NCBI RefSeq assembly: GCF_003383615.1
Contig: NZ_QNUL01000001.1
Span: 620,001 to 684,000 of the forward strand
DNA from: Dyadobacter luteus
GTDB taxonomy: Bacteria > Bacteroidota > Bacteroidia > Cytophagales > Spirosomataceae
Length of the DNA: 64,000 nucleotides
Direction: 5' to 3'
Under the pieces are notes generated by a model. That model had not been told where the DNA came from, ran no database searches, and saw nothing but the letters and a program-made list of their open reading frames with translations. The position numbers were made by a program, and so were the translations under genes. Positions 1 to 64,000 of this stretch are shown piece by piece. Each line of letters opens with the position of its first letter. Positions within the stretch are counted from its first letter, which is position 1.

Positions 1-1418
1 TTTGCGATCGCAATCGGGTTCACCGGCGCGAATTGGTTGGCACCATTGTTCTCATCTCCCCCGCCCCACGATCCGTCCAGATTTCTTACCGGAACTTGGG
101 GTGTAAGCTGCAATGCGCTAGCTATTACGTTTTCCTGACTTGTAGTGAGGTTATCATTGGTTTGATTAAAACTAAGATTCGCGCCGATCGTCGCCCATTT
201 TCTTGGTTTGTTATCCAAATTCAATCTGAATCCGTATCTATCAAAACCCGAGCCTAAGGCAACACCATCTTGTTTTAAGTATTCGCCCGACAGATAATAA
301 GTCGTTTTCTCATTTCCCCCGCTCAGGCTTAACTGATGCTTGTTCATCGGTGCGCTTTTGAAAAGCTCCTTTTGCCAATCCGTTCCCGGACCCAAAAGTG
401 ATGGATCCAGAAATTCTCCCGGTGTATCTCCACCTGCGATCGCATGGTATTCACCCACCATTTGCGCATATTGTGACATATTCATCACCTTCATAGCTGA
501 TGGTGGCGTTTGCAGGCTATATTGATAGCCATAGGAAATTTTGGTATCACCTGCCTTTCCTCTTTTGGTCGTAACGATTAAAACGCCGTTGGTAGCGCGC
601 GAACCATATATTGCTGTTGCAGACGGACCTTGTAGTACTTCAATGGATTCAATATCAGCCGGATTTAAACCTGCAAGCGGATTCGAAGAGCTTTGTGCGC
701 CGTAGGAGGCAGACTGCCCGGGAATTTGCACGCCATCGACTACATACAATGGCTCATTGCTCCCGCTGATCGAATTTACCCCCCGGATATTCACAGAAAT
801 GCCACCGCCGGGTTGTCCCGAATTCTGTGTAACATATACACCCGCAGCCCGACCCTGAATAGCCTGTTCAATGGTCGTGTTCACTGTTTTCTCAATGTCC
901 TTGGCAGACACCGATGTTTGTGCTGTGGTCAGATCGGCGCGCTTCATTTCGCCATAACCAACAACAACGACCTCTTCCAAGGCTTTGTCATCCACTAGGA
1001 GCGTTACATTAATGGAACTTTGCACACCAATGGGCACTTCCTTTGATAAATACCCGACAAATGAGAATATCAGCACCGAGCTATTTGCCGGAACCGTAAG
1101 CGAATATTTACCGTCCGCACTCGTAGTGGTACCTTGCGTAGATCCTTTGATCACGATGCTGACCCCCGGAAGCGGTTCTCCTTTGTCGTCGACCACTTTC
1201 CCGGTCACATCAATGGCCGACAAGGTGCTTACAGCTGTTTTGTAGGAGCCTACTCCTGAGGTCATCTTGTTATGTCCATCGGCATTTACCTGCATCACAG
1301 CCACCAAAATGAGGCAGGCTGTTGTCCTGGTAAATTTTGTTACTTTAAAATAAAGAGGTGGCACCCTCCTGGCCATAGCCGAGGCATGGCTATGTTGACT
1401 TAGTAAAGCATGTTTCAT
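1..1418 (-). CDS. SusC/RagA-family TonB-dependent outer-membrane transporter, N-terminal part
   Basis: The gene runs off the left edge of the window, so only about 472 N-terminal residues are present. The start chosen is the ATG at 1418 (MKHALLSQ...), followed by a basic leader and hydrophobic signal (ACLILVAVMQV). A carboxypeptidase-D-like regulatory domain follows (VTGKVVDDKGEPLPGVSI), then the TonB-box-like EEVVVVGYG and the plug domain with the SusC signatures YVVDGV and IYGSRATNGVLIVTTKRG. There is no STN domain between signal and CarboxypepD_reg. SusC proteins import oligosaccharides through the outer membrane with a SusD partner; that partner would lie outside the window. It is the third SusC here and lies downstream of a GH26 mannanase, so manno-oligosaccharides are the inferred substrate. 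Confidence 0.93.
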   Translation of the reverse strand, partial: MKHALLSQHSHASAMARRVPPLYFKVTKFTRTTACLILVAVMQVNADGHNKMTSGVGSYKTAVSTLSAIDVTGKVVDDKGEPLPGVSIVIKGSTQGTTTSADGKYSLTVPANSSVLIFSFVGYLSKEVPIGVQSSINVTLLVDDKALEEVVVVGYGEMKRADLTTAQTSVSAKDIEKTVNTTIEQAIQGRAAGVYVTQNSGQPGGGISVNIRGVNSISGSNEPLYVVDGVQIPGQSASYGAQSSSNPLAGLNPADIESIEVLQGPSATAIYGSRATNGVLIVTTKRGKAGDTKISYGYQYSLQTPPSAMKVMNMSQYAQMVGEYHAIAGGDTPGEFLDPSLLGPGTDWQKELFKSAPMNKHQLSLSGGNEKTTYYLSGEYLKQDGVALGSGFDRYGFRLNLDNKPRKWATIGANLSFNQTNDNLTTSQENVIASALQLTPQVPVRNLDGSWGGGDENNGANQFAPVNPIAIA

Positions 1419-1531
1419 ACTATTTCAGTAATTGGGTTTAATATTTCATGATAAATTCTCTCGAAATTCCTGGCGGTATTTATTTCATAGTCTTTTACTG
1501 CATCCGGCCAAAGATTTCAGTGGGGAAGTGA

Positions 1532-1557
1532 CCACTTCGGAGGCTAATCCGAAGTGG
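1532..1557. terminator. hairpin 3' of GH26 gene
   Basis: CCACTTCGGA (1532-1541) and TCCGAAGTGG (1548-1557) form a perfect 10-bp stem with a 6-nt loop. It lies about 70 bp past the stop of the minus-strand GH26 gene and before the next SusC. There is no strong U-run, so it may be a terminator or an mRNA-stabilising 3' hairpin. Confidence 0.5.
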
Positions 1558-1626
1558 CTATTTGGCTAAACAGCATGATTTGCTTCGCTTTGATACATGT
1601 AGGCTAAGGGCCTCTAATAAGATGGG

Positions 1627-2766
1627 CTATTTGCCATAAATATTTTTTAGATCACTTTCAAACAATGTGTATTCATCGTCAAAAAACTTCTTGAAATCCG
1701 GCACGGCAGCATGTCCCGGAAAGGGTGCATAGTAATGCGTCGGACTTTTGGTATCGTTACGCCAGACAAGAACATAAGCCAGATTCAACTTATTCGTTTG
1801 TAACACTTTAAGCAAAACATCGGTATACCAAACAGGGTTAACAATGGATTCCAGACCAGTCTCGGTCATGGCGGCAAGCTTTTTGTTTTCCAGTGCAAAA
1901 TCGTTTACGATTTTGAGTTTTTTGATCGCCTGTTTCAAATCGTATTTGCCGTCGCGCCCCATGTCTCCATAATTATCCATTCCAACCAGGTCCACCCAGT
2001 TGTTCCCCGGATAACGCTCCGTAAATTCTGCAACGGTGTTGAATTTGTTATCCGGAGAAAACGCGTAAATCAGATTATGTACATCCAGACTGTCCCGCAG
2101 ATAACCAGCTGTAAATTGCCACAATGACTTGAACTCATCCGGCGTACAATGCGCTTTACCCCACCAGAACCAATCTCCGTCGAACTCATGATAAGGTCTG
2201 AAAATGAGTGGGATCTGCTCCCCGTTCGCGCCTTTCAAACTTTTGAACCATCCTGCAAGACCTTGCAGAATAACCTTATAATCCTGATGGTTTTTACCTC
2301 CCGGAATAATGTATTTAACAGCTGGCAATGACACCGAATCCTTCCAGTAAAAATCATCGCCCGATACCGGATTGGAAAAATGCCAGGAGATTGTCGTAAT
2401 GCCACCACGAGCGTAGGTATCGGTCACCAATTTTCTTAAACGCGCTTCACTTTTTTGAATTGATTCCTTGGACCTGCCAGTCAATGGCGCAATATCTACA
2501 CCCACTACCGCCGGATGTGAGCCAACCACCGACCTTACATCCGATCTTCCTGGCTCATCACGCCAGCCGTGCCCGTAATCGGTAGCGTCTTGATGGCCAA
2601 AAAGCGTATGTTTTTTGGCTAAATCATGCATATTCCTATAAAGTGCAGTTGTCTCTTTCGTCGCCTTTGGATCAATCAGTTTTTGAGCCCAAGCCATCGA
2701 TCCTGACACCATCATCAGTGCCGCCAACGCGATTGCTATTCTGTTTGTTTTGAAATTAAAATGCAT
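1627..2766 (-). CDS. GH26 beta-mannanase, secreted
   Basis: This 379-residue glycoside hydrolase family 26 enzyme cleaves internal beta-1,4-mannosidic bonds. A signal peptide (residues 1-27, ending SMAWAQ) precedes a single catalytic TIM barrel. Motifs include LFGHQDATDYGHGW near residue 55, the acid/base glutamate E194 in RPYHEFDGDWFWWG, and the nucleophile E302 in MTETGLES; both catalytic residues are intact. Length and layout match single-domain Bacteroidota mannanases. It follows the Hyi-like gene by 54 bp on the same strand, so the two are probably one transcript from the promoter near 3.9 kb. There is no T9SS tail, so it is likely periplasmic or surface-anchored by other means. Alternative GH26 specificities (xylanase, lichenase) cannot be excluded by reading alone. 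Confidence 0.93.
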   Translation of the reverse strand: MHFNFKTNRIAIALAALMMVSGSMAWAQKLIDPKATKETTALYRNMHDLAKKHTLFGHQDATDYGHGWRDEPGRSDVRSVVGSHPAVVGVDIAPLTGRSKESIQKSEARLRKLVTDTYARGGITTISWHFSNPVSGDDFYWKDSVSLPAVKYIIPGGKNHQDYKVILQGLAGWFKSLKGANGEQIPLIFRPYHEFDGDWFWWGKAHCTPDEFKSLWQFTAGYLRDSLDVHNLIYAFSPDNKFNTVAEFTERYPGNNWVDLVGMDNYGDMGRDGKYDLKQAIKKLKIVNDFALENKKLAAMTETGLESIVNPVWYTDVLLKVLQTNKLNLAYVLVWRNDTKSPTHYYAPFPGHAAVPDFKKFFDDEYTLFESDLKNIYGK

Positions 2767-2820
2767 TTGAAATAGGTATTACTGTATCGAAATGAACTGG
2801 AAAGGCAATTGGTTTTGGCA

Positions 2821-3717
2821 TTATGCCACATCACAAATACCAATAGCCTGTTTTAAAGATGCGATGTCATCCTTGCGGCTGGGCACAAATTCCTGTCCGA
2901 CAAATCCCTTATAGCCAGTGGCTACAATAGCCTTCATAATAGCAGGGTAATACAACTCCTGAGTTTCGTCAATTTCATTTCTTCCCGGCACGCCGCCAGT
3001 GTGGTAATGCGAAATGTACTTGCTGTATTTTTTGATGGTGGCAATCACGTCACCTTCCATGATCTGCATGTGGTAGATATCGTACAGCAATTTGAATTTT
3101 TCAGATCCTACCATATCACACAGACCTGCTCCCCACGAAGTGTGGTCGCACATGTAGTCTCTGTGATTTACCTTGCTGTTGAGCAGTTCCATTACCAGCG
3201 TCACATTGTGTTTCTCTGCAAGCGGCATGAGTTTTCTTAGACCAACCGCACAATTTCTCATGCCATCCAGATCGCTCATTCCACGGCGATTTCCTGAAAA
3301 ACAAATGATCTGATCATAACCTGCTTGCTGTACCCTTGGTATGATATCTTCAAAACCCCTGATGAGCTCGTCATGATTGGCCGGATCGCAAAAACCTTTA
3401 TCCAGACTTCTTGTCAATCCTTCTCCCCAGGGCAGGGCGCAGGTTAAGCCCATTTTTTTCAGAACCGGCCATTCCGCAGGACCGCACAATTCTATGGACG
3501 TGATGCCCAGTTTTTTCACTTCTTCTGCAAAGGTTTCGAAAGGAATTTTGTCATAACACCACCTGCATACAGAATGCATTATCTGTCCGTTCAAGACTGG
3601 TACAAACGCTTTTTCATTTGCGCCCCAAACGTCGGTCATTGTCAGGGGCATGCTCAACAAACCTGCTCCGGTGGCCATCGTTTTTAAAATAGAACGTCTG
3701 TTTTGATCAATCTCCAT
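2821..3717 (-). CDS. Hyi-like hydroxypyruvate isomerase / sugar isomerase-epimerase TIM barrel
   Basis: This 298-residue protein is of the AP-endonuclease-2/xylose-isomerase-like TIM-barrel superfamily, closest by motif to hydroxypyruvate isomerases. It starts with a twin-arginine signal (NRRSILKTMATGAGLLSMP), so the folded, metal-loaded enzyme is probably exported to the periplasm. Putative metal ligands are the glutamate in LVMELLN, the aspartate and histidine in LYDIYHMQ and the glutamate in GFVGQEF. HYHTGGVPGRNEID is the typical Hyi loop. It is the first gene of the transcript leading to the GH26 mannanase, and a promoter with the shared GGAAAACCCTA operator lies upstream. The true substrate is unknown; a mannose-derived sugar is more plausible here than hydroxypyruvate. 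Confidence 0.85.
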   Translation of the reverse strand: MEIDQNRRSILKTMATGAGLLSMPLTMTDVWGANEKAFVPVLNGQIMHSVCRWCYDKIPFETFAEEVKKLGITSIELCGPAEWPVLKKMGLTCALPWGEGLTRSLDKGFCDPANHDELIRGFEDIIPRVQQAGYDQIICFSGNRRGMSDLDGMRNCAVGLRKLMPLAEKHNVTLVMELLNSKVNHRDYMCDHTSWGAGLCDMVGSEKFKLLYDIYHMQIMEGDVIATIKKYSKYISHYHTGGVPGRNEIDETQELYYPAIMKAIVATGYKGFVGQEFVPSRKDDIASLKQAIGICDVA

Positions 3718-3885
3718 TAACTAAATATGTTTTTATAAATCTGAATACGCCGACATTTATTGTCGCATTTACTTCTAAGTGAGATCTTTATACAAGCTGT
3801 CAGTGGCCGTAACAGCGAAAGCGCCTGGCTTAGAACTCTTAAAACTGAAGCAACTGCCGGGGATTAGGAAATAGAATTTTTTCTT

Positions 3886-3956
3886 GCAAAAATAGGACGG
3901 AACTCCATGAGGATGGATTATGGAAAACCCTACTTTTTTAAAATTTAGGGTTTTCC
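3886..3956 (-). promoter_or_regulatory. promoter and palindromic operator of the isomerase-GH26 transcript
   Basis: Reading on the minus strand, a perfect 11-bp inverted repeat lies at 3946-3956 and 3922-3932 (TAGGGTTTTCC in one orientation, GGAAAACCCTA in the other) with a 13-bp AT-rich spacer. The -7 box TATTTTTG (3893-3886) matches TAnnTTTG. The operator edge is 36 bp from the box, so it sits near -42, a position typical of class II activation. Almost the same block occurs at 15518-15589 and a half site at 18292. Confidence 0.7.
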
Positions 3957-4133
3957 CTTAAAGTCAGTTCAAGTGTGCTGAGAGCAAGCCCGCCAACGAG
4001 GCGTGTTATAAAAATCCCACAAATCTTCAATTCAGGTTTCTGCATTAATACGACTCAATAACTCCTTGACTGTGAATCACATGCGCAATTGAGTGCATCT
4101 TCGGATTCCTCGTTTTAATTAGTGTGCATTGAA

Positions 4134-4283
4134 TGTACGATTGGCAATTCTTTCATTTACGGCACGAACGATTCGCAACCAGTTGAGAAAATTATGTAGC
4201 TTCATGCAGAAAAGATTGCATTGTATGAGCGGATGTTGAGAGAGAGGGATGAGATGATGGAGCGGTTGGTCAGAAATCAATAA
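4134..4283 (+). pseudogene. relic of an HTH (XRE-type) regulator C-terminus
   Basis: In one frame the sequence reads GTNDSQPVEKIM, stop (TAG 4197-4199), then LHAEKIALYERMLRERDE and MMERLVRNQ with a stop at 4281. The tail with an EKIALYERMLxERDEM heptad pattern is the usual coiled-coil end of Bacteroidota XRE-family repressors. The N-terminal HTH is missing and the internal TAG could be a single CAG change. It lies 27 bp before the possible start of the interrupted CHAT gene, so the two may once have been a regulator-effector pair. Confidence 0.5.
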
Positions 4284-4310
4284 ATTAAAATAAACATTTG
4301 AAGCTACGTT

Positions 4311-4364
4311 ATGGCTCTGCGAGACCTAATAGATGACCTAAATCACAAATTGACTTCCACATCG
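4311..4364 (+). pseudogene. possible 5' end of the CHAT gene cut by the IS
   Basis: An ATG at 4311 opens MALRDLIDDLNHKLTSTS, which runs directly into the left end of the insertion sequence. Directly on the other side of the element an open frame resumes with the CHAT-like protein. The assignment rests on position and frame only; no motif is recognisable in 18 residues. Confidence 0.35.
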
Positions 4365-4388
4365 TTGGGAATCGGGCGCATTTCAGAT

Positions 4389-5581
4389 CTACGCAGCGTG
4401 GCTTAATGCTTGTGTAACACAACTCCATCGATTACTTTCTCTGAGAACCCTCAAGTTTAGCATAGCCTGAGCTCCTTTGGGGGTCCACCGCTGTCCACTA
4501 CGCTTCATTCTTGTTTGTATGACGGTCCTATGCGCGGCTTCCATCGGGCCGTTCCCTATCATAAGTCCTTGACTGCGAAACGACTTATAATCCATTCTAT
4601 CAACGTTATTTTTATAGTATTCCAGAAGCTTTGTTCGTTGTTTCCTCACGTTTTTTGACAGCTTTCTAAGCTTCGCTATATTATCCAGAACATTCTGAGC
4701 AGAACCTTCCAGCAGCTCGCTTTTTTGAGCTTTAACCCATTTTTCGCGTCTGGCTATGTCCGTAAAATGTGAGTTTGCAAAGTCTGTTAAGTGTTCCACT
4801 GCATGATAGTAATCTAGAATGTGGGTTGCATTGGGAAATCTATTAGCCAGGTAGTTATGTATCCATTGTGCTCCATCTGTAATAAATACCAATCGGTCTT
4901 CACAATCTTTATAAGTGCCTAAGCTGGCTTCAAACTTGGGAATAAAATGGTTATAGGAACCTAAATGGCCGCTGTAAAAAGACTCGTCAAGTTTATAACG
5001 TATATTGCCTTGCTCTTTTGTGCCATTTTCTAATTTGCAATCCTCTCTGAAAATACGGCCGAGCTTGACCTCCTGCCAACCTTGATCCATTTGAATCATG
5101 CTCCCATCCATTGAAGCATATACCCTTTCAGTGCTGTTCAACTTCTGATGTTTGATCTCAGCCATTACATCTTCAGCAACTGCATTACCCAAGTAATCAG
5201 TTACTCTATATAACTGACTTTCAGATATATTAATACCCAATAAAGCATTTAATAATTCATTTGATTTTGAGTACACATCGCTCACCCCGGCGAGTGCCAT
5301 CAAATTTTGAAGATAGGGACTTATGAAAAAGCCGTTCGTTTTGGCCTTGTAACGATGTGTTTTGGACAGCTCTAATCTACCGAATCGGGTTTGACAGAAG
5401 TTTTTTTTCGCTTATCAGTAGACGTGCCCTTTTTTAAACTAGCCTGCATCACTTGCCCACCCAACTCCGTCCATGCTTTTATGAAACCTTCCTCGTAGGC
5501 ATAGAAGGTCTTTTCTGACTGTAAACCAGTTAATTTATCATAGTGAGCATCTACCAATGCATGTAATTCTTCGCGGGTCAT
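4389..5581 (-). CDS. ISKra4-family transposase, two frames joined by -1 frameshift
   Basis: A short first frame (5581-5372, 69 residues, MTREELHALVDAHYDKL...) ends at a TAG. The rest lies in the -1 frame and ends at 4389. The overlap contains a run of eight A residues (5408-5401 on the minus strand), read CGA AAA AAA ACT in the first frame; slipping back one base gives NFCQTRFGRLELSKTHRY and continues into MALAGVSDVYSKSNELL. The second part has the DDE-type core: VYASMDGSMI, RLVFITDGAQWIHNYL and THILDYYHAVEHL, then GNGPMEAAHRTV, typical of ISKra4 transposases. Programmed frameshifting is the likely mode, since both parts are otherwise intact. A simple inactivating indel would look the same. 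Confidence 0.85.
5401..5408 (-). other. A8 slippery site for -1 frameshift
   Basis: Eight consecutive A residues on the transposase coding strand give the heptamer A AAA AAA in the zero frame, the classical form for -1 slippage. It sits where the two transposase frames overlap. Confidence 0.6.
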
Positions 5582-5699
5582 ATCTGTAAAATTACTCGTT
5601 TTATTGAAAAGACCGCCTACTTGAGATCATACTTTAGGAGTTTCAAATATTTCAGCGTTAAGAAACTTTCGAAGCGAACTTTTGAAATGCGCCCGGTTA

Positions 5700-6505
5700 G
5701 GCAAATGTTTGCAGACGATTACAATCGAGAATCTGACATTTTAAAAACTGAATTTAATTTTATTCGAATAGGTTGCTTTGGAAGTGCTTCTCTCTACGTC
5801 ATTCTTGACATGAATGTCTCCGAATTTCCTCACAACCTATTCCTAGACTTGGACGGGAATTTTATTTATCATAAAAGACCCATCGCGAATATTATTTCGA
5901 CAGAGTGGTATTTAAGCAATTCTAGCAGAACAAAACTTACTCGAGATTTTACAAAATCAATTTGGATACCCACCGAGGGTGGAGATCTTGCAATTTCAAT
6001 ATTGTTTCAGAATTTAGAGGGAACGCTCACTACTGAGAGGTTTCATATCGAGCAAACTTTGGCTATTAAGTCGCCAATTTCGTCCGAGATGAACATTTTG
6101 GTAAGTCATGGAACAAATGAAATTGCTATTAATCAGGCAATATATCCAAACGAGAGTCCGAAACTGAATGTGTCACCCATTCTTGGTACAGGAAAAATTC
6201 TCATTCTCTTTGTTTGCCATTCGGGATCAATAAGATCAACTCCATTTGAAAATAGCGTATCTACATTGGTAAAGAAATTTCTTTCAGAAGGATATGTATC
6301 AATTATAGCACCATTTTGGTCTCTGCATATAGATATTCCGCCAATATGGTTACCCAAGTTATTAGAAGAACTTAATAAAGGCGAAAGCCTTGCTCATGCC
6401 GTGCATCAGGCAAACCTTGTGGTCTTCGATAGTTTTCCAACAATTGCCGCATGGGCTTGTCTACATTTATATGGAGATCCTCACATTACATTGGAAACTA
6501 ATTAA
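5700..6505 (+). pseudogene. CHAT-domain protease-like protein, 5' end disrupted by IS
   Basis: The open frame starts inside the right end of the insertion sequence (an ATG at 5621) but native coding probably begins near 5700. The C-terminal half shows the CHAT (caspase/HetF-associated) fold: the catalytic-histidine motif NILVSHGTNE (H codon at 6107), the catalytic-cysteine motif ILFVCHSGS (C codon at 6215), then SIIAPFWSL, LLEELNKGESLAHAVHQAN and the family-ending AAWACLHLYGDPHI. The H/C dyad is intact. CHAT proteins are caspase-like proteases used in several bacterial immune and cell-death systems. The region is AT-richer than the mannan genes around it. Whether a truncated protein is still made is unknown. 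Confidence 0.75.
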
Positions 6506-6591
6506 GACTCAAAATTCACAGATATAAGAACACTATTTCGAAAGACATTCGTGTTCAGATCGGCTAGATTCAAGAGCGTATTCAGATGCTG

Positions 6592-6705
6592 TTACTCCGA
6601 TAGATTGGTCGCATCATCTGGGTAGTTGCCGGCCATTATGCATTCCGCAATACCTTCTTTCAACTTGTTTTCATTGTAGTAAAAAGTGCCGCGGATTGAT
6701 GTTCC
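6592..6705 (-). pseudogene. relic of a MobB/relaxase-type mobilization protein
   Basis: One frame reads IRGTFYYNENKLKEGIAE then CIMAGNYPDDATNLSE and stop. The pattern YNENKxKEGxAECIxAxNYPxD is the N-terminal signature of Bacteroidota relaxase/mobilization nucleases. The rest of the gene, about 350 residues, is absent. It joins directly to the RadC relic. Confidence 0.6.
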
Positions 6706-6799
6706 AGCCATTGGAAACTTCAAGAATACCTAGCACGCGGCTGGCATTGTTCAATAAAAGCATCTTGAACTCTTCAATAAATTCGAGTGCCATGGGGCT
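6700..6799 (-). pseudogene. relic of a RadC-like JAB-domain protein
   Basis: The frame from 6799 reads SPMALEFIEEFKMLLLNN and ASRVLGILEVSNG, matching the RadC segment xxFxEEFKVLLLNRANRVLGIxxVSxGG. It is preceded by a stop and truncated on both sides. RadC-like genes are common cargo of Bacteroidota mobile elements. Confidence 0.6.
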
Positions 6800-6807
6800 T
6801 CACCCTG

Positions 6808-7458
6808 TCAGAGCTTACCCTGAACGATCTGAACATTCCTGACGATTGCTTCTTCTACTTTTTCCGGATGATGGGAACAGATATACAATCCTACAAAGAG
6901 TTGGGTAGGTAGGTCAGGCATGCGATGCGAACCGACGGTCTGTAAGGCTTCCCCTTTTTTTGCTACGCGCATGGTATACGCATTGCCCTTGCGCTCAACC
7001 TGGATTGTCTGAATATTTTTTTGGGAACTAAAAATTTCGTCTTCCGGATCACGCATTGCCATGCCCTTTTTTACTCGCCACTGCAATACGGTCAGGCCAT
7101 CGCCATGCGCTACGGCACTGATGTGCGCGGCATCCTCGGTCAGTGATTCACGAACCATCCAGCCTACTTTTCGATGCGGATCTGTACCGGCTCCTTCAAA
7201 CTCAAAATCGGCAGTTACAGTGAAATCACCACTTATTTTTTTGAACAGAAACTGAAATTCATCCCGTGCAAACCAGATGTTGTATCCCGAACCAAGGAGC
7301 CTGTATTCCCTGGTCGACGCGTTGTAAATCGATGAGCCGGCCAGTTTAGGCTTGCCAATATCCTGGCTATGCTGGAAAACACCAATTGGTTTGTCGGCGG
7401 TGAAGCTGATAGAAATCCCAATGGCTGCGATAAAGAGAAATAAATTTGCTGTACGCAT
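6808..7458 (-). CDS. secreted DUF1349 concanavalin-like protein
   Basis: This 216-residue protein has an N-terminal signal peptide (residues 1-20, LFLFIAAIGISISFT) and one DUF1349/'regulation of enolase 1-like' beta-sandwich domain. Visible motifs are YNIWFARDEFQFLFKKISGDFTV, KVGWMVRESL and LFVGLYICSHHPE, which match laminin-G/concanavalin-type folds often linked to glycan-active proteins. No catalytic residues can be named; a carbohydrate-binding accessory role is inferred. It is the last gene on the minus strand after the large GH26, SusC and SusD genes, with an inverted repeat at 7504-7546 in between that may lower its expression. The mobile-DNA scar begins right after its stop. Confidence 0.75.
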   Translation of the reverse strand: MRTANLFLFIAAIGISISFTADKPIGVFQHSQDIGKPKLAGSSIYNASTREYRLLGSGYNIWFARDEFQFLFKKISGDFTVTADFEFEGAGTDPHRKVGWMVRESLTEDAAHISAVAHGDGLTVLQWRVKKGMAMRDPEDEIFSSQKNIQTIQVERKGNAYTMRVAKKGEALQTVGSHRMPDLPTQLFVGLYICSHHPEKVEEAIVRNVQIVQGKL

Positions 7459-7503
7459 GAATCAAAAAATATTTATTAACCAACTGTGCTGTATTGAATA
7501 AAC

Positions 7504-7546
7504 TAACCCACTTCCCGAAAGCATCCAGCTCCCGTGAAGTGGGTTA
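7504..7546. terminator. inverted repeat between susD and the DUF1349 gene
   Basis: TAACCCACTTC (7504-7514) and GAAGTGGGTTA (7536-7546) form a perfect 11-bp stem with a 21-nt loop. It lies just past the susD stop on the minus strand and is a likely terminator or partial read-through attenuator. Confidence 0.55.
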
Positions 7547-7564
7547 ATCAAAGGACACAATGGA

Positions 7565-9094
7565 TCAGTATCCCGGGTTTTGTATCAGTTCCTGGTTGGT
7601 TGCAATTTGTCGTTGCGGGATCGGCATCAAGTCTTTCCCGGGCGGCACTGCAATACCGTATCGTTCTTTTACGTAGTTGGCTTGCTCACCCGACCGGCGG
7701 AGTAAAAACCACAGCGAGAATTCACCCGCCAGCTCGTGCCGGTATTCTTCCAGCATAATTTTCATGACGTCCGTTCCGGCGGCAGCGCCAAGACCAGCGC
7801 GTTTCCGAATTTGTCCATTGATGATAGCCAATGCACCGGCAGCATTACCGCTTTTGAACAGGGCTTCGGCTTTACTCAGCAGCACCTGCCCGTAACGCAT
7901 CAGAATCAGGTTTTGGCCACTAAAAATGTAAGCGGGATTACCTGAATTCCCCGTTGCAGCAGGGTCACGCCAGGTTTTCGTACCATAGTAGCCCGACCGT
8001 AGTCCGTCAGATCCTTTCCACGGTTTCGCAACGGTTCCCAACGTGTTCATGCCAGGGTAGTTTTGTTTTACCAATGGGTAATCACTGATCCTGATTGCCG
8101 GACTAGGATGCACATCGCCGGGACCAAGGACGGTTGATAACTTCCGTGTGTCACCCACTTCAAACGAGTCATACAGCCTTTTATCGGCGAATGAGTATCC
8201 AAACTGCGAAACCTCTTCCGGCATTCCGAAGGTTGCCAACCAGTGGGAGTCGTTTGCATGGCCCCAGGTCATATCGCTGCCGGCAATGTACTGAATCTCA
8301 AAAATAGACTCTTTACCGTTTTGATTATTGAACTCATGTATGTTGACAAACTTATCTTCCAGTTGGTATTTACCGGTTAATTGCTCATACGTAGCGGCAG
8401 CGTCGGCGTACTTCTTTAACCACATCTGGGCATCACCAAGGTAAGCCAAAGCTGCACCTTTGGTAGCCCGCCCAACATCCGCAGCGGCCAGATCCTGCCG
8501 CCAAGGCAATAAGTCGGCAGCTGCTTTCATATCTGCGGCAACGGCGGTAAAAACTTCATCCTGCGTATTCCGGGGATGACGACCATCGTCTGTAACAGTC
8601 TGCAGCTCCAATGGAACGCCACCAAAATTGGAAGCCAGGTAATAGTAAAAAACACCTCTCAAGAATAACGTCTCACCCTTCAGCCGGTTGGCCAGCGAGT
8701 CCGAAATCACCTTGTTGGTTCTCATATTTTCAATGATCGGAATGGCTGAGTTAGCGCGTGCAACGCCCTGATAGGCTCTGGACCAGAAAATATTCAGCGC
8801 GTCAAAACCGGTGGGGACTTCATACGTTTCAAAGAACGTATCGGCTCCAAAGTTTTTGAAGTCCTGTGAAAGGAAATTGGCCTGATACCACAACGCTTTC
8901 AGCGTAAAATCAACATCGTGAAACGTATCATAGATCCCCGTCACCAGGGCAATGCCGTCTTCCGGCTTTTTGAATAATGCGTCTTCCGTGATGCCCTGCG
9001 TATTTTTTTGTTCAAGGAACGATTCCTTACAGCTTATCGGCAACAGTATCACGGCCAGAAAGCCGAGCCGACCTATTGTTTTATATAATTTCAT
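7565..9094 (-). CDS. SusD/RagB-family starch-binding-like outer-membrane lipoprotein
   Basis: This 509-residue SusD homologue is the surface glycan-binding lid of the SusCD importer. The signal peptide ends in a lipobox (LLPISCKESF), giving a lipid-modified cysteine. The N-terminal SusD-like segment (TQGITEDALFKKPEDGIALVTGIYDTF) and TPR-like helices (ANRLKGETLFLRGVFYYYLASNFGGVPL) are typical, as are the C-terminal RYGQVLLSKAEALFKSGN and the family ending IPQRQIATNQELIQNPGY. It starts 26 bp after susC and is translated with it. The mannan substrate is inferred from the GH26 neighbours. Confidence 0.96.
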   Translation of the reverse strand: MKLYKTIGRLGFLAVILLPISCKESFLEQKNTQGITEDALFKKPEDGIALVTGIYDTFHDVDFTLKALWYQANFLSQDFKNFGADTFFETYEVPTGFDALNIFWSRAYQGVARANSAIPIIENMRTNKVISDSLANRLKGETLFLRGVFYYYLASNFGGVPLELQTVTDDGRHPRNTQDEVFTAVAADMKAAADLLPWRQDLAAADVGRATKGAALAYLGDAQMWLKKYADAAATYEQLTGKYQLEDKFVNIHEFNNQNGKESIFEIQYIAGSDMTWGHANDSHWLATFGMPEEVSQFGYSFADKRLYDSFEVGDTRKLSTVLGPGDVHPSPAIRISDYPLVKQNYPGMNTLGTVAKPWKGSDGLRSGYYGTKTWRDPAATGNSGNPAYIFSGQNLILMRYGQVLLSKAEALFKSGNAAGALAIINGQIRKRAGLGAAAGTDVMKIMLEEYRHELAGEFSLWFLLRRSGEQANYVKERYGIAVPPGKDLMPIPQRQIATNQELIQNPGY

Positions 9095-9120
9095 ATTTTT
9101 TTTATGTATTTTGATGTAGA

Positions 9121-12100
9121 CTAAAACTGCACATTGAGACCTAGTGTAAAGAAGCGTGAGGTTGGGTAATTGCCCACATCAACACCTTTCACCGTCGCGC
9201 TCGTGCTGCCGTTGTTCGGATCGCTAACTTGCCCGATTTCAGGATCTAAGCCTGTGTATTTGGTAAACGTAACCAGATTCTGCCCGCTTACATATAACCG
9301 GATCCGGTTAGACGTAATCTTACGTACCAATGTAGCTGGCAGCGTGTAGCCGATTTGCAGGTTCCGCAATCGCAGAAATGACCCATCCTCTACATAGGCG
9401 TCCGACACCCGCGTATTACCACTTTTATCATCCCGGACAGCACGCGCGTAGGTCGTTGAGGGATTGGTTTCTGTCCAGCGGTTCAAATAAAACTCTTCAC
9501 TGACGTTCTCCACGCCCACACCGCCACTGGTGGCCAGACTTTGCAGATTCCTTTTCGCATAATTCAGAATGTCGTTGCCGACAGACGCATACCAGAACAT
9601 GGAAACGTCGAACTGTCCATATGAACCATCGAAGTTTACACCCCCAAAGAATTTCGGAATCGGGCTGCCAATGATCACCCGGTCATCGTCAGTAATACGA
9701 TCATCGCCGTTGATGTCGACAAACCGCCTGTCACCAGGTGCGGTAGATGATGCCTGATAAAAAGTACCAGCGCCATTTTTAGCAGCTGCGGCCGCATTGA
9801 GCGCATTGATTTCTTCCTGAGCCTGAAAGATTCCTGCTGATTTGAAGCCATAGAAAGCTCCCACCCGGCCGCCGACCTGCGATTGGGTAAACGTCGTCCA
9901 AAGATTGCCTCCGTAGGTCGGAAACCCCAGATCAGAGAAGTTACCGACTGAGGTAAGTCCGTCAGCAAAGCTTAGAATCTTATTGCTTACCGTAGTTACG
10001 TTTGCATTAATACCCCATTTGAAAGGTTTGCTCGACTCACGGTATTCTAAACCCAATTCCAAACCACTATTACGAATGCTACCCACGTTACGAGTGGCAG
10101 TGCTGAAACCTGTTTGGCTAGGTACGTTCACGTTCAGCAGGAAACCACTTGAGGAGCGCACGTAGTAATCAGCCGTAAAGTTGATACGGCCATTAAGGAA
10201 AGAGGCGTCCAGACCAATGTTCGACTGCGTCTGGTTTTCCCACGTTAAATTCGGATTCGGCAATGCGCTCAGGACAAGTCCATCGTAATACGTTTTCGTT
10301 TGCCCAAACACATAACCCCGGTTGTCGTTCCGGCTGCTTCCTGAACTGTAGATGCCCTGGTACTGAAACAGACCGATGTTCTGATTTCCCGCTTTTCCCC
10401 AACTACCGCGTAGCTTTAAGTCACTCAGCGCATTCACAGAAGCAAGGATAGGTTCATCTTTCAAACGCCACGCTACGGACAGAGACGGAAATACACCGTA
10501 TTTGTTACCCGGACCGAAACGTGATGAGCCATCCCGACGCACGGTACCGGTAATGATGTAGCGATCAAGCAATTTATACGTCAGACGCCCGAACTGAGAT
10601 GCCAGTGACCAGGTTTGCTGATTGCCATACGGTATTACAGTCTGAATGGAACCCACATTGCGCAGTTCGTCGCTAATGAGTCCCGAGCCGCTGGCGCCAC
10701 TCTGGCGAAACGTATTTTCCTGAGCCGACACCCCGCCCACAAAATCGATGGAATGGATGCCAAATGTCTTGCTGTAAGCGATTGTGTTTTCCCACAACCA
10801 CTCTGCCGTGTTGCTGGCATTCTGAGAATAAAAGGCCAATGGTGGCGTCAGTAAACGGTTGTTTGTCGGCGTGAAATAATAACCAGATCCATCGCTGGTA
10901 TTCCAGCCAAAGTTTGTTTTCAGTCGCAAACCGGCAATAGGCGTTATTTCCAGATAAGTAGTGGTCAAAAGGTTATTGGACTCCTGCTCGCGATCGGTGG
11001 TTTCCAGATCAGCAATAACATTGGTACTTCCGGAAACCGCCGTGGCACCTTTGGTGTAGTAGCCATAATTCCCATTGGCATCTTTTACCTGGTCCGTCAA
11101 CGGATTGCCCGTCATTGTAGGTACAAGTTTGGTCAGGTTACCAACGCCATTCTGGCCCGAGCCAAAACCAACGAAACCACCCGTGCGGGTATACTTCACG
11201 CTGGTGGAGACTTTGATCCATTTGGCAGGCGTGTAATCCAGGTTTAGGCTACCATTATAACGCTTGAAATTCGAAAATTTAATTGTTCCCCGCTGGTCAA
11301 AATAACCCAGCGAAAGCGACGTCTGCACCTTTTCACTGCCACCACGCAGGGCAAGATTATAGTTTTGCCTATAGCCCGTTTGGTACACTTCTTTCTGCCA
11401 GTCGATGTTCCGGAGTGTCGATGGATTGCGCCATTCTGGCAAGACCGGATAGGACTCCTTGTCAGCGATCTCGGTGGCAAACGAGGCAAAATCCTGCGCA
11501 TTCAGTACTTTATATAATTCTGGAATCGCCTGCACCGATCCGTAGGCATCAAATGAAACTTGCAATGCGCCCTGCTTGCCGCGCTTGGTTGTCACAATAA
11601 CAACGCCGTTCGAAGCCCGGTTACCGTAAATGGCCGTGGCCGACGCATCTTTGAGAATTTCCATCGACGCAATATCATTGGGATTCAATGTATTGAGACC
11701 GCCAGAGATAGGATATCCATCTACAACGTAGAGGGGCGAGTTATCGCCAAACGTACCCGTTCCACGAATTTGCACAGAAACACCACCACCCGGCGAACCA
11801 TCGTTATTCGTCACCTGAACCCCTGGTGACCGGCCCTGAAGTGCCTGATCCAGGGTAGTGACCGGCACTTTTTCAATCTGTGCCGCACTAACTGAACTGA
11901 TCGCCCCGGTAATGTCTTTCCGCTGTTGTGTACCATAACCAACCACGACAACTTCGTTAAGCGCTTTGGTGTCAGGAACCAGATCGACATCAATCACTGA
12001 CTTCGTGCCCACCGCACTATCCTGACTGGTGTAACCCACGCTACTGAATACCAGCGTCGCCATATTATCCCGAACGGTGATCGTATACGTACCGTCAGCA

Positions 12101-12303
12101 CCAGAGACGGTACCCGTGGTGGTGCCTTTAACGGTGATGTTCGTACCTGGCACAGCACTAGCCCCCTTACCCTCGGTTATCTTACCGGTAATCTGCCTAT
12201 CCTGGGCAGCGGCTGTGCAAACAGTCAGCGCGATCAGAAAAAGTGAACCTAACGTCAGTATTTTACACCGCTTGGTTCTGTCAATTAATACAGTTTCTTT
12301 CAT
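9121..12303 (-). CDS. SusC/RagA-family TonB-dependent transporter
   Basis: Full-length SusC (about 1060 residues). I prefer the start at 12303 (MKETVLIDRTKRCKILTLGS), because it gives a standard signal peptide; an in-frame ATG at 12348 would add 15 residues. Order: signal, CarboxypepD_reg domain (QITGKITEGKGASAVPGTNI), TonB-box region NEVVVVGYGTQQRKDI, plug with YVVDGYPISGG and IYGNRASNGVVIVTTKRG, then the beta-barrel ending TSRFFTLGLNVQF with terminal Phe. It pairs with the SusD gene 26 bp downstream and follows the large GH26 gene by 30 to 75 bp depending on the start, so the three form one operon. Role: TonB-driven import of manno-oligosaccharides (substrate inferred). Confidence 0.97.
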   Translation of the reverse strand: MKETVLIDRTKRCKILTLGSLFLIALTVCTAAAQDRQITGKITEGKGASAVPGTNITVKGTTTGTVSGADGTYTITVRDNMATLVFSSVGYTSQDSAVGTKSVIDVDLVPDTKALNEVVVVGYGTQQRKDITGAISSVSAAQIEKVPVTTLDQALQGRSPGVQVTNNDGSPGGGVSVQIRGTGTFGDNSPLYVVDGYPISGGLNTLNPNDIASMEILKDASATAIYGNRASNGVVIVTTKRGKQGALQVSFDAYGSVQAIPELYKVLNAQDFASFATEIADKESYPVLPEWRNPSTLRNIDWQKEVYQTGYRQNYNLALRGGSEKVQTSLSLGYFDQRGTIKFSNFKRYNGSLNLDYTPAKWIKVSTSVKYTRTGGFVGFGSGQNGVGNLTKLVPTMTGNPLTDQVKDANGNYGYYTKGATAVSGSTNVIADLETTDREQESNNLLTTTYLEITPIAGLRLKTNFGWNTSDGSGYYFTPTNNRLLTPPLAFYSQNASNTAEWLWENTIAYSKTFGIHSIDFVGGVSAQENTFRQSGASGSGLISDELRNVGSIQTVIPYGNQQTWSLASQFGRLTYKLLDRYIITGTVRRDGSSRFGPGNKYGVFPSLSVAWRLKDEPILASVNALSDLKLRGSWGKAGNQNIGLFQYQGIYSSGSSRNDNRGYVFGQTKTYYDGLVLSALPNPNLTWENQTQSNIGLDASFLNGRINFTADYYVRSSSGFLLNVNVPSQTGFSTATRNVGSIRNSGLELGLEYRESSKPFKWGINANVTTVSNKILSFADGLTSVGNFSDLGFPTYGGNLWTTFTQSQVGGRVGAFYGFKSAGIFQAQEEINALNAAAAAKNGAGTFYQASSTAPGDRRFVDINGDDRITDDDRVIIGSPIPKFFGGVNFDGSYGQFDVSMFWYASVGNDILNYAKRNLQSLATSGGVGVENVSEEFYLNRWTETNPSTTYARAVRDDKSGNTRVSDAYVEDGSFLRLRNLQIGYTLPATLVRKITSNRIRLYVSGQNLVTFTKYTGLDPEIGQVSDPNNGSTSATVKGVDVGNYPTSRFFTLGLNVQF

Positions 12304-12378
12304 ATTGAGATTTAGAATTGAGTTGGGAATACGAGATAAGATTTTCACCTACCTGAACCAAAGCGTCAGGATCGCTAG

Positions 12379-15300
12379 TTAAGGTTTGATGATTTTTACG
12401 GTTAAAGACTCAGTGAGCGTGCTGACACGTAGTAAATAAATTCCGGTGCTTTTGCCCAAAGGCAGTATCTGACGCTCGATTTCAGCGGCTTGATCTATCT
12501 TCTTTTCAAATACAGTTATGCCATTTACCGTAGTTAACGACATCCACACCGAAGCTCCGGCCACACCCCGAATGTCCACCTGAACATTTTCTCCAACTAC
12601 CGGATTTCCAAGCACTGAAACCTGTAAAGAAGTCACTTTTTGATCAGCTGCTAAACGTGCGTTGCTCAACGCGGCTGGTTCGGCACCGAATACCAAGTGA
12701 CTTTTGTAATAGACTGTCACATGACTATTTGTATCCATTGCTGCCGCTGGCTTGTATGAATAGTCGTTGCTCTCGTTAAATTTCGACCAGTCTGCCTTGG
12801 CAATCCGGTACTGAATGTTGCCTGTATTGCTTGCCGGGTATAGCATGCCCACTGATGACTTGACATTTAGTTGGAGATAGGTATCGCTTTTACTTCGGTT
12901 CAAATTCCGCACAAACTGACCCGTTACGTTCGCATTACCCAGCTTAGCATAATCGGTGAAAAAATTCAGACTCTGCGTTCCTTCCGCCGTAAACCAGTAA
13001 CGCACCGAAACATCCCCGTAGAAAATGGGTACATTACCCTCGTTAACGATGCTCACGAATGTGTTGATCGAGTTATTATTCGTCGCACTGTTCCGGTTCT
13101 GGGTCAATACTTTCAGTTTCACCACCGACGGAACCACATCGGGTTCAATACCCCATATCAACTGCGCTATACCGTCCGTACCAGTTCGGTATAATGTGAT
13201 GCGGTTGTTGAGGGTAAAATTCGTTGCTGCCTGATATGAATAGTCGTCTGTCTCGCTCAGGTTCGTATAATCACTGTTCACAAAACGTGACTGGATGATG
13301 CCGGAAGTACCAACCGCCAGATTACCTGCCGACGGATCGAAGCTGTATTCAATATACCCGGTAGCGCCATTTCGCGGATTTGGCAGGGCTACATAGCTGG
13401 TTTTGATTTTACTGCCGCCGAGTTGGGCGTAATCAATGTATGCATTAATGCCTGCGTAATTTTCAGCCGTAAACCAGTACCGGACCGTAAGCTCACTATA
13501 TGGAACTGGCGTTGATCCTTCATTGACCAGCATCAAATTAGGCCTAATCACAGAGTTGTTGGCCTTACCTTGGTCGGCATCCTGATATTGGACTTTTAGT
13601 GTAACGGGTGGCCGCCAGTTTGGAAGTTCATCCCGCGTGATCACATCATTATCCTCGTATACCGATTTCAACTGATCAATCGGCTGCTTTTTGATGTAGT
13701 CATTTCCCGTCCATACTGCAAACCATGACCACCAGGTAGCAAATCCACGAATTTTGTCGGGGTTTGGCAAATTACCCGTTTCGGTTAATGCTACCAGTTT
13801 TTTGCCGTTGAACAGGTCTTGTGCATTCGCCCAGTTGCCACTCAGATTGGCTGTTGGGTCTGCATAAATATCTTCGCCAACAATATCCACGTATTGATCG
13901 CCAGGGTACCAGTCGGGGTTGATCGTATCCGTACCTGTATATACCCAGATCAGGTTATGCAACTGGTGGTAATGGGTCAGTCGATTGTACATCAATTGCC
14001 AGAGTTCCTTGAACGGACTCGCCCCTTTCGCTCCCCACCAGAACCAACCGCCCGGCGCTTCGTGCAGCGGGCGCCATAGAATGGGTACATCAGCTGCCTG
14101 AAATTTTTTGAGCTGCAGGGCAATGACATCAATGTCACTGACTAGCAGTTGATAACGGGCGCCATTTTTATCGGCCAAGGCAGCCGCCAGATCGAAAGTC
14201 GTCGCCTCGGTATAGAATCCCCGCCACCAGAGTTGATCAGGTGCTTTATTGATCAGATCGGTCGGCGCGTTCCAGTGCCACAGCAGACTGATGATCCCAC
14301 GGCCTTCACCTTTCTTTGCCCAGTCAATAATTGCTTCGCTGCTACGCATGGGCGAAGTGCCGAACTGAACCCGGCTGGGCGAATAGTCCATCAGGTCGAA
14401 CGAACCAATAGCCGGTTCTTTGCCCGTTTTTTCCAGGACATATTCAACATCATCCTGTTGGCCTGAAAGCACTTTACTGCCATATTGATCAACCAGATAA
14501 GAAAACAATCCCTTTGTTGACAACGTAGCCTGTGCATCGACCAGCATTTTTGAAGGCTTGACTGGCAGGGAGGCCGTTGCTGGCTTCAGCTGCATGTAGT
14601 CTATATCAAAGTATCCCCAACCTCTGTAGATAGTGATGGTATTGAGTCCGGTGGTCAACAGGAATTTCCCGACACCTGATTGGCTAAATCCCCCCAATGT
14701 TTGTTTCAATGTACTACTTCCTTTTTCATCATTCACCTGAAAGTCAACCCCTTTGTCGCCACTGGGTGACGCATAGCCAAAAGACAAATCATACAGTCCC
14801 GCGGTGGCATTAAATGTTATACTTACCTGATCCGTCGCATTATCGAAGCCCGTTACGTAGCCGGTTCCTGAAAAACCGGCATTGGTGCTTGACACTTCCA
14901 CGCCCGTCAGATCGCCAGCTTCGGCCTCAGCCCGCCCATTGATCAGCGGAACCACAGTCGGTGGCTTAACCGAAGCGGGTGTTAGCTCAATAAAGTCAAT
15001 GCCGTAGTAACCCCAGTTCTTGTGGATCGTGATGGTGTTCTGTCCGTTCAGCAGTTGAAACGAACCTATCACGGCAGCTCCGAAATTCGTATTGGTTAAT
15101 TTTAAATCGTGTTCGCTGCTGGCACCGTTCACTGTCAGCCGGGTCTTTTTATCGCCGTAAGGTGAGTAATACCCAATCGTGAGTTGGTAACTACCAGCAG
15201 GCGCGGAAAAGGTGAAAACCATGTTGTCGCCTCCGTTGCTGTCATCATCGAAGCCCCAGGCATAGCCCGTTCCGGAATAGCCAGGTTGATCCTGAACAAT

Positions 15301-15483
15301 CTGCACGCCATTGAGGGTCACACCCTGAGATGCTTCGGCTTCCAGTTTAATTGGATCAGCACCAAATACCGTTGTGCTAATGCTCAATAAAGCGATAAAA
15401 CAAATAGCGATAGTAGCTGCCAACAATCGAAATGTTGACACAAAACCATTTAGTAAAAGTGTTTGCATACTCTTGTGAGGCAA
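12379..15483 (-). CDS. multidomain secreted beta-mannanase (CBM35-CBM35-GH26-CBM3-CBM3-T9SS CTD)
   Basis: This 1034-residue surface enzyme has a signal peptide (1-42). Two CBM35-like modules follow (about 45-170 and 180-305; repeated PGYSGTGYAWGFD / AGFSGTGYVTGFD and NTITIxxGWGYxxIDxxxL). The GH26 barrel (about 310-620) has the acid/base E475 in WRPLHEAPGGWFWWG and the nucleophile E568 in ALTETGN. Next come two CBM3 modules (about 628-783 and 784-930; repeated VRYWFTAE, xDYAxLG and NDYSY), which in known families bind cellulose. A type IX CTD (about 945-1034, ending GIYLLRVSTLTESLTVKIIKP) predicts secretion and surface attachment by T9SS. CBM35 is common on mannanases; CBM3 suggests attack on mannan in plant cell walls. 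It is the first gene of the SusC-SusD operon, with a shared-operator promoter upstream. Confidence 0.94.
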   Translation of the reverse strand: MPHKSMQTLLLNGFVSTFRLLAATIAICFIALLSISTTVFGADPIKLEAEASQGVTLNGVQIVQDQPGYSGTGYAWGFDDDSNGGDNMVFTFSAPAGSYQLTIGYYSPYGDKKTRLTVNGASSEHDLKLTNTNFGAAVIGSFQLLNGQNTITIHKNWGYYGIDFIELTPASVKPPTVVPLINGRAEAEAGDLTGVEVSSTNAGFSGTGYVTGFDNATDQVSITFNATAGLYDLSFGYASPSGDKGVDFQVNDEKGSSTLKQTLGGFSQSGVGKFLLTTGLNTITIYRGWGYFDIDYMQLKPATASLPVKPSKMLVDAQATLSTKGLFSYLVDQYGSKVLSGQQDDVEYVLEKTGKEPAIGSFDLMDYSPSRVQFGTSPMRSSEAIIDWAKKGEGRGIISLLWHWNAPTDLINKAPDQLWWRGFYTEATTFDLAAALADKNGARYQLLVSDIDVIALQLKKFQAADVPILWRPLHEAPGGWFWWGAKGASPFKELWQLMYNRLTHYHQLHNLIWVYTGTDTINPDWYPGDQYVDIVGEDIYADPTANLSGNWANAQDLFNGKKLVALTETGNLPNPDKIRGFATWWSWFAVWTGNDYIKKQPIDQLKSVYEDNDVITRDELPNWRPPVTLKVQYQDADQGKANNSVIRPNLMLVNEGSTPVPYSELTVRYWFTAENYAGINAYIDYAQLGGSKIKTSYVALPNPRNGATGYIEYSFDPSAGNLAVGTSGIIQSRFVNSDYTNLSETDDYSYQAATNFTLNNRITLYRTGTDGIAQLIWGIEPDVVPSVVKLKVLTQNRNSATNNNSINTFVSIVNEGNVPIFYGDVSVRYWFTAEGTQSLNFFTDYAKLGNANVTGQFVRNLNRSKSDTYLQLNVKSSVGMLYPASNTGNIQYRIAKADWSKFNESNDYSYKPAAAMDTNSHVTVYYKSHLVFGAEPAALSNARLAADQKVTSLQVSVLGNPVVGENVQVDIRGVAGASVWMSLTTVNGITVFEKKIDQAAEIERQILPLGKSTGIYLLRVSTLTESLTVKIIKP

Positions 15484-15517
15484 AGGATAGGAATAGCCGA
15501 AATAGAATTTTACTTAG

Positions 15518-15589
15518 CAAAAGTAGGACGTATCGGATTGAAGATACATTAAGGAAAACCCTACTTTTTTAAAACTTAGGGAAAACCCC
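15518..15589 (-). promoter_or_regulatory. promoter and operator of the mannanase-susCD operon
   Basis: On the minus strand, -7 box TACTTTTG (15525-15518) matches TAnnTTTG. The operator core GGAAAACCCTA is at 15553-15563, 35 bp away, with a second GGGAAAACCCC at 15579-15589. The block 15553-15581 matches that at 3922-3950 at all but one position, and both promoters also share the bases around the -7 box. Confidence 0.7.
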
Positions 15590-15749
15590 AGGTAAGGAAG
15601 CAGGAATCAGTTCCTACGTTCAGTTTAGAAAGAGATGATTTTTTACGGGATGTTGGTCTTACTTTGGACCACGGATCTCATAGGAAGGATTCGGTATCGG
15701 CTTCTGCAATCACAATGCTGGTACATGTTTAAATCACGAACAACCTCTG

Positions 15750-17522
15750 CTATGCAAGCGCTTCTATTTTTTGTAACTTTTGCATGGGCAACGAAATCAT
15801 AACGGACGTTCCTTTCCCGACTTCTCCTTGCCACATTACATGGCCTCCAAGGTAGGCAATGCGAGACTTAATGTTGGCGATGCCACTTCCTTTTGATAGC
15901 AGATTATCGAAATCAGCCCCCAGGCCATCGTCATCTACGCTAATCAATGTTGTCTCTTCATTAACCATCAGCTGAACCGTTACTACCCGGGCGTGTGCAT
16001 GTTTCAGCGCGTTATTAAGCAACTCTTGCACTACACGGTAAATCATGACGGCAGCTTCATCGCCCAAAGGTGGAATGTCGCCATAATGGTCTAAAATAAG
16101 CTTTGTTTTATTAACCAGATTCAGTTTCTGTACCAGATCTTCTAAGGCTGAGACAAGTCCGAATGTTGATAGCGCGTAAGGGCGCAGATTATTGGAGATC
16201 AACCGGGTTTCGGTGCAAGCTTCATCCAGAAACTGGTTTAAAGGCTGCTTGACAGATAAGGGCAGTTCTTCCTGATGCGCTTCTATGAATAGTTTAATTC
16301 GTGAAAGTTGAATTCCCAGACCGTCGTGTAGATCACGAGCAATCCGAGTTCGTTCGCCTTCCTGGCCTTCTATCATGGCACGTAGCGATTTAAGCTCCAG
16401 TTGTCGAATCTGTTGCTGGGCGATGACGGTGTGTTGGTGATCAATCAATTTTTGTTGACGCCTTAAATACGCAAGTGTAAACACGCCTATAATACTGATC
16501 AGAAAACCAATAAATAGCGCAGAATTCAATACGCTCTGGTTGCGACTTTGTTCTTCAACCAGTTGTTTTTCTACCGCCAGGGTTTTTATCTGACTATCAA
16601 GTTCCTGCAGACGAATACTTTTCGTTTGTTCAGATGCATAAAACTGCACGGTAAAATCAAGCGTTCTTAACGACCAATCGTATGCCTTTTTATAGTCGCC
16701 CATACGGGAATAGCTATCTGCCGTATGCCTTGACAATTCCCGCATCATGCCCAGACTATTCTCAGCCTTCGATAAGTTGTAGCTCTTCTGGTAGGCTTCA
16801 ATAGCTGCCATACTGTGATGTCTGAATTGCTCTACCAGGCCCAGGTAAAAATGATTCAAGGCAATTAACCACTTAACCTTTAACTGATCTGAAATCATCA
16901 GACTTTGGCTGGCGAAATAGTATGCCGAATCGGGCTGTTTGGCGAGTAAGTACGTATTGGCCAGCAAACTGAGGGCATAAGCCTGAGAATAGGGTTGTTT
17001 GTACTCTATGCTAAGCTGCAAGGTTTCACGCAAGTGCGTTTTCAAACCTGATGGCATAGGTTCTACATGTTGCGCAATATTGTCCAGCCCCAATCGAGAT
17101 TCTATGACTTTGGGCATATTACAGGTTCGCTCGAAATATTGCTGGGCTTTTTTCAGGTATTGCTGGGCGTAGGCATGCATAAAGTAGTCCTGAGCGTAGT
17201 AATCCCCTATGACCAGGTACTGATTAAAATATCCGAGTGAATCGCCCATCAGGCTGTAGTATTTCAAACTACTCAGGTAAGAATCCATCGTGTACTTATT
17301 GTATCCGTACTGCCGATAGTATAGTCTACCCAAGGAGTCATAAGCCTTTGCAGCCTGACTGTATTGCTTGTCCCGCACTAACAATTCAATCTGTCTTTTT
17401 AAACTACCAAAAGACGTTGTATCAGGCTCCGCCTCGACGGATTGGAATCCACCCGTCAGAATTACTACAAAAAGAAAAATGATCTGCCAACAAGATCGGA
17501 GAGAACAGCATTTCATGAGCAT
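15750..17522 (-). CDS. NarL-type sensor histidine kinase with TPR sensor region
   Basis: This 590-residue kinase has a signal/anchor (residues 12-31, WQIIFLFVVILTGG), a TPR-rich periplasmic region (about 35-320; repeats such as YYFASQSLMISDQLKVKWL and AIEAYQKSYNLSKAENSLG), one transmembrane helix (FIGFLISIIGVFTLAYL, about 332-350), a coiled coil, then HisKA_3 with H399 in RIARDLHDGLG and a HATPase_c domain (RVVQELLNNALKHAHA, VDDDGLGADF, GSGIANIKSRI). The regulator gene lies 22 bp upstream on the same strand, so the pair forms one transcript. There is no ligand-binding beta-propeller, so the signal is unknown. Position next to the mannan operon and the operator data suggest it controls that locus. 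Confidence 0.93.
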   Translation of the reverse strand: MLMKCCSLRSCWQIIFLFVVILTGGFQSVEAEPDTTSFGSLKRQIELLVRDKQYSQAAKAYDSLGRLYYRQYGYNKYTMDSYLSSLKYYSLMGDSLGYFNQYLVIGDYYAQDYFMHAYAQQYLKKAQQYFERTCNMPKVIESRLGLDNIAQHVEPMPSGLKTHLRETLQLSIEYKQPYSQAYALSLLANTYLLAKQPDSAYYFASQSLMISDQLKVKWLIALNHFYLGLVEQFRHHSMAAIEAYQKSYNLSKAENSLGMMRELSRHTADSYSRMGDYKKAYDWSLRTLDFTVQFYASEQTKSIRLQELDSQIKTLAVEKQLVEEQSRNQSVLNSALFIGFLISIIGVFTLAYLRRQQKLIDHQHTVIAQQQIRQLELKSLRAMIEGQEGERTRIARDLHDGLGIQLSRIKLFIEAHQEELPLSVKQPLNQFLDEACTETRLISNNLRPYALSTFGLVSALEDLVQKLNLVNKTKLILDHYGDIPPLGDEAAVMIYRVVQELLNNALKHAHARVVTVQLMVNEETTLISVDDDGLGADFDNLLSKGSGIANIKSRIAYLGGHVMWQGEVGKGTSVMISLPMQKLQKIEALA

Positions 17523-17544
17523 TACCTAAAAGGACAAAATAGAA

Positions 17545-18192
17545 CTAATCAATCATTTGCATCTCCATAGCCGTCTTTATCAGAAGGGCTGTGTTAGGAA
17601 CACCGAACTTCATCAGTAGACTACTTCGGTGGAATTCAATTGCTTTGGCGCTCACAAATAATTGGTTGGCCATCTGCTGCGTTGTTAGTCCTTGTGCGAT
17701 GCGGGTCAGCACTTCCGACTCGCGGGGGCTAAGGTGTGGTCTTGCGCCAATGCCGGCCGTTGATCTTCTGGTTTTGGGGCTATCGTTCAGAAGAATTTGC
17801 GTGATTGATTCATTGAAATAATGCTGCTCACGGTAGACTGCCTGGATGGCCTGTAGCAGTTCCGTTTTTGTAGTATTCTTCAACAAATAGCCTTTCGCCC
17901 CCTTTTTCACGACCCGCTTGATGAGGCTGGCATCGTCGTGCATAGTCAGTGCTACCACTTTCGTTTCCGGATACGTTCGACCAATATGCTCACAAAGCCC
18001 GAGGCCGTCTTCAATGTAGGGAAACGAAATATCAAGTAACACGACATCGATCGCTGTCTGGTTTAATCGCTCCATAACTGACTGAACAGTATAACATCGC
18101 TCAGTCACCTCGATGTCCGGTGATCCCGAAATTAGCGACTCAATACCTTCAACAAAAACATTATGGTCATCAGCGATGAGGACTCGTATCAT
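17545..18192 (-). CDS. NarL/FixJ-family LuxR-type response regulator
   Basis: This 215-residue regulator has a receiver domain (1-120) with phospho-acceptor D54 in VVLLDISFPY, acidic pocket residues in IADDHN, the conserved T in ALTMHDD and K in KGYLLKN. The LuxR-type HTH is at about 148-210 (HLSPRESEVLTRIAQGLTTQQMANQLFVSAKAIEFHRSSLLMKF, of which the central part is the recognition helix). It is cognate to the histidine kinase directly downstream. A GGAAAACCCTA half site about 100 bp upstream of its start suggests autoregulation, and the same motif precedes both mannan transcripts. Confidence 0.95.
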   Translation of the reverse strand: MIRVLIADDHNVFVEGIESLISGSPDIEVTERCYTVQSVMERLNQTAIDVVLLDISFPYIEDGLGLCEHIGRTYPETKVVALTMHDDASLIKRVVKKGAKGYLLKNTTKTELLQAIQAVYREQHYFNESITQILLNDSPKTRRSTAGIGARPHLSPRESEVLTRIAQGLTTQQMANQLFVSAKAIEFHRSSLLMKFGVPNTALLIKTAMEMQMID

Positions 18193-18729
18193 GGTATGTA
18201 TATATACAGTATAAATTTATTTCTATCCACCGAAGGTACGATGAATCAGCCGTGAACATAAACCAAACTGGTACCATCTGATAAATCCTATGGAAAACCC
18301 TAAAAGAAATAAGGGGGAATTGAACTGGAAACAGTACCTCGCCAAAGAAATCTGATGAAGCTTGCCAGCAGGCATCCTATTAGTCGTGTCAAAAACAGAC
18401 AGATTTGATTGTAATCCGTTGAGATTCTATCGTATAATGTTTAAAAGAAATGGAGCTGGATTAAACGCCTGATAATACCTTCATGGCCTCAGGATATCAA
18501 TTGGCTATAAAAGCAGATTGATAGCAGAGTTTTTTGGTCGCCACCTTGTTCACAAGTGTTCCGGCATAGTCGGTCAATCTACCAAACTACAATTAAATCT
18601 ATTGCCCGGAACTTTAAAACCATATTAATGTACGCCGGCCGCTGGATGGACGCACCCGAAAATTTCTCATAAACGCAATGGGATACTACACTTGTTCCAT
18701 ACCAATTAGATCACGCATACCCAAACTGT
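18193..18729. other. intergenic region with operator half site
   Basis: There is no convincing gene in 537 bp between the response-regulator start and the hybrid-sensor stop. The only pattern seen is the operator-like site at 18292-18302; no clear terminator for the hybrid sensor was found. Confidence 0.6.
18292..18302 (-). promoter_or_regulatory. GGAAAACCCTA half site upstream of the response regulator
   Basis: An exact copy of the 11-bp operator core found at 3922 and 15553, with a weak second part (TAAGGG, 18310-18315). It lies 100 bp before the regulator start. No good TAnnTTTG box is seen at the usual spacing, so it may act in autoregulation from a different position. Confidence 0.5.
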
Positions 18730-21700
18730 CTAGAGAATCTGCTCTATGTTAAACTTCCCTGAAACCTTCTTGCCATATTCCTTTGGGGTAACCCCAAATT
18801 CCTCACGAAAACACTTTGAAAAATAGGAAAGATTGGAAAATCCGACATCATACATTACATCAGATACATTGCCCTCATTGTTTTCTAAAAGCAGTGACGC
18901 TTTTTTGATCCGGTATTTCTTGATGATTTCATTGGCTGAAAATTGTGTTAATGTTTTAAGTTTTCTCGACAGATGAGCAGAGCTCATTCCGACCTCAGAA
19001 GCGAGCACCTCCACGTTAAATTCGGGATCGGCAATATGGGCTTCCACGCTGCTCATCACCCTTTTTACAAACTTTTCATCCATATTTTCTTTCCCATAAC
19101 CGGCCGCGGGTGTAACGATCAGGTTATGCTGAAAATAGGCTACCAATTCCTCTTTTCTTTGCAGAAGATTGGCGATCTGGGCGTCAAGTAATTCTATATC
19201 AAACGGCTTGGTAATGTATGCATCGGCACCTGTCTTGATCCCGTCAATTTTCTGAGAGGTCAGACTTCTTGCGGTCAGCAATATCACCGCCGTCCGGCTG
19301 GTCTTTGGATTCGCTTTAATCATTTTACAAAATGTCAAACCATCCATCACGGGCATCATAACGTCGGAAATGATCACATCAGGCAGGTACTGCACAGCCA
19401 TTTTCATACCTTCCTCCCCATCTCCCGCGATCACAAACCGGTATTTTTCATTGAGGGTCAATTGAATAAAATCAATCATATCCGGATTATCTTCAACGAT
19501 CAGCAGAAGTGGCTTATCGAGCTCAGCGCCTAATGATTCATGCTCTTTGGGATTTGGCGATATCGCCTGGAACATCTGGTAGGAACTAACACCGTTCGAT
19601 TCCGCGACCATCTGCTCAGCACTTCCTTTTGGGAGCAAAACTGTAAAAACACTTCCTTTTCCCGGCTCGCTTTCGAGATTTATTTCACCTCCATGCATTT
19701 TCACATATTCCTGTGTGAGCGCAAGCCCGATACCCGAGCCCATTTCCCTTTTTCTTGATTCTGCAGTTTGGTAAAAACGCTCGAAAATACGATTCTGATC
19801 CTGCTTTGAAATACCTGCCCCGGTATCGGATACGCTGATTTCCACTGCATCGGCATCGGGATTTTCTGCATGTATGATCTGAACATTCAGCGTGATAACA
19901 CCTTCTTTGGGCGTAAACTTAAAGGCATTGGAAAGCAGATTCAATACCATTGTCTCTACCTTCTCCGCGTCGGCAAATATCTCAAATTGCACATCACTGT
20001 TTGTAAATGAATAATTAACCTCATGCCTGGCTGCTTTATCTGCAAAATGCGAATACAGCTCTCTCAACAATCCGATAATCTCAACTTTGGAAGTGTTCAG
20101 ATACAGTTTATCCTCCTGCATTTTCTTAAAATCAAGCACCTGATTTACCACACGAAGTAAACGGTGCGAATTTTTTTCAGCCAATGAAATCAGTTTAAGA
20201 TTATCATCATCCAAGTTCCCGTTTTTCATAATCTGGTGAATCGGAGGGAGTATTAAACTAATGGGCGTACGCAGTTCGTGGGAAATATTCGTAAAAAATT
20301 GCTCCTTGGTCTGCTCTATTTCTTCTGCATGTGCTACTTCCAGCCTGCTTATTTTCAGTTCATTTTCCAGTTTAATTCTGGCTGAGTAAATCTTCAAAGC
20401 TACATAGACCCCGGCGGCGATCAACAGCAGATACAATGCCAAAAACCCTTTACTCAAAAAGAACGGCGGATTGATGGTAATCTGCGTCGTACTGATGACA
20501 TCGCTCCATATCCCATTGTTATTGGTGCCTCTCACCTTAAACGTATAAGTACCGGGCGAGAGATTGGAGTATACCGCAAAATTCTTGGCTCCCGAAGTCG
20601 TAGTCCAGTTTTCATCAGCACCTTCCAGCTTATAGGAATACGTATTCACCTCCGGTTGCCAGAAATGCAATGCTGCAAACTGCAATTCCAGTGACCGCTG
20701 ACCATAATTGAGCTCAATGCCTGGCACAAAGGAAATATCCTGATCCAGAATCACCCGATCATCTATTTTTTCACCGATTTCAACTTCCTTATTATTTAGC
20801 AGCAAACCCGTCAAAACCACCTTTGGCTGATAAACGTTTGCAATCGCCTTTTCGGGAGAGAATGATATGTACCCGTTATCTCCACCAAAAAACAGTTCGC
20901 CGGAAGGTGAGCGGGCAACGCAGCCTGCATAAAAGCTTTTAAGAGGCAGGTTTTTGTCAAGGGGATAAAATTCTACTTTCTGGCTTGCAGGTATAAATTT
21001 TTCGAGTGCTGTATTAGTCGCGATCCAGATACTGCCGTGCTCATCTTCCGTGATCGAAGCCCTAACTGTGCTATGGTTCGGGATTGCATGAAAAGATGCT
21101 TTGTTGGCAGATGGAATATATTCGACCAATCCGTTTTCTGTCGCCGCCCAGATAGTGCCATTTTTTGAGATAAAAAAGCTGTTAATAGTTTTACGGTCGG
21201 CAGCAAGGGCAAATGCGGTAATTTTTTTCTTAGCACCGGTGTTCAGATCCAGTTGAAAAAGCTCGTCAAATTCAATGAGCCATAGCGATTTCTCTCTGTA
21301 TAGAAACCTGTCTGTTTCGACCTTTGACACAAGTCTGAATTGTGTGTCCTTAACATCCGTCAAATTAGTTGTCGACCGAAAAATTCCTCCCTCCCAGGTT
21401 CCCACCAGTAAAATCCCATCTGGTGTTTCGACAAAATTATTGATGTAATTGGAAGTAAGTCCATTGTTTTCGCTGGCGGTCACAGCTTGCATGATCTGTT
21501 TTTGGTCATCCCACACATTCACTCCTGCTACTGTCCCGATCCAGATACGTCCTTCACGGTCTTCGTGCAGAAAAGTGACATTGTTGATCAGCAGCCTACT
21601 TTTTTTGGGTGAATCAATGCTAAACTTTCGGTTTTGTCCTGTCTTTGGATCAAAACGGATAACACCATGCAAGGTACCGATCCAGTATATCCCTTTTTTG

Positions 21701-22824
21701 CTCACAAGAAAGGACTTCACTTGATTGCCTATCGTTTGGCCCCCAACCTGCTGTGTTACATGGTGATATTGGTACAAATTGTCCACCTGGTTAAACTTGC
21801 TGATCCCGTTAGACGTCACAAACCAAAGCACACCCGCCTGATCTTCAAATATTTGCCAGATAACATTGTCAGAAATGGAGTAGGACGACTGCGGGTTGTG
21901 AAAATGGAGTTCATTCGTTTGAGCAGTCGGATCATAGATATTTAAGCCAAAATCTGTTCCCAGCCAGACGTTACGATCTTTGTCAGTGTAAATCGATTTG
22001 ACCACATCGTTGCTCAGTTTGATCCGCTCATTTTGATTTTCGTTCGTACCGGTAATTGTATTGAACCGGCAAAGCCCTGTATCTGTCCCTACCCATATCA
22101 ACGAATCACTGCCAGCAACAGGTTTGATGTCACATATCAGATTATTTTTCAGATCCGGGCTTTCTTTACTTTTCAGATTAAAAACAGTAAAAATCTGTGT
22201 TGCCGGATCCAGTTTATTAAGTCCGTTATAAGTACCTATCCATAATATTCCCTTTTTATCCTGAAAAATAGTCCGAACCGTGTTGTGGCTAAGCTTGCTG
22301 TTCTTTGCAGTTAAAGTGATAAGCGATTTGTTCTTCTTATTGTATTTGATGAGCCCAGTCATTGTGCCGATCCAAAGGGTGCCGTCGGCACCTCTGGAAA
22401 CACAACGAATATTGGTGTTGGCTCCTGTCGATATTCTGGTAATGGCGAACGTGACTGTATTTATCTTACATAACCCATTGACAGTACCTACCCAGAGATC
22501 ATCTCCGTCTGCATAGATCGTCTGCACACCATTACTGGGAAGAGAGTTGGCCGATCCTCCTTTTTTAAAGAATCTGAAATGGTAACCATCGTAACGAGCC
22601 AGGCCATCACCAGTAGCAATCCAGATGAAGTTGTTGCGATCCTGTGCAACCGCATTGATCAGGTTGGTAGGTAAACCATCTCTCATGGAAAGTGTCGCAA
22701 AGAATTTTTCCCTCGCCTGCAGATGCAGGGATACCAGCGACAAAGAAAAAACAATCACCCACGTTCTGCTGATACTTGCTACCCGACACATTCCTTTTGG
22801 CCTAAAAACTGACTTTTTGAACAA
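18730..22824 (-). CDS. hybrid two-component system (HTCS) sensor-regulator
   Basis: This 1364-residue single-protein two-component system senses oligosaccharides in the periplasm. Signal peptide (about 15-37); two seven-bladed propeller domains made of Reg_prop repeats (DGLARYDGYHFRFF, WVGTxxGLxKxN, WIGTYNGLNKLD and others, about 45-690); a Y_Y_Y domain (SYKLEGADENWTTTSG, about 725-785); a transmembrane helix (about 793-812); HisKA with H849 in SHELRTPISL; HATPase_c (NLLSNAFKFTP, SDTGAGIS, GSGIGLALT); receiver with D1154 in IISDVMMPVMDG; and an AraC-type HTH (about 1250-1355, MSSAHLSRKLKTLTQFSANE and FSNLSYFSKCFREEFGVTP). It is divergent from susC-susD-GH5-GH115 and is almost certainly their activator. 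Confidence 0.97.
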   Translation of the reverse strand: MFKKSVFRPKGMCRVASISRTWVIVFSLSLVSLHLQAREKFFATLSMRDGLPTNLINAVAQDRNNFIWIATGDGLARYDGYHFRFFKKGGSANSLPSNGVQTIYADGDDLWVGTVNGLCKINTVTFAITRISTGANTNIRCVSRGADGTLWIGTMTGLIKYNKKNKSLITLTAKNSKLSHNTVRTIFQDKKGILWIGTYNGLNKLDPATQIFTVFNLKSKESPDLKNNLICDIKPVAGSDSLIWVGTDTGLCRFNTITGTNENQNERIKLSNDVVKSIYTDKDRNVWLGTDFGLNIYDPTAQTNELHFHNPQSSYSISDNVIWQIFEDQAGVLWFVTSNGISKFNQVDNLYQYHHVTQQVGGQTIGNQVKSFLVSKKGIYWIGTLHGVIRFDPKTGQNRKFSIDSPKKSRLLINNVTFLHEDREGRIWIGTVAGVNVWDDQKQIMQAVTASENNGLTSNYINNFVETPDGILLVGTWEGGIFRSTTNLTDVKDTQFRLVSKVETDRFLYREKSLWLIEFDELFQLDLNTGAKKKITAFALAADRKTINSFFISKNGTIWAATENGLVEYIPSANKASFHAIPNHSTVRASITEDEHGSIWIATNTALEKFIPASQKVEFYPLDKNLPLKSFYAGCVARSPSGELFFGGDNGYISFSPEKAIANVYQPKVVLTGLLLNNKEVEIGEKIDDRVILDQDISFVPGIELNYGQRSLELQFAALHFWQPEVNTYSYKLEGADENWTTTSGAKNFAVYSNLSPGTYTFKVRGTNNNGIWSDVISTTQITINPPFFLSKGFLALYLLLIAAGVYVALKIYSARIKLENELKISRLEVAHAEEIEQTKEQFFTNISHELRTPISLILPPIHQIMKNGNLDDDNLKLISLAEKNSHRLLRVVNQVLDFKKMQEDKLYLNTSKVEIIGLLRELYSHFADKAARHEVNYSFTNSDVQFEIFADAEKVETMVLNLLSNAFKFTPKEGVITLNVQIIHAENPDADAVEISVSDTGAGISKQDQNRIFERFYQTAESRKREMGSGIGLALTQEYVKMHGGEINLESEPGKGSVFTVLLPKGSAEQMVAESNGVSSYQMFQAISPNPKEHESLGAELDKPLLLIVEDNPDMIDFIQLTLNEKYRFVIAGDGEEGMKMAVQYLPDVIISDVMMPVMDGLTFCKMIKANPKTSRTAVILLTARSLTSQKIDGIKTGADAYITKPFDIELLDAQIANLLQRKEELVAYFQHNLIVTPAAGYGKENMDEKFVKRVMSSVEAHIADPEFNVEVLASEVGMSSAHLSRKLKTLTQFSANEIIKKYRIKKASLLLENNEGNVSDVMYDVGFSNLSYFSKCFREEFGVTPKEYGKKVSGKFNIEQIL

Positions 22825-22960
22825 AAAATATAATAAATACCAGACAAATATCGGAAAATTATCGCTTTCTATCAGATTATTTCTAATCCAAATTTGGCAG
22901 CTGATCTACCTTGCAACCATGAAATTATAATGAAAAATATAAACTTAATCCAGTAACACG

Positions 22961-25900
22961 ATGAAGAAAAAATTACTGCTATTGCAGATTTTCCTATTGA
23001 CTTCCTGCACTGTACTAATAGCGCAACAGACCGTCATTAGAGGAAAAGTGACTGATAATTCCGGCGGGGAACTGCCCGGGGTAAACGTGGTTGTAAAGGG
23101 TAATACCAGCGGAACGTCAACCGACCAGAATGGTGAGTATTCGTTATCCCTTCCAAATGGATCTGCCGGACAGCAGACACTTGTTTTTTCCTTTATAGGA
23201 TACATTAAGCAGGAAATTGCGATTGCCAATCGTAATGTGATTGATGTGAAATTGCTGGCAGACACACAAAATCTGGACGAAGTGGTGGTTGTAGGTTACG
23301 GTACTACTGCGAAGAAAAACTTAACCACTGCAATTTCCAAGGTTGATCCCACCAAAATTCCGACATCAGCCAATAACAATATCTCCGAACTGTTATTTGG
23401 ACGCGCGGCAGGTTTACAGGTTACACAGCAAAGTTCACAGCCAGGCGGAAATATCTCAGTATCAATCCGTGGAAAAGGAAATCCCTTGCTGGTCATTGAC
23501 GGCGTGGTATATCCGGGAAATAGTATGGAGCCAGGCAATGGTTCGGTAGAAATACAAGGTGTTAACCGTGGCGGATTAGCGGGCCTGAACCCGAACGACA
23601 TTGAATCCATCGAATTCCTGAAAGATGCAAGTGCGGCGATTTATGGGGTATCGGCGGCGAACGGTGTAATGATCATTACAACAAAAAAAGGAAAAGCGGG
23701 ACGGATGAGTGTCAGCTACGATGGCAGCCGTTCTTTTTCAAAAAACATGCCTTACCTGAAGCCTTTGAATGCGTCGGATTACATGCTTTATTTCAATCAA
23801 TTAAATATTGATAAATACCAGTCGGACCGAAACATGGCACCATTTGGTACGGTTCCTGCCAATCTGAGTGGCTACACGCAAAAATTCACCGATGAACAAA
23901 TACGGAATGCGGGTGAAGGAACTGACTGGCTCGGACAGGTTTTACGTCCCGGGAGCATAGATAACCACAATGTTAGCGTAAATGGTGGAACGGAAAAAGC
24001 GACTTACTTTTTTTCCGGCAACTATTTCAATCAGGTTGGCTCGCTTAGGAAGTCTGATCTGACACGATTCTCTGGCAGGCTGAATGTTAATTTTGTTTTA
24101 AGCAAGATATTCAGACTGAACGTGAATGTAAATGCCAATAGGAATGCCTACTCCAATCCTCAGGCTGGCTGGCAAGCTGGCGGTTCAGGTACGCAGGGCT
24201 TTAATGCTTTACAGGCTGCCCTAGCCTACCCTTCCTCTGTTCCAGTCTACAATGCAGACGGGACATACAGCCAGTTCGCCCAGACTGGCAACCCGGTTTC
24301 CTTGTTAGATATCAAGGATAAAACAAAAGCACAGGGCTTGCTGGCCAATACATCGCTCGATATTGACATCATTCCAAATGTTTTGACAGCGAAATTATTA
24401 TATGGAAATAACAGCGAATATTCAATCCGTGACTTTTACATTCCAGTAAATGTATTCTGGGGACAACTCTACAAGGCACGGGCATCCCTGGCTGAAACAC
24501 GCAGACAGAACCAGACGATGGAAGCAACCATGTCATACAAAAAGTCGTTTGGCGACTGGCTTAACCTGGATGTAGTTACTGGTGTTGGTCAATATCTTGA
24601 AGATTTTTCCGGTTTCAGTGTCGAAACTTCTGATATGCAGGACGCAATCAATACCGACAACCTTGCCTCTGCTACCGGCCCGAAAGTGATTGGTTCTTAC
24701 AGAGGGGTTAACAAGTTACGCTCATTCTTTATCCGGAGCAATTTCGACTTTCTGGATCGCTACCTGCTCTCGCTGACCGTTCGCCGCGATGGTGCGGATA
24801 AGTTTTTCCCGGATAACAAGTACCAATATTTCCCATCCGTGTCTGCGGGCTGGAAGATTAACAATGAGGCATTTATGCAAGGGATACAAACGATCAGTAC
24901 ATTGAAGCTACGCGCCAGCTACGGTATGACAGGAGAACGTCCGGGTAGCGTTGCCTACGGTGCTTATGGTGCTGACCCGAACGCCGTTACATTTAACAAT
25001 GGCTCGATGGTTTACTTCCCTTATCGTCTTACCGCATTTGACAATCCAAATCTTCGCTGGCCTATTACAAAGACATTTAATGTCGGTCTGGATTTCGGTT
25101 TGTTGAAGGAACGCATAACGGGTTCAGTCGATGTTTTTACAGAAGATCGCACACGTCTGCTTAGCAGTGCCACTACCCAGCAATTGTCTATCATTTCAAC
25201 ATCTCCTATTAATGGTGGGCATCAGCGGCGCAAAGGTTTTGAATTCAGCATGAATACTGAAAATATCAAAACCAAGAATTTCAGCTGGAATACCACACTC
25301 AATGTAACGCATTTCAAAAACCGTTGGGTGACACGTTTCCCGAACGATCCTCCTGCGCAATATGGCAATGTAAATGATCCGGTCGGCGGCGATATTATCT
25401 ACGTCTACCAGACTAACGGTATATTGCAAGCAGGACAAGAAGTACCGGCATGGCAGCCCGCATCTGCAAGAAAGCCGGGAAATCCCATTTTTGTAGATAA
25501 TAACGGAGATGGTAAACTGGATTTCAATGATGTTAAAAGCTACTCGGGGATTCCCAAAGCAATCGTTGGATTTGGGAACAATTTCACTTACGGCAAGTTT
25601 GACCTGAGCGTATTCTTCTATGGACAATATGGTGCGTGGGGTAATGACTTCACCACGCTGTGGGGCGACCCGGTAAGTTTATTATCCAGCAATCAAAGCG
25701 GTACAGAGCGAATCAAAGACGCCTGGAGTACATCCAATCCTAGCGGAACGCTACCTGGCGCAGCTTACAACGAAGGTGCGATCGCACTGGATGCTGGACT
25801 AGACACACGGCTTGTAAAACGGGATTTTCTCAGATGCCGGAACATCACGCTGGGCTACACAATCAATTCAGGTGGTTTGACTAAGTACATCAGCAGTGTC

Positions 25901-26047
25901 AGGGTTTTCGCAGATGTACAGAACGCATTCATTCTGACTGGTTTTAAAGGTGTCGATCCGGAGATTCAGGCAAGCTCTACCAAAGGGGGGCCTGCTCCTT
26001 ACCCGATGGTCAGGACGCTATCACTTGGTTTGAGAGCTAATTTTTAA
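22961..26047 (+). CDS. SusC/RagA-family TonB-dependent transporter
   Basis: Full-length 1028-residue SusC. Signal peptide MKKKLLLLQIFLLTSCTVLIAQQ; CarboxypepD_reg domain (VIRGKVTDNSGGELPGVNVVVKG); TonB-box region DEVVVVGYGTTAKKNL; plug with LLVIDGVVYPG and IYGVSAANGVMIITTKKG; barrel ending MVRTLSLGLRANF with a terminal Phe. It is the first gene opposite the hybrid sensor, with a 136-bp control region between them, and is followed by SusD after 22 bp. Inferred substrate: glucuronoxylan or a related hemicellulose fragment, from the GH115 enzyme downstream. Confidence 0.97.
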   Translation: MKKKLLLLQIFLLTSCTVLIAQQTVIRGKVTDNSGGELPGVNVVVKGNTSGTSTDQNGEYSLSLPNGSAGQQTLVFSFIGYIKQEIAIANRNVIDVKLLADTQNLDEVVVVGYGTTAKKNLTTAISKVDPTKIPTSANNNISELLFGRAAGLQVTQQSSQPGGNISVSIRGKGNPLLVIDGVVYPGNSMEPGNGSVEIQGVNRGGLAGLNPNDIESIEFLKDASAAIYGVSAANGVMIITTKKGKAGRMSVSYDGSRSFSKNMPYLKPLNASDYMLYFNQLNIDKYQSDRNMAPFGTVPANLSGYTQKFTDEQIRNAGEGTDWLGQVLRPGSIDNHNVSVNGGTEKATYFFSGNYFNQVGSLRKSDLTRFSGRLNVNFVLSKIFRLNVNVNANRNAYSNPQAGWQAGGSGTQGFNALQAALAYPSSVPVYNADGTYSQFAQTGNPVSLLDIKDKTKAQGLLANTSLDIDIIPNVLTAKLLYGNNSEYSIRDFYIPVNVFWGQLYKARASLAETRRQNQTMEATMSYKKSFGDWLNLDVVTGVGQYLEDFSGFSVETSDMQDAINTDNLASATGPKVIGSYRGVNKLRSFFIRSNFDFLDRYLLSLTVRRDGADKFFPDNKYQYFPSVSAGWKINNEAFMQGIQTISTLKLRASYGMTGERPGSVAYGAYGADPNAVTFNNGSMVYFPYRLTAFDNPNLRWPITKTFNVGLDFGLLKERITGSVDVFTEDRTRLLSSATTQQLSIISTSPINGGHQRRKGFEFSMNTENIKTKNFSWNTTLNVTHFKNRWVTRFPNDPPAQYGNVNDPVGGDIIYVYQTNGILQAGQEVPAWQPASARKPGNPIFVDNNGDGKLDFNDVKSYSGIPKAIVGFGNNFTYGKFDLSVFFYGQYGAWGNDFTTLWGDPVSLLSSNQSGTERIKDAWSTSNPSGTLPGAAYNEGAIALDAGLDTRLVKRDFLRCRNITLGYTINSGGLTKYISSVRVFADVQNAFILTGFKGVDPEIQASSTKGGPAPYPMVRTLSLGLRANF

Positions 26048-26069
26048 CAAATCCGATATTCAGAATTAC

Positions 26070-27575
26070 ATGAAAAAGATAATTATTGCCAGCCTACTGG
26101 CTGCCAGCTTCTCAATTACCAGCTGCGAGAAAAACTTCGATCCGGTGATTACCGGCGTACTCTCCCCCGCCAACTTCCCTAAAACGGAGGCAGATTTTAA
26201 ACTTTACGCCTTACAAGCTTACAAGCCATTTGGCTCAAAATGGGGATACAGCGACGTAGCGTACCAAAATATGTTCTTTAGTCCTGAGTACGGTCACCTG
26301 GCCATGTTTGATCTCCCAACAGATCAGATGAATGTATTTACCGAATGGGGAGGACTTTGGGAATTTTTCAGTAAAGGAGATTTTACATTTCTCAGAACGC
26401 AAGGCAAACAAAGCCATTTTGAGAAAGTGCGTTACGTTACCAGAATGACACAGGTTATTGCTGATATTGAAAAAGCAACCATTAGCGAAGCCGCAAAAAA
26501 TAAGTTCATAGCGGAGGCCAGAATGGGACGTGCCTGGACGATGTACTATCTGCTTCACATGTACGGACCAGTACCTGTGATCCTGGACGCAGCGAAAATC
26601 AACACCAATGCCGAAAGTGACCTGACCCGTCCTTCAAGACAGACATACGTATCAATGGTTGCAGATGATCTTAATTTTGCTGCGGCTAATCTGGAACTGA
26701 GCCCTTCGGAATATGGCAGGTTCAACAAAGGTTTGGCGCTGGGTATGCTAACGCGATTATATCTCAATGAAAAAAATTGGGCTGAGGCGGAGAAAGCAGC
26801 CAGAGCTACAATTGCATTAGGTAAATACAGCCTGGTATCCGATTATGCCGGATTGTTTAGGGAATCAACAGAGGTAAATTCAGAAACGATCTGGGCTGTC
26901 AATTGTGATCCGATTGCGCCAACCAACGGTGAAGGTGGCGGCAATTTCAATGCTATGGCGCTATACTGTCTTCCCAACGATTTTAAAAGTATCAAGCTGG
27001 GAGGTGGCTGGGCCAATCCTAGCGGCGTATTCTGTCCTACCTGGGCATTTTATGACACTTTTGATCCGGCAGACAAACGTAGGAACTTACTAGTGGCCAC
27101 TTATACCGATAAAGCAGGAAAAGAGCGAAACCGCTCAAATATGAGGGGTCCGGTTTTGAGAAAATATCCTGACGAATCTTCACCAGGAGCTGACGTACAG
27201 GGAAATGACATGCCAGTATTAAGGTACGCTGATGTATTGCTGATGTTGGCTGAGGCGATCAACCAGGTATCAGGTCCGACAGCAGAAGCTATAGCGCTGG
27301 TCAATGAAGTAAGAACCAAACACGGTGGGATTGCGGCATTAAGTGCGTCATCTACCGCTTCGAAAACTGCTTTCAACGATGCGATCCTGATGGAAAGAGG
27401 ATTTGAGTTTTATTTTGAAGGAATCCGTAAGATCGACCTGGTTCGTCACGGAAAATGGGCTTCCGCTCTGGAAGCTGCCGGAAAGGTGAACCGCGGTCCG
27501 TCAGAGCTTTTTCCTATACCTCAATATGTGATCAATGTAGGTGAGGGAAAAATAGAACAAACACCAGGGTATTGA
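26070..27575 (+). CDS. SusD/RagB-family outer-membrane lipoprotein
   Basis: This 501-residue SusD partner of the preceding SusC has lipobox ASFSITSCEKNF with lipid-modified C19. Helical SusD core: NKFIAEARMGRAWTMYYLLHMYGPVPVIL, DLNFAAANLELSPSEYGRFNKGLALGMLTRLYL and LRYADVLLMLAEAINQ, with the conserved ending GPSELFPIPQYVINVGEGKIEQTPGY. It lies 22 bp after susC. Its stop is followed by an unusual cluster of GTCAGG/CCTGAC repeats before the enzyme genes, which may set different expression of transporter and enzymes. Confidence 0.96.
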   Translation: MKKIIIASLLAASFSITSCEKNFDPVITGVLSPANFPKTEADFKLYALQAYKPFGSKWGYSDVAYQNMFFSPEYGHLAMFDLPTDQMNVFTEWGGLWEFFSKGDFTFLRTQGKQSHFEKVRYVTRMTQVIADIEKATISEAAKNKFIAEARMGRAWTMYYLLHMYGPVPVILDAAKINTNAESDLTRPSRQTYVSMVADDLNFAAANLELSPSEYGRFNKGLALGMLTRLYLNEKNWAEAEKAARATIALGKYSLVSDYAGLFRESTEVNSETIWAVNCDPIAPTNGEGGGNFNAMALYCLPNDFKSIKLGGGWANPSGVFCPTWAFYDTFDPADKRRNLLVATYTDKAGKERNRSNMRGPVLRKYPDESSPGADVQGNDMPVLRYADVLLMLAEAINQVSGPTAEAIALVNEVRTKHGGIAALSASSTASKTAFNDAILMERGFEFYFEGIRKIDLVRHGKWASALEAAGKVNRGPSELFPIPQYVINVGEGKIEQTPGY

Positions 27576-27583
27576 CGATGATG

Positions 27584-27689
27584 GTCAGGTGTTATCAAGT
27601 TTTGTCAGGAATTGTCAGGTGTTGTTTCTAGCACGTATGACAAACCCTGACCACGCTTGCCCCCCTGACAACAAATGACCACCCCTGAC
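27584..27689. repeat. cluster of GTCAGG and CCTGAC inverted repeats
   Basis: Three copies of GTCAGG (27584, 27604, 27614) are followed by three of CCTGAC (27646, 27664, 27684), symmetric about a centre near 27636. The inner pair extends: GTCAGGTGTTGT (27614-27625) pairs with ACAAACCCTGAC with two mismatches. A nested long hairpin in the susD-GH5 spacer is likely. It resembles extragenic palindromes or an mRNA processing/stabilising structure; I do not recognise a named family. Confidence 0.7.
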
Positions 27690-27729
27690 ACTACTTGACT
27701 AATCCTAAACACTTTACTTTTCATAAATT

Positions 27730-30273
27730 ATGAAGCTTGCTCTTGCCTTTCTACTTCTCATTTTGTTTGTCGCTCCAATCGCTTATTCTCAAAAGTCTAA
27801 TGATGTATATGTCGATAAAGGCGGCGTGATGCGCTGGGGTAACACGAAGGAGGAAGTAAAAGGGTTTGGAGTAAATTACACGGTTCCTTTCGCTTATGCC
27901 TACCGCGTGGCAAAGCAATTGAATGTATCTCCGGAAAAGGCCATTGACGACGATGTTTACCATTTTTCCAGGCTGGGTTTTGACCTTTACCGAGTTCACG
28001 TCTGGGACACAGAAATAAGCGATACGCTAGGCAATCTGCTGGAAAATGAGCATTTGAGACTGCTGGATTATGCATTGAAAAAAATGAAAGATCGTGGCAT
28101 CAGGTTTGTGCTCACGCCCATCGCGTACTGGGGAAATGGCTGGCCGGAAAAGGATGAAAAAACGCCGGGATTTTCAAGAAAATATGGAAAAGCAGCTTGT
28201 CTGACCAATCCGGATGCCATTAAAGCGCAACAAAATTACCTGTATCAGTTCCTGAATCATGTCAATCCTTACACCGGTGTCGCCTACAAAAACGAGCCGG
28301 ACCTGATCGCCTTTGAAATCAGTAACGAGCCGCAACATGGCGGGAGAGCCAGCGACGTAACTGCATTTATCAATGGAATGGTAGGCTCGATGAGAAAGAC
28401 GGGTTGCGCAAAGCCGGTCTTTTATAACATCAGCCACAGTATTCACCTGGCGCAAGGTTACTTCGATGCTGATATTCAGGGTGGTACATTTCAATGGTAT
28501 CCCACAGGTTTGCAGGCTAAGCATGAAATAATGGGAAATTTGCTACCAAATGTGGACGACTACAAAATTCCATTTGCTGCCAATCCCAGGTTCAAACAAA
28601 TGGCGAAGATCGTCTATGAATTTGATGCTGCTGATGTAGGGCGCTCCTACATTTATCCAGCCATGGCGCGCAGTTTCCGTACAGCAGGCATGCAGCTTGC
28701 CACGCACTTTGCCTATGACCCAACCTACTTCGCCTACGCCAATACGGAATATGACACGCATTACATGAACCTGATTTACACGCCGCAGAAAGCGCTCAGC
28801 CTTAAAATCGCATCGGAAGTTTTTCACAATATTCCGCTGTACAAAGACTTTGGCAAATTCCCCGCAGATACATCCTTTGGGGATTTCAGGGTGAGTTACG
28901 GGCAGGACCTGGCGGAAATGGTTACAAAGGATAAATTTATTTATACCAATCATACAACTACCGTTCCTGAAAACACCGAAGCATTAGAACATATCAGTGG
29001 TTCAGGTAATTCCACGGTTGTGAAATACGAAGGAACAGGCGCTTACTTTCTGGATAAACTTGAAAAGGGCGTCTGGCGAATGGAAGTTTTGCCAGATGCG
29101 ATCTGGGTGCAGGACCCATTTGGCTATAATAGCCTCGATAAAGTCCTGGCTGTGATCAACTGGCGTCAATGGCCGATGTCTGTGCGTGTACCCGATTTAG
29201 GAGATGATTTTGAGATCAGACCACTGAATAAGGGAAATGACGCCAAAATTTTCAATACTAAAAATCAGACTTTTAACATTACGCCAGGCGCTTATATGCT
29301 GGTAAAAAAAGGCGCTTCCAATAAATTGACTTCGGCCAGCAAATGGAAAAATATCACATTGAATGAATTCGTGGCCCCCGCAACGACACTCGAAAAAACG
29401 TATGTACTTCATTCTCCGGTTAAAGAGGTTTCGGCTGGCGAAGATGTGCGTGTCAAAGTACAGATCGTTTCCCTGAAACAGCCGGAAGCTGCCCGCATAA
29501 AACTGCTTGTTAAAGGTGTAAAGCCTGTGGATCTGGCGTTGGAGCACACTGGCGGTTATCAATACGCGGGCACAATTCCGGCGGAATTTTTAAAAGGCGA
29601 TGTCGTGAATTACTGCATTTTGGTTAGGGAAAACGGGATAGAAAAACAGTATCCCTCTGAACAGGAAAATATCAAAGATTGGAACAATGAGGTGGATAAA
29701 CTGTTCGAAACACACATTCTGCCAAAATCTTCACCGATAAATTTATTTAGTGCAGCAGCGGATCATGAGCAATTATTAAGACCTTATCTGAAAACATCGC
29801 GATTGAATCCAGTACCAGAAATGGGAACTTCTGAATTGAGCATATACCCCGAAAAAGCGGAACAGTACGCAATGCGATACAATTTTAAAAACAACATAGC
29901 GGGACGCAAATCTGATGTTTTATCTAAAACAAAGTTAGTCTTTCACGGCCGCGCACTCAACGAAAAACCTTGCACCATTGAGCTTGTGTTAATCGGTAAG
30001 GATGGATCGGTATATGGCGCGACATTAAACGTAAAACCGGAAAGCAGTGCGTATGCTATGTTACTTGCCGATCTTAAAAAAACAGATTTCATCAGCCTTC
30101 CGCGCCCTTACCCTGGATTTCTACCCTACTCTATAAACACCACCCCGGAGGCCGGCAAGCTTGATTTAAGCAACATTGAGACTTTGCAAATTGTATTGCT
30201 CCCTGCGCAAACGGCTGGTCAGAATCAAAAACCACTTGCTGGTATTGCGATTCAAAATGTAACTTTGGAATGA
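27730..30273 (+). CDS. GH5-like (clan GH-A) glycoside hydrolase with C-terminal beta domains
   Basis: This 847-residue secreted enzyme has a signal peptide (1-20, FLLLILFVAPIAYS). The N-terminal barrel (about 25-385) has the order of clan GH-A: GVNY near the start, YRVHVWDTEISD, the acid/base glutamate E200 in FEISNEPQHGG, and a candidate nucleophile E297 in KIVYEFDAADVG. The remaining 460 residues hold two or more beta-rich modules (about 400-540 and 540-640, the latter Ig-like: PVKEVSAGEDVRVKVQIVSL) and a C-terminal sandwich resembling a carbohydrate-binding fold. It lies between SusD and GH115, so it probably acts on the same hemicellulose. Exact subfamily and substrate are not determinable by eye. 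Confidence 0.8.
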   Translation: MKLALAFLLLILFVAPIAYSQKSNDVYVDKGGVMRWGNTKEEVKGFGVNYTVPFAYAYRVAKQLNVSPEKAIDDDVYHFSRLGFDLYRVHVWDTEISDTLGNLLENEHLRLLDYALKKMKDRGIRFVLTPIAYWGNGWPEKDEKTPGFSRKYGKAACLTNPDAIKAQQNYLYQFLNHVNPYTGVAYKNEPDLIAFEISNEPQHGGRASDVTAFINGMVGSMRKTGCAKPVFYNISHSIHLAQGYFDADIQGGTFQWYPTGLQAKHEIMGNLLPNVDDYKIPFAANPRFKQMAKIVYEFDAADVGRSYIYPAMARSFRTAGMQLATHFAYDPTYFAYANTEYDTHYMNLIYTPQKALSLKIASEVFHNIPLYKDFGKFPADTSFGDFRVSYGQDLAEMVTKDKFIYTNHTTTVPENTEALEHISGSGNSTVVKYEGTGAYFLDKLEKGVWRMEVLPDAIWVQDPFGYNSLDKVLAVINWRQWPMSVRVPDLGDDFEIRPLNKGNDAKIFNTKNQTFNITPGAYMLVKKGASNKLTSASKWKNITLNEFVAPATTLEKTYVLHSPVKEVSAGEDVRVKVQIVSLKQPEAARIKLLVKGVKPVDLALEHTGGYQYAGTIPAEFLKGDVVNYCILVRENGIEKQYPSEQENIKDWNNEVDKLFETHILPKSSPINLFSAAADHEQLLRPYLKTSRLNPVPEMGTSELSIYPEKAEQYAMRYNFKNNIAGRKSDVLSKTKLVFHGRALNEKPCTIELVLIGKDGSVYGATLNVKPESSAYAMLLADLKKTDFISLPRPYPGFLPYSINTTPEAGKLDLSNIETLQIVLLPAQTAGQNQKPLAGIAIQNVTLE

Positions 30274-30358
30274 CGTAACGGGTGAGAAAACATCGCTTTC
30301 AATATATTTTGCACCTAGGAGTGATAGGCTCCATTTTATCGCCTTCAAAAAACGATTC

Positions 30359-33310
30359 ATGAAACAAATCTTCTTAAAGCGTATTACAATTCACATTCTC
30401 ATGTCAGTATGCCTGCCAATTGTCGCAAGCGCAGCACAGTTTGAATTGGTAACGGCGAAAAACAAAGTCACGATTTACTATCAAAAAGGGGAATACAAAC
30501 TTGATTCGATAACCGCGCATTTACTTGCCTCAGACATTGAGCTCGTCAGCGGGTATCAGCCCAAAGTTCTCACTGATATTTCAAATGCCAAAGGCAATAT
30601 CATTATCATCGGAAGAGCTGAATCAGCGCTGGTTAAGAATGTGGGAAACAAAGCTTTCGATCCCGCGATTAAAGGAAAGTGGGAATCTTATTCTCTGCGG
30701 TTTTTATCGAAACCGTCGGCGAACATCGCTAATGCACTGATCATTGCCGGAAGTGATGCCCGTGGAACGGCGTACGGCGTTTTTTCTGTGTCAGAAAAAA
30801 TTGGTGTGACGCCCTGGTACTGGTGGGCCGATGCAAAGCCGAAAATGCAGAAATCCCTTGTCATAGATGGTGTGGATTTTACCTCTAAAACGCCATCAGT
30901 AAAATTTAGGGGTATTTTTATCAATGACGAAGATTGGGGCTTACAGCCATGGGCTGCAAAAACCTTTGAACCCGAGACAAAAGACATAGGTCCTAAGACT
31001 TATGCGAAGGTATTCGAGCTGCTTCTGCGTCTGAAAGCCAATCTGATCTGGCCTGCGATGCATCCGAGCACAAAAGCTTTTTACCATTACCCCGGAAATA
31101 TCAAAGTAGCGGAAGACTATCAGATCGTAGTAGGTTCTTCACATGCGGAACCTATGTTGAGAAATAACGTGAGCGAGTGGAATCAGAAAGAAATGGGACG
31201 CTTTAACTACCTGACAAATAAGAAAAAGGTAGACGAATACTGGGAATCCCGCATCAAAGAAAGTAGTAAGATCAATGGTATTTACACGACCGGAATGCGC
31301 GGAATCCATGACGGCGCGATGGAAGGTGTAAAAACAATGGAGGAAACCGTTCCTCTGATGGACACCATCATCCGGGCTCAGCGGAATATGCTCAAAAAGT
31401 ATGTGAATGAGAGCATTACCAAGGTTCCGCAGGTATTTACACCATACAAAGAGGTACTTGAAATTTATGATGCAGGCCTTAAAGTTCCTGACGACATCAC
31501 GCTGGTGTGGCCTGATGACAATTACGGATACATTCAACGGCTGAGTAATGCTCAGGAGAATAGGCGATCAGGTGGTTCCGGCGTCTATTACCATGCTTCC
31601 TATTGGGGCAGGCCTCACGATTATTTATGGCTTAACACCACACATCCCGCGCACATGCGTGAGGAAATGACAAAGGCTTTTGCAATGAATGCCAGGCAGC
31701 TATGGGTTTTAAATGTGGGTGATATTAAGCCTGCTGAGTATGCCACGCAGCTTTTTCTGGATATGGCTTATAACATCGAGCCATTCGAAAACTCAGCTTT
31801 TTTAATGACGCATTTACAAAATTGGTTATCAACGATTTTTGGGGATAAGCAGTCAGCATCAGCAGCAAAAGCGCTTTGGCATTACTATGACCTCGCTTTC
31901 GAGCGTAAGCCGGAATACATGGGTTGGAGCCAGACGGAGCCTACTACCGGAGTAAAATTCACTGCCTATAATCATCTGTTTTACAATGATCAGGCGCAGC
32001 TGAGAATGGACGCCTATGACCAGCTGCTTGCACAGGTAAAGGACATCGGGACAAATATTGCAGCCAAAGACAAGGATGCTTTTTACGAGCTTGTGGAATA
32101 CCCCGTAAAAGGTGCCGCGTGGATAAACAAGAAATTCCTTTTTCGAGACAAGGCCTTCATTTATGCCAGTCAAGGAAGACTAAGCGCTGCGTATTATACT
32201 TCGCTGTCGGGCGGGGCTCAGGAGAAAATTGCCGCAGAAACCCTTTATTATAACACAAAGCTTGCCAATGGCAAATGGAATGGTATGATGGACATGTTCC
32301 CCCGCAAGCTTCCTGTCTTTGATGTACCGGATTTTAATTTACCTCTAAAGAAGAGTTTGCCCGCTTTTTGTGCAGTTCCCGAAGGATACAATCAAGCTGA
32401 TTCGACAACGGATCTCGGCACGTCCCGCGCAACGATACTTCCTGAATTTAACAAATGGAACAAGCAAAGATATTTTATTGACGTTTTCCTGACACAGAAA
32501 GTAAAAAGAACATTCACGGTCAAAGTGTCTGAAAAATGGATTAGCGTAAGCAATAGTCAGGGTGACCTGACACCAGACGGGCTTAACAGCCAGCAGCGCA
32601 TTTGGGTAGAAATTGACTGGAACAAAGCACCTGTACAAGCGTCATTGAAAGGGACTATCATTGTTGAAAGCGGTGATGATCGATATACCTTTGCTGTTAC
32701 AGCCAACAATGCCCATGTGAAGGAGCTCGAAAATTTTAAAGGACATATAGAGGCTGCCCATTACCTATCCATTCCTGCTGCGGACTACACTGCGGTAAAA
32801 AACACAAGATCCCTGCACTGGAGTGTCATTGAAGGATTGGGTTCCCACGGCCGATCGCTGGAATCATTACCGCTGGTTGAAGAAGCCGGAGAAGGCTATT
32901 TGGATACGCTTAAAGTGAAAAGTAATCCTGTTGTCGAATATGATTTTTTTACATTCAGCCAATCGCCGGCCGACATTACCGTCAGCACGTTACCTACCTA
33001 TCCGATAAACAAAAACTTTGAACTACGCTACGGTGTGAGCATTGATGGCGGTCCTGTAACAATTTTCAATTTCAGAACTATTGGACGAAGTGATGAATGG
33101 AAAAAGAATGTACTGAGCAATTCGGCGCAACGTACTTTTAAGGTACCGGACCTGAAAGCGGGCAAACACAAGCTGCAAATTTACATGATCGATCCTGGCG
33201 TGATACTCATGCAGATATTCATTGATTTGGGTGTGGAGCAGCCATTCTACGGATCACTTTCGTTAAATGATATGCAGGCACGAAAACAGCAATCGTTTCA
33301 AACACATTAA
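30359..33310 (+). CDS. GH115 alpha-glucuronidase, secreted
   Basis: This 983-residue family GH115 enzyme removes (4-O-methyl-)glucuronic acid side chains from xylan. Signal peptide 1-24 (ending IVASAAQ). The N-terminal GH20-like domain (VSGYQPKVLTD, GTAYGVFSVSEKIGVTPWYWWADAKP) is followed by the catalytic barrel with the family block FRGIFINDEDWGLQPWA, then LLLRLKANLIWPAMHPSTKAF, VWPDDNYGYIQRLS, GGSGVYYHASYWGRPHDYLW and LWVLNVGDIKP. Helical and beta-sandwich C-terminal domains follow (about 540-975). Length and order agree with the family. It closes the susC-susD-GH5 series and is the strongest evidence that the locus targets glucuronoxylan. Confidence 0.95.
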   Translation: MKQIFLKRITIHILMSVCLPIVASAAQFELVTAKNKVTIYYQKGEYKLDSITAHLLASDIELVSGYQPKVLTDISNAKGNIIIIGRAESALVKNVGNKAFDPAIKGKWESYSLRFLSKPSANIANALIIAGSDARGTAYGVFSVSEKIGVTPWYWWADAKPKMQKSLVIDGVDFTSKTPSVKFRGIFINDEDWGLQPWAAKTFEPETKDIGPKTYAKVFELLLRLKANLIWPAMHPSTKAFYHYPGNIKVAEDYQIVVGSSHAEPMLRNNVSEWNQKEMGRFNYLTNKKKVDEYWESRIKESSKINGIYTTGMRGIHDGAMEGVKTMEETVPLMDTIIRAQRNMLKKYVNESITKVPQVFTPYKEVLEIYDAGLKVPDDITLVWPDDNYGYIQRLSNAQENRRSGGSGVYYHASYWGRPHDYLWLNTTHPAHMREEMTKAFAMNARQLWVLNVGDIKPAEYATQLFLDMAYNIEPFENSAFLMTHLQNWLSTIFGDKQSASAAKALWHYYDLAFERKPEYMGWSQTEPTTGVKFTAYNHLFYNDQAQLRMDAYDQLLAQVKDIGTNIAAKDKDAFYELVEYPVKGAAWINKKFLFRDKAFIYASQGRLSAAYYTSLSGGAQEKIAAETLYYNTKLANGKWNGMMDMFPRKLPVFDVPDFNLPLKKSLPAFCAVPEGYNQADSTTDLGTSRATILPEFNKWNKQRYFIDVFLTQKVKRTFTVKVSEKWISVSNSQGDLTPDGLNSQQRIWVEIDWNKAPVQASLKGTIIVESGDDRYTFAVTANNAHVKELENFKGHIEAAHYLSIPAADYTAVKNTRSLHWSVIEGLGSHGRSLESLPLVEEAGEGYLDTLKVKSNPVVEYDFFTFSQSPADITVSTLPTYPINKNFELRYGVSIDGGPVTIFNFRTIGRSDEWKKNVLSNSAQRTFKVPDLKAGKHKLQIYMIDPGVILMQIFIDLGVEQPFYGSLSLNDMQARKQQSFQTH

Positions 33311-34000
33311 AACGAAACCGACGAGAACTCCTGAAAAACATCATATCCGTACCTCAGGATCATCAACGATACAACGACCAAAAATATTTTTCGGACAAAT
33401 CCATTTCCTTCGCGTAAGGCCATTCTGCTGCCAATCATATTTCCGGCAATGTTAAACACAGCCATCATTAACCCAATACCCAATAGAAAATTTCCATGTC
33501 GGATAAAAACCAGCAATGCCGAAATATTTGTGACAGAGTTAATAAGTTTTGTATAACCAGAAGCAGTTAAAAGTCAAATTTGAGCGATAGGACAAAACCC
33601 AGCATCAGAAAACTACCTGTTCCCGGGCCAAAGAATCCGCCGTAGATACCGACGACCAGACCAATCACCGATCCTAACAACAGCTGCTTCGCAAATGGAA
33701 GCACCCTGGTTTGGGCGGCTGCGAGATTTTTGTTTGTATAAACATAGATCAGCATCGCAAACTTTCGCGCCTAAAAAGGAAGCTGCAAATGCAGCCAGAC
33801 TGACTACAAGCAGGAGCCGGTAATCAAACCGGATACACTTGCTCTACTGATACGCCGCCACTGCTGCTCCTGAAATGGCGGCGATCTTGTTGGTACCAAA
33901 AAGCATAGCCACCGCCTTATCCGGAAACGCGATCAGGAGCGCCGGAATCTGTATCAAACCTCCCTTCCTACCATAGCATTAATAAATCCCGCTAAAAAGC
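33307..34000 (-). pseudogene. decayed TauE/SafE-family sulfite exporter-like permease
   Basis: Pieces of one permease are spread over different frames on the minus strand: AGFINAMVG, LIQIPALLIAFPDKAVAM, LFGTNKIAAISGAAVAAYQ, then YRLLLVVSLAAFAASFLGAK, QLLLGSVIGLVVGIYGGFFGPG, and IGLMMAVFNIAGNMIGSRMA with a C-terminal KIFLVVVSLMILRYGYDV. The order and the two-fold GGFFGPGTGS-type repeat match TauE/SafE proteins. At least three frameshifts or stops break it. Its 5' end overlaps the OYE stop, so the start is lost or buried. Confidence 0.75.
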
Positions 34001-35062
34001 CAGTTGATACTGTTTCGGTACCGGAATTTCTGATCCTAATTTTCGTGCCGCTTCCAACGGGAAATAGGGATTTCTTAAAAACTCCCGCCCAACAAACACA
34101 AGGTCAGCATCGCTGTTGGCCAGTATCGTTTCTGCTTGTTCTGCGTTCGTAATCATGCCTACTGTACCCACATATAAAGTATCTCTCACTTCACGTTTGA
34201 TAGCACTTGCAAAAGGCAATTGATATCCCGGCCCGGAAACAATTCTAGCGCCAGGAACAGTTCCTCCGCTCGATATATCGATGATATCTATACCCGCTTG
34301 CGACAGCAGCTTGCTCAACCAAACAGAATCATCAACCGTCCAGCCTTGCTCCATCCAATCGGTAGCGGATATACGTACAGCGATTGGGAGCTCCTGAGGC
34401 CACACTTCTTTTACACGCTCGATGATCTCGAACAAAAGTCTGGCGCGGTTTTCACGGCTTCCACCATATTGATCGGTACGCTGGTTAGGAATTGGAGATA
34501 AAAACTCATTGATTAAGTAACCATGCGCAGCGTGAATTTCAATCAGTTCAAAACCGGCTTTCAAAGCTCTTTGTGCAGCGTCGGCAAAGGATTGGATGAT
34601 TTCATCGATATCCTGTTGGGACATTTCACGGGGTGTTTGCATGATCGGCGAGAATGGAATCGCCGAAGGCGCAACGGTTTGCCAGCCATCTTCATCTTCC
34701 GGCATCAGCGCACGACTTTCACTGCCCAGCGCCCAGGTACTGCCTTTTCTGCCCGAATGTGCCAGTTGGATCGCTGCTACACTTCCACTGCTTTTAATAA
34801 ACGAAGCGATTTTTGCCAAGGGGGCAATATGCTCATCTTTCCATATTCCCAGATCGCCGACTCCTATCCGACCGTCAGCACGAATAGCTGTTGCTTCAAG
34901 CGTTACTGCTCCAGCACCTCCCATTGCCCTGGATCCATAATGTACCAAATGCCAGTCGGTGGCGAAACCATCTGTTGCAGAATACATACACATGGGTGAG
35001 GTCACAACACGGTTTCTAAACGATATTGATTTGATAGTTAAGGGACTAAATAACTTTGACAT
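33992..35062 (-). CDS. NADH:flavin oxidoreductase, Old Yellow Enzyme family (YqjM/NamA-like)
   Basis: This 356-residue FMN-dependent ene-reductase reduces activated C=C bonds of enals, enones and nitro compounds. The YqjM-class features are present: SPMCMYSA with the redox-tuning cysteine (C25) and tyrosine, IQLAHSGRKGS, the substrate-binding histidine pair in EIHAAHGYLINEFLSP, RISATDW, and the FMN phosphate site VGTVGMIT/DLVFVGREFLRNPYFPLEAA. Cytoplasmic, no signal. It follows two NTF2-like genes on the same strand, but a 9-bp-stem hairpin lies between, so co-transcription would be partial. The neighbouring ADH and SDR suggest a cluster handling reactive carbonyls; this is inference. Confidence 0.93.
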   Translation of the reverse strand: MSKLFSPLTIKSISFRNRVVTSPMCMYSATDGFATDWHLVHYGSRAMGGAGAVTLEATAIRADGRIGVGDLGIWKDEHIAPLAKIASFIKSSGSVAAIQLAHSGRKGSTWALGSESRALMPEDEDGWQTVAPSAIPFSPIMQTPREMSQQDIDEIIQSFADAAQRALKAGFELIEIHAAHGYLINEFLSPIPNQRTDQYGGSRENRARLLFEIIERVKEVWPQELPIAVRISATDWMEQGWTVDDSVWLSKLLSQAGIDIIDISSGGTVPGARIVSGPGYQLPFASAIKREVRDTLYVGTVGMITNAEQAETILANSDADLVFVGREFLRNPYFPLEAARKLGSEIPVPKQYQLAF

Positions 35063-35081
35063 AATCTTACTTTTATAAATA

Positions 35082-35120
35082 AAAGCATTACTGGCAGTGA
35101 ATCATCACCAATAATGCTTT
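35082..35120. terminator. hairpin between NTF2-like gene and OYE gene
   Basis: AAAGCATTA (35082-35090) and TAATGCTTT (35112-35120) give a 9-bp stem directly after the NTF2-like stop on the minus strand, with a T-rich stretch (TATTTATAAAAG) following it. It is a likely terminator or attenuator before the OYE gene. Confidence 0.55.
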
Positions 35121-35134
35121 ATAAAATTTACTTT

Positions 35135-35521
35135 TTATTTGCTGTACAGGTGGAATAATTTTGCAATAACTTTCCATTCTCCATCTACTTGAATCAATGA
35201 GTGGTAATCGGTAAAGTCCTCATCAGCGGCATCACTTTCCATCTCAACACGCACAAATGCTGTGGTAGGTGTTTTATGCAGTACTGACAGATGTGTCTTG
35301 ATGTGAGGAGCGGAACCGAATTTTTCTATATAAGCGTATAGATTTTCAATGCTGCCCTCGGACAAACCTTCCGGTAAATGTCCGTACATGACAGCATCTT
35401 TATGGAATGTCTTTTTCAATTGTTCCACATCGCCTGTCCTTAATCCCTCTACATATCCCTGTACTACCGCCAATACATCATCATAATCCTGAACGCTATT
35501 GATATTCTTATTTGCAACCAT
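35135..35521 (-). CDS. NTF2-like (SnoaL/lumazine-binding-type) protein
   Basis: This 128-residue single-domain protein of the NTF2-like cone fold has an N-terminal helix SVQDYDDVLAVVQGYVEGLRTGDVEQLKKTFHKDAVMYGHLPEG and a core ending FTDYHSLIQVDGEWKVIAKLFHLYSK. This is the usual pattern of 'putative lumazine-binding' DUF4440/SnoaL relatives. No signal peptide. Its stop-to-start distance from the lipoprotein NTF2 gene is 5 bp, so they are co-translated. No catalytic residues can be assigned. Confidence 0.8.
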   Translation of the reverse strand: MVANKNINSVQDYDDVLAVVQGYVEGLRTGDVEQLKKTFHKDAVMYGHLPEGLSEGSIENLYAYIEKFGSAPHIKTHLSVLHKTPTTAFVRVEMESDAADEDFTDYHSLIQVDGEWKVIAKLFHLYSK

Positions 35522-35526
35522 TATCT

Positions 35527-36000
35527 CTACTTTTTAACGTGATAAACTTTACTTACAATTTTCCACAGATCGCCATCTTTGACCAGGGTAAACATATCAG
35601 CAAATTTGCTTGGGCCGAATTGTGACTCAATGCGGACAATAGCCACATCTTCTGCCACATCCAGGGTGGTGAGTTCGTAACTTGCTTCCATAGGTTGCCA
35701 AGTATCGAATCCATCAAATAAAGCCTGAATCGGTACACTTTTTAATTTACCATCTTCTGTCCAGGACATTGTTGCAGTCGGTGAAAATGCTTCCGCTGCG
35801 ATTCTACCACTGGCTTTCCGCCCACCCTCCACATACAAATCGATTGCATGTAGTATACCTTGTTTTTCCTGCTGTGAAACTTCCATAATTTGGTTATTTT
35901 TAATTTTGTTTTTATTCATACTACTTGTGCACGATACCCAAAGAAATGGTAATAATGCCAATGCTAAAACCCATTTTCTACTCCTGGCCATATTGTACAA
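35527..36000 (-). CDS. NTF2-like lipoprotein
   Basis: This 157-residue protein is a paralogue of the next gene with an added lipoprotein signal (VLALALLPFLWVSCTSSMNKN). The fold region, QGILHAIDLYVEGGRKASGRIAAEAFSPTATMSWTEDGKL through VKDGDLWKIVSKVYHVKK, parallels its neighbour closely, so a tandem duplication with a change of location is likely. An internal ATG after the signal (MEVSQQEKQG) could give a cytoplasmic form. It is first in the transcript and is preceded by an AraC-type operator and TAnnTTTG promoter. Confidence 0.8.
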   Translation of the reverse strand: MYNMARSRKWVLALALLPFLWVSCTSSMNKNKIKNNQIMEVSQQEKQGILHAIDLYVEGGRKASGRIAAEAFSPTATMSWTEDGKLKSVPIQALFDGFDTWQPMEASYELTTLDVAEDVAIVRIESQFGPSKFADMFTLVKDGDLWKIVSKVYHVKK

Positions 36001-36054
36001 TTTTCCTACTTAACTATTTTATTTTCAACTATTTGATAGTTTTTATTTGTTTTA

Positions 36055-36122
36055 CAAAATTACATCTAACCAAAGAGACAAAGTATTCTGTTCAGCTCAA
36101 ATAATCTTTCTATTTGGTCCAA
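36055..36122 (-). promoter_or_regulatory. AraC-type operator and promoter of the NTF2-OYE genes
   Basis: Minus-strand order: distal TTGGACCAAA (36122-36113), proximal TTGAGCTGAA (36100-36091), -7 box TAATTTTG (36062-36055). The two sites are 22 bp apart and the proximal site ends 36 bp from the box end. The same spacings occur at 39003-39071 and 52421-52488. Confidence 0.7.
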
Positions 36123-36212
36123 TTTGATGAGTTTAAAAAGTGACATTTACTTCTGAATAGGTGATGTTTACCAGGTCAGATTGATCCGAAATAAATACAG
36201 TTGCCTATAAAA

Positions 36213-36241
36213 AAAGCCTCACCAAAATTTGGCAAGGCTTT
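36213..36241. terminator. terminator after the zinc ADH gene
   Basis: AAAGCCT (36213-36219) pairs with AGGCTTT (36235-36241), and inside it CCAAA pairs with TTTGG. It lies 20 bp past the ADH stop; on the minus strand the downstream side is a T-run (TTTTTTTATAGG). A good factor-independent terminator. Confidence 0.75.
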
Positions 36242-36260
36242 ACGATCCGGCAACTATCAA

Positions 36261-37304
36261 TTACAGTGTTGCCATATCAATTACAAACCGGTAACGGACA
36301 TCACCTTTTTCCATGCGGTCATAGGCTGTCTGTATATCTTTCATGTCAATGAGCTCAATGTCGGAAACGATATCATTCTCGGCACAGAAATCAAGCATTT
36401 CCTGGGTTTCAGCTATGCCGCCTATGCCTGATCCTGCAACACTTTTTCTTCCGCCAAGCAAACTAAACGCAGCTATTTCTGCTGGTTTGGATGGAACACC
36501 AACGCAAATCAGCGTACCATCTGTTCTTAGTAAAGAGAGGTACATATTAAAATCATGTTCGGCAGAAACGGTGTCCAGAATGAAATCAAAAGTTCCTAAA
36601 GCCGCCTTTACCTGAGCTTCATCGCTGGTAACAACAAAGTGATGTGCGCCCAGTCTTTTAGCATCTTCTTCTTTTTTTTGTGATGTACTTAAAACAGTTA
36701 CTTCCGCTCCGAAAGCAACGCCAAACTTTACACCCATATGCCCCAAACCGCCAAGACCAAGTACCGCCAATTTATGTCCTTTTCCTACTTTCCAATGCCT
36801 CAGAGGGGAATAGGTTGTGATACCAGCACACAATAATGGTGCGACCGCAGCCAGGTCCAGTTTTTCAGAAACATGCAGTACAAATTCTTCCCGCACCACA
36901 ATGGTATTGGAATAGCCACCATACGTTGGTGTTTTCCCGTCACGCTCCATTCCGTTGTAGGTTTGCGTATTGCCTTCCAGACAATATTGTTCAAGATCTC
37001 TTTTGCAATTTTCACATTCCTGACAGGAATCAACCATACAGCCTGTTCCTGCAAGATCGCCTACTTTAAATTTCTTTACGTGATCGCCCACTTTGACCAC
37101 ACGACCAACGATTTCATGTCCTGGGACCATTGGGAATATACCCGGAAACCAATCGTTGTTAACCTGATGCAAATCGGAGTGGCAAACACCGCAATATAAA
37201 ATATCAAACTGAACGTCGTGGGGGCCAACTTCCCGGCGTTCAAACGCCCAGGGCGCTAAATCTTCGTTAGGACTCTGCGCAGCGTATCCTTTGGTTTCAA
37301 TCAT
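36261..37304 (-). CDS. zinc-dependent NAD(P)-alcohol dehydrogenase, CAD/YahK-like
   Basis: This 347-residue medium-chain dehydrogenase oxidises alcohols or reduces aldehydes with NADP(H). The catalytic zinc site begins CGVCHSDLHQVNNDWFP and MVPGHEIVGRV; the structural zinc is held by four cysteines in CQECENCKRDLEQYC. The Rossmann motif is LGLGGLGHMGVKF, followed by VLSTSQKKEEDAKRLGAHHFV, typical of the cinnamyl-alcohol-dehydrogenase/YahK branch. Cytoplasmic. It follows the SDR gene on the same strand after 88 bp and ends in a strong hairpin, so it is probably the last gene of the AraC-SDR-ADH transcript. Confidence 0.94.
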   Translation of the reverse strand: MIETKGYAAQSPNEDLAPWAFERREVGPHDVQFDILYCGVCHSDLHQVNNDWFPGIFPMVPGHEIVGRVVKVGDHVKKFKVGDLAGTGCMVDSCQECENCKRDLEQYCLEGNTQTYNGMERDGKTPTYGGYSNTIVVREEFVLHVSEKLDLAAVAPLLCAGITTYSPLRHWKVGKGHKLAVLGLGGLGHMGVKFGVAFGAEVTVLSTSQKKEEDAKRLGAHHFVVTSDEAQVKAALGTFDFILDTVSAEHDFNMYLSLLRTDGTLICVGVPSKPAEIAAFSLLGGRKSVAGSGIGGIAETQEMLDFCAENDIVSDIELIDMKDIQTAYDRMEKGDVRYRFVIDMATL

Positions 37305-37392
37305 CTCTTAGTTTGTTTTATATTAATATTTAAGTTTGTTCAAATTTGGAAGCGCCGCCTTGGTTTACCGCATGATTTAGAATTCTCGTTTG

Positions 37393-38037
37393 CTACTTCA
37401 CCTGTTTAAGCGCGTCTTTGATGGGCGTGTCACCGTCATGCATCATGATCACTTTTCCAATGGTATGATCATCTTCCAGAATGGCAACTAGCGCATCGAC
37501 CACATTGGCAATTGAATTTGATAACGGCTCTTTTACATCTACGGTAATCTTCCCTGTTCCGATTTCCTCCTTTAATGCGCCGGGTTGCAGAATGGTGTAG
37601 TTCAGGCTGGACTGGCTCATTAGATATAGGTCTGCGTAATGCTTGGCGATGTTGTAATCTGTAATATCTTTCAGGAAAGATTCGTGCCAGTGACTGGGTT
37701 CAAGAGCGAATACTGAACTGAGTAAAATGAATCTTTTTACACCTGCTTTCTCCGCAGCCTGTATGGTTTTAACAGCACCATGCAAATCAATTTGCAGTAA
37801 ATTCTTTCCTTTTGAACCCGCCACAAAATAAACGGCGTCAATATTTCCCTTCATTGCCTCCACCATCCGATTCACATCCCAAAGTAAATCAAAGGCAATG
37901 AACGATATATTTTCAGACGGGGAAGAATTGTTTTCATGCCTTGATCCTGCCAAAACAGTATAGTCCGATTCCGCAAGTTTACCTATCAAAGCCGAACCTA
38001 CGCGTCCGCCTGATCCGATTACTAATATTTTTTTCAT
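37393..38037 (-). CDS. NAD(P)-binding atypical SDR (NmrA/YwnB-like)
   Basis: This 214-residue single-domain Rossmann protein has the N-terminal dinucleotide site VIGSGGRVGSALIGKL, then DAVYFVAGSKGKNL, VKRFILLSSVFALEP and LNYTILQPGALKEEIGTGKI. The order matches atypical SDRs such as YwnB/NmrA-like proteins; the classical YxxxK dyad is not obvious, so it may be a redox sensor or non-standard reductase. It starts 18 bp after the AraC regulator's stop and is clearly co-transcribed with it. Confidence 0.88.
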   Translation of the reverse strand: MKKILVIGSGGRVGSALIGKLAESDYTVLAGSRHENNSSPSENISFIAFDLLWDVNRMVEAMKGNIDAVYFVAGSKGKNLLQIDLHGAVKTIQAAEKAGVKRFILLSSVFALEPSHWHESFLKDITDYNIAKHYADLYLMSQSSLNYTILQPGALKEEIGTGKITVDVKEPLSNSIANVVDALVAILEDDHTIGKVIMMHDGDTPIKDALKQVK

Positions 38038-38055
38038 AAGATCTGATTTAAATGT

Positions 38056-38925
38056 CTAGCTCCGAAATATGGAAGGGGCCTGACCATGGTATTGTTTAAA
38101 AATCCTGGAAAAATGGGATACGTTTTCAAACCCGAGTGTATAACAAATATCAGAAACAGACATGAGTGTGGTTTCCAGCATATCTTTTGCTTTTTCCAGT
38201 CTCTTCTCCCGTATCCACGAAGCCGGTGATGTATTATAAACCATTTGAAAATCTCTTTTGAAACTTGATAAACTTCTGCCTGAAAGATAGGCCAGCTCCA
38301 ATAACGAAACCGGTGAAGCATAATGCAGCTCCACTACATGACGGATATCTGCCCTCACCGGCTGGTGCAATTGAAGAATCTGCAAAAACATATTACGATT
38401 ACATTCTGCAACGTCGTAGAGCAGTTCCATAATTTTTAGTCGCAACTGCCCCGGATGAACAATCGAATCGTCATAGAAATACGGTTTGAGAGAATGGGCG
38501 AACGCTACGAGACATTCATTCATCGGGTAAACAGCCGTTTTAATTTCCCCTTCAATTTTGGGTACTTTAACTTCCGATGAAGCCAGAAACGTTTTTAACA
38601 GATCGTCTTTTAAACTGAACATCAGACTGTCATAGATGTTGTCATTATCCGGATTGCCCACTTTATCGTATTGTACTGAAATCGCTTTCTTTAAAAGAAT
38701 CATGTCGTTCTTCCCAAGTGCATACTGCTGCTTTCCATACGTCAGCGTGACAGTGCCTTCCAGAACGATCAGCAGCAAATGCTCTTCCAGGTACATTGTG
38801 CCCTTGGCCTTCATGCTGTGTATGCATTGCTCTATGACCGAACAGCCATCCAACATTAAAGCGCTCTGTTGCCCCGGACCGCTCACCAGCGCAGTAGGAA
38901 CCTTAATCACTTTGCTCATATCCAT
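38056..38925 (-). CDS. AraC-family transcriptional regulator
   Basis: This 289-residue regulator has an N-terminal cupin-like sensor (about 30-150: HLLLIVLEGTVTLTYGKQQYALGKNDMILLKKAISVQYDKV) and a C-terminal double HTH (about 190-287: SLLELAYLSGRSLSSFKRDFQMVYNTSPASWIREKRLEKA and VSDICYTLGFENVSHFSRIFKQYHGQAPS). It heads the AraC-SDR-ADH series. Its own promoter has the 22-bp-spaced TTGAGCTAAA repeats, consistent with autoregulation. The HTH is similar to that of the AraC protein at 53413, whose partner SDR gene has the same operator. Confidence 0.93.
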   Translation of the reverse strand: MDMSKVIKVPTALVSGPGQQSALMLDGCSVIEQCIHSMKAKGTMYLEEHLLLIVLEGTVTLTYGKQQYALGKNDMILLKKAISVQYDKVGNPDNDNIYDSLMFSLKDDLLKTFLASSEVKVPKIEGEIKTAVYPMNECLVAFAHSLKPYFYDDSIVHPGQLRLKIMELLYDVAECNRNMFLQILQLHQPVRADIRHVVELHYASPVSLLELAYLSGRSLSSFKRDFQMVYNTSPASWIREKRLEKAKDMLETTLMSVSDICYTLGFENVSHFSRIFKQYHGQAPSIFRS

Positions 38926-39002
38926 TCTTTAAAAAGTCAGCTTTTCAGTAACATGATCAACCCAATCAAAGTTACCAGCTCATCCGTATTTTAACTATGA
39001 TA

Positions 39003-39071
39003 CAAAGGTATTCATCACAGACTTCTCGCACTGTCCTATTTAGCTCAAAAAGTTTGCTGATTTAGCTCAAA
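39003..39071 (-). promoter_or_regulatory. AraC-type operator and promoter of the AraC-SDR-ADH genes
   Basis: Minus strand: distal TTGAGCTAAA (39070-39061), proximal TTGAGCTAAA (39048-39039), -7 box TACCTTTG (39010-39003). Both repeats are identical over at least 12 bases and are 22 bp apart; proximal site to box end is 36 bp. No separate -33 TTTG is seen, so the promoter probably depends on the activator. Confidence 0.75.
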
Positions 39072-39076
39072 GATTT

Positions 39077-39322
39077 AAGAACTGGCCTCGTGCACCTTCT
39101 GAACAAGGGAGTCTAAAAACAGACTAGGTGCTTGGCGTCCTTCTTGCTGCCTGTTGCCCTGTTAGTGGATGCATTCCAACGCGTTGTTGACCATTTTCGT
39201 TTAGTGGAAATCTCATTTGCCTTCCCGTTTACTCTGATTCTAAGGTATACAAACCTCTGCTCGCCCTGGTCATTCTTTGCGGGTTTAAGATAAAAAAGTA
39301 ACCCGAGTGATTTCTCCATCAT
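39077..39322 (-). pseudogene. truncated tyrosine recombinase (integrase), N-terminal arm domain only
   Basis: The open part (39322-39113) reads EKSLGLLFYLKPAKNDQG and EQRFVYLRIRVNGKANEIST, then KRKWSTTRWNASTNRATGSK, the arm-type DNA-binding domain of Bacteroidota phage/transposon integrases. After AKHLVCF a stop appears, but another frame goes on FLDSLVQKVHEASS and ends. The core-binding and catalytic domains are missing. It marks a lost integrative element beside the AraC promoter. Confidence 0.75.
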
Positions 39323-39872
39323 TTTGTAACTGGTTTAGAATAAAGCAAATTTCGGAGTTCACTACAGAAATGACAAGACGAAAACTACGCTAACATGCTC
39401 ATATACAAATATTTACAAACACCCCAGTGAGTGATTTTTTTTCGAAAAAGGCGTACTACACCGAGTACTCACATAAACTTTGCGAGTTATTGCAAAATTT
39501 GATACCTGAAACACATTAAAAAAGCCTGTTTACGTATCGCAAACAGGCTTTTAAATGTTTTGAAACTACTTTTCGTGGAGACGCTCGTCTTTGGAACTTT
39601 CGTTGTTTCTTTTGCTTTCGATATGGGCAATCCCTTTCTAATGCCCTAGAAGCTATCGATATTTTCACTCCCATAATTTACGCCTGTCCTCCCTGCCGAT
39701 CCAATAAGGTCTGCAGTGGTAGATATCCTTGTATTTTTTTTGCATTTGTTCTGCTACAGGCTTGACTGTTTTCCTTTCGTGCTATCTGCCCTCAAATGCG
39801 GCTATTGTATTAGTTACTGATATTTTAGAGATGACAACTAACTCTACGTTTTTACAGGCGTAGCCTGATCAG
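39323..39872. other. gene-poor stretch after the integrase relic
   Basis: There is no intact gene in 550 bp. It holds a strong hairpin (39520-39552). In the minus-strand remainder, short open pieces are visible (for example TADLIGSAGRTGVNYGSENI near 39700) but I do not recognise them. It is probably decayed coding or mobile DNA. Confidence 0.5.
39520..39552. terminator. strong 12-bp hairpin with T-run
   Basis: AAAAGCCTGTTT (39520-39531) and AAACAGGCTTTT (39541-39552) form a perfect 12-bp stem with a 9-nt loop. It is A-rich before and T-rich after, so it can terminate in both directions. No intact gene ends here now, which suggests the gene it served was lost. Confidence 0.75.
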
Positions 39873-40766
39873 TTAACCGGATGCAGGTCTATTCTCAACA
39901 TTAATATGCTGACGGTAGGTATTGATAAAAACCCTCAGAGCACCCGATTGTAATTTATCCTTTCTGAAGACAAGGACCGTAGTCATCGTCCCCAGCAGTT
40001 TGCTGAGCCTATGGCTGACAATTTTTCTGCCTGCATAGTATTTGGAAATGACTTCTTGGGGCAATATACTAATACCCAGACCAGCTTCTACAAAATTGAC
40101 AATCCCCTCAATAGAATTCAGTTCAGTGCTTTTGTATTGTATAATCCCCTTAGAGCTTAGCCAGGATTCTAATCTTGCCCGGAATATACAGCCCTGACCG
40201 AATGTCACGATCTTCACAGGGTGCTTTGCAAGTAGTTCTTCCAGTTTTGGCCCGCCGCCGGCAGTTAAGATAATGAGCTGCTCTTCTTTGATGCGGATCT
40301 GATCCAGACCGGCAACGTTAACTGGAGCTGATACAAATGCGGCATCCAGATCAAAGTTCAATACCTCGCCTATCAGCACTTGTCTCATCTGGGATTTAAA
40401 CTCCAGTTCAACGTCGGGATAGTGCTGCTGAAAGTAATTGAGTATTTCCGGTGCTTTTAAAGCCATAGTAGTTTCAATACAACCAATCCTGAGTGTCCCA
40501 CCCACCTTATCAGTATTTTGCACGTTGCTTTTAGCCTCGGCAACCAGCTGACCGATTTGCTTACAGTATTGCAGCAATGTTTTTCCACTTACGGTTAGCT
40601 CTACCTTCCGGGATGTACGGGAAATCAGCTCTGCACCGAATTCTTCTTCCAGACTTTTAATCCTTGCAGTAACGTTGGACTGCACTGTGAACATTGCCGC
40701 GGCCGCTTTGGTGAAACTTCCGGTGGATGCGACTGCCTCAAATATTTTCAAATCGTTGGTATTCAT
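39873..40766 (-). CDS. LysR-family transcriptional regulator
   Basis: This 297-residue LysR protein has the winged HTH at 1-60 (DLKIFEAVASTGSFTKAAAAMFTVQSNVTARIKSLEEEFGAELISRTSRKVELT), then a periplasmic-binding-like effector domain from about 88 (VGGTLRIGCIETTMALKAPEIL). It is divergent from the alpha/beta hydrolase gene with a short shared control region containing a TTAATC-N9-GATTAA palindrome, the usual arrangement in which LysR controls the opposite gene and itself. Confidence 0.94.
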   Translation of the reverse strand: MNTNDLKIFEAVASTGSFTKAAAAMFTVQSNVTARIKSLEEEFGAELISRTSRKVELTVSGKTLLQYCKQIGQLVAEAKSNVQNTDKVGGTLRIGCIETTMALKAPEILNYFQQHYPDVELEFKSQMRQVLIGEVLNFDLDAAFVSAPVNVAGLDQIRIKEEQLIILTAGGGPKLEELLAKHPVKIVTFGQGCIFRARLESWLSSKGIIQYKSTELNSIEGIVNFVEAGLGISILPQEVISKYYAGRKIVSHRLSKLLGTMTTVLVFRKDKLQSGALRVFINTYRQHINVENRPASG

Positions 40767-40791
40767 AAAGGAATCATAAAAAGTGATTTAA

Positions 40792-40822
40792 GTGATCACA
40801 ATTAATCGTTTGTCATGATTAA
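40792..40822. promoter_or_regulatory. LysR-type operator between divergent genes
   Basis: GTGATCAC (40792-40799) is followed by the inverted repeat TTAATC (40802-40807) and GATTAA (40817-40822) with a 9-bp gap, a dyad of the size LysR tetramers bind. It lies between the LysR start (40766) and the hydrolase start (40855). Confidence 0.55.
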
Positions 40823-40854
40823 ATGTCGTGATTAGTTTTGGTAAAAAAAAGGAG

Positions 40855-41832
40855 ATGAAACATTTATCGGATTACATATTCGCCTTAGTGCTACTGACAT
40901 TATTCTCGCCCAGTGATATGCTGGCACAATCAAATCAACCATTAACTTTTAATAAACCAGCCATGCCAAACAACTCTGTACGTTACCTGAATGTTCAAGT
41001 AAATCGTCTAAACTTGTTTTACAGGGAAGCAGGCGCACCCGATGCTCCGACTCTTCTTTTACTACACGGTTACCCGACATCCTCACACATGTTCAGGAAC
41101 CTGATTCCAATCCTGAGTAAGCAATACCATGTCATTGCACCGGACTTACCCGGATTTGGCTATTCTGATGCCCCATCCAACAAAGACTTCAATTATACTT
41201 TTGACAATCTCGCCGCTACCATGCAGGCCTTTATTGATACGCTTGGGTTAAAACGCTTCGCCGTTTACGTTTTCGATTATGGCGCGCCGGTCGGGCTGCG
41301 TCTGGCGATGGCTAATCCGGAAAAGATTACCGGTATCATTTCGCAAAACGGCAATGCTTATCAGGAAGGATTGAGCGGTGAATGGAATCCGATACGTAAA
41401 TATTGGGCAGATCCTTCTCAGCCAAATCGTGAGTCGCTCAGGGATTTCGTATCCAAAGACGCCACCTGGTTTCAGTATCATCAGGGAGTACCCGATCAGT
41501 CACTAATTGCTCCGGAGACTTACACCCTTGATCAGCATTTTTTAGACAGGCCGGGAAACATTGACATACAACTCGACCTGGTAAGAGATTATAAAACCAA
41601 TGTCGAGCTTTATCCGAAGTTCCATCAGTACTTCAGACAATACCATCCTAAATTCTTACTGGTTTGGGGCGACAAAGACCCTTATTTCCTGCCCGCAGGA
41701 GCTGAGGCATATAAGAAAGATTTGCCTGATGCGGCCCTGAAATTTTATGACACAGGCCATTTTGCTTTGGAAACCCACGTTGTGGAGATAGGACGCGAAA
41801 TACTTGATTTTATGCGTTCGCTACCCAACTAG
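40855..41832 (+). CDS. secreted alpha/beta hydrolase, epoxide hydrolase/haloalkane dehalogenase type
   Basis: The start is placed at the ATG 40855, directly after AAGGAG and giving a clean signal peptide (MKHLSDYIFALVLLTLFSPSDMLAQ); an upstream GTG at 40828 is less likely. The oxyanion motif HGYPTSSHMFR fits epoxide hydrolases and the nucleophile is an aspartate (D141 in VYVFDYGAPVG), as in epoxide hydrolases and dehalogenases, not a serine. The charge-relay acid is near VWGDKDPYF and the histidine is in DTGHFALETH. Predicted periplasmic. It faces the LysR gene that probably controls it. Substrate unknown. Confidence 0.9.
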   Translation: MKHLSDYIFALVLLTLFSPSDMLAQSNQPLTFNKPAMPNNSVRYLNVQVNRLNLFYREAGAPDAPTLLLLHGYPTSSHMFRNLIPILSKQYHVIAPDLPGFGYSDAPSNKDFNYTFDNLAATMQAFIDTLGLKRFAVYVFDYGAPVGLRLAMANPEKITGIISQNGNAYQEGLSGEWNPIRKYWADPSQPNRESLRDFVSKDATWFQYHQGVPDQSLIAPETYTLDQHFLDRPGNIDIQLDLVRDYKTNVELYPKFHQYFRQYHPKFLLVWGDKDPYFLPAGAEAYKKDLPDAALKFYDTGHFALETHVVEIGREILDFMRSLPN

Positions 41833-42050
41833 TTGAATTCAGCTCCGCCGGATGTGATAGCCGGCTAAATATCCGGCAGGACTTGGTCGTTTAGCTATTG
41901 TAAAAGCTCCCCTGTTTGCCTATCAGCAGCGGAGAATGCGATGGTGAAGCATCTGGCCACTGCCCAAAGCATCTAACTGCCTGGATCTTGCGTTAAGTAT
42001 GTTGAGTAATCATTTAAGCTCGATATCTTGTCTGGTTGACAAATCTGTAC

Positions 42051-43757
42051 ATGTCTAAAATCTCGTTGATGCAAAGAGCAAGTTCCCTAATACCGGTCAT
42101 AATAATGTTGGCAACTATACAGGCTTTTGCTCAATCCGGTATGGTGAAGGATTTGACGCGCAAAGATCAAGCTCAGATCATAAGGGAAGCGGATAGCGTT
42201 ATTACTTTGAAAATGAGAGAATACGGCGTGCTTGGAGCATCTATTGTGCTTGTGGATGCCCAATATACAATATTGGCAAAGGGGTTTGGCTACACTGATC
42301 CTTCAAAGGCAAAAAAGGTAGATGAGAAAACGCTTTTTAGCATGCAGTCCATATCAAAAACGCTGACAACAACCGCTTTTCTGATGGAAGCTACCTCGGG
42401 CAGTTTTGGTCTCGATGATAAAATCCGGCGTTATTATCCTGCTCTTCATGTCCAATCCAGAACCGGCAGCAGCCAGGCCGACAAAATGACCTTTCGACAC
42501 CTTTTGAGCCATCGTGCAGGTTTTTGTCATGAGGCGCCCTTGGGTAACAATTACGACACGACCAAATACACCTTCGAGCAGCATGTTCAAAGTTTCAACG
42601 GATCCTGGCTAAGATTCGATGTGAACGAATTTTTTAGTTATTCGAACATGGGCCATGATCTTGTTGGTTATGTTGCTGCAAAGAGAGCTAACAAACCAAT
42701 TGATCAGTACCTGAAAGAAAGCGTACTGCAACCATTGGCAATGACTAGCAGCACATATAGCCAGGATGAGGCTTACCAATTCAAAAACATTGCCATCGGG
42801 TGTTATGGAAACAATGTCTTGCAAAGAACTTATATCCCCAACATTGCTGCAGGTGGTCTGTATTCAAACGCTGTGGATATGGGCAGGTATCTTCAGTTTC
42901 AGCTGAATGATTGCGTAATAAATGGTGATACACTGGTTTCCGGTAAGCTGCTTGCACAGATGCAAAGCGTTCAATACAAGCTCGATGGTCAAAGCTCCGG
43001 CTACGGATTGGGTGTGCTGGTCAGACCATTCTATGGTGCAACCATGGTTTTTCATCCCGGTGACGGATACGGCTACCAAGCCCTGCATGCCTGGATACCC
43101 CAAGCAAGGATAGGCATTGCCATTATGACAAATGATGGTCTGGTATCGCCATTTGCCAGCGAGGTATGCGAGTACATCCTGAAAATGATGCTTTTACACA
43201 ATGTAGATGGTTTAGAAAAAGATCCTGACGTTGATCTTAAAGCCACCATTGAGCTTGATCCAAATTATATAAGAACATTGACCGGAAGATATAAGAGTGG
43301 ACGGCGGGTGGTTAGCTTTGTTGAAATGGCCGGGAAACTTGCCGTGATTTCAGAAATTGATACAATAAAGTTGAATGCGCATAGTCAGCAAGAGTTTTCT
43401 GCTCCGAATGGTGAGAAGTATCTGTTTGACGCCGGTCAGACAGGCAAACCCAGACACTTTGTCAATATCAACCAATACGGCGCTGATTTTTACATCTACA
43501 ATGATTCACCGACCGAAAAGGCGGGGCCGGGCAAGGCAGCCTGGACTGATTTAACCGGGACTTATTCAGGCTTCAACAACCGTCAGCCACAGACAGTCAA
43601 AATTTTCCTAAAGAATGGCTATCTGTATTGTTCAAGGGGCGGCGAGACAAAATTAACCGAATTTAAACCCGGAGTCTTTTTCACCTCTGATGGAGATCCA
43701 CTCATTCAGAAAGGGAACAGAATTTATCTGGGTAACAGGATTTTTACCAAACAATAG
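42051..43757 (+). CDS. serine hydrolase, class C beta-lactamase-like (penicillin-binding-protein fold)
   Basis: The start is taken at ATG 42051 (MSKISLMQRASS), giving a signal peptide that ends IQAFAQ; a TTG at 42036 is the alternative. The serine beta-lactamase-like domain (about 25-370) has S100-I-S-K103 (SxxK), the second motif YSN in FFSYSNMGHDL, and HPGDGYGYQ near the third-motif position. The C-terminal 180 residues form a beta-rich domain common to such hydrolases. The family covers esterases, D-amino peptidases and PBP4-like proteins; antibiotic resistance is not implied. A decayed second copy lies at 44301-44579. Confidence 0.9.
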   Translation: MSKISLMQRASSLIPVIIMLATIQAFAQSGMVKDLTRKDQAQIIREADSVITLKMREYGVLGASIVLVDAQYTILAKGFGYTDPSKAKKVDEKTLFSMQSISKTLTTTAFLMEATSGSFGLDDKIRRYYPALHVQSRTGSSQADKMTFRHLLSHRAGFCHEAPLGNNYDTTKYTFEQHVQSFNGSWLRFDVNEFFSYSNMGHDLVGYVAAKRANKPIDQYLKESVLQPLAMTSSTYSQDEAYQFKNIAIGCYGNNVLQRTYIPNIAAGGLYSNAVDMGRYLQFQLNDCVINGDTLVSGKLLAQMQSVQYKLDGQSSGYGLGVLVRPFYGATMVFHPGDGYGYQALHAWIPQARIGIAIMTNDGLVSPFASEVCEYILKMMLLHNVDGLEKDPDVDLKATIELDPNYIRTLTGRYKSGRRVVSFVEMAGKLAVISEIDTIKLNAHSQQEFSAPNGEKYLFDAGQTGKPRHFVNINQYGADFYIYNDSPTEKAGPGKAAWTDLTGTYSGFNNRQPQTVKIFLKNGYLYCSRGGETKLTEFKPGVFFTSDGDPLIQKGNRIYLGNRIFTKQ

Positions 43758-43859
43758 GCTTTTTGATACCGAAGCTTCAAGTTAGTATCTGTTCTATTAC
43801 CAGTTAAATGAGTGGTTAAAGAATATAAAATCCATTAGTAGGAAAAAAGTAATAGTGAA

Positions 43860-44172
43860 ATTGAAATATTAGTAGAATTTACCCTGAAACCAGAAGTGTT
43901 AAAAGAATTCGAGGCAATACTATTACCTCATCTGCAAAAGGTTGCCCAGCAAAAACTTGTCTTATGTTGGCTGCCATTCGTAGTGAAAATGATCAAACCA
44001 AATACATCTTTTATGAGCGGTGGAAAGATCCAGGAGAGTTTTGGCAAGTCCAGATGAAGAAAGATGACCGCCTACCTTACAACCAGCATATAGCAGTATT
44101 TAAAGCTGCAGACAGGAAAGTGACGATGTAAAAGTCCCGATTTTTACAGATAAAATAGAAATTATCAGTTAG
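43860..44172 (+). pseudogene. decayed ABM-family (quinol/antibiotic biosynthesis) monooxygenase
   Basis: Three frame pieces together make one small ABM-fold protein: EILVEFTLKPEVLKEFEAIL; then MLAAIRSENDQTKYIFYERW with KDPGEFWQVQMKKDDRLPYNQHI; then VKVPIFTDKIEIIS and stop. The YIFYERWKD segment is the family hallmark. Two frameshifts break it. Confidence 0.7.
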
Positions 44173-44300
44173 GGTATTTACTTTAAAGAATGACTAATAA
44201 AGTATAAAACCAGCAGAAGGCCTGCCATTTTAAAAACTCTCCCCTTGGATGTTTTGCCAGTAGTGATCTGTAAAGAGCTCATATTACTGATGCTGAAGCT

Positions 44301-44579
44301 AGGTATTCAGACGCTGTGGATATGGGGATGTATCTTCAATTGAAGTTGAATGACGGCAGAATATTTGAACAGTGACTGATTTCACCAGAGCTGCTCACAG
44401 AAATACCTAGTGTTCAATACAAGCCCAAAGTTCCGGGTACGGATTGGCCTGACTGGCAAGGAGTGTATACTAGTCAGCGCCGTGCCCAGCTACCCGAAGC
44501 GTGGCTAGCATTTCCCTTCTGACCAATGATGGTCTGATGCAACTTACCAGCCAAATATCCGAACACATTTTAAAATGAT
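44301..44579 (+). pseudogene. relic of a second serine hydrolase gene
   Basis: YSDAVDMGMYLQLKLNDGRI then, after a stop, LISPELLTEIPSVQYKPKVPG aligns with YSNAVDMGRYLQFQLNDC and LVSGKLLAQMQSVQYKLDGQ of the intact hydrolase upstream. The end TNDGLMQLTSQISEHILK matches its MTNDGLVSPFASEVCEYILK. About a third of the gene is recognisable, with stops and frameshifts. It is a duplicated neighbour far into decay. Confidence 0.75.
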
Positions 44580-44675
44580 AATTTTAATAGAATCCGAAGG
44601 TTAAATATCAAACTGCTAATGAACTGAAAACAGATTTAACTACCCATCTATCTTAAATTTCAAACCACCGAAGCA

Positions 44676-45581
44676 ATGGCAAAAGCTACTGAATCACTTG
44701 CAGAATTCTATAAATATAAGTTTGAGAAGTCACCGAAAGTGATCAAAGACGAGCCCGGTCAATTTAATGTCTTCCGCATCCAGGACAGCTTACAACCCGG
44801 GCAGGTATCTGCGGATTATATCCGTAGGGACTTTTACAAAATTATGCTGTTTGAGGGTAGTAGTGTATTTCATTATGGAGATATGAGTATCCCTGTCAAT
44901 GGAAAAACGCTGCTATTTTTTAATCCGAAAGTACCCTATACATCTGACCCTGTTACGGCTCAAACCAAAGGGTATTTTTGCGTATTCAAAGACGAATTCA
45001 TCAGGCTCAACCTTCGGCTCAACGTAGGTAATCTTCCTATGTTCAGCCCCGGCAGCAGGCCAGTCTTTTCGCTTGACGAGAATCAGTACTTACTTGTCAA
45101 TAATCTGTTTGAGAAAATGATCAATGAATTTAATTCGGAATACATTTACAAACAGGAACTGATCCAGGCTTATGTAACCGAGCTTATTTTTACAGCCCAG
45201 AAGCTTACTTCATCTTACACCACAGCAATTTTAAATGACGCCAATTCCCGAATTACTAAGGTATTTACAGAGCTTCTTGACCGGCAGTTCCCTATCGATT
45301 CCACGACCCGCCGCTTCGGGTTTCGCTCGGCCAAAGTGATTGCACAGGCGCTTTCAGTACATGTAAATACATTAAACCGTGCCATTAAGCAAACAACCGG
45401 TCGCACTACTACCGATCATATCAATGAACGATTGATTGGCGAAGCGAAGGCGTTATTGAGATATACCAATCTGAACATATCCGAAATCAGCTACATGTTG
45501 GGTTTTGAGAATCAGGCCCATTTCAACAAGTTCTTTAAAAAAAACACTGCTTCGGCTCCTTCTGCATTCCGGAAGGTTTGA
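44676..45581 (+). CDS. AraC-family transcriptional regulator
   Basis: This 301-residue regulator has an N-terminal cupin-type domain (about 20-130; FEGSSVFHYGDMSIPVNGKTLLFFNPKVPYT) and a C-terminal double HTH (about 200-300; SAKVIAQALSVHVNTLNRAIKQTTGRTTTDHINERLIGEA, ISEISYMLGFENQAHFNKFFKKNTASAPSAFRK). It is followed on the same strand by an NTF2-like gene after 147 bp. No 22-bp operator pair was found upstream, so it seems to belong to a different circuit than the AraC genes at 38056 and 53413. Confidence 0.93.
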   Translation: MAKATESLAEFYKYKFEKSPKVIKDEPGQFNVFRIQDSLQPGQVSADYIRRDFYKIMLFEGSSVFHYGDMSIPVNGKTLLFFNPKVPYTSDPVTAQTKGYFCVFKDEFIRLNLRLNVGNLPMFSPGSRPVFSLDENQYLLVNNLFEKMINEFNSEYIYKQELIQAYVTELIFTAQKLTSSYTTAILNDANSRITKVFTELLDRQFPIDSTTRRFGFRSAKVIAQALSVHVNTLNRAIKQTTGRTTTDHINERLIGEAKALLRYTNLNISEISYMLGFENQAHFNKFFKKNTASAPSAFRKV

Positions 45582-45728
45582 ATTTGACAAAGATCGGTTT
45601 GCCGGCAACAAAATTACCGGCTAGTCTCCATCGTAACTTTGTATCAGATCACAGCCAGGGCTTTTTCCGGCTTACAGGCTGTTTCGATCTGTTCATTTAT
45701 TAAAAGTTTGTAAAATTTTATAGAACTG

Positions 45729-46163
45729 ATGAAAGTGATGGAAAACAATATTGAGCAGCAAGCAGCAAACAAACAAATTGTAACAGATGCACTATCTGAG
45801 TCGGCGCATGATTTTACCTTATTTTTTAAAAATCTCTTTTCAAAAGATGTTCAGTGGACAATCGCCGGCCACGGTCCGGTAGCATCAACCTACTACGGTA
45901 TGGAAGAGCTTTTTGAGATAGCAGAATCACCTTTATACCTCCGATTGGCTCAGCCATTGACCATCAAGACCTTGGGTGTATGGGCTGACGGAAACCAGGT
46001 ATTTGCAAGGATAGAAAGTGCGAGTGTCGCCATTGACGGTCAACCGTACCAAAATGCTTACATGTACATCATGACTATCGAAAATGGTAAAGTTGTTTCC
46101 GGGATCGAATGGCTTGATCTGAACGCGTATTACGATATCGTCAGCCGTATAAGTCTGGATTAG
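45729..46163 (+). CDS. SnoaL/NTF2-like protein
   Basis: This 144-residue single-domain protein has an N-terminal helix (NKQIVTDALSESAHDFTLFFKNLFSKDVQWTIAGHGPVASTYYG) and a core beta sheet ending YMYIMTIENGKVVSGIEWLDLNAYYDIV. This matches the ketosteroid-isomerase-like SnoaL group. A second ATG three codons in (MENNIEQQ) is an equal start. No catalytic assignment is safe. It may be a target of the AraC regulator directly upstream. Confidence 0.78.
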   Translation: MKVMENNIEQQAANKQIVTDALSESAHDFTLFFKNLFSKDVQWTIAGHGPVASTYYGMEELFEIAESPLYLRLAQPLTIKTLGVWADGNQVFARIESASVAIDGQPYQNAYMYIMTIENGKVVSGIEWLDLNAYYDIVSRISLD

Positions 46164-46174
46164 CTCACAACGAA

Positions 46175-46224
46175 GAACTCAGCATTTTTAGAAACGGAAT
46201 ATCAAGCTTAATCATGCTGAGTTC
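46175..46224. repeat. perfect 11-bp inverted repeat
   Basis: GAACTCAGCAT (46175-46185) and ATGCTGAGTTC (46214-46224) are perfectly complementary with 28 bp between. The repeat starts 12 bp after the SnoaL-like stop and lies 80 bp before the M1 peptidase. Either a terminator hairpin or an operator. Confidence 0.6.
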
Positions 46225-46306
46225 CTGGTTGAACAGACTCATTGCTATGCGAAAGTAAATATTACTATCTTCGGAAAACACAATACTAAGCCCGGTAAAC
46301 CTACCT

Positions 46307-48208
46307 ATGCATTTCAGCAAAAAAGTATTAACTTTTCTTTTGTTTTTCTCTAACCTAGTAGCTCAGGCTCAATCGGTATTGCCTATAACCCCTGAAATGA
46401 AACGTGTGTACTTGAAACAGACACGAAACAAAAATGGCACTCCGGGAAAAAATTACTGGCAGAACCACGCAGACCATAAGATAAAAATCACATTTGATCC
46501 AGTAACCCGTGCCGTTAATGGCAGTGTCCAAATAAACTATACAAACAATAGTCCGGACACGCTGAGCCGGATTCTGCTGAACATTTTTCCTAATCTCTAT
46601 CAGAAACAGGCACTGCGTAAGATGGCTGTCAATTCCAGCGACTTGGGAGATGGCCTCAATATCAGTGAATTTCTAATCGATGGCAAAAAGATCGACAGTA
46701 CAAATTTGGTTACCAGAGCTACACTGATGACAGTCCGGAAGGTAACGATACATCCTGGGCAAACAATTAAAGTAAACATCGACTACGCATACACACTCAA
46801 CAAGGGCTCATTCATCCGTACCGGACAGGTTGAAGAAGGCGCATTTTTTCTGGCATATTTTTTCCCTCGAATCGCCGTCTATGATGATGTGGATGGTTGG
46901 AGTGAGTATCCTTACACAGGTCATGATGAGTTTTATAACGACTACGGCAGTTATGATGTAGACATTACCGTGCCGGGAGACTACCAGGTTTGGGCTACAG
47001 GCGATCTGACTAATATCGACCAGGTATACAGCCCCCAATTCGTCGAGCGGATCCGGCAGGCTGAGAAACAGGATGAGGTTAAAAATATCATTACCGAAAC
47101 AGATATCACCACAGGAGGAATTACCCTGAACAGTGGTGGGCTAAACACCTGGAAATTTCATGCAGATCATGTCACTGATTTCGCCTTCTCGATCAGTAAT
47201 CATTATATCTGGAAAGCTGCAAGTGTGTTGGTCGACCCGAAAACAGGCAGGCGAACACGTGTTGATGCTGTTTACAATCCGCGCCATGATGCATACCTGC
47301 CCGTTATTGACTACGCTGTAAGAACTGTAAAAGCGATTAGTTACCAGTTTCCGGCCATTCCCTTTCCCTATTCTCATCAAACCATTTTTGATGGATTGGA
47401 CGCAATGGAATACCCTATGATGGTCAACAATCTGCCTTTCGAAGACCGTCAGGAATCTGCGCAGTTGACCACTCATGAAATCTTTCATGCTTTATTTCCA
47501 TTTCTTGTAGGCACCAACGAAACCAAACACGCGTTTATGGACGAAGGTTGGGCAACGCTTTCGGAATTTCTTTTATACCCGTTTGTTGATCCGAATGGGA
47601 AACTGGATTATGATATCAGTGATATTAATAAAAGTGCCGGTACTGCCTGGGACGTACCGATTATGACCCCCACCCCACAACTTTATGGAAAAGCAAGATA
47701 CGCCAATAAGGATCTGAAACCTGCATTGGCCTATTTGTACTTAATGCAGATGCTGGGAAAAGACGTCTTCATAAAAGCCATGCAACACTATATTTTTACC
47801 TGGCAAGGAAAACATCCGACGCCCTACGATTTCTTTTATAGTATGAATTCTTTCACGGGCTTGAACCTGGATTGGTTTTGGAATAATTGGTTTTTCAGCA
47901 AAGGCATTCCTGATCTGGCAATTGGAAGTGTGAAAAAGTCAGGCGACCAATACAAGGTTGTCATCGAAAATTTGGGATCCGAACTTGTCCCTATCCACCT
48001 TACGGTTTTTTACCAGGATGGCAGTAAAGAATTGATAAGCAAACACATTGGGTGCTGGGCATTGGGGAATAAAACAGTAACGATAGTGGTCAAGACAAAA
48101 AAGAAAATCAAAGAGCTTGTGTTGGGAACCGAATTCGATGTGGATTCTGAAAAGGAAAATAATGTATTGCTCGGCAGTTCAATTGAAGAAATTCGGCAAT
48201 TGGAGTAA
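46307..48208 (+). CDS. M1-family zinc metallopeptidase, secreted
   Basis: This 633-residue gluzincin aminopeptidase has a signal peptide (1-22, VLTFLLFFSNLVAQAQS). The N-terminal beta domain (HKIKITFDPVTRAVNGSVQINYTNNSPDTL) precedes the catalytic domain with zinc ligands H390 and H394 in HEIFH and E413 in DEGWA, spaced 18 residues as in M1. The GxMEN exopeptidase motif is replaced by GLDAMEYPMMV, so N-terminal peptide recognition may differ from classical aminopeptidases. Predicted periplasmic. It has no evident operon partner. Confidence 0.93.
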   Translation: MHFSKKVLTFLLFFSNLVAQAQSVLPITPEMKRVYLKQTRNKNGTPGKNYWQNHADHKIKITFDPVTRAVNGSVQINYTNNSPDTLSRILLNIFPNLYQKQALRKMAVNSSDLGDGLNISEFLIDGKKIDSTNLVTRATLMTVRKVTIHPGQTIKVNIDYAYTLNKGSFIRTGQVEEGAFFLAYFFPRIAVYDDVDGWSEYPYTGHDEFYNDYGSYDVDITVPGDYQVWATGDLTNIDQVYSPQFVERIRQAEKQDEVKNIITETDITTGGITLNSGGLNTWKFHADHVTDFAFSISNHYIWKAASVLVDPKTGRRTRVDAVYNPRHDAYLPVIDYAVRTVKAISYQFPAIPFPYSHQTIFDGLDAMEYPMMVNNLPFEDRQESAQLTTHEIFHALFPFLVGTNETKHAFMDEGWATLSEFLLYPFVDPNGKLDYDISDINKSAGTAWDVPIMTPTPQLYGKARYANKDLKPALAYLYLMQMLGKDVFIKAMQHYIFTWQGKHPTPYDFFYSMNSFTGLNLDWFWNNWFFSKGIPDLAIGSVKKSGDQYKVVIENLGSELVPIHLTVFYQDGSKELISKHIGCWALGNKTVTIVVKTKKKIKELVLGTEFDVDSEKENNVLLGSSIEEIRQLE

Positions 48209-49061
48209 ACCAAAGAATCAGAAAGCACAGGCTCGCTGTCAAACCTGATAGTTCATATTTGCTCATGCTTGGACAAATCCATAGCTGGGAACTCACCGAG
48301 ATCCCCAAAGGGTATGTAGTAATGATTCAAAAAGTTTCCTGTTAAACCATCCCCTTTAGCACTCTCTATTTCAAAGCTTCCCGCTAAACATTCCAAGCGG
48401 CTTTTGTTTGGAAGAACAAAATGACATCCTTCCAGGCATTTTCAGAAGTATTGAACCGGAATATCTTCAAGTGCTGCCCACTTTGGAGCAGTCGTTCAGA
48501 CGTATCTGCAACTGTTTTTTAATTTGCTCAAAAGGGAGATAAAGTCACATCCCATGCTACCACATCCGTCTCTACTCAAAAATTTGTTCACGCAACTCGG
48601 CTTGTAATACACCGCTAACTAAGACATTGAATATCATGCAAATATTCTAAAATAACTTCCAAAACGCTCAACGCAACCTGCAAGAAGTTAATTGGAATAT
48701 TTGCCAGCGCATTGATCAACGAAAAAATTAACGGTAGAATCTAAAAAGCTGCTTTTGTACTCACACCAAAACCTGACCGAGCCTGTGTTTGAATTGGGAT
48801 TTACAGCTCACTTCCCATTTTAAAAAGTTCTTCAAACGCCAGACCGGAGTACTTCCTGGCATTTATCGAAAGGGGATTTCCTTAATATGCCAGAAATCGG
48901 CTCGGATGTACAAAGCCGGCTGTAAAAATTGGCGTCTGATATGTCCACAACCCGTTAGACGATATCTATACAACGAGTTTCAACTCTATTGTGATTAAGG
49001 TAAATTACAAAGAGAAGGATATGATGTTATGAACAACCTAAGATAAAGCCATGAAAATGAA
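48209..49061. other. gene-poor stretch holding an AraC relic
   Basis: About 850 bp with no intact gene. The part 48709-48880 is a clear AraC HTH relic. The sequence from about 48400 may be its decayed sensor domain, but no frame is convincing. Nothing else was recognised. Confidence 0.5.
48709..48880 (+). pseudogene. relic of an AraC-family HTH
   Basis: Joined over three frames: ALINEKI, then VESKKLLLYSHQNLTEPVFE LGFTAH, then SHFKKFFKRQTGVLPGIYRK. This is the standard AraC C-terminus (compare HINERLIGEAKALLRYTNLN and AHFNKFFKKNTASAPSAFRK of the intact gene at 44676). Two frameshifts and loss of the 5' part make it a pseudogene. Confidence 0.7.
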
Positions 49062-49115
49062 AAATGCCTGCATATGACAAGAATTGAGCATTCATTTCAT
49101 CATACACAGGCATTT
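49062..49115. terminator. hairpin 3' of the T9SS-tailed gene
   Basis: AAATGCCTG (49062-49070) pairs with CAGGCATTT (49107-49115), with more A/T pairing outside. It lies 9 bp beyond the stop of the minus-strand gene at 49124. Confidence 0.55.
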
Positions 49116-49123
49116 CATTAATT

Positions 49124-50635
49124 TTACTTCGCTATGATTCTGGAAGACATGATTTGTCCATTTTGAAGAATTACTTTAACAATATAAAGTCCTTTTTCCA
49201 ATTGACCAATATTGATTCCTTCTGAATCAGGCGTTTCGACACTATGGATCAAAGCTCCTGAAATGGAGAATATTTCTATTTTTTGAGCTGGAGATGGTAA
49301 CTTAGAAAATTGTAGCATCTGGCCAGATGATGCCGAAATTGGGTTTGGAAAAACCGTCAATTTAACTGAAGCATTGTTACCATTAAGACTTCGAATAGTG
49401 CTATAAGAATAGCTACCATCCTGATCCACCATTTTCAATCGATAATACGTAATACCCTCCCAAATTTCATTATCATAATATTGGTAGTCAGAGATATATG
49501 TGCCTCTATTGGTAGTAGGAATGGAAACTACCTTAGTCCATTCGCGGGCATTCATACTTTTCTCAACCTGAAATTCCTGACTTAAATTTTCTTCTGCTGT
49601 CTTCCATTTCAACAGAGCTGGTTCTCCGTTTTGACTAGTAACGTCAAAAGATACCAGGCGTACAGGAAGAGGGTCTGATGGATAAGTATAAACTAAACAG
49701 GCTCCGGCATTTGCGTTAGTAGACACACTGAAAGTTGCATTCCCTCCATTAATTGTCGATGTGATTTCAGCACTTGCCGCAATCTGTATCTGTACATTAC
49801 TACCATCAGTATTGTAAGCAGCATTGGATAAGTTGCTACTTGTCCATGTTTTACCTGATGAAATGTCATAGTATGTATATGTTGTAGAAGCAGGGACCAG
49901 AAGATTTTGACTTCCGCCGATATTGCTTTTTGCAAATTCCATAGCAGAATTAATATTGCTCGATGAACTTGGAGCTTCGTGATATACAATCGCACCAACA
50001 TCCAGACGTGTTACTCTGGCTGGTTCACTGTTATTTGTGTTTACGATTTGTAATTCAGGGTGGCTGGTCATAGCCGATGTAAAGAGCTTTACAGAGCTAT
50101 ATGGAGTTGAAATATCCGGTTTCGTCAAATTTAAATACACATTTGAACTTAATCCCCAAGGAGTTAACTCTAATGAATGTATGTCACAAACTGTTAGAGT
50201 ATTGGATTTTCTTTCTAGCTTAAAATCCTTACCCGCTTCTACCTGATTTGCTGATAATGAAAACACAGATGGAGAAGAAGTTACAGAAAATCCGTCTGAT
50301 GGATATTCTATTTCTAAGGTATAATTACCTGCTTCTGCTTTTGCTGAAAGTTCATAAGCACCCTGGTCATTAGTCAGTGCATAACTTATAACATTACCAT
50401 CTGAGGTTTTCAATTTTACAAGGATTCCTGCAATTCCACCGCTTCCATTCTGGCTTACTGTCCCCCGAACCAGTGATGTGTGATCTACATCGTAATTCGG
50501 ACTTGGTAGAACTGGAAAAGTTTGTGAATATCCCGCATTATTGATAGAAAATATAATTAAAGCCAGAAAAGCTAATTTATTATATTTTGAAATACTATTC
50601 TCTAAAAAAGAGCTTTGGTAAAAAAACTGATGCAT
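49124..50635 (-). CDS. secreted protein with SpaA/SdrD-like domain and T9SS C-terminal domain
   Basis: This 503-residue protein has an N-terminal signal (about 15-38, LAFLALIIFSINNAGYSQ). A Cna-B/SdrD-B-like beta domain (about 55-140: VRGTVSQNGSGGIAGILVKLKTSDGNVISYALTNDQGAYELSAKAEAGNYTLEIEYPSDGF) is followed by an unrecognised central region rich in Ser/Asn, a fibronectin-like segment (about 328-415, PVRLVSFDVTSQNGEPALLKWKTAEE) and a type IX sorting domain (LTVFPNPISASSGQ ... QLEKGLYIVKVILQNGQIMSSRIIAK). The fibronectin-like stretch before the CTD is common in T9SS cargo. It is predicted to be secreted or surface-held; function unknown, perhaps adhesive. Confidence 0.88.
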   Translation of the reverse strand: MHQFFYQSSFLENSISKYNKLAFLALIIFSINNAGYSQTFPVLPSPNYDVDHTSLVRGTVSQNGSGGIAGILVKLKTSDGNVISYALTNDQGAYELSAKAEAGNYTLEIEYPSDGFSVTSSPSVFSLSANQVEAGKDFKLERKSNTLTVCDIHSLELTPWGLSSNVYLNLTKPDISTPYSSVKLFTSAMTSHPELQIVNTNNSEPARVTRLDVGAIVYHEAPSSSSNINSAMEFAKSNIGGSQNLLVPASTTYTYYDISSGKTWTSSNLSNAAYNTDGSNVQIQIAASAEITSTINGGNATFSVSTNANAGACLVYTYPSDPLPVRLVSFDVTSQNGEPALLKWKTAEENLSQEFQVEKSMNAREWTKVVSIPTTNRGTYISDYQYYDNEIWEGITYYRLKMVDQDGSYSYSTIRSLNGNNASVKLTVFPNPISASSGQMLQFSKLPSPAQKIEIFSISGALIHSVETPDSEGINIGQLEKGLYIVKVILQNGQIMSSRIIAK

Positions 50636-51205
50636 TATTATTTAATTTAAGTTATCACTCGCCAGTAATAAATAAATTTCGATGCAAATCTGAAGATCTC
50701 CTTATATGTTAATTATCATTTGGTAAAATGATCGGTTATTGACAGAGCACTTCTAATATACCTATTTACATACTGGCATAAACGAAGGCAAAATTACCCG
50801 TTGCACAGCGAAGCGAATGGCAACTATCTTGTCAAAAACAGGGTAAAATCCAACCAGAAGCATTTTTAAAGTTATATTATATAGAAAAAATTATATTTTA
50901 ACAATAATTGGCGCTTATCAATATGTATACCTGTCTTTCGTAGACAGTCTAAAAATAAACCTGAAAAAAGTTATATTACATAGCAATGTTGCTTGATCAT
51001 AATTATAGCACAAAACCCAGATTTGGCTGCCTTGTTGTGATAAATAGATTTTATGTTAAACAACAAAACACAGACCAAGGGGCTGAGAATGGTTTTGGGA
51101 AAGTTCTTGGTTTTATACTAAGAAATTGTGCTTTTCACAATCTGTTGCAGACAGCGGCTATATAGGCTAAGCGGTCTTTGTAGAGGAGGCTTTTTTGAGA
51201 ATCTT
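50636..51205. other. AT-rich intergenic region
   Basis: About 570 bp, strongly AT-rich, without a credible gene on either strand. A TAATTTTG box (minus, 50796-50789) could be a promoter for the T9SS-tailed gene. Nothing else was seen. Confidence 0.5.
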
Positions 51206-52024
51206 TTAAGCAGAAAATTTCTTCGAATGCCGCAAAATTGTTTGTACAATCGGTTGGTCAGGTTCCGAACTTGAATATAAAATACCTGTTTGGAAGAAAC
51301 CGATGAGCAAAGTTTGCTTTGGATCTTTCAACTCGTTAATAAATGGCTTATAATTAGCTTGATACATCACCTTCATACAAACGAGTAAGGAAAGACTCTT
51401 GTCAGTATAATTCTCTTTTCCAGCTTCACATTTGCGATCATACTTTCTAATTGATTCTCGTACGAGTTCTTTTTTGTCCTCAAGAGCGGACTGACTAAGA
51501 AAACCATCTGTCGCCAACAATGCCTCAAACAGACCAAAATCTAGGGAGTACTCACCTTTTTTTATTGAATCCGACAGTTGTTGGATGCATAATGGATTTC
51601 GACTAGTATACTCCCGCAATACTGTAGATAACCTGTCCTTTCTGGTAGATAACTCAGCTAATCCGGAAAACGTAGTAACTACATTATTCATATGCTTTAA
51701 CAAGTTATTAGTCAAGTAGATATCGTAATTAAATGGAAAATTCAACCATGAGTCTAATAAAGCTTCATTTGACATAGCTTCCAGCCTTTCAGAAGGAATC
51801 TGACATGCGTTAAATCTAGTCTCAGTATCTGGAAGTTCTATCCATTCCTTGGTTCCCGGCAACACAGGATACCTCCATGCATCTGATGGAGCATTATATG
51901 GTGTGCAGTCGATAGGATCCGGGGCTACTGTTTTTGAGTGGCAACAGCATAATAATATTATGATTGCCCCGGATAGGAGGTTGGTTAACAAGGGCTTTGT
52001 AAGACTGTTAGAAAACATTGACAT
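51206..52024 (-). CDS. hypothetical lipoprotein
   Basis: This 272-residue protein has a signal peptide and lipobox-like run IIILLCCCHSKTV. I do not recognise a domain. The mature part begins CTPYNAPSDAWRYPVLPGTKEWIELPDTETRFNACQIP and becomes helical (ERLEAMSNEALLDSWLNFPFNYDIYLTNNLLKHMNNVVTTFSGLAELSTRKD), with four further cysteines that may form disulphides. Length, clean codon pattern and signal support a real gene. It has no same-strand partner close by. Confidence 0.75.
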   Translation of the reverse strand: MSMFSNSLTKPLLTNLLSGAIIILLCCCHSKTVAPDPIDCTPYNAPSDAWRYPVLPGTKEWIELPDTETRFNACQIPSERLEAMSNEALLDSWLNFPFNYDIYLTNNLLKHMNNVVTTFSGLAELSTRKDRLSTVLREYTSRNPLCIQQLSDSIKKGEYSLDFGLFEALLATDGFLSQSALEDKKELVRESIRKYDRKCEAGKENYTDKSLSLLVCMKVMYQANYKPFINELKDPKQTLLIGFFQTGILYSSSEPDQPIVQTILRHSKKFSA

Positions 52025-52420
52025 AACTAGGTGAGATATTCAATTTCAGTATAATGTATGAAGTTATACATTTGATGCAATGAAACAGACATTTTATGAT
52101 AAGGCAAAGCTCTGCTGTCGTAAATAACGACGGCAGCTGTCAAAATCAGACACTTTTTGAGTCTGCGATGAGCGGCCGCCTGATAACGGGTTCAGCTTTA
52201 AATCGCTTTGCAACAGGCCTGCGAGCGAATAGACTCCACAGCGCATATCCATAGGCTGAATCAACAAGAAATAGCATATAGACGATGATTGAGACAGCAT
52301 CGGTTAAGCCAGCAATGCTTTTACCCATATGGGCTCTGGCAATTCCCAGAAAATAGAATTACCTCTATTCAGTTAGCCATAGCTCTGCAATTGGTTGAGA
52401 AGATAGCATCTAACCTTATT
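52025..52420. other. gene-poor region with hairpin
   Basis: A 60-codon minus-strand frame (52328-52146, with a hydrophobic stretch IIVYMLFLVDSAYGYALWSL) may be a membrane-protein relic; I cannot identify it. The remainder holds a hairpin (52112-52136) and leads to the AraC-type operator. Confidence 0.4.
52112..52136. terminator. 10-bp hairpin
   Basis: CTGCTGTCGT (52112-52121) pairs with ACGACGGCAG (52127-52136) with one G-T pair and a 5-nt AT loop. No gene ends close by on either strand, and the T-run is poor. Confidence 0.4.
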
Positions 52421-52488
52421 GTGAGCTGTACAAGATAGTAAATTGAGCTATACAGGCAATTTTGCTCACGCAATTCCCCTGACCTTTG
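52421..52488 (+). promoter_or_regulatory. AraC-type operator and promoter of the SDR-AraC genes
   Basis: Plus strand: distal GTGAGCTGTA (52421-52430), proximal TTGAGCTATA (52443-52452), box GACCTTTG (52481-52488), one mismatch from TAnnTTTG. Site-to-site distance is 22 bp and proximal-end to box-end is 36 bp, exactly as at 36055-36122 and 39003-39071. Confidence 0.65.
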
Positions 52489-52513
52489 CACCAGAACAAA
52501 AACATCACAAATC

Positions 52514-53401
52514 ATGAATATTGTAATGACCGGCGCAACGGCAGGCATAGGCGCAGAAGCATTAAATCATTTTGCCAATGAAAAAAATAGGAAAATTTAT
52601 GTCGGTGCGCGTGGTAATGCCCGCCTGGTACCCGACTCAACGGTAGTTTTACCGCTCGATCTGTCTTCCCTGAAGAGTGTCCATTCTTTTGCAGATAATG
52701 TAAAACGACGGCTAGCTAATGAAAAAATCGATGTTCTTGTGTTAAATGCAGGAGTGCAGGCAACTACTAATCAACTACGTAGTGAAGAGGGTTTTGAGTT
52801 GACTTTTGCGACGAATCACCTTTCTCATTATTTGTTGGCAAGGCTGCTTTTACCAAGTATTAAAGAAGGTGGCAAGGTTATCATGACGACCAGTGACGCG
52901 CACGATCCGGCTGTTATTCCCTTCGGACCAAAAGAGTTAAATATTCAAGAGTTGGCATTTCCGACCCACCGCAGTCCGAAGGGAATGGCTTTTTATGCAG
53001 CGACTAAGCTTTGTAACTTACTTACGATCAGCGCTATGGAATCAAAGTTTGGCGAGATAGAAAATATAGCTTTTATTGCATTCAATCCGGGCTTAACCGG
53101 TGATACATCTCTGATGGGCAAACAGTCGGGGTTTATACGGTTTGTAGTATCTGCGATTCGTCCGTTATTTCATATGATTAGTTTTATCAAACCAGCCTTT
53201 TACATGGGAACCGCAAAGCGTTCAGGAGAAGCTTTAGCAGATCTAGCATTAGGTAAAGTCATACCTCCCAAAGGTAAGATTTATGCCTCATTGGTCAGAG
53301 GTAAGCTTACCTTTCCCAGTCCGTCCGTGCTGGCACAGGATGATTACGCAAGAGATTTGTTATGGAATGAAAGTGCCGGAATGGTAGGGCTGCCAGTTTA
53401 G
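52514..53401 (+). CDS. short-chain dehydrogenase/reductase (retinol-dehydrogenase-like)
   Basis: This 295-residue classical SDR has the cofactor motif TGATAGIG at the N-terminus, LNAGVQ (NAG), FATNHLSHYLLARLLLPSI, the serine in VIMTTSDAHDP, and YAATK giving the YxxxK catalytic pair. The length and layout match protochlorophyllide-reductase/retinol-dehydrogenase-type SDRs, which use NADP(H). Substrate unknown. It is followed 11 bp later by an AraC gene on the same strand, and an AraC-type operator precedes it. Confidence 0.92.
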   Translation: MNIVMTGATAGIGAEALNHFANEKNRKIYVGARGNARLVPDSTVVLPLDLSSLKSVHSFADNVKRRLANEKIDVLVLNAGVQATTNQLRSEEGFELTFATNHLSHYLLARLLLPSIKEGGKVIMTTSDAHDPAVIPFGPKELNIQELAFPTHRSPKGMAFYAATKLCNLLTISAMESKFGEIENIAFIAFNPGLTGDTSLMGKQSGFIRFVVSAIRPLFHMISFIKPAFYMGTAKRSGEALADLALGKVIPPKGKIYASLVRGKLTFPSPSVLAQDDYARDLLWNESAGMVGLPV

Positions 53402-53412
53402 AAAAGACCAGT

Positions 53413-54234
53413 ATGAGAAAGCAGACAGAAAATTTATTTACAGATTCCATCGTCTATTCGTTGGATACAGCTAAACAAACAGAATATGACAACCTGCTTG
53501 AAGAAAGTGTTTTATTACTGCAGCTTTCGGGCGAAATGACCTTTGAGACATCCGGCGACAGGATTACAGCGCGCCCGGGTGAAGTGTATCTGGTAAAAAA
53601 ACACCAATTCGTGAAAACTACCAAGACTCCTAAAAATAATGAATTTTACAAAGCCCTGATGTTTGTAATGAAGGAGGATATTTTGCGGGAATATGCGCTG
53701 GAAAACCAGATGGAAACAAAAGAGAAATATCGCGGTGAGTCGAATATCCTGCTGCCCGAAAGTAATTATATAAAGGGTTTCTTCAACTCGCTTATCCCCT
53801 ACACCCAGAATGCGAAAAGTATAAGCCATCCGCTGAGCATATTAAAGGTAAAAGAGGCTATTGAACTTTTGCTACAGCTGAAACCGGATCTTCGGGACTT
53901 CCTTTTTGATTTCTCCGAACCTCATAAAATTGATCTGGAAAAATTTATGCAGGCCAACTTCAAATTCAATGTACCAATTGAAAACTTTGCTAGACTTACA
54001 GGAAGAAGTCTGGCAGGTTTCAAGCGAGATTTCGATAAAAAGTTCGGTATTCCGCCCCGCCAGTGGCTACAAAACAAACGGCTTGCAGAAGCACACTTCC
54101 AAATAGTCAAGCATAACAAAAAACCGTCTTCTATCTATTTGGAGCTTGGTTTTGAGAGCCTGTCCCATTTCTCATACGCTTTCAAAAAGCAGTTTGGATA
54201 TTCCCCAAAGGCTTCCCGTATCCAACATACGTAA
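53413..54234 (+). CDS. AraC-family transcriptional regulator
   Basis: This 273-residue regulator has an N-terminal cupin-like domain (about 25-125; LLQLSGEMTFETSGDRITARPGEVYLVKKHQFVKT) and a C-terminal HTH pair (about 180-270; PIENFARLTGRSLAGFKRDFDKKFGIPPRQWLQNKRLAEA and PSSIYLELGFESLSHFSYAFKKQFGYSPKA). It shares the recognition-helix pattern GRSLxxFKRDFxxxF with the AraC gene at 38056. It is the second gene of the SDR-AraC pair, the mirror of the AraC-SDR pair there, and probably autoregulates through the upstream operator. Confidence 0.93.
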   Translation: MRKQTENLFTDSIVYSLDTAKQTEYDNLLEESVLLLQLSGEMTFETSGDRITARPGEVYLVKKHQFVKTTKTPKNNEFYKALMFVMKEDILREYALENQMETKEKYRGESNILLPESNYIKGFFNSLIPYTQNAKSISHPLSILKVKEAIELLLQLKPDLRDFLFDFSEPHKIDLEKFMQANFKFNVPIENFARLTGRSLAGFKRDFDKKFGIPPRQWLQNKRLAEAHFQIVKHNKKPSSIYLELGFESLSHFSYAFKKQFGYSPKASRIQHT

Positions 54235-54758
54235 TGAAGAGATTCTCAACAACGATTTTAACATCTTAGATGCTGTCTACGAGAAGGCTTTCGGTGTCAA
54301 AAAAAGCTTTCGGTCGGTCTGAATGAATTATTCGAATTATAAAAATCATAGTTTCACTTGAGATGAATGTGAATGGTTTTCCGGTGTTGTTTTCTCTCAA
54401 AGCTGTTTTTGTACTATCTGTTGCCATACTTTACAAGCGGCTGGAATACGTCTGCATTGCTACATGTGTTCTGCACGCGGGTAACAGGCGCTATATTATG
54501 ATCATGGCTTTTCTGACTGCCTTCGTAAAAGCGGCAAAATGTACCTTCTGTATTGATCAGAAAGATGTCGCCTTACGCTCTTACAGTGTGTATCCTGCAT
54601 GCGTTTACGCTGGTATCTTTATCGCATCTTATAAATGGCAGGTTGATCCATAAGTAAGAATAGCCCTGCCTGCCGCCGTTGTCAGCTTGCTGGTAGGGCA
54701 CTTTGCTTTAAAGATTTCCAGCGGCAGAAAAATTGTGCAGGACAACATAGCAAGTACC
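54235..54758. other. gene-poor region with a possible membrane-protein relic
   Basis: A 96-codon plus-strand frame (54363-54653, MNVNGFPVLFSLKAVFVLSV...) has two hydrophobic stretches but no recognisable family, and its surroundings are full of stops. It may be a relic of a polytopic protein. No regulatory pattern was seen. Confidence 0.35.
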
Positions 54759-55190
54759 TCACATACATTTTTCAAATATCGCCTCTTCCTTAAAATAAGT
54801 CCTGTATAGCACCATTCGCGTTGGTGTCAGTGATTTGATAATATAAAAGTTATCCTGAATGTGTTTGGGGATGCCATAGTCTATCAAAAGAGTATCAGCT
54901 ACCACTGTGTACGGATAGGAAAAGTAAGAAACTACCGGTTCACAGGCAGTTGATTTTGCCCAGGTTTCTGACAATACATTTTTATCCAAAGTCCATCGCA
55001 GATAGGGCTGTCCATTGGGTATTGTTGTCCAGTTGCCGATCAAATCCTCTGGCCTAAAATCTGGCTGAATCACTTCTTGCTTTGTGGGTTTACATCCAAA
55101 CAATACTATAAACAACATGGCAATTAATATAATTACCGAAGGCTTCAGATAGTGTTTTGTTACTGCGTTTCGATGCACGGCAATCTTCAT
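54759..55190 (-). CDS. small hypothetical lipoprotein, lipocalin-like
   Basis: This 143-residue protein has signal and lipobox IIALMLFIVLFGC-type sequence (IAMLFIVLFGCKPTKQ). The mature part, PEDLIGNWTTIPNGQPYLRWTLDKNVLSETWAK through LLIDYGIPKHIQDNFYIIKSLTPTRMVLYRTYF, has the GxW start and alternating strands of lipocalin-like domains. Two cysteines (STACEP and the end FEKCM) may pair. Function unknown. Confidence 0.7.
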   Translation of the reverse strand: MKIAVHRNAVTKHYLKPSVIILIAMLFIVLFGCKPTKQEVIQPDFRPEDLIGNWTTIPNGQPYLRWTLDKNVLSETWAKSTACEPVVSYFSYPYTVVADTLLIDYGIPKHIQDNFYIIKSLTPTRMVLYRTYFKEEAIFEKCM

Positions 55191-55581
55191 TTTATAAATC
55201 TATACGTTTGGTCTATAAGAACATTCCATTTTAAGACTACTTGATTGTATCGAAAATTAGATTCGGACAAATGCGGCTGCTCGGAAATTCGCATTCTTAA
55301 AAAACTTCCCTTCCGTTAAACCTGAGGTGATTGTGTGGCGAAAAAGCTGCTGAAAGTGTAACGGTCATTTAGCACTCGTCACTCCCTTTTTGCGTGTGTT
55401 CCAAAAGGCTCGTAAGCTGGTGACAGACCAAAATCAGAAAGTGTCTATGCAAAGCATGCTCACAGCGTATGGCTCACGAAAGCCTTAATCAGCCTTCTGG
55501 CCTTATCTTTTTACTGAAAATTTTAGGGTTTTGATCCGTAAGGTACGGATTAACTTTACGCAAGACATTAAGCATTGTATA
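55191..55581. other. intergenic region, nothing recognised
   Basis: About 390 bp upstream of the kinase gene. Short broken frames are present (for example around 55390-55490) but none is recognisable. No clear TAnnTTTG box or hairpin was found. Confidence 0.4.
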
Positions 55582-56463
55582 ATGACAATTCAACAAATTC
55601 AGGCATTGGCCCAGCAGCACGGCCTGCTGCTGAGCGAAGAAATGGCTTTTAATGAAATGGGCATCGACTTTAAAATTGGTTTTGCCAAAGATCTCAACCA
55701 GCGCCAGTGGGTACTCAGGGTTCCGAGGCGAAATGATCTGGATAGTCAGATTGAGTCGGAAAGCCGCATTTTAGATCTTGTAAAAAAATACTTGTCCGTA
55801 CAAGTGCCGGACTGGAAAATAGCCAGCTCTAAGCTTGTTGCTTACCCTCTGTTAAAAGATCCACCGGCGCTGTCCTTCGATGAGAAGACGTATGAGGTAA
55901 CCTGGCATTTCGACCAGCACAGTCCCAAATATGTCCCCAGCCTTGCCAAGGCGCTTGTCGAGCTGCACAATATTCCACTAACTGAGGTTATAGCAAAGGA
56001 TTTGAAAGTTCTCAAACCACAGGATCTGCGAGCGGAGATATCTGAACGGCTCGCGCTGGTCAAATCAGAGCTGGGAATAAGCCAGAGTCTTCAGATGCGC
56101 TACCAAACCTGGTTAGACAATGACACGCTCTGGCCGGATTTTACATGCTTCATCCATGGGGATCTGTACGCAGGACACACGATGGCAACTGCTGATGGCG
56201 AAGTGAGCGGTATCATTGACTGGTCTACTGCACACGTCAGCGACTTAGCTCTGGATTTTTCCGGTCACGTGAATGTCTTTGGTGAAAAGAGTCTCAGAGA
56301 GCTGATTAATGAATATGAAAAGCAGGGCGGCAGGGTGTTCGATAAATTGTATGAACAATCTATCGAGCGTGCAGCAGCTTCGGCTCTGGCCTACGGTTTT
56401 TTTGCTGTTCAGACCAATGATCAAAACCATATCGCTGCAGCAAAAGTGCAGTTAGGTGTTTAA
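55582..56463 (+). CDS. Mph-family macrolide 2'-phosphotransferase-like kinase
   Basis: The start is at ATG 55582 (MTIQQIQALAQQHGLLLSEEM), which fits the family length (293 residues); an upstream frame extension to 55531 is unlikely. APH-type fold: the N-lobe with WVLRVPRR (ATP-binding lysine replaced by R in this family's xLRxPR motif), Brenner motif H192-G-D194 in CFIHGDLYAGHT, and the metal-binding D213 in GIIDWSTA. The DFTCFIHGDLYxGHxL and SGIIDWSTAHVSD segments are typical of Mph enzymes, which inactivate macrolides by GTP-dependent phosphorylation. Whether this environmental version confers resistance is unknown. Confidence 0.88.
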   Translation: MTIQQIQALAQQHGLLLSEEMAFNEMGIDFKIGFAKDLNQRQWVLRVPRRNDLDSQIESESRILDLVKKYLSVQVPDWKIASSKLVAYPLLKDPPALSFDEKTYEVTWHFDQHSPKYVPSLAKALVELHNIPLTEVIAKDLKVLKPQDLRAEISERLALVKSELGISQSLQMRYQTWLDNDTLWPDFTCFIHGDLYAGHTMATADGEVSGIIDWSTAHVSDLALDFSGHVNVFGEKSLRELINEYEKQGGRVFDKLYEQSIERAAASALAYGFFAVQTNDQNHIAAAKVQLGV

Positions 56464-56633
56464 TTGCATTTAAATGAAAAGACATACGCTAAGAAATATA
56501 ACGACTCGACGTCTGGGGGGCCATTATTGCTTTCTTAGTGTATGCCTTTGCTGTGGCAGAGGATTTTGCTCTTTTGCCCTACATGAACTGCACAGCAACT
56601 CACTGACAGAATCCTTCCTGATCGCTCTTGTCT

Positions 56634-56954
56634 CTAACACGCATAAGCTGTCAGCTTTATTCTTATCCCATCAAGGGATTCCGATGCTTTCAACTGACAA
56701 GCCAGACGGCTGATGCTTTCAGCGTCGGGTCTTGTCTCGAGCGTATCCAATTCCTGATCAAGAGGGGCTTGCAGCTGATCAAAACCCTGCAGGACCAAAC
56801 AGTGGCAATCTGCACAAAGGGCCATTCCGCCACATGTAGCACGCATTTCATAATTATGCTCTTTGAGTATCTGCATCAGATTACTATCCTCTGTTTCCTG
56901 AATCTGGATCGTTTTCTGATTCTGCTGACGGTCAATTACAGTTACGTGTATCAT
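56634..56954 (-). CDS. 2Fe-2S ferredoxin, adrenodoxin type
   Basis: This 106-residue electron carrier has cluster cysteines in TCGGMALCADCHCLVLQG (Cx5Cx2C) and a fourth cysteine in SRLACQLKAS, the pattern of adrenodoxin/Isc-type ferredoxins. The start MIHVTVIDRQQNQ at 56954 abuts the reductase stop at 56955, so the two genes are translationally coupled. It is the natural electron acceptor or donor for that reductase. The final oxidase partner is not in the window. Confidence 0.92.
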   Translation of the reverse strand: MIHVTVIDRQQNQKTIQIQETEDSNLMQILKEHNYEMRATCGGMALCADCHCLVLQGFDQLQAPLDQELDTLETRPDAESISRLACQLKASESLDGIRIKLTAYAC

Positions 56955-57986
56955 TTAAAACGCGTTTATACCGTTGACGGTAGTGTACTTGAAACTCAGT
57001 TTTTGCTGTGGGTATACATACTTAAATGCACTTTGAGCCATCAGGGCCGCTTCGTGAAAACCGCTTAGAATCAATTTCAGTTTTCCGGGGTATGTGTTAA
57101 TATCCCCGATCGCATAGATACCCTCTACACTGGTACTATAATCGCTTAGCCGAACTTCGATTGCGGATTTATCTAGGGCGAGCCCCCAACTGGCTATCGG
57201 TCCCAATTTGGGTGTCAGACCGAACAGAGGTATAAGGTGATCGGCCTCAAATGCAAAATCCTGCCGTGTTTTGCCCGCCACAGTCACAGACTGCAAGTGC
57301 CCATTTCCCGAAACGGATGTGATCTGCGATTCAAGAAGCAGTCTGATTTTTCCTTCCGATGCAAGCTGACCGACTTTCTCTGCAGAATCAGGCGCGCCAC
57401 GAAAGCTCTCGCCACGGTGTACCAGCGTCAATTCGGATGCAACCTCAGCCAGAAAAATAGTCCAGTCTAAGGCAGAATCCCCACCTCCGGACAACACTAT
57501 CTTTTTATTACGGAAAAGCTCCGGATCCTTAATGAAATAAGAAATTCCCCTACCCTCAAAATCTTCCAATCCGGATATAGCGGGTTTCCGCGGCTCAAAG
57601 CAGCCGAGCCCGCCAGCAATGACTATCACCTTCGCCGTTATCAGCGTCTTCTCGCTGGTCAGAACAGTAAACTTGCCAGCCTGATCTTTTTCAATACTAT
57701 CGACACGTTCTGCCAGCGTAAAACCTGGCCGGAAAGGACTGATCTGCTCCATTAGATTCTCAATTAGCTCCTGGGCAAGAATAGAAGGATAACCGGGTAT
57801 ATCGTAGATCGGCTTTTGCGGATATATTTCCGAAAGCTGTCCGCCTACCTGCGGCAGGGCATCCACCAGATGGCAACGCATTTTAAGCAAACCCGCTTCA
57901 AAAACTGCGAATAGTCCAACTGGGCCTGCCCCAATAATGCATATGTCTGTATCTATCATTTGTAAATTGGCTTTTAATTCTGTCAC
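56955..57986 (-). CDS. ferredoxin--NADP(+) reductase, thioredoxin-reductase-like type
   Basis: This 343-residue FAD/NAD(P) oxidoreductase of the YumC/FNR2 class has the FAD site ICIIGAGPVGLFAVFEAGLL with LPQVGGQLSEIYPQKPIYDIPGYP, the NADP site KIVLSGGGDSALDWTIFLA, and the C-terminal FAD motif EGIYAIGDINTYPGKLKLILSGFHEAALMAQSA. The CxxC pair of thioredoxin reductases is absent, as in FNR2. It transfers electrons between NADPH and ferredoxin; the ferredoxin gene follows without a gap. The LysR gene upstream on the same strand (54-bp gap) may control it. Confidence 0.95.
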   Translation of the reverse strand: MTELKANLQMIDTDICIIGAGPVGLFAVFEAGLLKMRCHLVDALPQVGGQLSEIYPQKPIYDIPGYPSILAQELIENLMEQISPFRPGFTLAERVDSIEKDQAGKFTVLTSEKTLITAKVIVIAGGLGCFEPRKPAISGLEDFEGRGISYFIKDPELFRNKKIVLSGGGDSALDWTIFLAEVASELTLVHRGESFRGAPDSAEKVGQLASEGKIRLLLESQITSVSGNGHLQSVTVAGKTRQDFAFEADHLIPLFGLTPKLGPIASWGLALDKSAIEVRLSDYSTSVEGIYAIGDINTYPGKLKLILSGFHEAALMAQSAFKYVYPQQKLSFKYTTVNGINAF

Positions 57987-58040
57987 AAAACTCTGGAAGT
58001 CTTGCTGTTTTAGCCAATCACAAATCGTTATCCGGAATAA

Positions 58041-58949
58041 CTACAGGTTATACTGGTTGCGGCAAAACCGCATAAAAAGCTCACCCATAGCCGATACCTG
58101 ACCATGCAGGTGAGCGAACTGAAAATCACGGTAAATTTCAAGATCCTTTATATCAAGGACCGTCAGCTCGTTGTATTTGAGCTCATTTACAACAGACTGA
58201 ATCGACAGGAACGCTGCTGTTTCAGAATAAAGAAGATACTGTTTGATAGCGATACTGCTTTCGAGCTGGATTTCAACATTCAAATCCTTCAAGGTCAGTC
58301 CTATTTCTGAAAGCGCCTTTCTGATCACATCCAGCGATCCTGAGCCGGCCTCTCTGAGAACAAGCGGAATCTGGCAAAGCTGCTTTTTGCTGACTTCAGC
58401 CAGTTTGGCATATTTACCACCGGCCCTGGTAACCAGCACCATCTCATCTTTTACATAAGGGGAATAGTTGATTTGCTGAATATGGCCAACGCCTTCAACA
58501 ATTGCTATATCAATAGACTGGTCGAGAATGTAGCTGCTGACAACATCCGTATTTGCCTGCACGAAGGTGAGCTCGATCTTCGGATACCTCTTTTTGAATA
58601 GGGCAAGCAGCCTTGGAATGATCGTCTGGGCTACAGTGGTACTTGCCCCGATAGAAATGTTTCCAAGACCACTGTGACTGACCAGTCCTATTTCGGACTC
58701 CATCTGCTTTGAGAGGCGGATGATCTTCTCAGCATAACTTAAAAAGATATCCCCCTGTGAGGTCCTGGCGATTGCATTACCCTTCCGGACAAACAATCTG
58801 CATTGGAGCTGATACTCCATCTCTCTTACATGCTTGGTAACAGCAGGCTGAGAGATATTCAGCTCCTGGGAGGCCTTTGTAAAACTTAACTTTTGAGCTA
58901 CTGTGTAAACCACCATTAACCGGAAGTCTACTGTTTTAGATATGTTCAT
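58041..58949 (-). CDS. LysR-family transcriptional regulator (CbbR/CysB-like)
   Basis: This 302-residue regulator has the winged HTH at 5-65 (DFRLMVVYTVAQKLSFTKASQELNISQPAVTKHVREMEYQLQCRLFVRKGN) and an effector domain from about 90 (GNISIGASTTVAQTIIPRLLALFKKRYPKIELTF). The GASTTVAQTIIPRLL pattern fits the CbbR/YeiE branch. The ferredoxin reductase gene follows on the same strand after 54 bp, so the three genes are probably one unit. Confidence 0.94.
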   Translation of the reverse strand: MNISKTVDFRLMVVYTVAQKLSFTKASQELNISQPAVTKHVREMEYQLQCRLFVRKGNAIARTSQGDIFLSYAEKIIRLSKQMESEIGLVSHSGLGNISIGASTTVAQTIIPRLLALFKKRYPKIELTFVQANTDVVSSYILDQSIDIAIVEGVGHIQQINYSPYVKDEMVLVTRAGGKYAKLAEVSKKQLCQIPLVLREAGSGSLDVIRKALSEIGLTLKDLNVEIQLESSIAIKQYLLYSETAAFLSIQSVVNELKYNELTVLDIKDLEIYRDFQFAHLHGQVSAMGELFMRFCRNQYNL

Positions 58950-59201
58950 TCAGAAAAAGCGCTTAGATATCCCCATCACCTGTGAAAGCTACGTTTACCG
59001 GATCTGCACCAGTGTAATCACTGACGCTGGTATAATCAAATCCATTTCAGCCAACTGCTTTGATCGGTCAAAATCCTGCTCAATACAATTATATCACTCC
59101 GGCGAGCTCTCGCATTTTAGCTGATAGTAAGAGCATGTACACGCACCAAGGACTTTCGCAGATCAACACATTTACAACAGAACCTTCCGGCAGTAACGTC
59201 A

Positions 59202-59384
59202 TTATTTCTTGCTTTGTTTTTTGAAGGTAAGCACTATTGAGACAATGAATACAATCAAATACAACCAGCCCAATGCCGGTTTTCTGAAAGTGTAAGTTTG
59301 GAAGTCAAATTCACGACTTAAAGCCAATCCGATAGGAAATGCGATCAGGGCGAATACAATATTGAAGCCTATTTTATCTTTCAA
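59202..59384 (-). CDS. small two-helix membrane protein
   Basis: This 60-residue protein has two predicted membrane helices (IGFNIVFALIAFPIGLAL and ALGWLYLIVFIVSIVLTF) joined by a short polar loop, with a positive tail KKQSKK that suggests both ends are cytoplasmic. No family was recognised. Short but compact with a good start; likely real. Confidence 0.55.
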   Translation of the reverse strand: MKDKIGFNIVFALIAFPIGLALSREFDFQTYTFRKPALGWLYLIVFIVSIVLTFKKQSKK

Positions 59385-60290
59385 GAGATTTTAGATTTAG
59401 TACTTGTAGCTATTATCACTTCCAAAAGTACGTATTGGCACATCAATAATAAAAACAGTCCTTTAATTTATCTGGTTACAACAAAATCAATCATTCAGGA
59501 AGCTTACCACAGCAATGCTTGCTTTTTATTTGGACCGGATTACAATCAATTCCGCTTCAGATCCATCCACGAAAACACAAACCGTACTAAACAGAAGCCA
59601 AAATTATGGCATCAATTTCCGGGATGTTGAGATGAAACCTGGTATATCTGAAGAATTTGTAAAAATCAAGGCATAAAAAAGGCTGCATTTTTGAAGGTAT
59701 TATTACGGTAAATTCGGGCTTAGAGCGTAACCCTAGTTACATACGTAGCAAAACTTCGCCTTTCTTAAAACAAAAGCCTCTCCATGGCCGCGGCTACTTA
59801 ATCATCTCAGTATTCTCAAGTCAATAAAGCCAATATTATCCCTTAGATATCTGAACGACTTAGTGTATAGTATGCGATAGTTATTTGAGACGCTATGCAA
59901 GATAAATACGCACTGTCTTTCCGGCTCCCTGAGCTATTTTGATGACGTATTCTATGAAAGAACGATTTCATTAAAAATTACTGCTGTGATCCGGAGATAT
60001 ATTTGACCAAAAATTATTTTAAAGCACTGATTGAACGTTTGTTAAATCTTTATTACCTTGTCTGACGTATACCACTCAACTAAATAACTCCTCTGATGAA
60101 AAACTGTACCTCAACATGCAAGATCACAGCTACTTTTTTTCCGGTATCCTTCGGTTAGGCTGATTCTTCTACAATGAATTTCTCGAATCCGGACGCAGGT
60201 CGTCCGCAGGCAGCCTATGCCCTATTCACTGCGACGTAGGTCTGTTGCCTTTATTGTTCATATCCCCTTCTATCTTTCCCTACAAAGACT
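59385..60290. other. long non-coding stretch before the NACHT gene
   Basis: About 900 bp without a convincing gene. A frame near 59480-59630 (FLFGPDYNQFRFRSIHENTN) may be a relic. A TTACCTTG-like box with GTTTG upstream (60037-60060) could be the NACHT promoter, leaving a leader of more than 200 bases that includes a CGGACG/CGTCCG hairpin (60190-60206). No RNA family was recognised. Confidence 0.4.
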
Positions 60291-63200
60291 ATGAGTCTGA
60301 AAACTTTATATCGGTTTTTTCTTTTAACAATAGTTGCTGCCTGGTTTTCTTTCATGTGCCTGAAGCACTATCTTGAAAAAGTACTTGATCTGAATGCGGA
60401 CAACAATTCCATTTTGAGCCTTTATGAAAGCTATGAAATGCTCATGGATTTCATTCCGATCTTTGTAGTTCTGATGGGAATTATCCCGCAATTAAAACCT
60501 GTTAAAAAATGGTTGGGTCAATTTTCTTTATGGAAAGATTGGAATCCTGAAATTGCAGAAGAATCAGCTATTCTGGACGCTAAACGAAACTTGATACATG
60601 TATTAAAGGGCATCTATGCGGGTTACCTTGATGAATATGCTAAATCCTGCAAAGGGCTTTCAGGCCTGGATTTGGTTACCTTAAAATTTCTTCACCATCC
60701 CGATGTGTCAAGCATACAGATAAATTCTCAGATTGCAACTGAGGAAAAAACAAACGGTCAGAACTACATTAATGGTAAGACTGGCAATTCTGTCGATCAG
60801 ATTATTCTGAATGATCCGACCATTGATGTGTTTTTTGCTGTCATTTTAGGTGATGCCGGTTGTGGGAAAAGCTACAGTTTTGTAAAAAGGCTACATGAAT
60901 CTCTTCTTAAAATACCTGCAAGTCCCTCAGCTGAATTTATTAAGGGGGTTAAAATACCTATACTTTTTGACGCAGGAGACTATCGAATACAAGCGAATGT
61001 CGAATCCAATGCTTTGGAAATCTGGCTATCAGACAGTCTGAAAAAACACTACAAAATAGCAAGTAAGCAGGTCAGGAACTGGCTTATCGAAGGTGGGCAC
61101 CTGGCAATATGTCTGGATGGGCTGGATGAAATCCCTCAACTGGATAGAATCGAATTTATGAAGGCTATAAAAGCTTACAGTGAAAAAAATAAAACAGTCA
61201 TCATTTCGAGCCGTAAAGAAGAATTTGTCAGGCTCCAATCGGACCTTCCTGTTTCGCCTCAAATTTATGAGGTAGAATCACTTGACAGACATGACATTGA
61301 CAATATTATTGGTAAGATTTACATTGATAATCCTGAACATCAGACGGCAATTCGAAGTGTATTGGATTCAAAATCCGAACTATACAATTATTTAAAAGTC
61401 CCTCTGATCCTGAACCTGTTTGTAAAAACGTTTGCCACACTTAACGAAAATGATATTTCTAGAATAAAACAGCTTCCTGTAGAAGGTTGTTTGCTACTCT
61501 TGTGGGAAAAATATGATCCATTGATTTTTGCAGAGCGGCTTACTGAAAAGCAGCAAATACCTGGTACAGTCGTCAAAGAAAAAAGCCTTCATATCTCATC
61601 AGATCAGCAAAAACTCGCACGAACATACGCGGCATGGTTGTCCAGGCAAATAGACAACAAGACATTCTACATTGAAGATATTCAGCCCCGGTGGTTACTT
61701 CCTCATGACCCTCAAACCGCAAAAAGTAACAGTCAAGTATGGGCTTACTATTATACCTCCCGGGTACTCAGTGCAGTGCTACTTGCCATTGCAGTGGGCT
61801 TTTTAATCGCTAGCCCGCTCGACTTCCTGGGAAATGGTGTGCTTGCCGGGGTGCTGGTTTCATTTCTTACCTTAAAGACACTCCAAATAAAGATATCCCC
61901 CTGGGTTACTATTGTCCTTTTTGTCTCATGTGCAGCCTTGTTATGCGGACTTTACCAGGGACTGACAGTTCCCAGACAACATGCAGATATGTACGGGCTC
62001 TTCTCTGTTACAGAATCATTCTCAGGAATTGTATTCGGACTGATCGCCGGACTAACGTTTGGATTCAGAAAAATCAAACAAACAGCGGAACTGGACATTC
62101 AACCAGTAGAGCAACGCAAGTTCAGTTGGGGGCAGGCCGTCCGACACGGCTTGGCAGGCGGAGCTGCGGTGGGTTTTCTGATAGGTACTATCGGTGTGAT
62201 CATTCAACTTCAACACGACAACAGGAATACATTTACTTTATGGCTCAGACCGTTTCTGCAAAAAATGAGTCAAATGTTCACCCAGCATGTAATGCCTTTC
62301 AAGTATAGTGAAACTTTGATGGTTTTCATTCTGGGCTATGGTGTTGCATTTATCGTTGCATTCATGATTATCGGAGTGATACGAGGCCGTCAGGATGTTA
62401 CAACGATCGAAAAAGACTCCCGCACCGGTCTTAATTCAGGCATGCTCAAATCGCTGGAAAATGCACTGATATATGGAGTTCTTACTTTCGCAACGATTGG
62501 TATACTCTATTCGCTCTGTCTGTATACGGTGAGTGGGCTTGCTGAGTCTGTAACCAGAGCGCTCAGATTCAGTCTCGGCCTTGCCATTATCGCATCGCTC
62601 TGGTTTGGGGGGTTTGAGCTTATTCATCACTGGACACTACGGTTTTACCTGTATTTATCAGGAAGAGTGCCTCTAAGATATGCTTCCTGGGTGCAGACCA
62701 TGCACAAAATAGATTTTGTGCGCCAGACCGGTGCCCGGATTAAGATCCATCATCTCTCCTTGAAAGAATATCTGCTTGCCCTACCACTCGCACCAACCCC
62801 AAATGCAAATAATGAAGCGATGATCCATAGTTTTCGGCCGCACTATCGCCGTAATGTGCTTTATAGCAGATGGCTGGGACTTTCTATGTTATTCATCATG
62901 CCATTTATTGATAGGTTTGGGTGCAATAAGTTCTGGAATCAGGAAAACGAAATTGTCTATCGCCATAATGATGAACACATTCAAAAAATAGCTGCAAATG
63001 TCTTCAAAGCAAAAAAAGACTGTTCGGTTTCATTCATTGTTGACGGCTCGGTAAAACTTGGCACTTTCGTCGGCAGCATTGCACCCTCGGGAACATCTGC
63101 AGGATTTCTTGGTTTTCCAATGGATACAGTTTACAACCTCTTCGGCAATTTTCGGCATGGGGCATTACTTTTGAAGAGAAGTGTAAATCCAAATAAATGG

Positions 63201-63371
63201 GAATATCTGATCGCTCCAAAATTCGAAATCCTAGGTATGGGACCGGGCAAGGCCATGCTCCAGTTAAAAAAAGGCGAATCATTTGAATTTTGTATCAATG
63301 ATAATGAATGGCAAAATAACTCCGGCCATTTTCTGATTCAAATGGAATCTAAGCTCAAAGAGCTGAAATAG
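60291..63371 (+). CDS. polytopic membrane NACHT NTPase with C-terminal LecA-like domain
   Basis: 1026 residues. Two N-terminal membrane helices (about 7-25 and 50-66) precede a NACHT domain (about 180-420): Walker A GDAGCGKS (187-194), Walker B LAICLDGLDE (271-280), sensor-like VIISSRKEEF and NIIGKIY. About seven to eight hydrophobic helices follow (495-780), then a cytosolic-type segment ARIKIHHLSLKEYLLALPL, matching the winged end of membrane NACHT proteins (compare YxFIHRxLLEYFA). The tail (about 895-1026) ends GKAMLQLKKGESFEFCINDNEWQNNSGHFLIQM, the calcium-site pattern INDNxxxxNSGxF of PA-IL/LecA-type beta-sandwiches. NACHT proteins are STAND signalling NTPases, several being antiphage sensors. 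The role here is inference. Confidence 0.85.
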   Translation: MSLKTLYRFFLLTIVAAWFSFMCLKHYLEKVLDLNADNNSILSLYESYEMLMDFIPIFVVLMGIIPQLKPVKKWLGQFSLWKDWNPEIAEESAILDAKRNLIHVLKGIYAGYLDEYAKSCKGLSGLDLVTLKFLHHPDVSSIQINSQIATEEKTNGQNYINGKTGNSVDQIILNDPTIDVFFAVILGDAGCGKSYSFVKRLHESLLKIPASPSAEFIKGVKIPILFDAGDYRIQANVESNALEIWLSDSLKKHYKIASKQVRNWLIEGGHLAICLDGLDEIPQLDRIEFMKAIKAYSEKNKTVIISSRKEEFVRLQSDLPVSPQIYEVESLDRHDIDNIIGKIYIDNPEHQTAIRSVLDSKSELYNYLKVPLILNLFVKTFATLNENDISRIKQLPVEGCLLLLWEKYDPLIFAERLTEKQQIPGTVVKEKSLHISSDQQKLARTYAAWLSRQIDNKTFYIEDIQPRWLLPHDPQTAKSNSQVWAYYYTSRVLSAVLLAIAVGFLIASPLDFLGNGVLAGVLVSFLTLKTLQIKISPWVTIVLFVSCAALLCGLYQGLTVPRQHADMYGLFSVTESFSGIVFGLIAGLTFGFRKIKQTAELDIQPVEQRKFSWGQAVRHGLAGGAAVGFLIGTIGVIIQLQHDNRNTFTLWLRPFLQKMSQMFTQHVMPFKYSETLMVFILGYGVAFIVAFMIIGVIRGRQDVTTIEKDSRTGLNSGMLKSLENALIYGVLTFATIGILYSLCLYTVSGLAESVTRALRFSLGLAIIASLWFGGFELIHHWTLRFYLYLSGRVPLRYASWVQTMHKIDFVRQTGARIKIHHLSLKEYLLALPLAPTPNANNEAMIHSFRPHYRRNVLYSRWLGLSMLFIMPFIDRFGCNKFWNQENEIVYRHNDEHIQKIAANVFKAKKDCSVSFIVDGSVKLGTFVGSIAPSGTSAGFLGFPMDTVYNLFGNFRHGALLLKRSVNPNKWEYLIAPKFEILGMGPGKAMLQLKKGESFEFCINDNEWQNNSGHFLIQMESKLKELK

Positions 63372-63483
63372 CGATATCACCAAATCAACTAAATATAAAC
63401 ATGGCACCGGTCGATTCTGCAATTTGACAACAAAGGATTAATTTGCAGTTTACTATGATACGATGCTGAATAAAAAAACAATC

Positions 63484-63978
63484 ATGAAATCAATTGCGCT
63501 ACTCGCACTGATCGTTACCACTATTTTTTTGACAGAAACAGATGATACAACCGATAAACGCACATGGCATCAACAACTGCCACCCTGCCCATGTACCAAT
63601 CCGGATTTTAACAAAATAATACTTAATGATGGATGGGCAAAAGACAAAGGAGACCTGGACACATATCATCATGGAGCAACAGAATGTTTCCGCTCCTACC
63701 CATACACAAAAACCTCGGCAGGAAAATCAGGCCAGCAGTGCTGTTATGACAGTAATGGAAAGCTAATCAGCTCCGGTTCTGGTGCCGGTACACCGGATAA
63801 AGCGAGTACTTGCTCCGGAGAGGATAAAAGCGGAACTATGAAAATTCGTTTTTTTGCTCTGTTACCCCATTACTTTAGGGATGTTAAGCCCTGGAAACAA
63901 GCAGGAGAAGCATCCGAAGCATGGAAGATTTATAACAAAGAATGGGTCCCAAGCCAACCCGACTGCAGCGTGAAATAG
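63484..63978 (+). CDS. secreted cysteine-rich AMOP-like protein
   Basis: Start at ATG 63484 (MKSIALLALIVTTIFLTETD), giving a short signal peptide; an ATG at 63463 would add MLNKKTI. The mature protein of about 145 residues has eight cysteines: PPCPCTNPDF, TECFRSYPY, GQQCCYDSNGKLI, STCSGED and PDCSVK. The QCCYDxxGxLI motif with nearby GAGTPD and the CxC start is the pattern of the AMOP domain, known in eukaryotic adhesion proteins and sporadically in bacteria. It lies 112 bp after the NACHT gene on the same strand, so the two may form an operon. Function unknown; an extracellular partner or adhesin is inferred. Confidence 0.7.
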   Translation: MKSIALLALIVTTIFLTETDDTTDKRTWHQQLPPCPCTNPDFNKIILNDGWAKDKGDLDTYHHGATECFRSYPYTKTSAGKSGQQCCYDSNGKLISSGSGAGTPDKASTCSGEDKSGTMKIRFFALLPHYFRDVKPWKQAGEASEAWKIYNKEWVPSQPDCSVK

Positions 63979-64000
63979 AATAAGGAAGGTATTTACCGGT

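Follow-up and report, generated by a model that had tools for sequence, protein, structure and literature searches.

What might a bacterium sense with a protein that joins a NACHT-type NTPase to a series of membrane helices and a lectin-like tail, and that is encoded beside a small AMOP protein? The question is raised by two genes in a 64,000-nucleotide stretch of the Dyadobacter luteus genome (the window; contig NZ_QNUL01000001.1, positions 620,001 to 684,000), for which an original prediction, made from the letters alone, proposed a surface-glycan or phage-receptor surveillance system.

Results

Both genes, like all features described below, lie on the + strand, with the NACHT gene first (60291–63371, 1026 amino acids) and the AMOP gene following after a gap of 91 bases (63463–63978, 171 amino acids); the open-reading-frame list confirmed these boundaries as first drawn. 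Full-length relatives of the longer protein were found at two loci, L014 and L015, in two named Bacteroidota MAGs. The pair had been described as lying at the end of a non-coding stretch, away from metabolic genes. The first part of this description holds, with ~1.3 kb free of ORFs longer than 60 amino acids preceding the pair, but the second does not: a polysaccharide-type cluster (CpsB/CapC, polysaccharide export, Wzz-type kinase, UDP-sugar dehydrogenase and nucleotidyl transferase) starts ~4.75 kb past the AMOP gene, outside the window. A non-systematic look recognised no defence gene next to the pair.

The 1026-residue protein begins with two predicted membrane helices (residues 6–24 and 50–68; 60306–60494), as do both relatives, and continues into a putative NACHT domain (residues 184–342; 60840–61316). 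This domain carries a Walker A motif, GDAGCGKS (residues 187–194; 60849–60872), and a NACHT-type Walker B motif, LAICLDGLDE (residues 271–280; 61101–61130), whose key residues are invariant in the window protein, L014 and L015, with the latter two sharing 27.8% and 29.1% identity with the former over 904 and 928 aligned residues. The Pfam NACHT profile (PF05729) matched the window protein with 17.8 bits (E 0.003), not reaching the cut-off of 26.7 bits, and the L014 and L015 proteins gave no Pfam match at E 0.1; two further relatives found with a profile of the NACHT protein, L051 and L052, exceed the cut-off with 40.6 and 30.0 bits. On these sequence grounds we call the protein a NACHT-like, divergent NTPase. 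No effector domain was found in it.

Downstream of the NACHT domain, hydropathy and charge bias delineate an eight-helix membrane block (residues 492–778; 61764–62624), and a last predicted helix of moderate hydropathy, stronger in L014 and L015, precedes the tail (residues 855–873; 62853–62909). The hydropathy scan thus yields eleven helices, in line with the 'about ten' originally counted. Lysine and arginine are enriched on the NACHT side relative to the tail side in the window protein (24/131 versus 14/124 residues), in L014 (30/145 versus 10/86) and in L015 (34/133 versus 11/100), and this charge distribution computationally places the tail on the same side of the membrane as a putatively exported AMOP protein. 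Some NACHT relatives that have no tail match both the NACHT domain and the end of the eight-helix block. The tail-less proteins L051 (which has an extra N-terminal kinase), L052 and L054 carry a related membrane block after NACHT, as do cyanobacterial plasmid matches, and the three terminate shortly after a stretch ending 'HRM..EHFA', so that the last helix and tail of the window protein look like an added outward module.

The tail (residues 895–1021; 62973–63353), predicted to be extracytoplasmic, had been called LecA-like. This call is supported through the relatives of the tail, identified with family profiles A4 and A7, and not through the tail itself, which alone had no match in Pfam and did not reach the cut-off of the PA-IL profile (PF07828). 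Among 28 tails scanned with Pfam, two match PA-IL weakly (best E 0.015). L103, a protein of the tail family, passes the PA-IL cut-off (23.9 versus 22.5 bits, E 4.4e-5), and its PA-IL match coincides with its match to the tail profile (E 4.2e-18 and 4.1e-23); an above-cut-off PA-IL match lies at a tail in one of 20 tail-bearing genomes. The lectin PllA (PDB 5odu) aligns collinearly with the tail profile (sequence E 0.097, best domain E 1.7), with a similar ND...(D/N)(N/D).G loop that is shorter in the tail; the N of its ND pair is present in 28/28 tails and the D in 26/28. The L103 profile match indicates homology of the tail family to PA-IL at the level of sequence, and this link suggests that the tail may bind sugars. 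Members of the PA-IL/LecA family are soluble lectins, whereas the window tail is part of a membrane protein.

A UPF0345/Ppnp cupin (2oyz) gave better E-values with the tail profile (0.014 and 0.036) than did PllA, over ~40 residues, and was set aside in favour of the collinear PllA alignment and the L103 link. Searches with phmmer of the full NACHT protein and of the tail from another genome, G203, against the PDB returned nothing useful. Structure prediction, which had been proposed as a check on the tail, was run on an alignment of the window, L014 and L015 rows only; at a pLDDT of 40.5 for the tail and 36.2 for the full protein, the models do not allow the fold to be judged. Of 33 tail proteins, 31 start with a stretch that a coarse hydropathy criterion classes as signal- or transmembrane-like, and the family comprises mostly exported domains, with the tail alone also occurring on caspase-like and matrixin-like proteins.

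The AMOP assignment of the small gene is clear. Pfam PF03782 matches the 171-residue protein (63553–63903) with 51.1 bits, well above its cut-off of 25 (E 2.1e-13), the AMOP profile matches Isthmin-1 (9c6t) with E 7.3e-14, and cysteines C42, C44, C93, C94, C117 and C168 are invariant in all six aligned relatives. Judged by eye, its N-terminus is hydrophobic and signal-peptide-like. The protein shares with Isthmin-1, MUC4 and SUSD2 the AMOP domain, richness in cysteine and a signal-like start; unlike them, it is bacterial, stands alone and lies beside a receptor-like NACHT gene.

Conservation of the pair in other genomes had been proposed as a check. In both L014 and L015, the gene for the NACHT protein with its membrane helices and tail adjoins an AMOP gene. 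The AMOP gene there comes first, the reverse of the order in the window, with the two genes almost touching or overlapping. With NACHT identities to the window protein of only 28–29%, the pairing does not reflect recent synteny. A fourth pair, in G203 (L003/L055), consists of adjacent tail and AMOP genes without an adjoining NACHT gene; a GTPase link of its cluster is weak (DO-GTPase1, E 0.029, under the cut-off). In four genomes (L085, L087, L088 and L089), a single protein contains both the tail and an AMOP-like domain, the latter recognised by hhalign with a score of 40.6 (E 3.7e-6); 200 column shuffles gave no score above 21.1, and the LecA tails, used as a control, scored 12.9. None of the three fusion proteins scanned with Pfam gave an AMOP match. 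L096, considered as a further fusion, has the tail and no match to profile A6, and was rejected. Carboxypeptidase-regulatory-like proteins are also among the contexts of the PA-IL-like and AMOP couple. The original prediction was to be abandoned if the tail had no structural LecA match or the pair no conservation elsewhere; the pair proved to be conserved, and profile matches connect the tail family with PA-IL, although neither structure prediction was informative.

Across the 21 AMOP loci searched, a tail gene was found at four, adjacent to AMOP each time. AMOP occurs without the tail at all 15 loci not labelled Bacteroidota (L016–L029 and L050) and at L012 and L013; several of these tail-less loci are short contigs, and at several of them AMOP is carried by a protein judged RHS-like by eye. 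Such systems are very rare, AMOP having been matched in 2/222 family genomes and 1/395 genomes of the phylum sample, counts that both include its own genome. The NACHT protein was matched in 7/222 family genomes and its profile A2 in 15/395 phylum genomes, with at most two candidates scored per genome; among the matches listed, the window's own aside, all are NACHT, membrane-block or tail pieces. A contig scan using peptide patterns from the single window NACHT protein found no relatives, probably since the patterns of one divergent sequence are too specific, whereas AMOP patterns succeeded. In 72,556 plasmid records, AMOP was found once, on a Gloeothece conjugative plasmid, and NACHT seven times, always in cyanobacteria, with matches ending at query residue 827 or before and none reaching the tail. 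No relative was found in viral contigs (AMOP or NACHT profile A2) or in the phage records searched with AMOP.

Discussion

We tentatively favour, at somewhat less than an even chance, an inner-membrane STAND receptor with the secreted AMOP protein as its co-receptor or ligand. From the domains and pairing seen in the sequences, and from the computed topology, we infer binding, trigger, output and any role in defence. The NACHT switch would be cytoplasmic, on a chain that would span the membrane 11 times and finish with a periplasmic, PA-IL-like β-domain. The AMOP protein would be exported to that side of the membrane and dock on the tail, alone or with a third molecule, which might be a glycan, a protein of a phage or competitor, or a piece of the envelope that has become exposed. 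Such docking, or its loss, may alter the state of the NACHT domain, reporting an envelope event to the cytoplasm, and NACHT oligomerisation might then work through the membrane helices, changing permeability, or through partners. A surveillance role, as originally proposed, is a plausible hypothesis, and the domain calls behind it stand. A bolder version, which we consider doubtful, is a bacterial transmembrane counterpart of immune receptors, in which secreted AMOP, as ligand or co-receptor, would bind a lectin-fold ectodomain outside the inner membrane and thereby switch an NLR-type NACHT ATPase inside, with the PA-IL-like domain and AMOP forming a general extracytoplasmic recognition cassette plugged into different machineries.

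The earlier statement that the arrangement matches no known system was too strong. STAND NTPases (NACHT or other) with C-terminal CLec/FGS lectin-fold domains have been proposed as sensors, some of them predicted to be periplasmic, as described in PMC10907252 and PMC8195603. Their fold is that of C-type lectins, varied by diversity-generating retroelements in PMC10907252, whereas the window protein has a PA-IL-like tail and is encoded next to an AMOP protein; no CLec/FGS domain was matched by Pfam in the window protein, L014, L015 or the 28 tails. What is new here is the different lectin-like fold, together with an AMOP partner of which we found no prior report. The NACHT class, which is used in immune receptors, also includes phage-defence proteins (PMC12169576), which share a NACHT module and a C-terminal part expected to sense; of two clades described there, one has an N-terminal nuclease effector and the other a short C-terminal domain, in contrast to the 11 predicted helices and predicted outward tail of the window protein. 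PADLOC matched neither the NACHT nor the AMOP protein, and the NCBIfam antiphage NACHT model (EruA) remained far below threshold (E 0.058, 11.5 versus 1000 bits).

Rather unlikely, in our judgement, is that the pair serves self/non-self or developmental contact sensing instead of phage defence, with AMOP as a cell-surface recognition module and NACHT reading neighbours or competitors. PMC9818725 describes eukaryotic AMOP proteins as adhesion proteins of the extracellular space, long proteins of RHS-like appearance by eye carry AMOP at their C-terminal end in Planctomycetota, Verrucomicrobia, Lentisphaerota and others, and the lack of relatives in the viral contigs and phage records fits the same picture. 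These RHS-like carriers are, however, distant relatives, genomes G000 and G203 each have one AMOP match and hence no second, RHS-borne copy at that threshold, and the NACHT class has its phage-defence members.

Less probable still is envelope or exopolysaccharide housekeeping, with tail and AMOP binding or keeping watch on polysaccharide at the cell surface, and with NACHT as a regulator of export or stress. The downstream polysaccharide synthesis and export cluster, the suggested sugar binding and a GDPD gene that follows NACHT in L014 and L015 point this way, but that gene and a similar-looking repeat protein next to L014 and L055 are the only common neighbours seen, and inspection by eye showed no polysaccharide cluster beside the pair in L014, L015 or G203. 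That the tail is cytoplasmic or unlinked to AMOP, with the genes adjacent by chance, would suit a topology that is computed only and fold models that are poor, but is very improbable given the charge bias in all three proteins, the three divergent pairs, the fourth tail–AMOP pair and the four fusions.

Bacterial NLR-like proteins characterised to date sense, to our knowledge, in the cytoplasm. If the receptor model is true, a NACHT switch connected to a lectin-fold domain in the periplasm and to a secreted AMOP protein would make a two-compartment receptor, and AMOP, known from animal adhesion-related proteins, would acquire a setting in bacteria, with a binding partner open to testing. The cell may use the NACHT/AMOP pair to sense events outside its inner membrane.

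Results

The last two genes of the window, both on the + strand, encode a 1026-aa protein with NACHT, transmembrane and tail regions (60291-63371) and a 171-aa AMOP protein (63463-63978). In the former, GDAGCGKS forms the Walker A and LAICLDGLDE the Walker B motif; it matches Pfam NACHT at E 0.003 and 17.8 bits, below the cut-off of 26.7 bits. The latter matches Pfam AMOP at 2.1e-13 (51.1 bits, cut-off 25), and a profile of six bacterial AMOP relatives matched Isthmin-1 (9c6t) at E 7.3e-14 in a search of solved structures. Beyond the window, 3' of AMOP (G000:C1, L059:6228-18277), lies a gene for a 7TMR-DISM protein that weakly matches HTH, followed by a cluster for polysaccharide synthesis and export.

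This gene pair is real, conserved and rare. AMOP occurs in 2/222 genomes of the window's family (its own, G000, and G203) and in one of the 395 genomes of an even phylum sample, the sole carrier again being the window's own genome. A pattern scan with two AMOP peptides, described by the tool as covering one genome per species across 84,980 species, yielded 50 stretches, 18 of which encode a relative (L012-L029). Two of these, from a Bacteroidetes MAG (L014) and a Chitinophagales MAG (L015), encode directly after AMOP a protein of 953 and 969 aa, respectively, that aligns end to end with the NACHT protein of the window, at 27.8% identity (904 aligned residues) and 29.1% (928); their AMOP proteins are 49.1% and 54.9% identical to that of the window, where the two genes stand in the opposite order. 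In G203, AMOP lies 3' of the gene for a signal-bearing protein whose C-terminal end is the same tail, and which also contains carboxypeptidase-regulatory-like domains (weak Pfam matches below cut-off). A tail-profile search covering 21 AMOP loci (the window, the G203 locus L055, L012-L029 and L050), in 20 of which a local AMOP profile recovers AMOP (L020 was missed), detected the tail in four, always in the gene adjoining AMOP. It was not found in the other 17, several of them short contigs, including L012 (Bacteroidia) and L013 (Saprospiraceae).

In both MAGs, a GDPD-type gene sits directly 3' of the NACHT gene (L014:11272-12012, L015:11418-12182); the two glycerophosphodiester phosphodiesterases are 52.3% identical, with Pfam GDPD recognised for L015. 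In four genomes, proteins that look alike by eye are encoded close to tail or AMOP genes (L055:7117-10443, L014:3678-6214, L092:10443-12791, L096:8300-9928); those of L055 and L014 combine a membrane helix with repeats of carboxypeptidase-regulatory-like or Ig-like type.

The tail belongs to a wider family with a profile link to PA-IL

A profile of nine tails matches 30 of the 222 family genomes and 2/395 of the phylum sample. Tails are fused to matrixin-like M10 domains (L008, L060) or a caspase-like C14 domain (L079), others being C-terminal to transmembrane or unclassified parts. A basic hydropathy criterion assigns a signal- or TM-like N-terminus to 31 of 33 tail proteins, counted with the window and duplicate loci excluded; the two failing it (L070, L084) are one short ORF and one ORF that is RHS-like by eye. 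The C14-tail protein of G058 (L079 / L091:7410-8675) has a signal-like N-terminus, and nearby genes resemble, by eye, those for a sigma factor, TPR proteins and additional caspase-like proteins.

The original prediction, that the tail adopts a LecA-like fold, gains support from relatives; neither the window sequence alone nor structure prediction bears it out, with models from a three-row alignment reaching pLDDT 40.5 (tail) and 36.2 (full length). One G185 protein, L103, belongs to the tail family (E 4.2e-18, and 4.1e-23 in a second search) and scores 25.8 bits against PA-IL in the genome search and 23.9 as a protein, where Pfam sets the cut-off at 22.5. A 28-tail profile searched against the PDB matches the LecA homologue PllA (5odu) at E 0.097, with 1.7 for the best domain, in a collinear alignment spanning most of the profile. 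The cupin-like 2oyz scored better (E 0.036), yet over just 40 residues. L103 was the single match over cut-off among 20 genomes picked for having tails; seven of these gave PA-IL matches at E up to 1, those besides L103 lying off the listed tail places, and 3/14 control genomes gave matches, all below cut-off. Two of 28 single tails weakly match PA-IL. Across all 28, G25, G30, G40, W76 and N109 are invariant, and P38, Y54 and H62 (27/28 each) and D110 (26/28) nearly so.

Tail and AMOP-like domains occur in one chain

Four family genomes encode fusions (L085, L087, and L088 and L089, which are 98% identical) consisting of a signal-like N-terminus, the tail and a C-terminal AMOP-like domain with the motifs '(C/F)QC.Y', 'G(T/S)FD(F/Y)G' and 'H..LD..PH'. 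Pfam AMOP was not recognised in the three of the four that were scanned. Profile-profile comparison of this domain with the AMOP alignment scored 40.6 (E 3.7e-6, probability 87%), against a maximum of 21.1 in 200 column-shuffled versions and 12.9 for LecA tails as control. The presence of both domains in one chain is gene-fusion evidence that tail and AMOP function together. About 5.7 kb from the fusion gene in G133 is the start of an SrfC-type Virul_Fac gene (L102:12716-13000; PF10139, E 2.8e-10).

Elsewhere, long proteins that are RHS-like by eye carry AMOP at their C-terminus in Planctomycetota, Verrucomicrobia, Lentisphaerota and one unclassified bacterium (L017, L022, L023, L025, L028), and AMOP is the sole Pfam match in L017; the C-terminal end of RHS carriers is usually a variable payload. 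In L012 (7899-11498), the AMOP gene and a TPR-CHAT lipoprotein-like gene (CHAT E 1.6e-52) point towards each other, the former lying downstream of ECF sigma factor-like and TM-TPR-like genes (by eye). On the Gloeothece conjugative plasmid pP742402 (L050:1-9200), one encoded protein resembles AMOP (tblastn E 3e-8), with a Pfam score of 17.5 bits, under the cut-off; an M48 metallopeptidase and a CHAT-nSTAND1 protein are encoded nearby.

Predicted membrane topology

Two helices lie N-terminal to NACHT, eight C-terminal to it, and a further one precedes the tail; this count predicts NACHT and tail on opposite membrane sides. The underlying helix list was hand-edited: hydropathy peaks coinciding with Walker A of the window protein, falling within the tails of the window protein, L014 and L015 or lying at two more places in L014 were dropped, and one helix each was added by homology at 447-465 (L014) and 467-485 (L015). 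Membrane-near K+R on the NACHT side versus the other were 24/131 versus 14/124 (window), 30/145 versus 10/86 (L014) and 34/133 versus 11/100 (L015). Tail-less multi-TM NACHT relatives (L051, L052, L054) stop shortly after the stretch matching that before the last helix, and alignments of cyanobacterial plasmid relatives reach residue 827 or earlier only. The last helix and tail therefore look like an added outward module. One multi-TM NACHT protein (L051:4270-7263) carries a fused Ser/Thr kinase.

Discussion

CLec lectin-fold domains at the C-terminus of STAND proteins have been proposed as sensors, some of them predicted periplasmic (PMC10907252). FGS and NPCBM are described as lectin-fold sensors (PMC8195603), membrane-proximal systems that carry extracellular domains are treated in PMC7159879, and bNACHT architecture is described in PMC12169576. 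Term searches found neither PA-IL nor LecA in the main text of PMC8195603, and neither AMOP nor PA-IL in the 2020 conflict-system survey PMC7159879. In the open-licence literature, PMC9818725 included, we found no report of AMOP-NACHT pairing, and nothing evidently on a bacterial AMOP protein; a paper linking the terms AMOP and NACHT concerns cnidarians. The window pair resembles CLec-type STAND proteins in joining a putative lectin-fold module, extracytoplasmic by prediction, to a STAND protein, and differs from them in its AMOP partner.

At the sequence level, the parts, their recurrent pairing and the fusion are established, and AMOP and tail are predicted to share the extracytoplasmic side. 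We propose that AMOP would bind the tail, that an outside event would alter this binding, and that NACHT would then switch on the inner side, with output via the membrane helices or via partners. As a whole, this mechanism, in which a STAND receptor in the membrane would bear a lectin-fold module on its extracytoplasmic side and have AMOP as its partner, is tentative, its chances slightly short of even. No effector domain was recognised in the pair, neither protein matched a PADLOC defence model, the NCBIfam match was far sub-threshold, so that no catalogued defence model fits, and no relatives were found in viral contigs (AMOP and NACHT-protein profiles) or phage records (AMOP). Defence is therefore one option among several, beside contact sensing and envelope monitoring.
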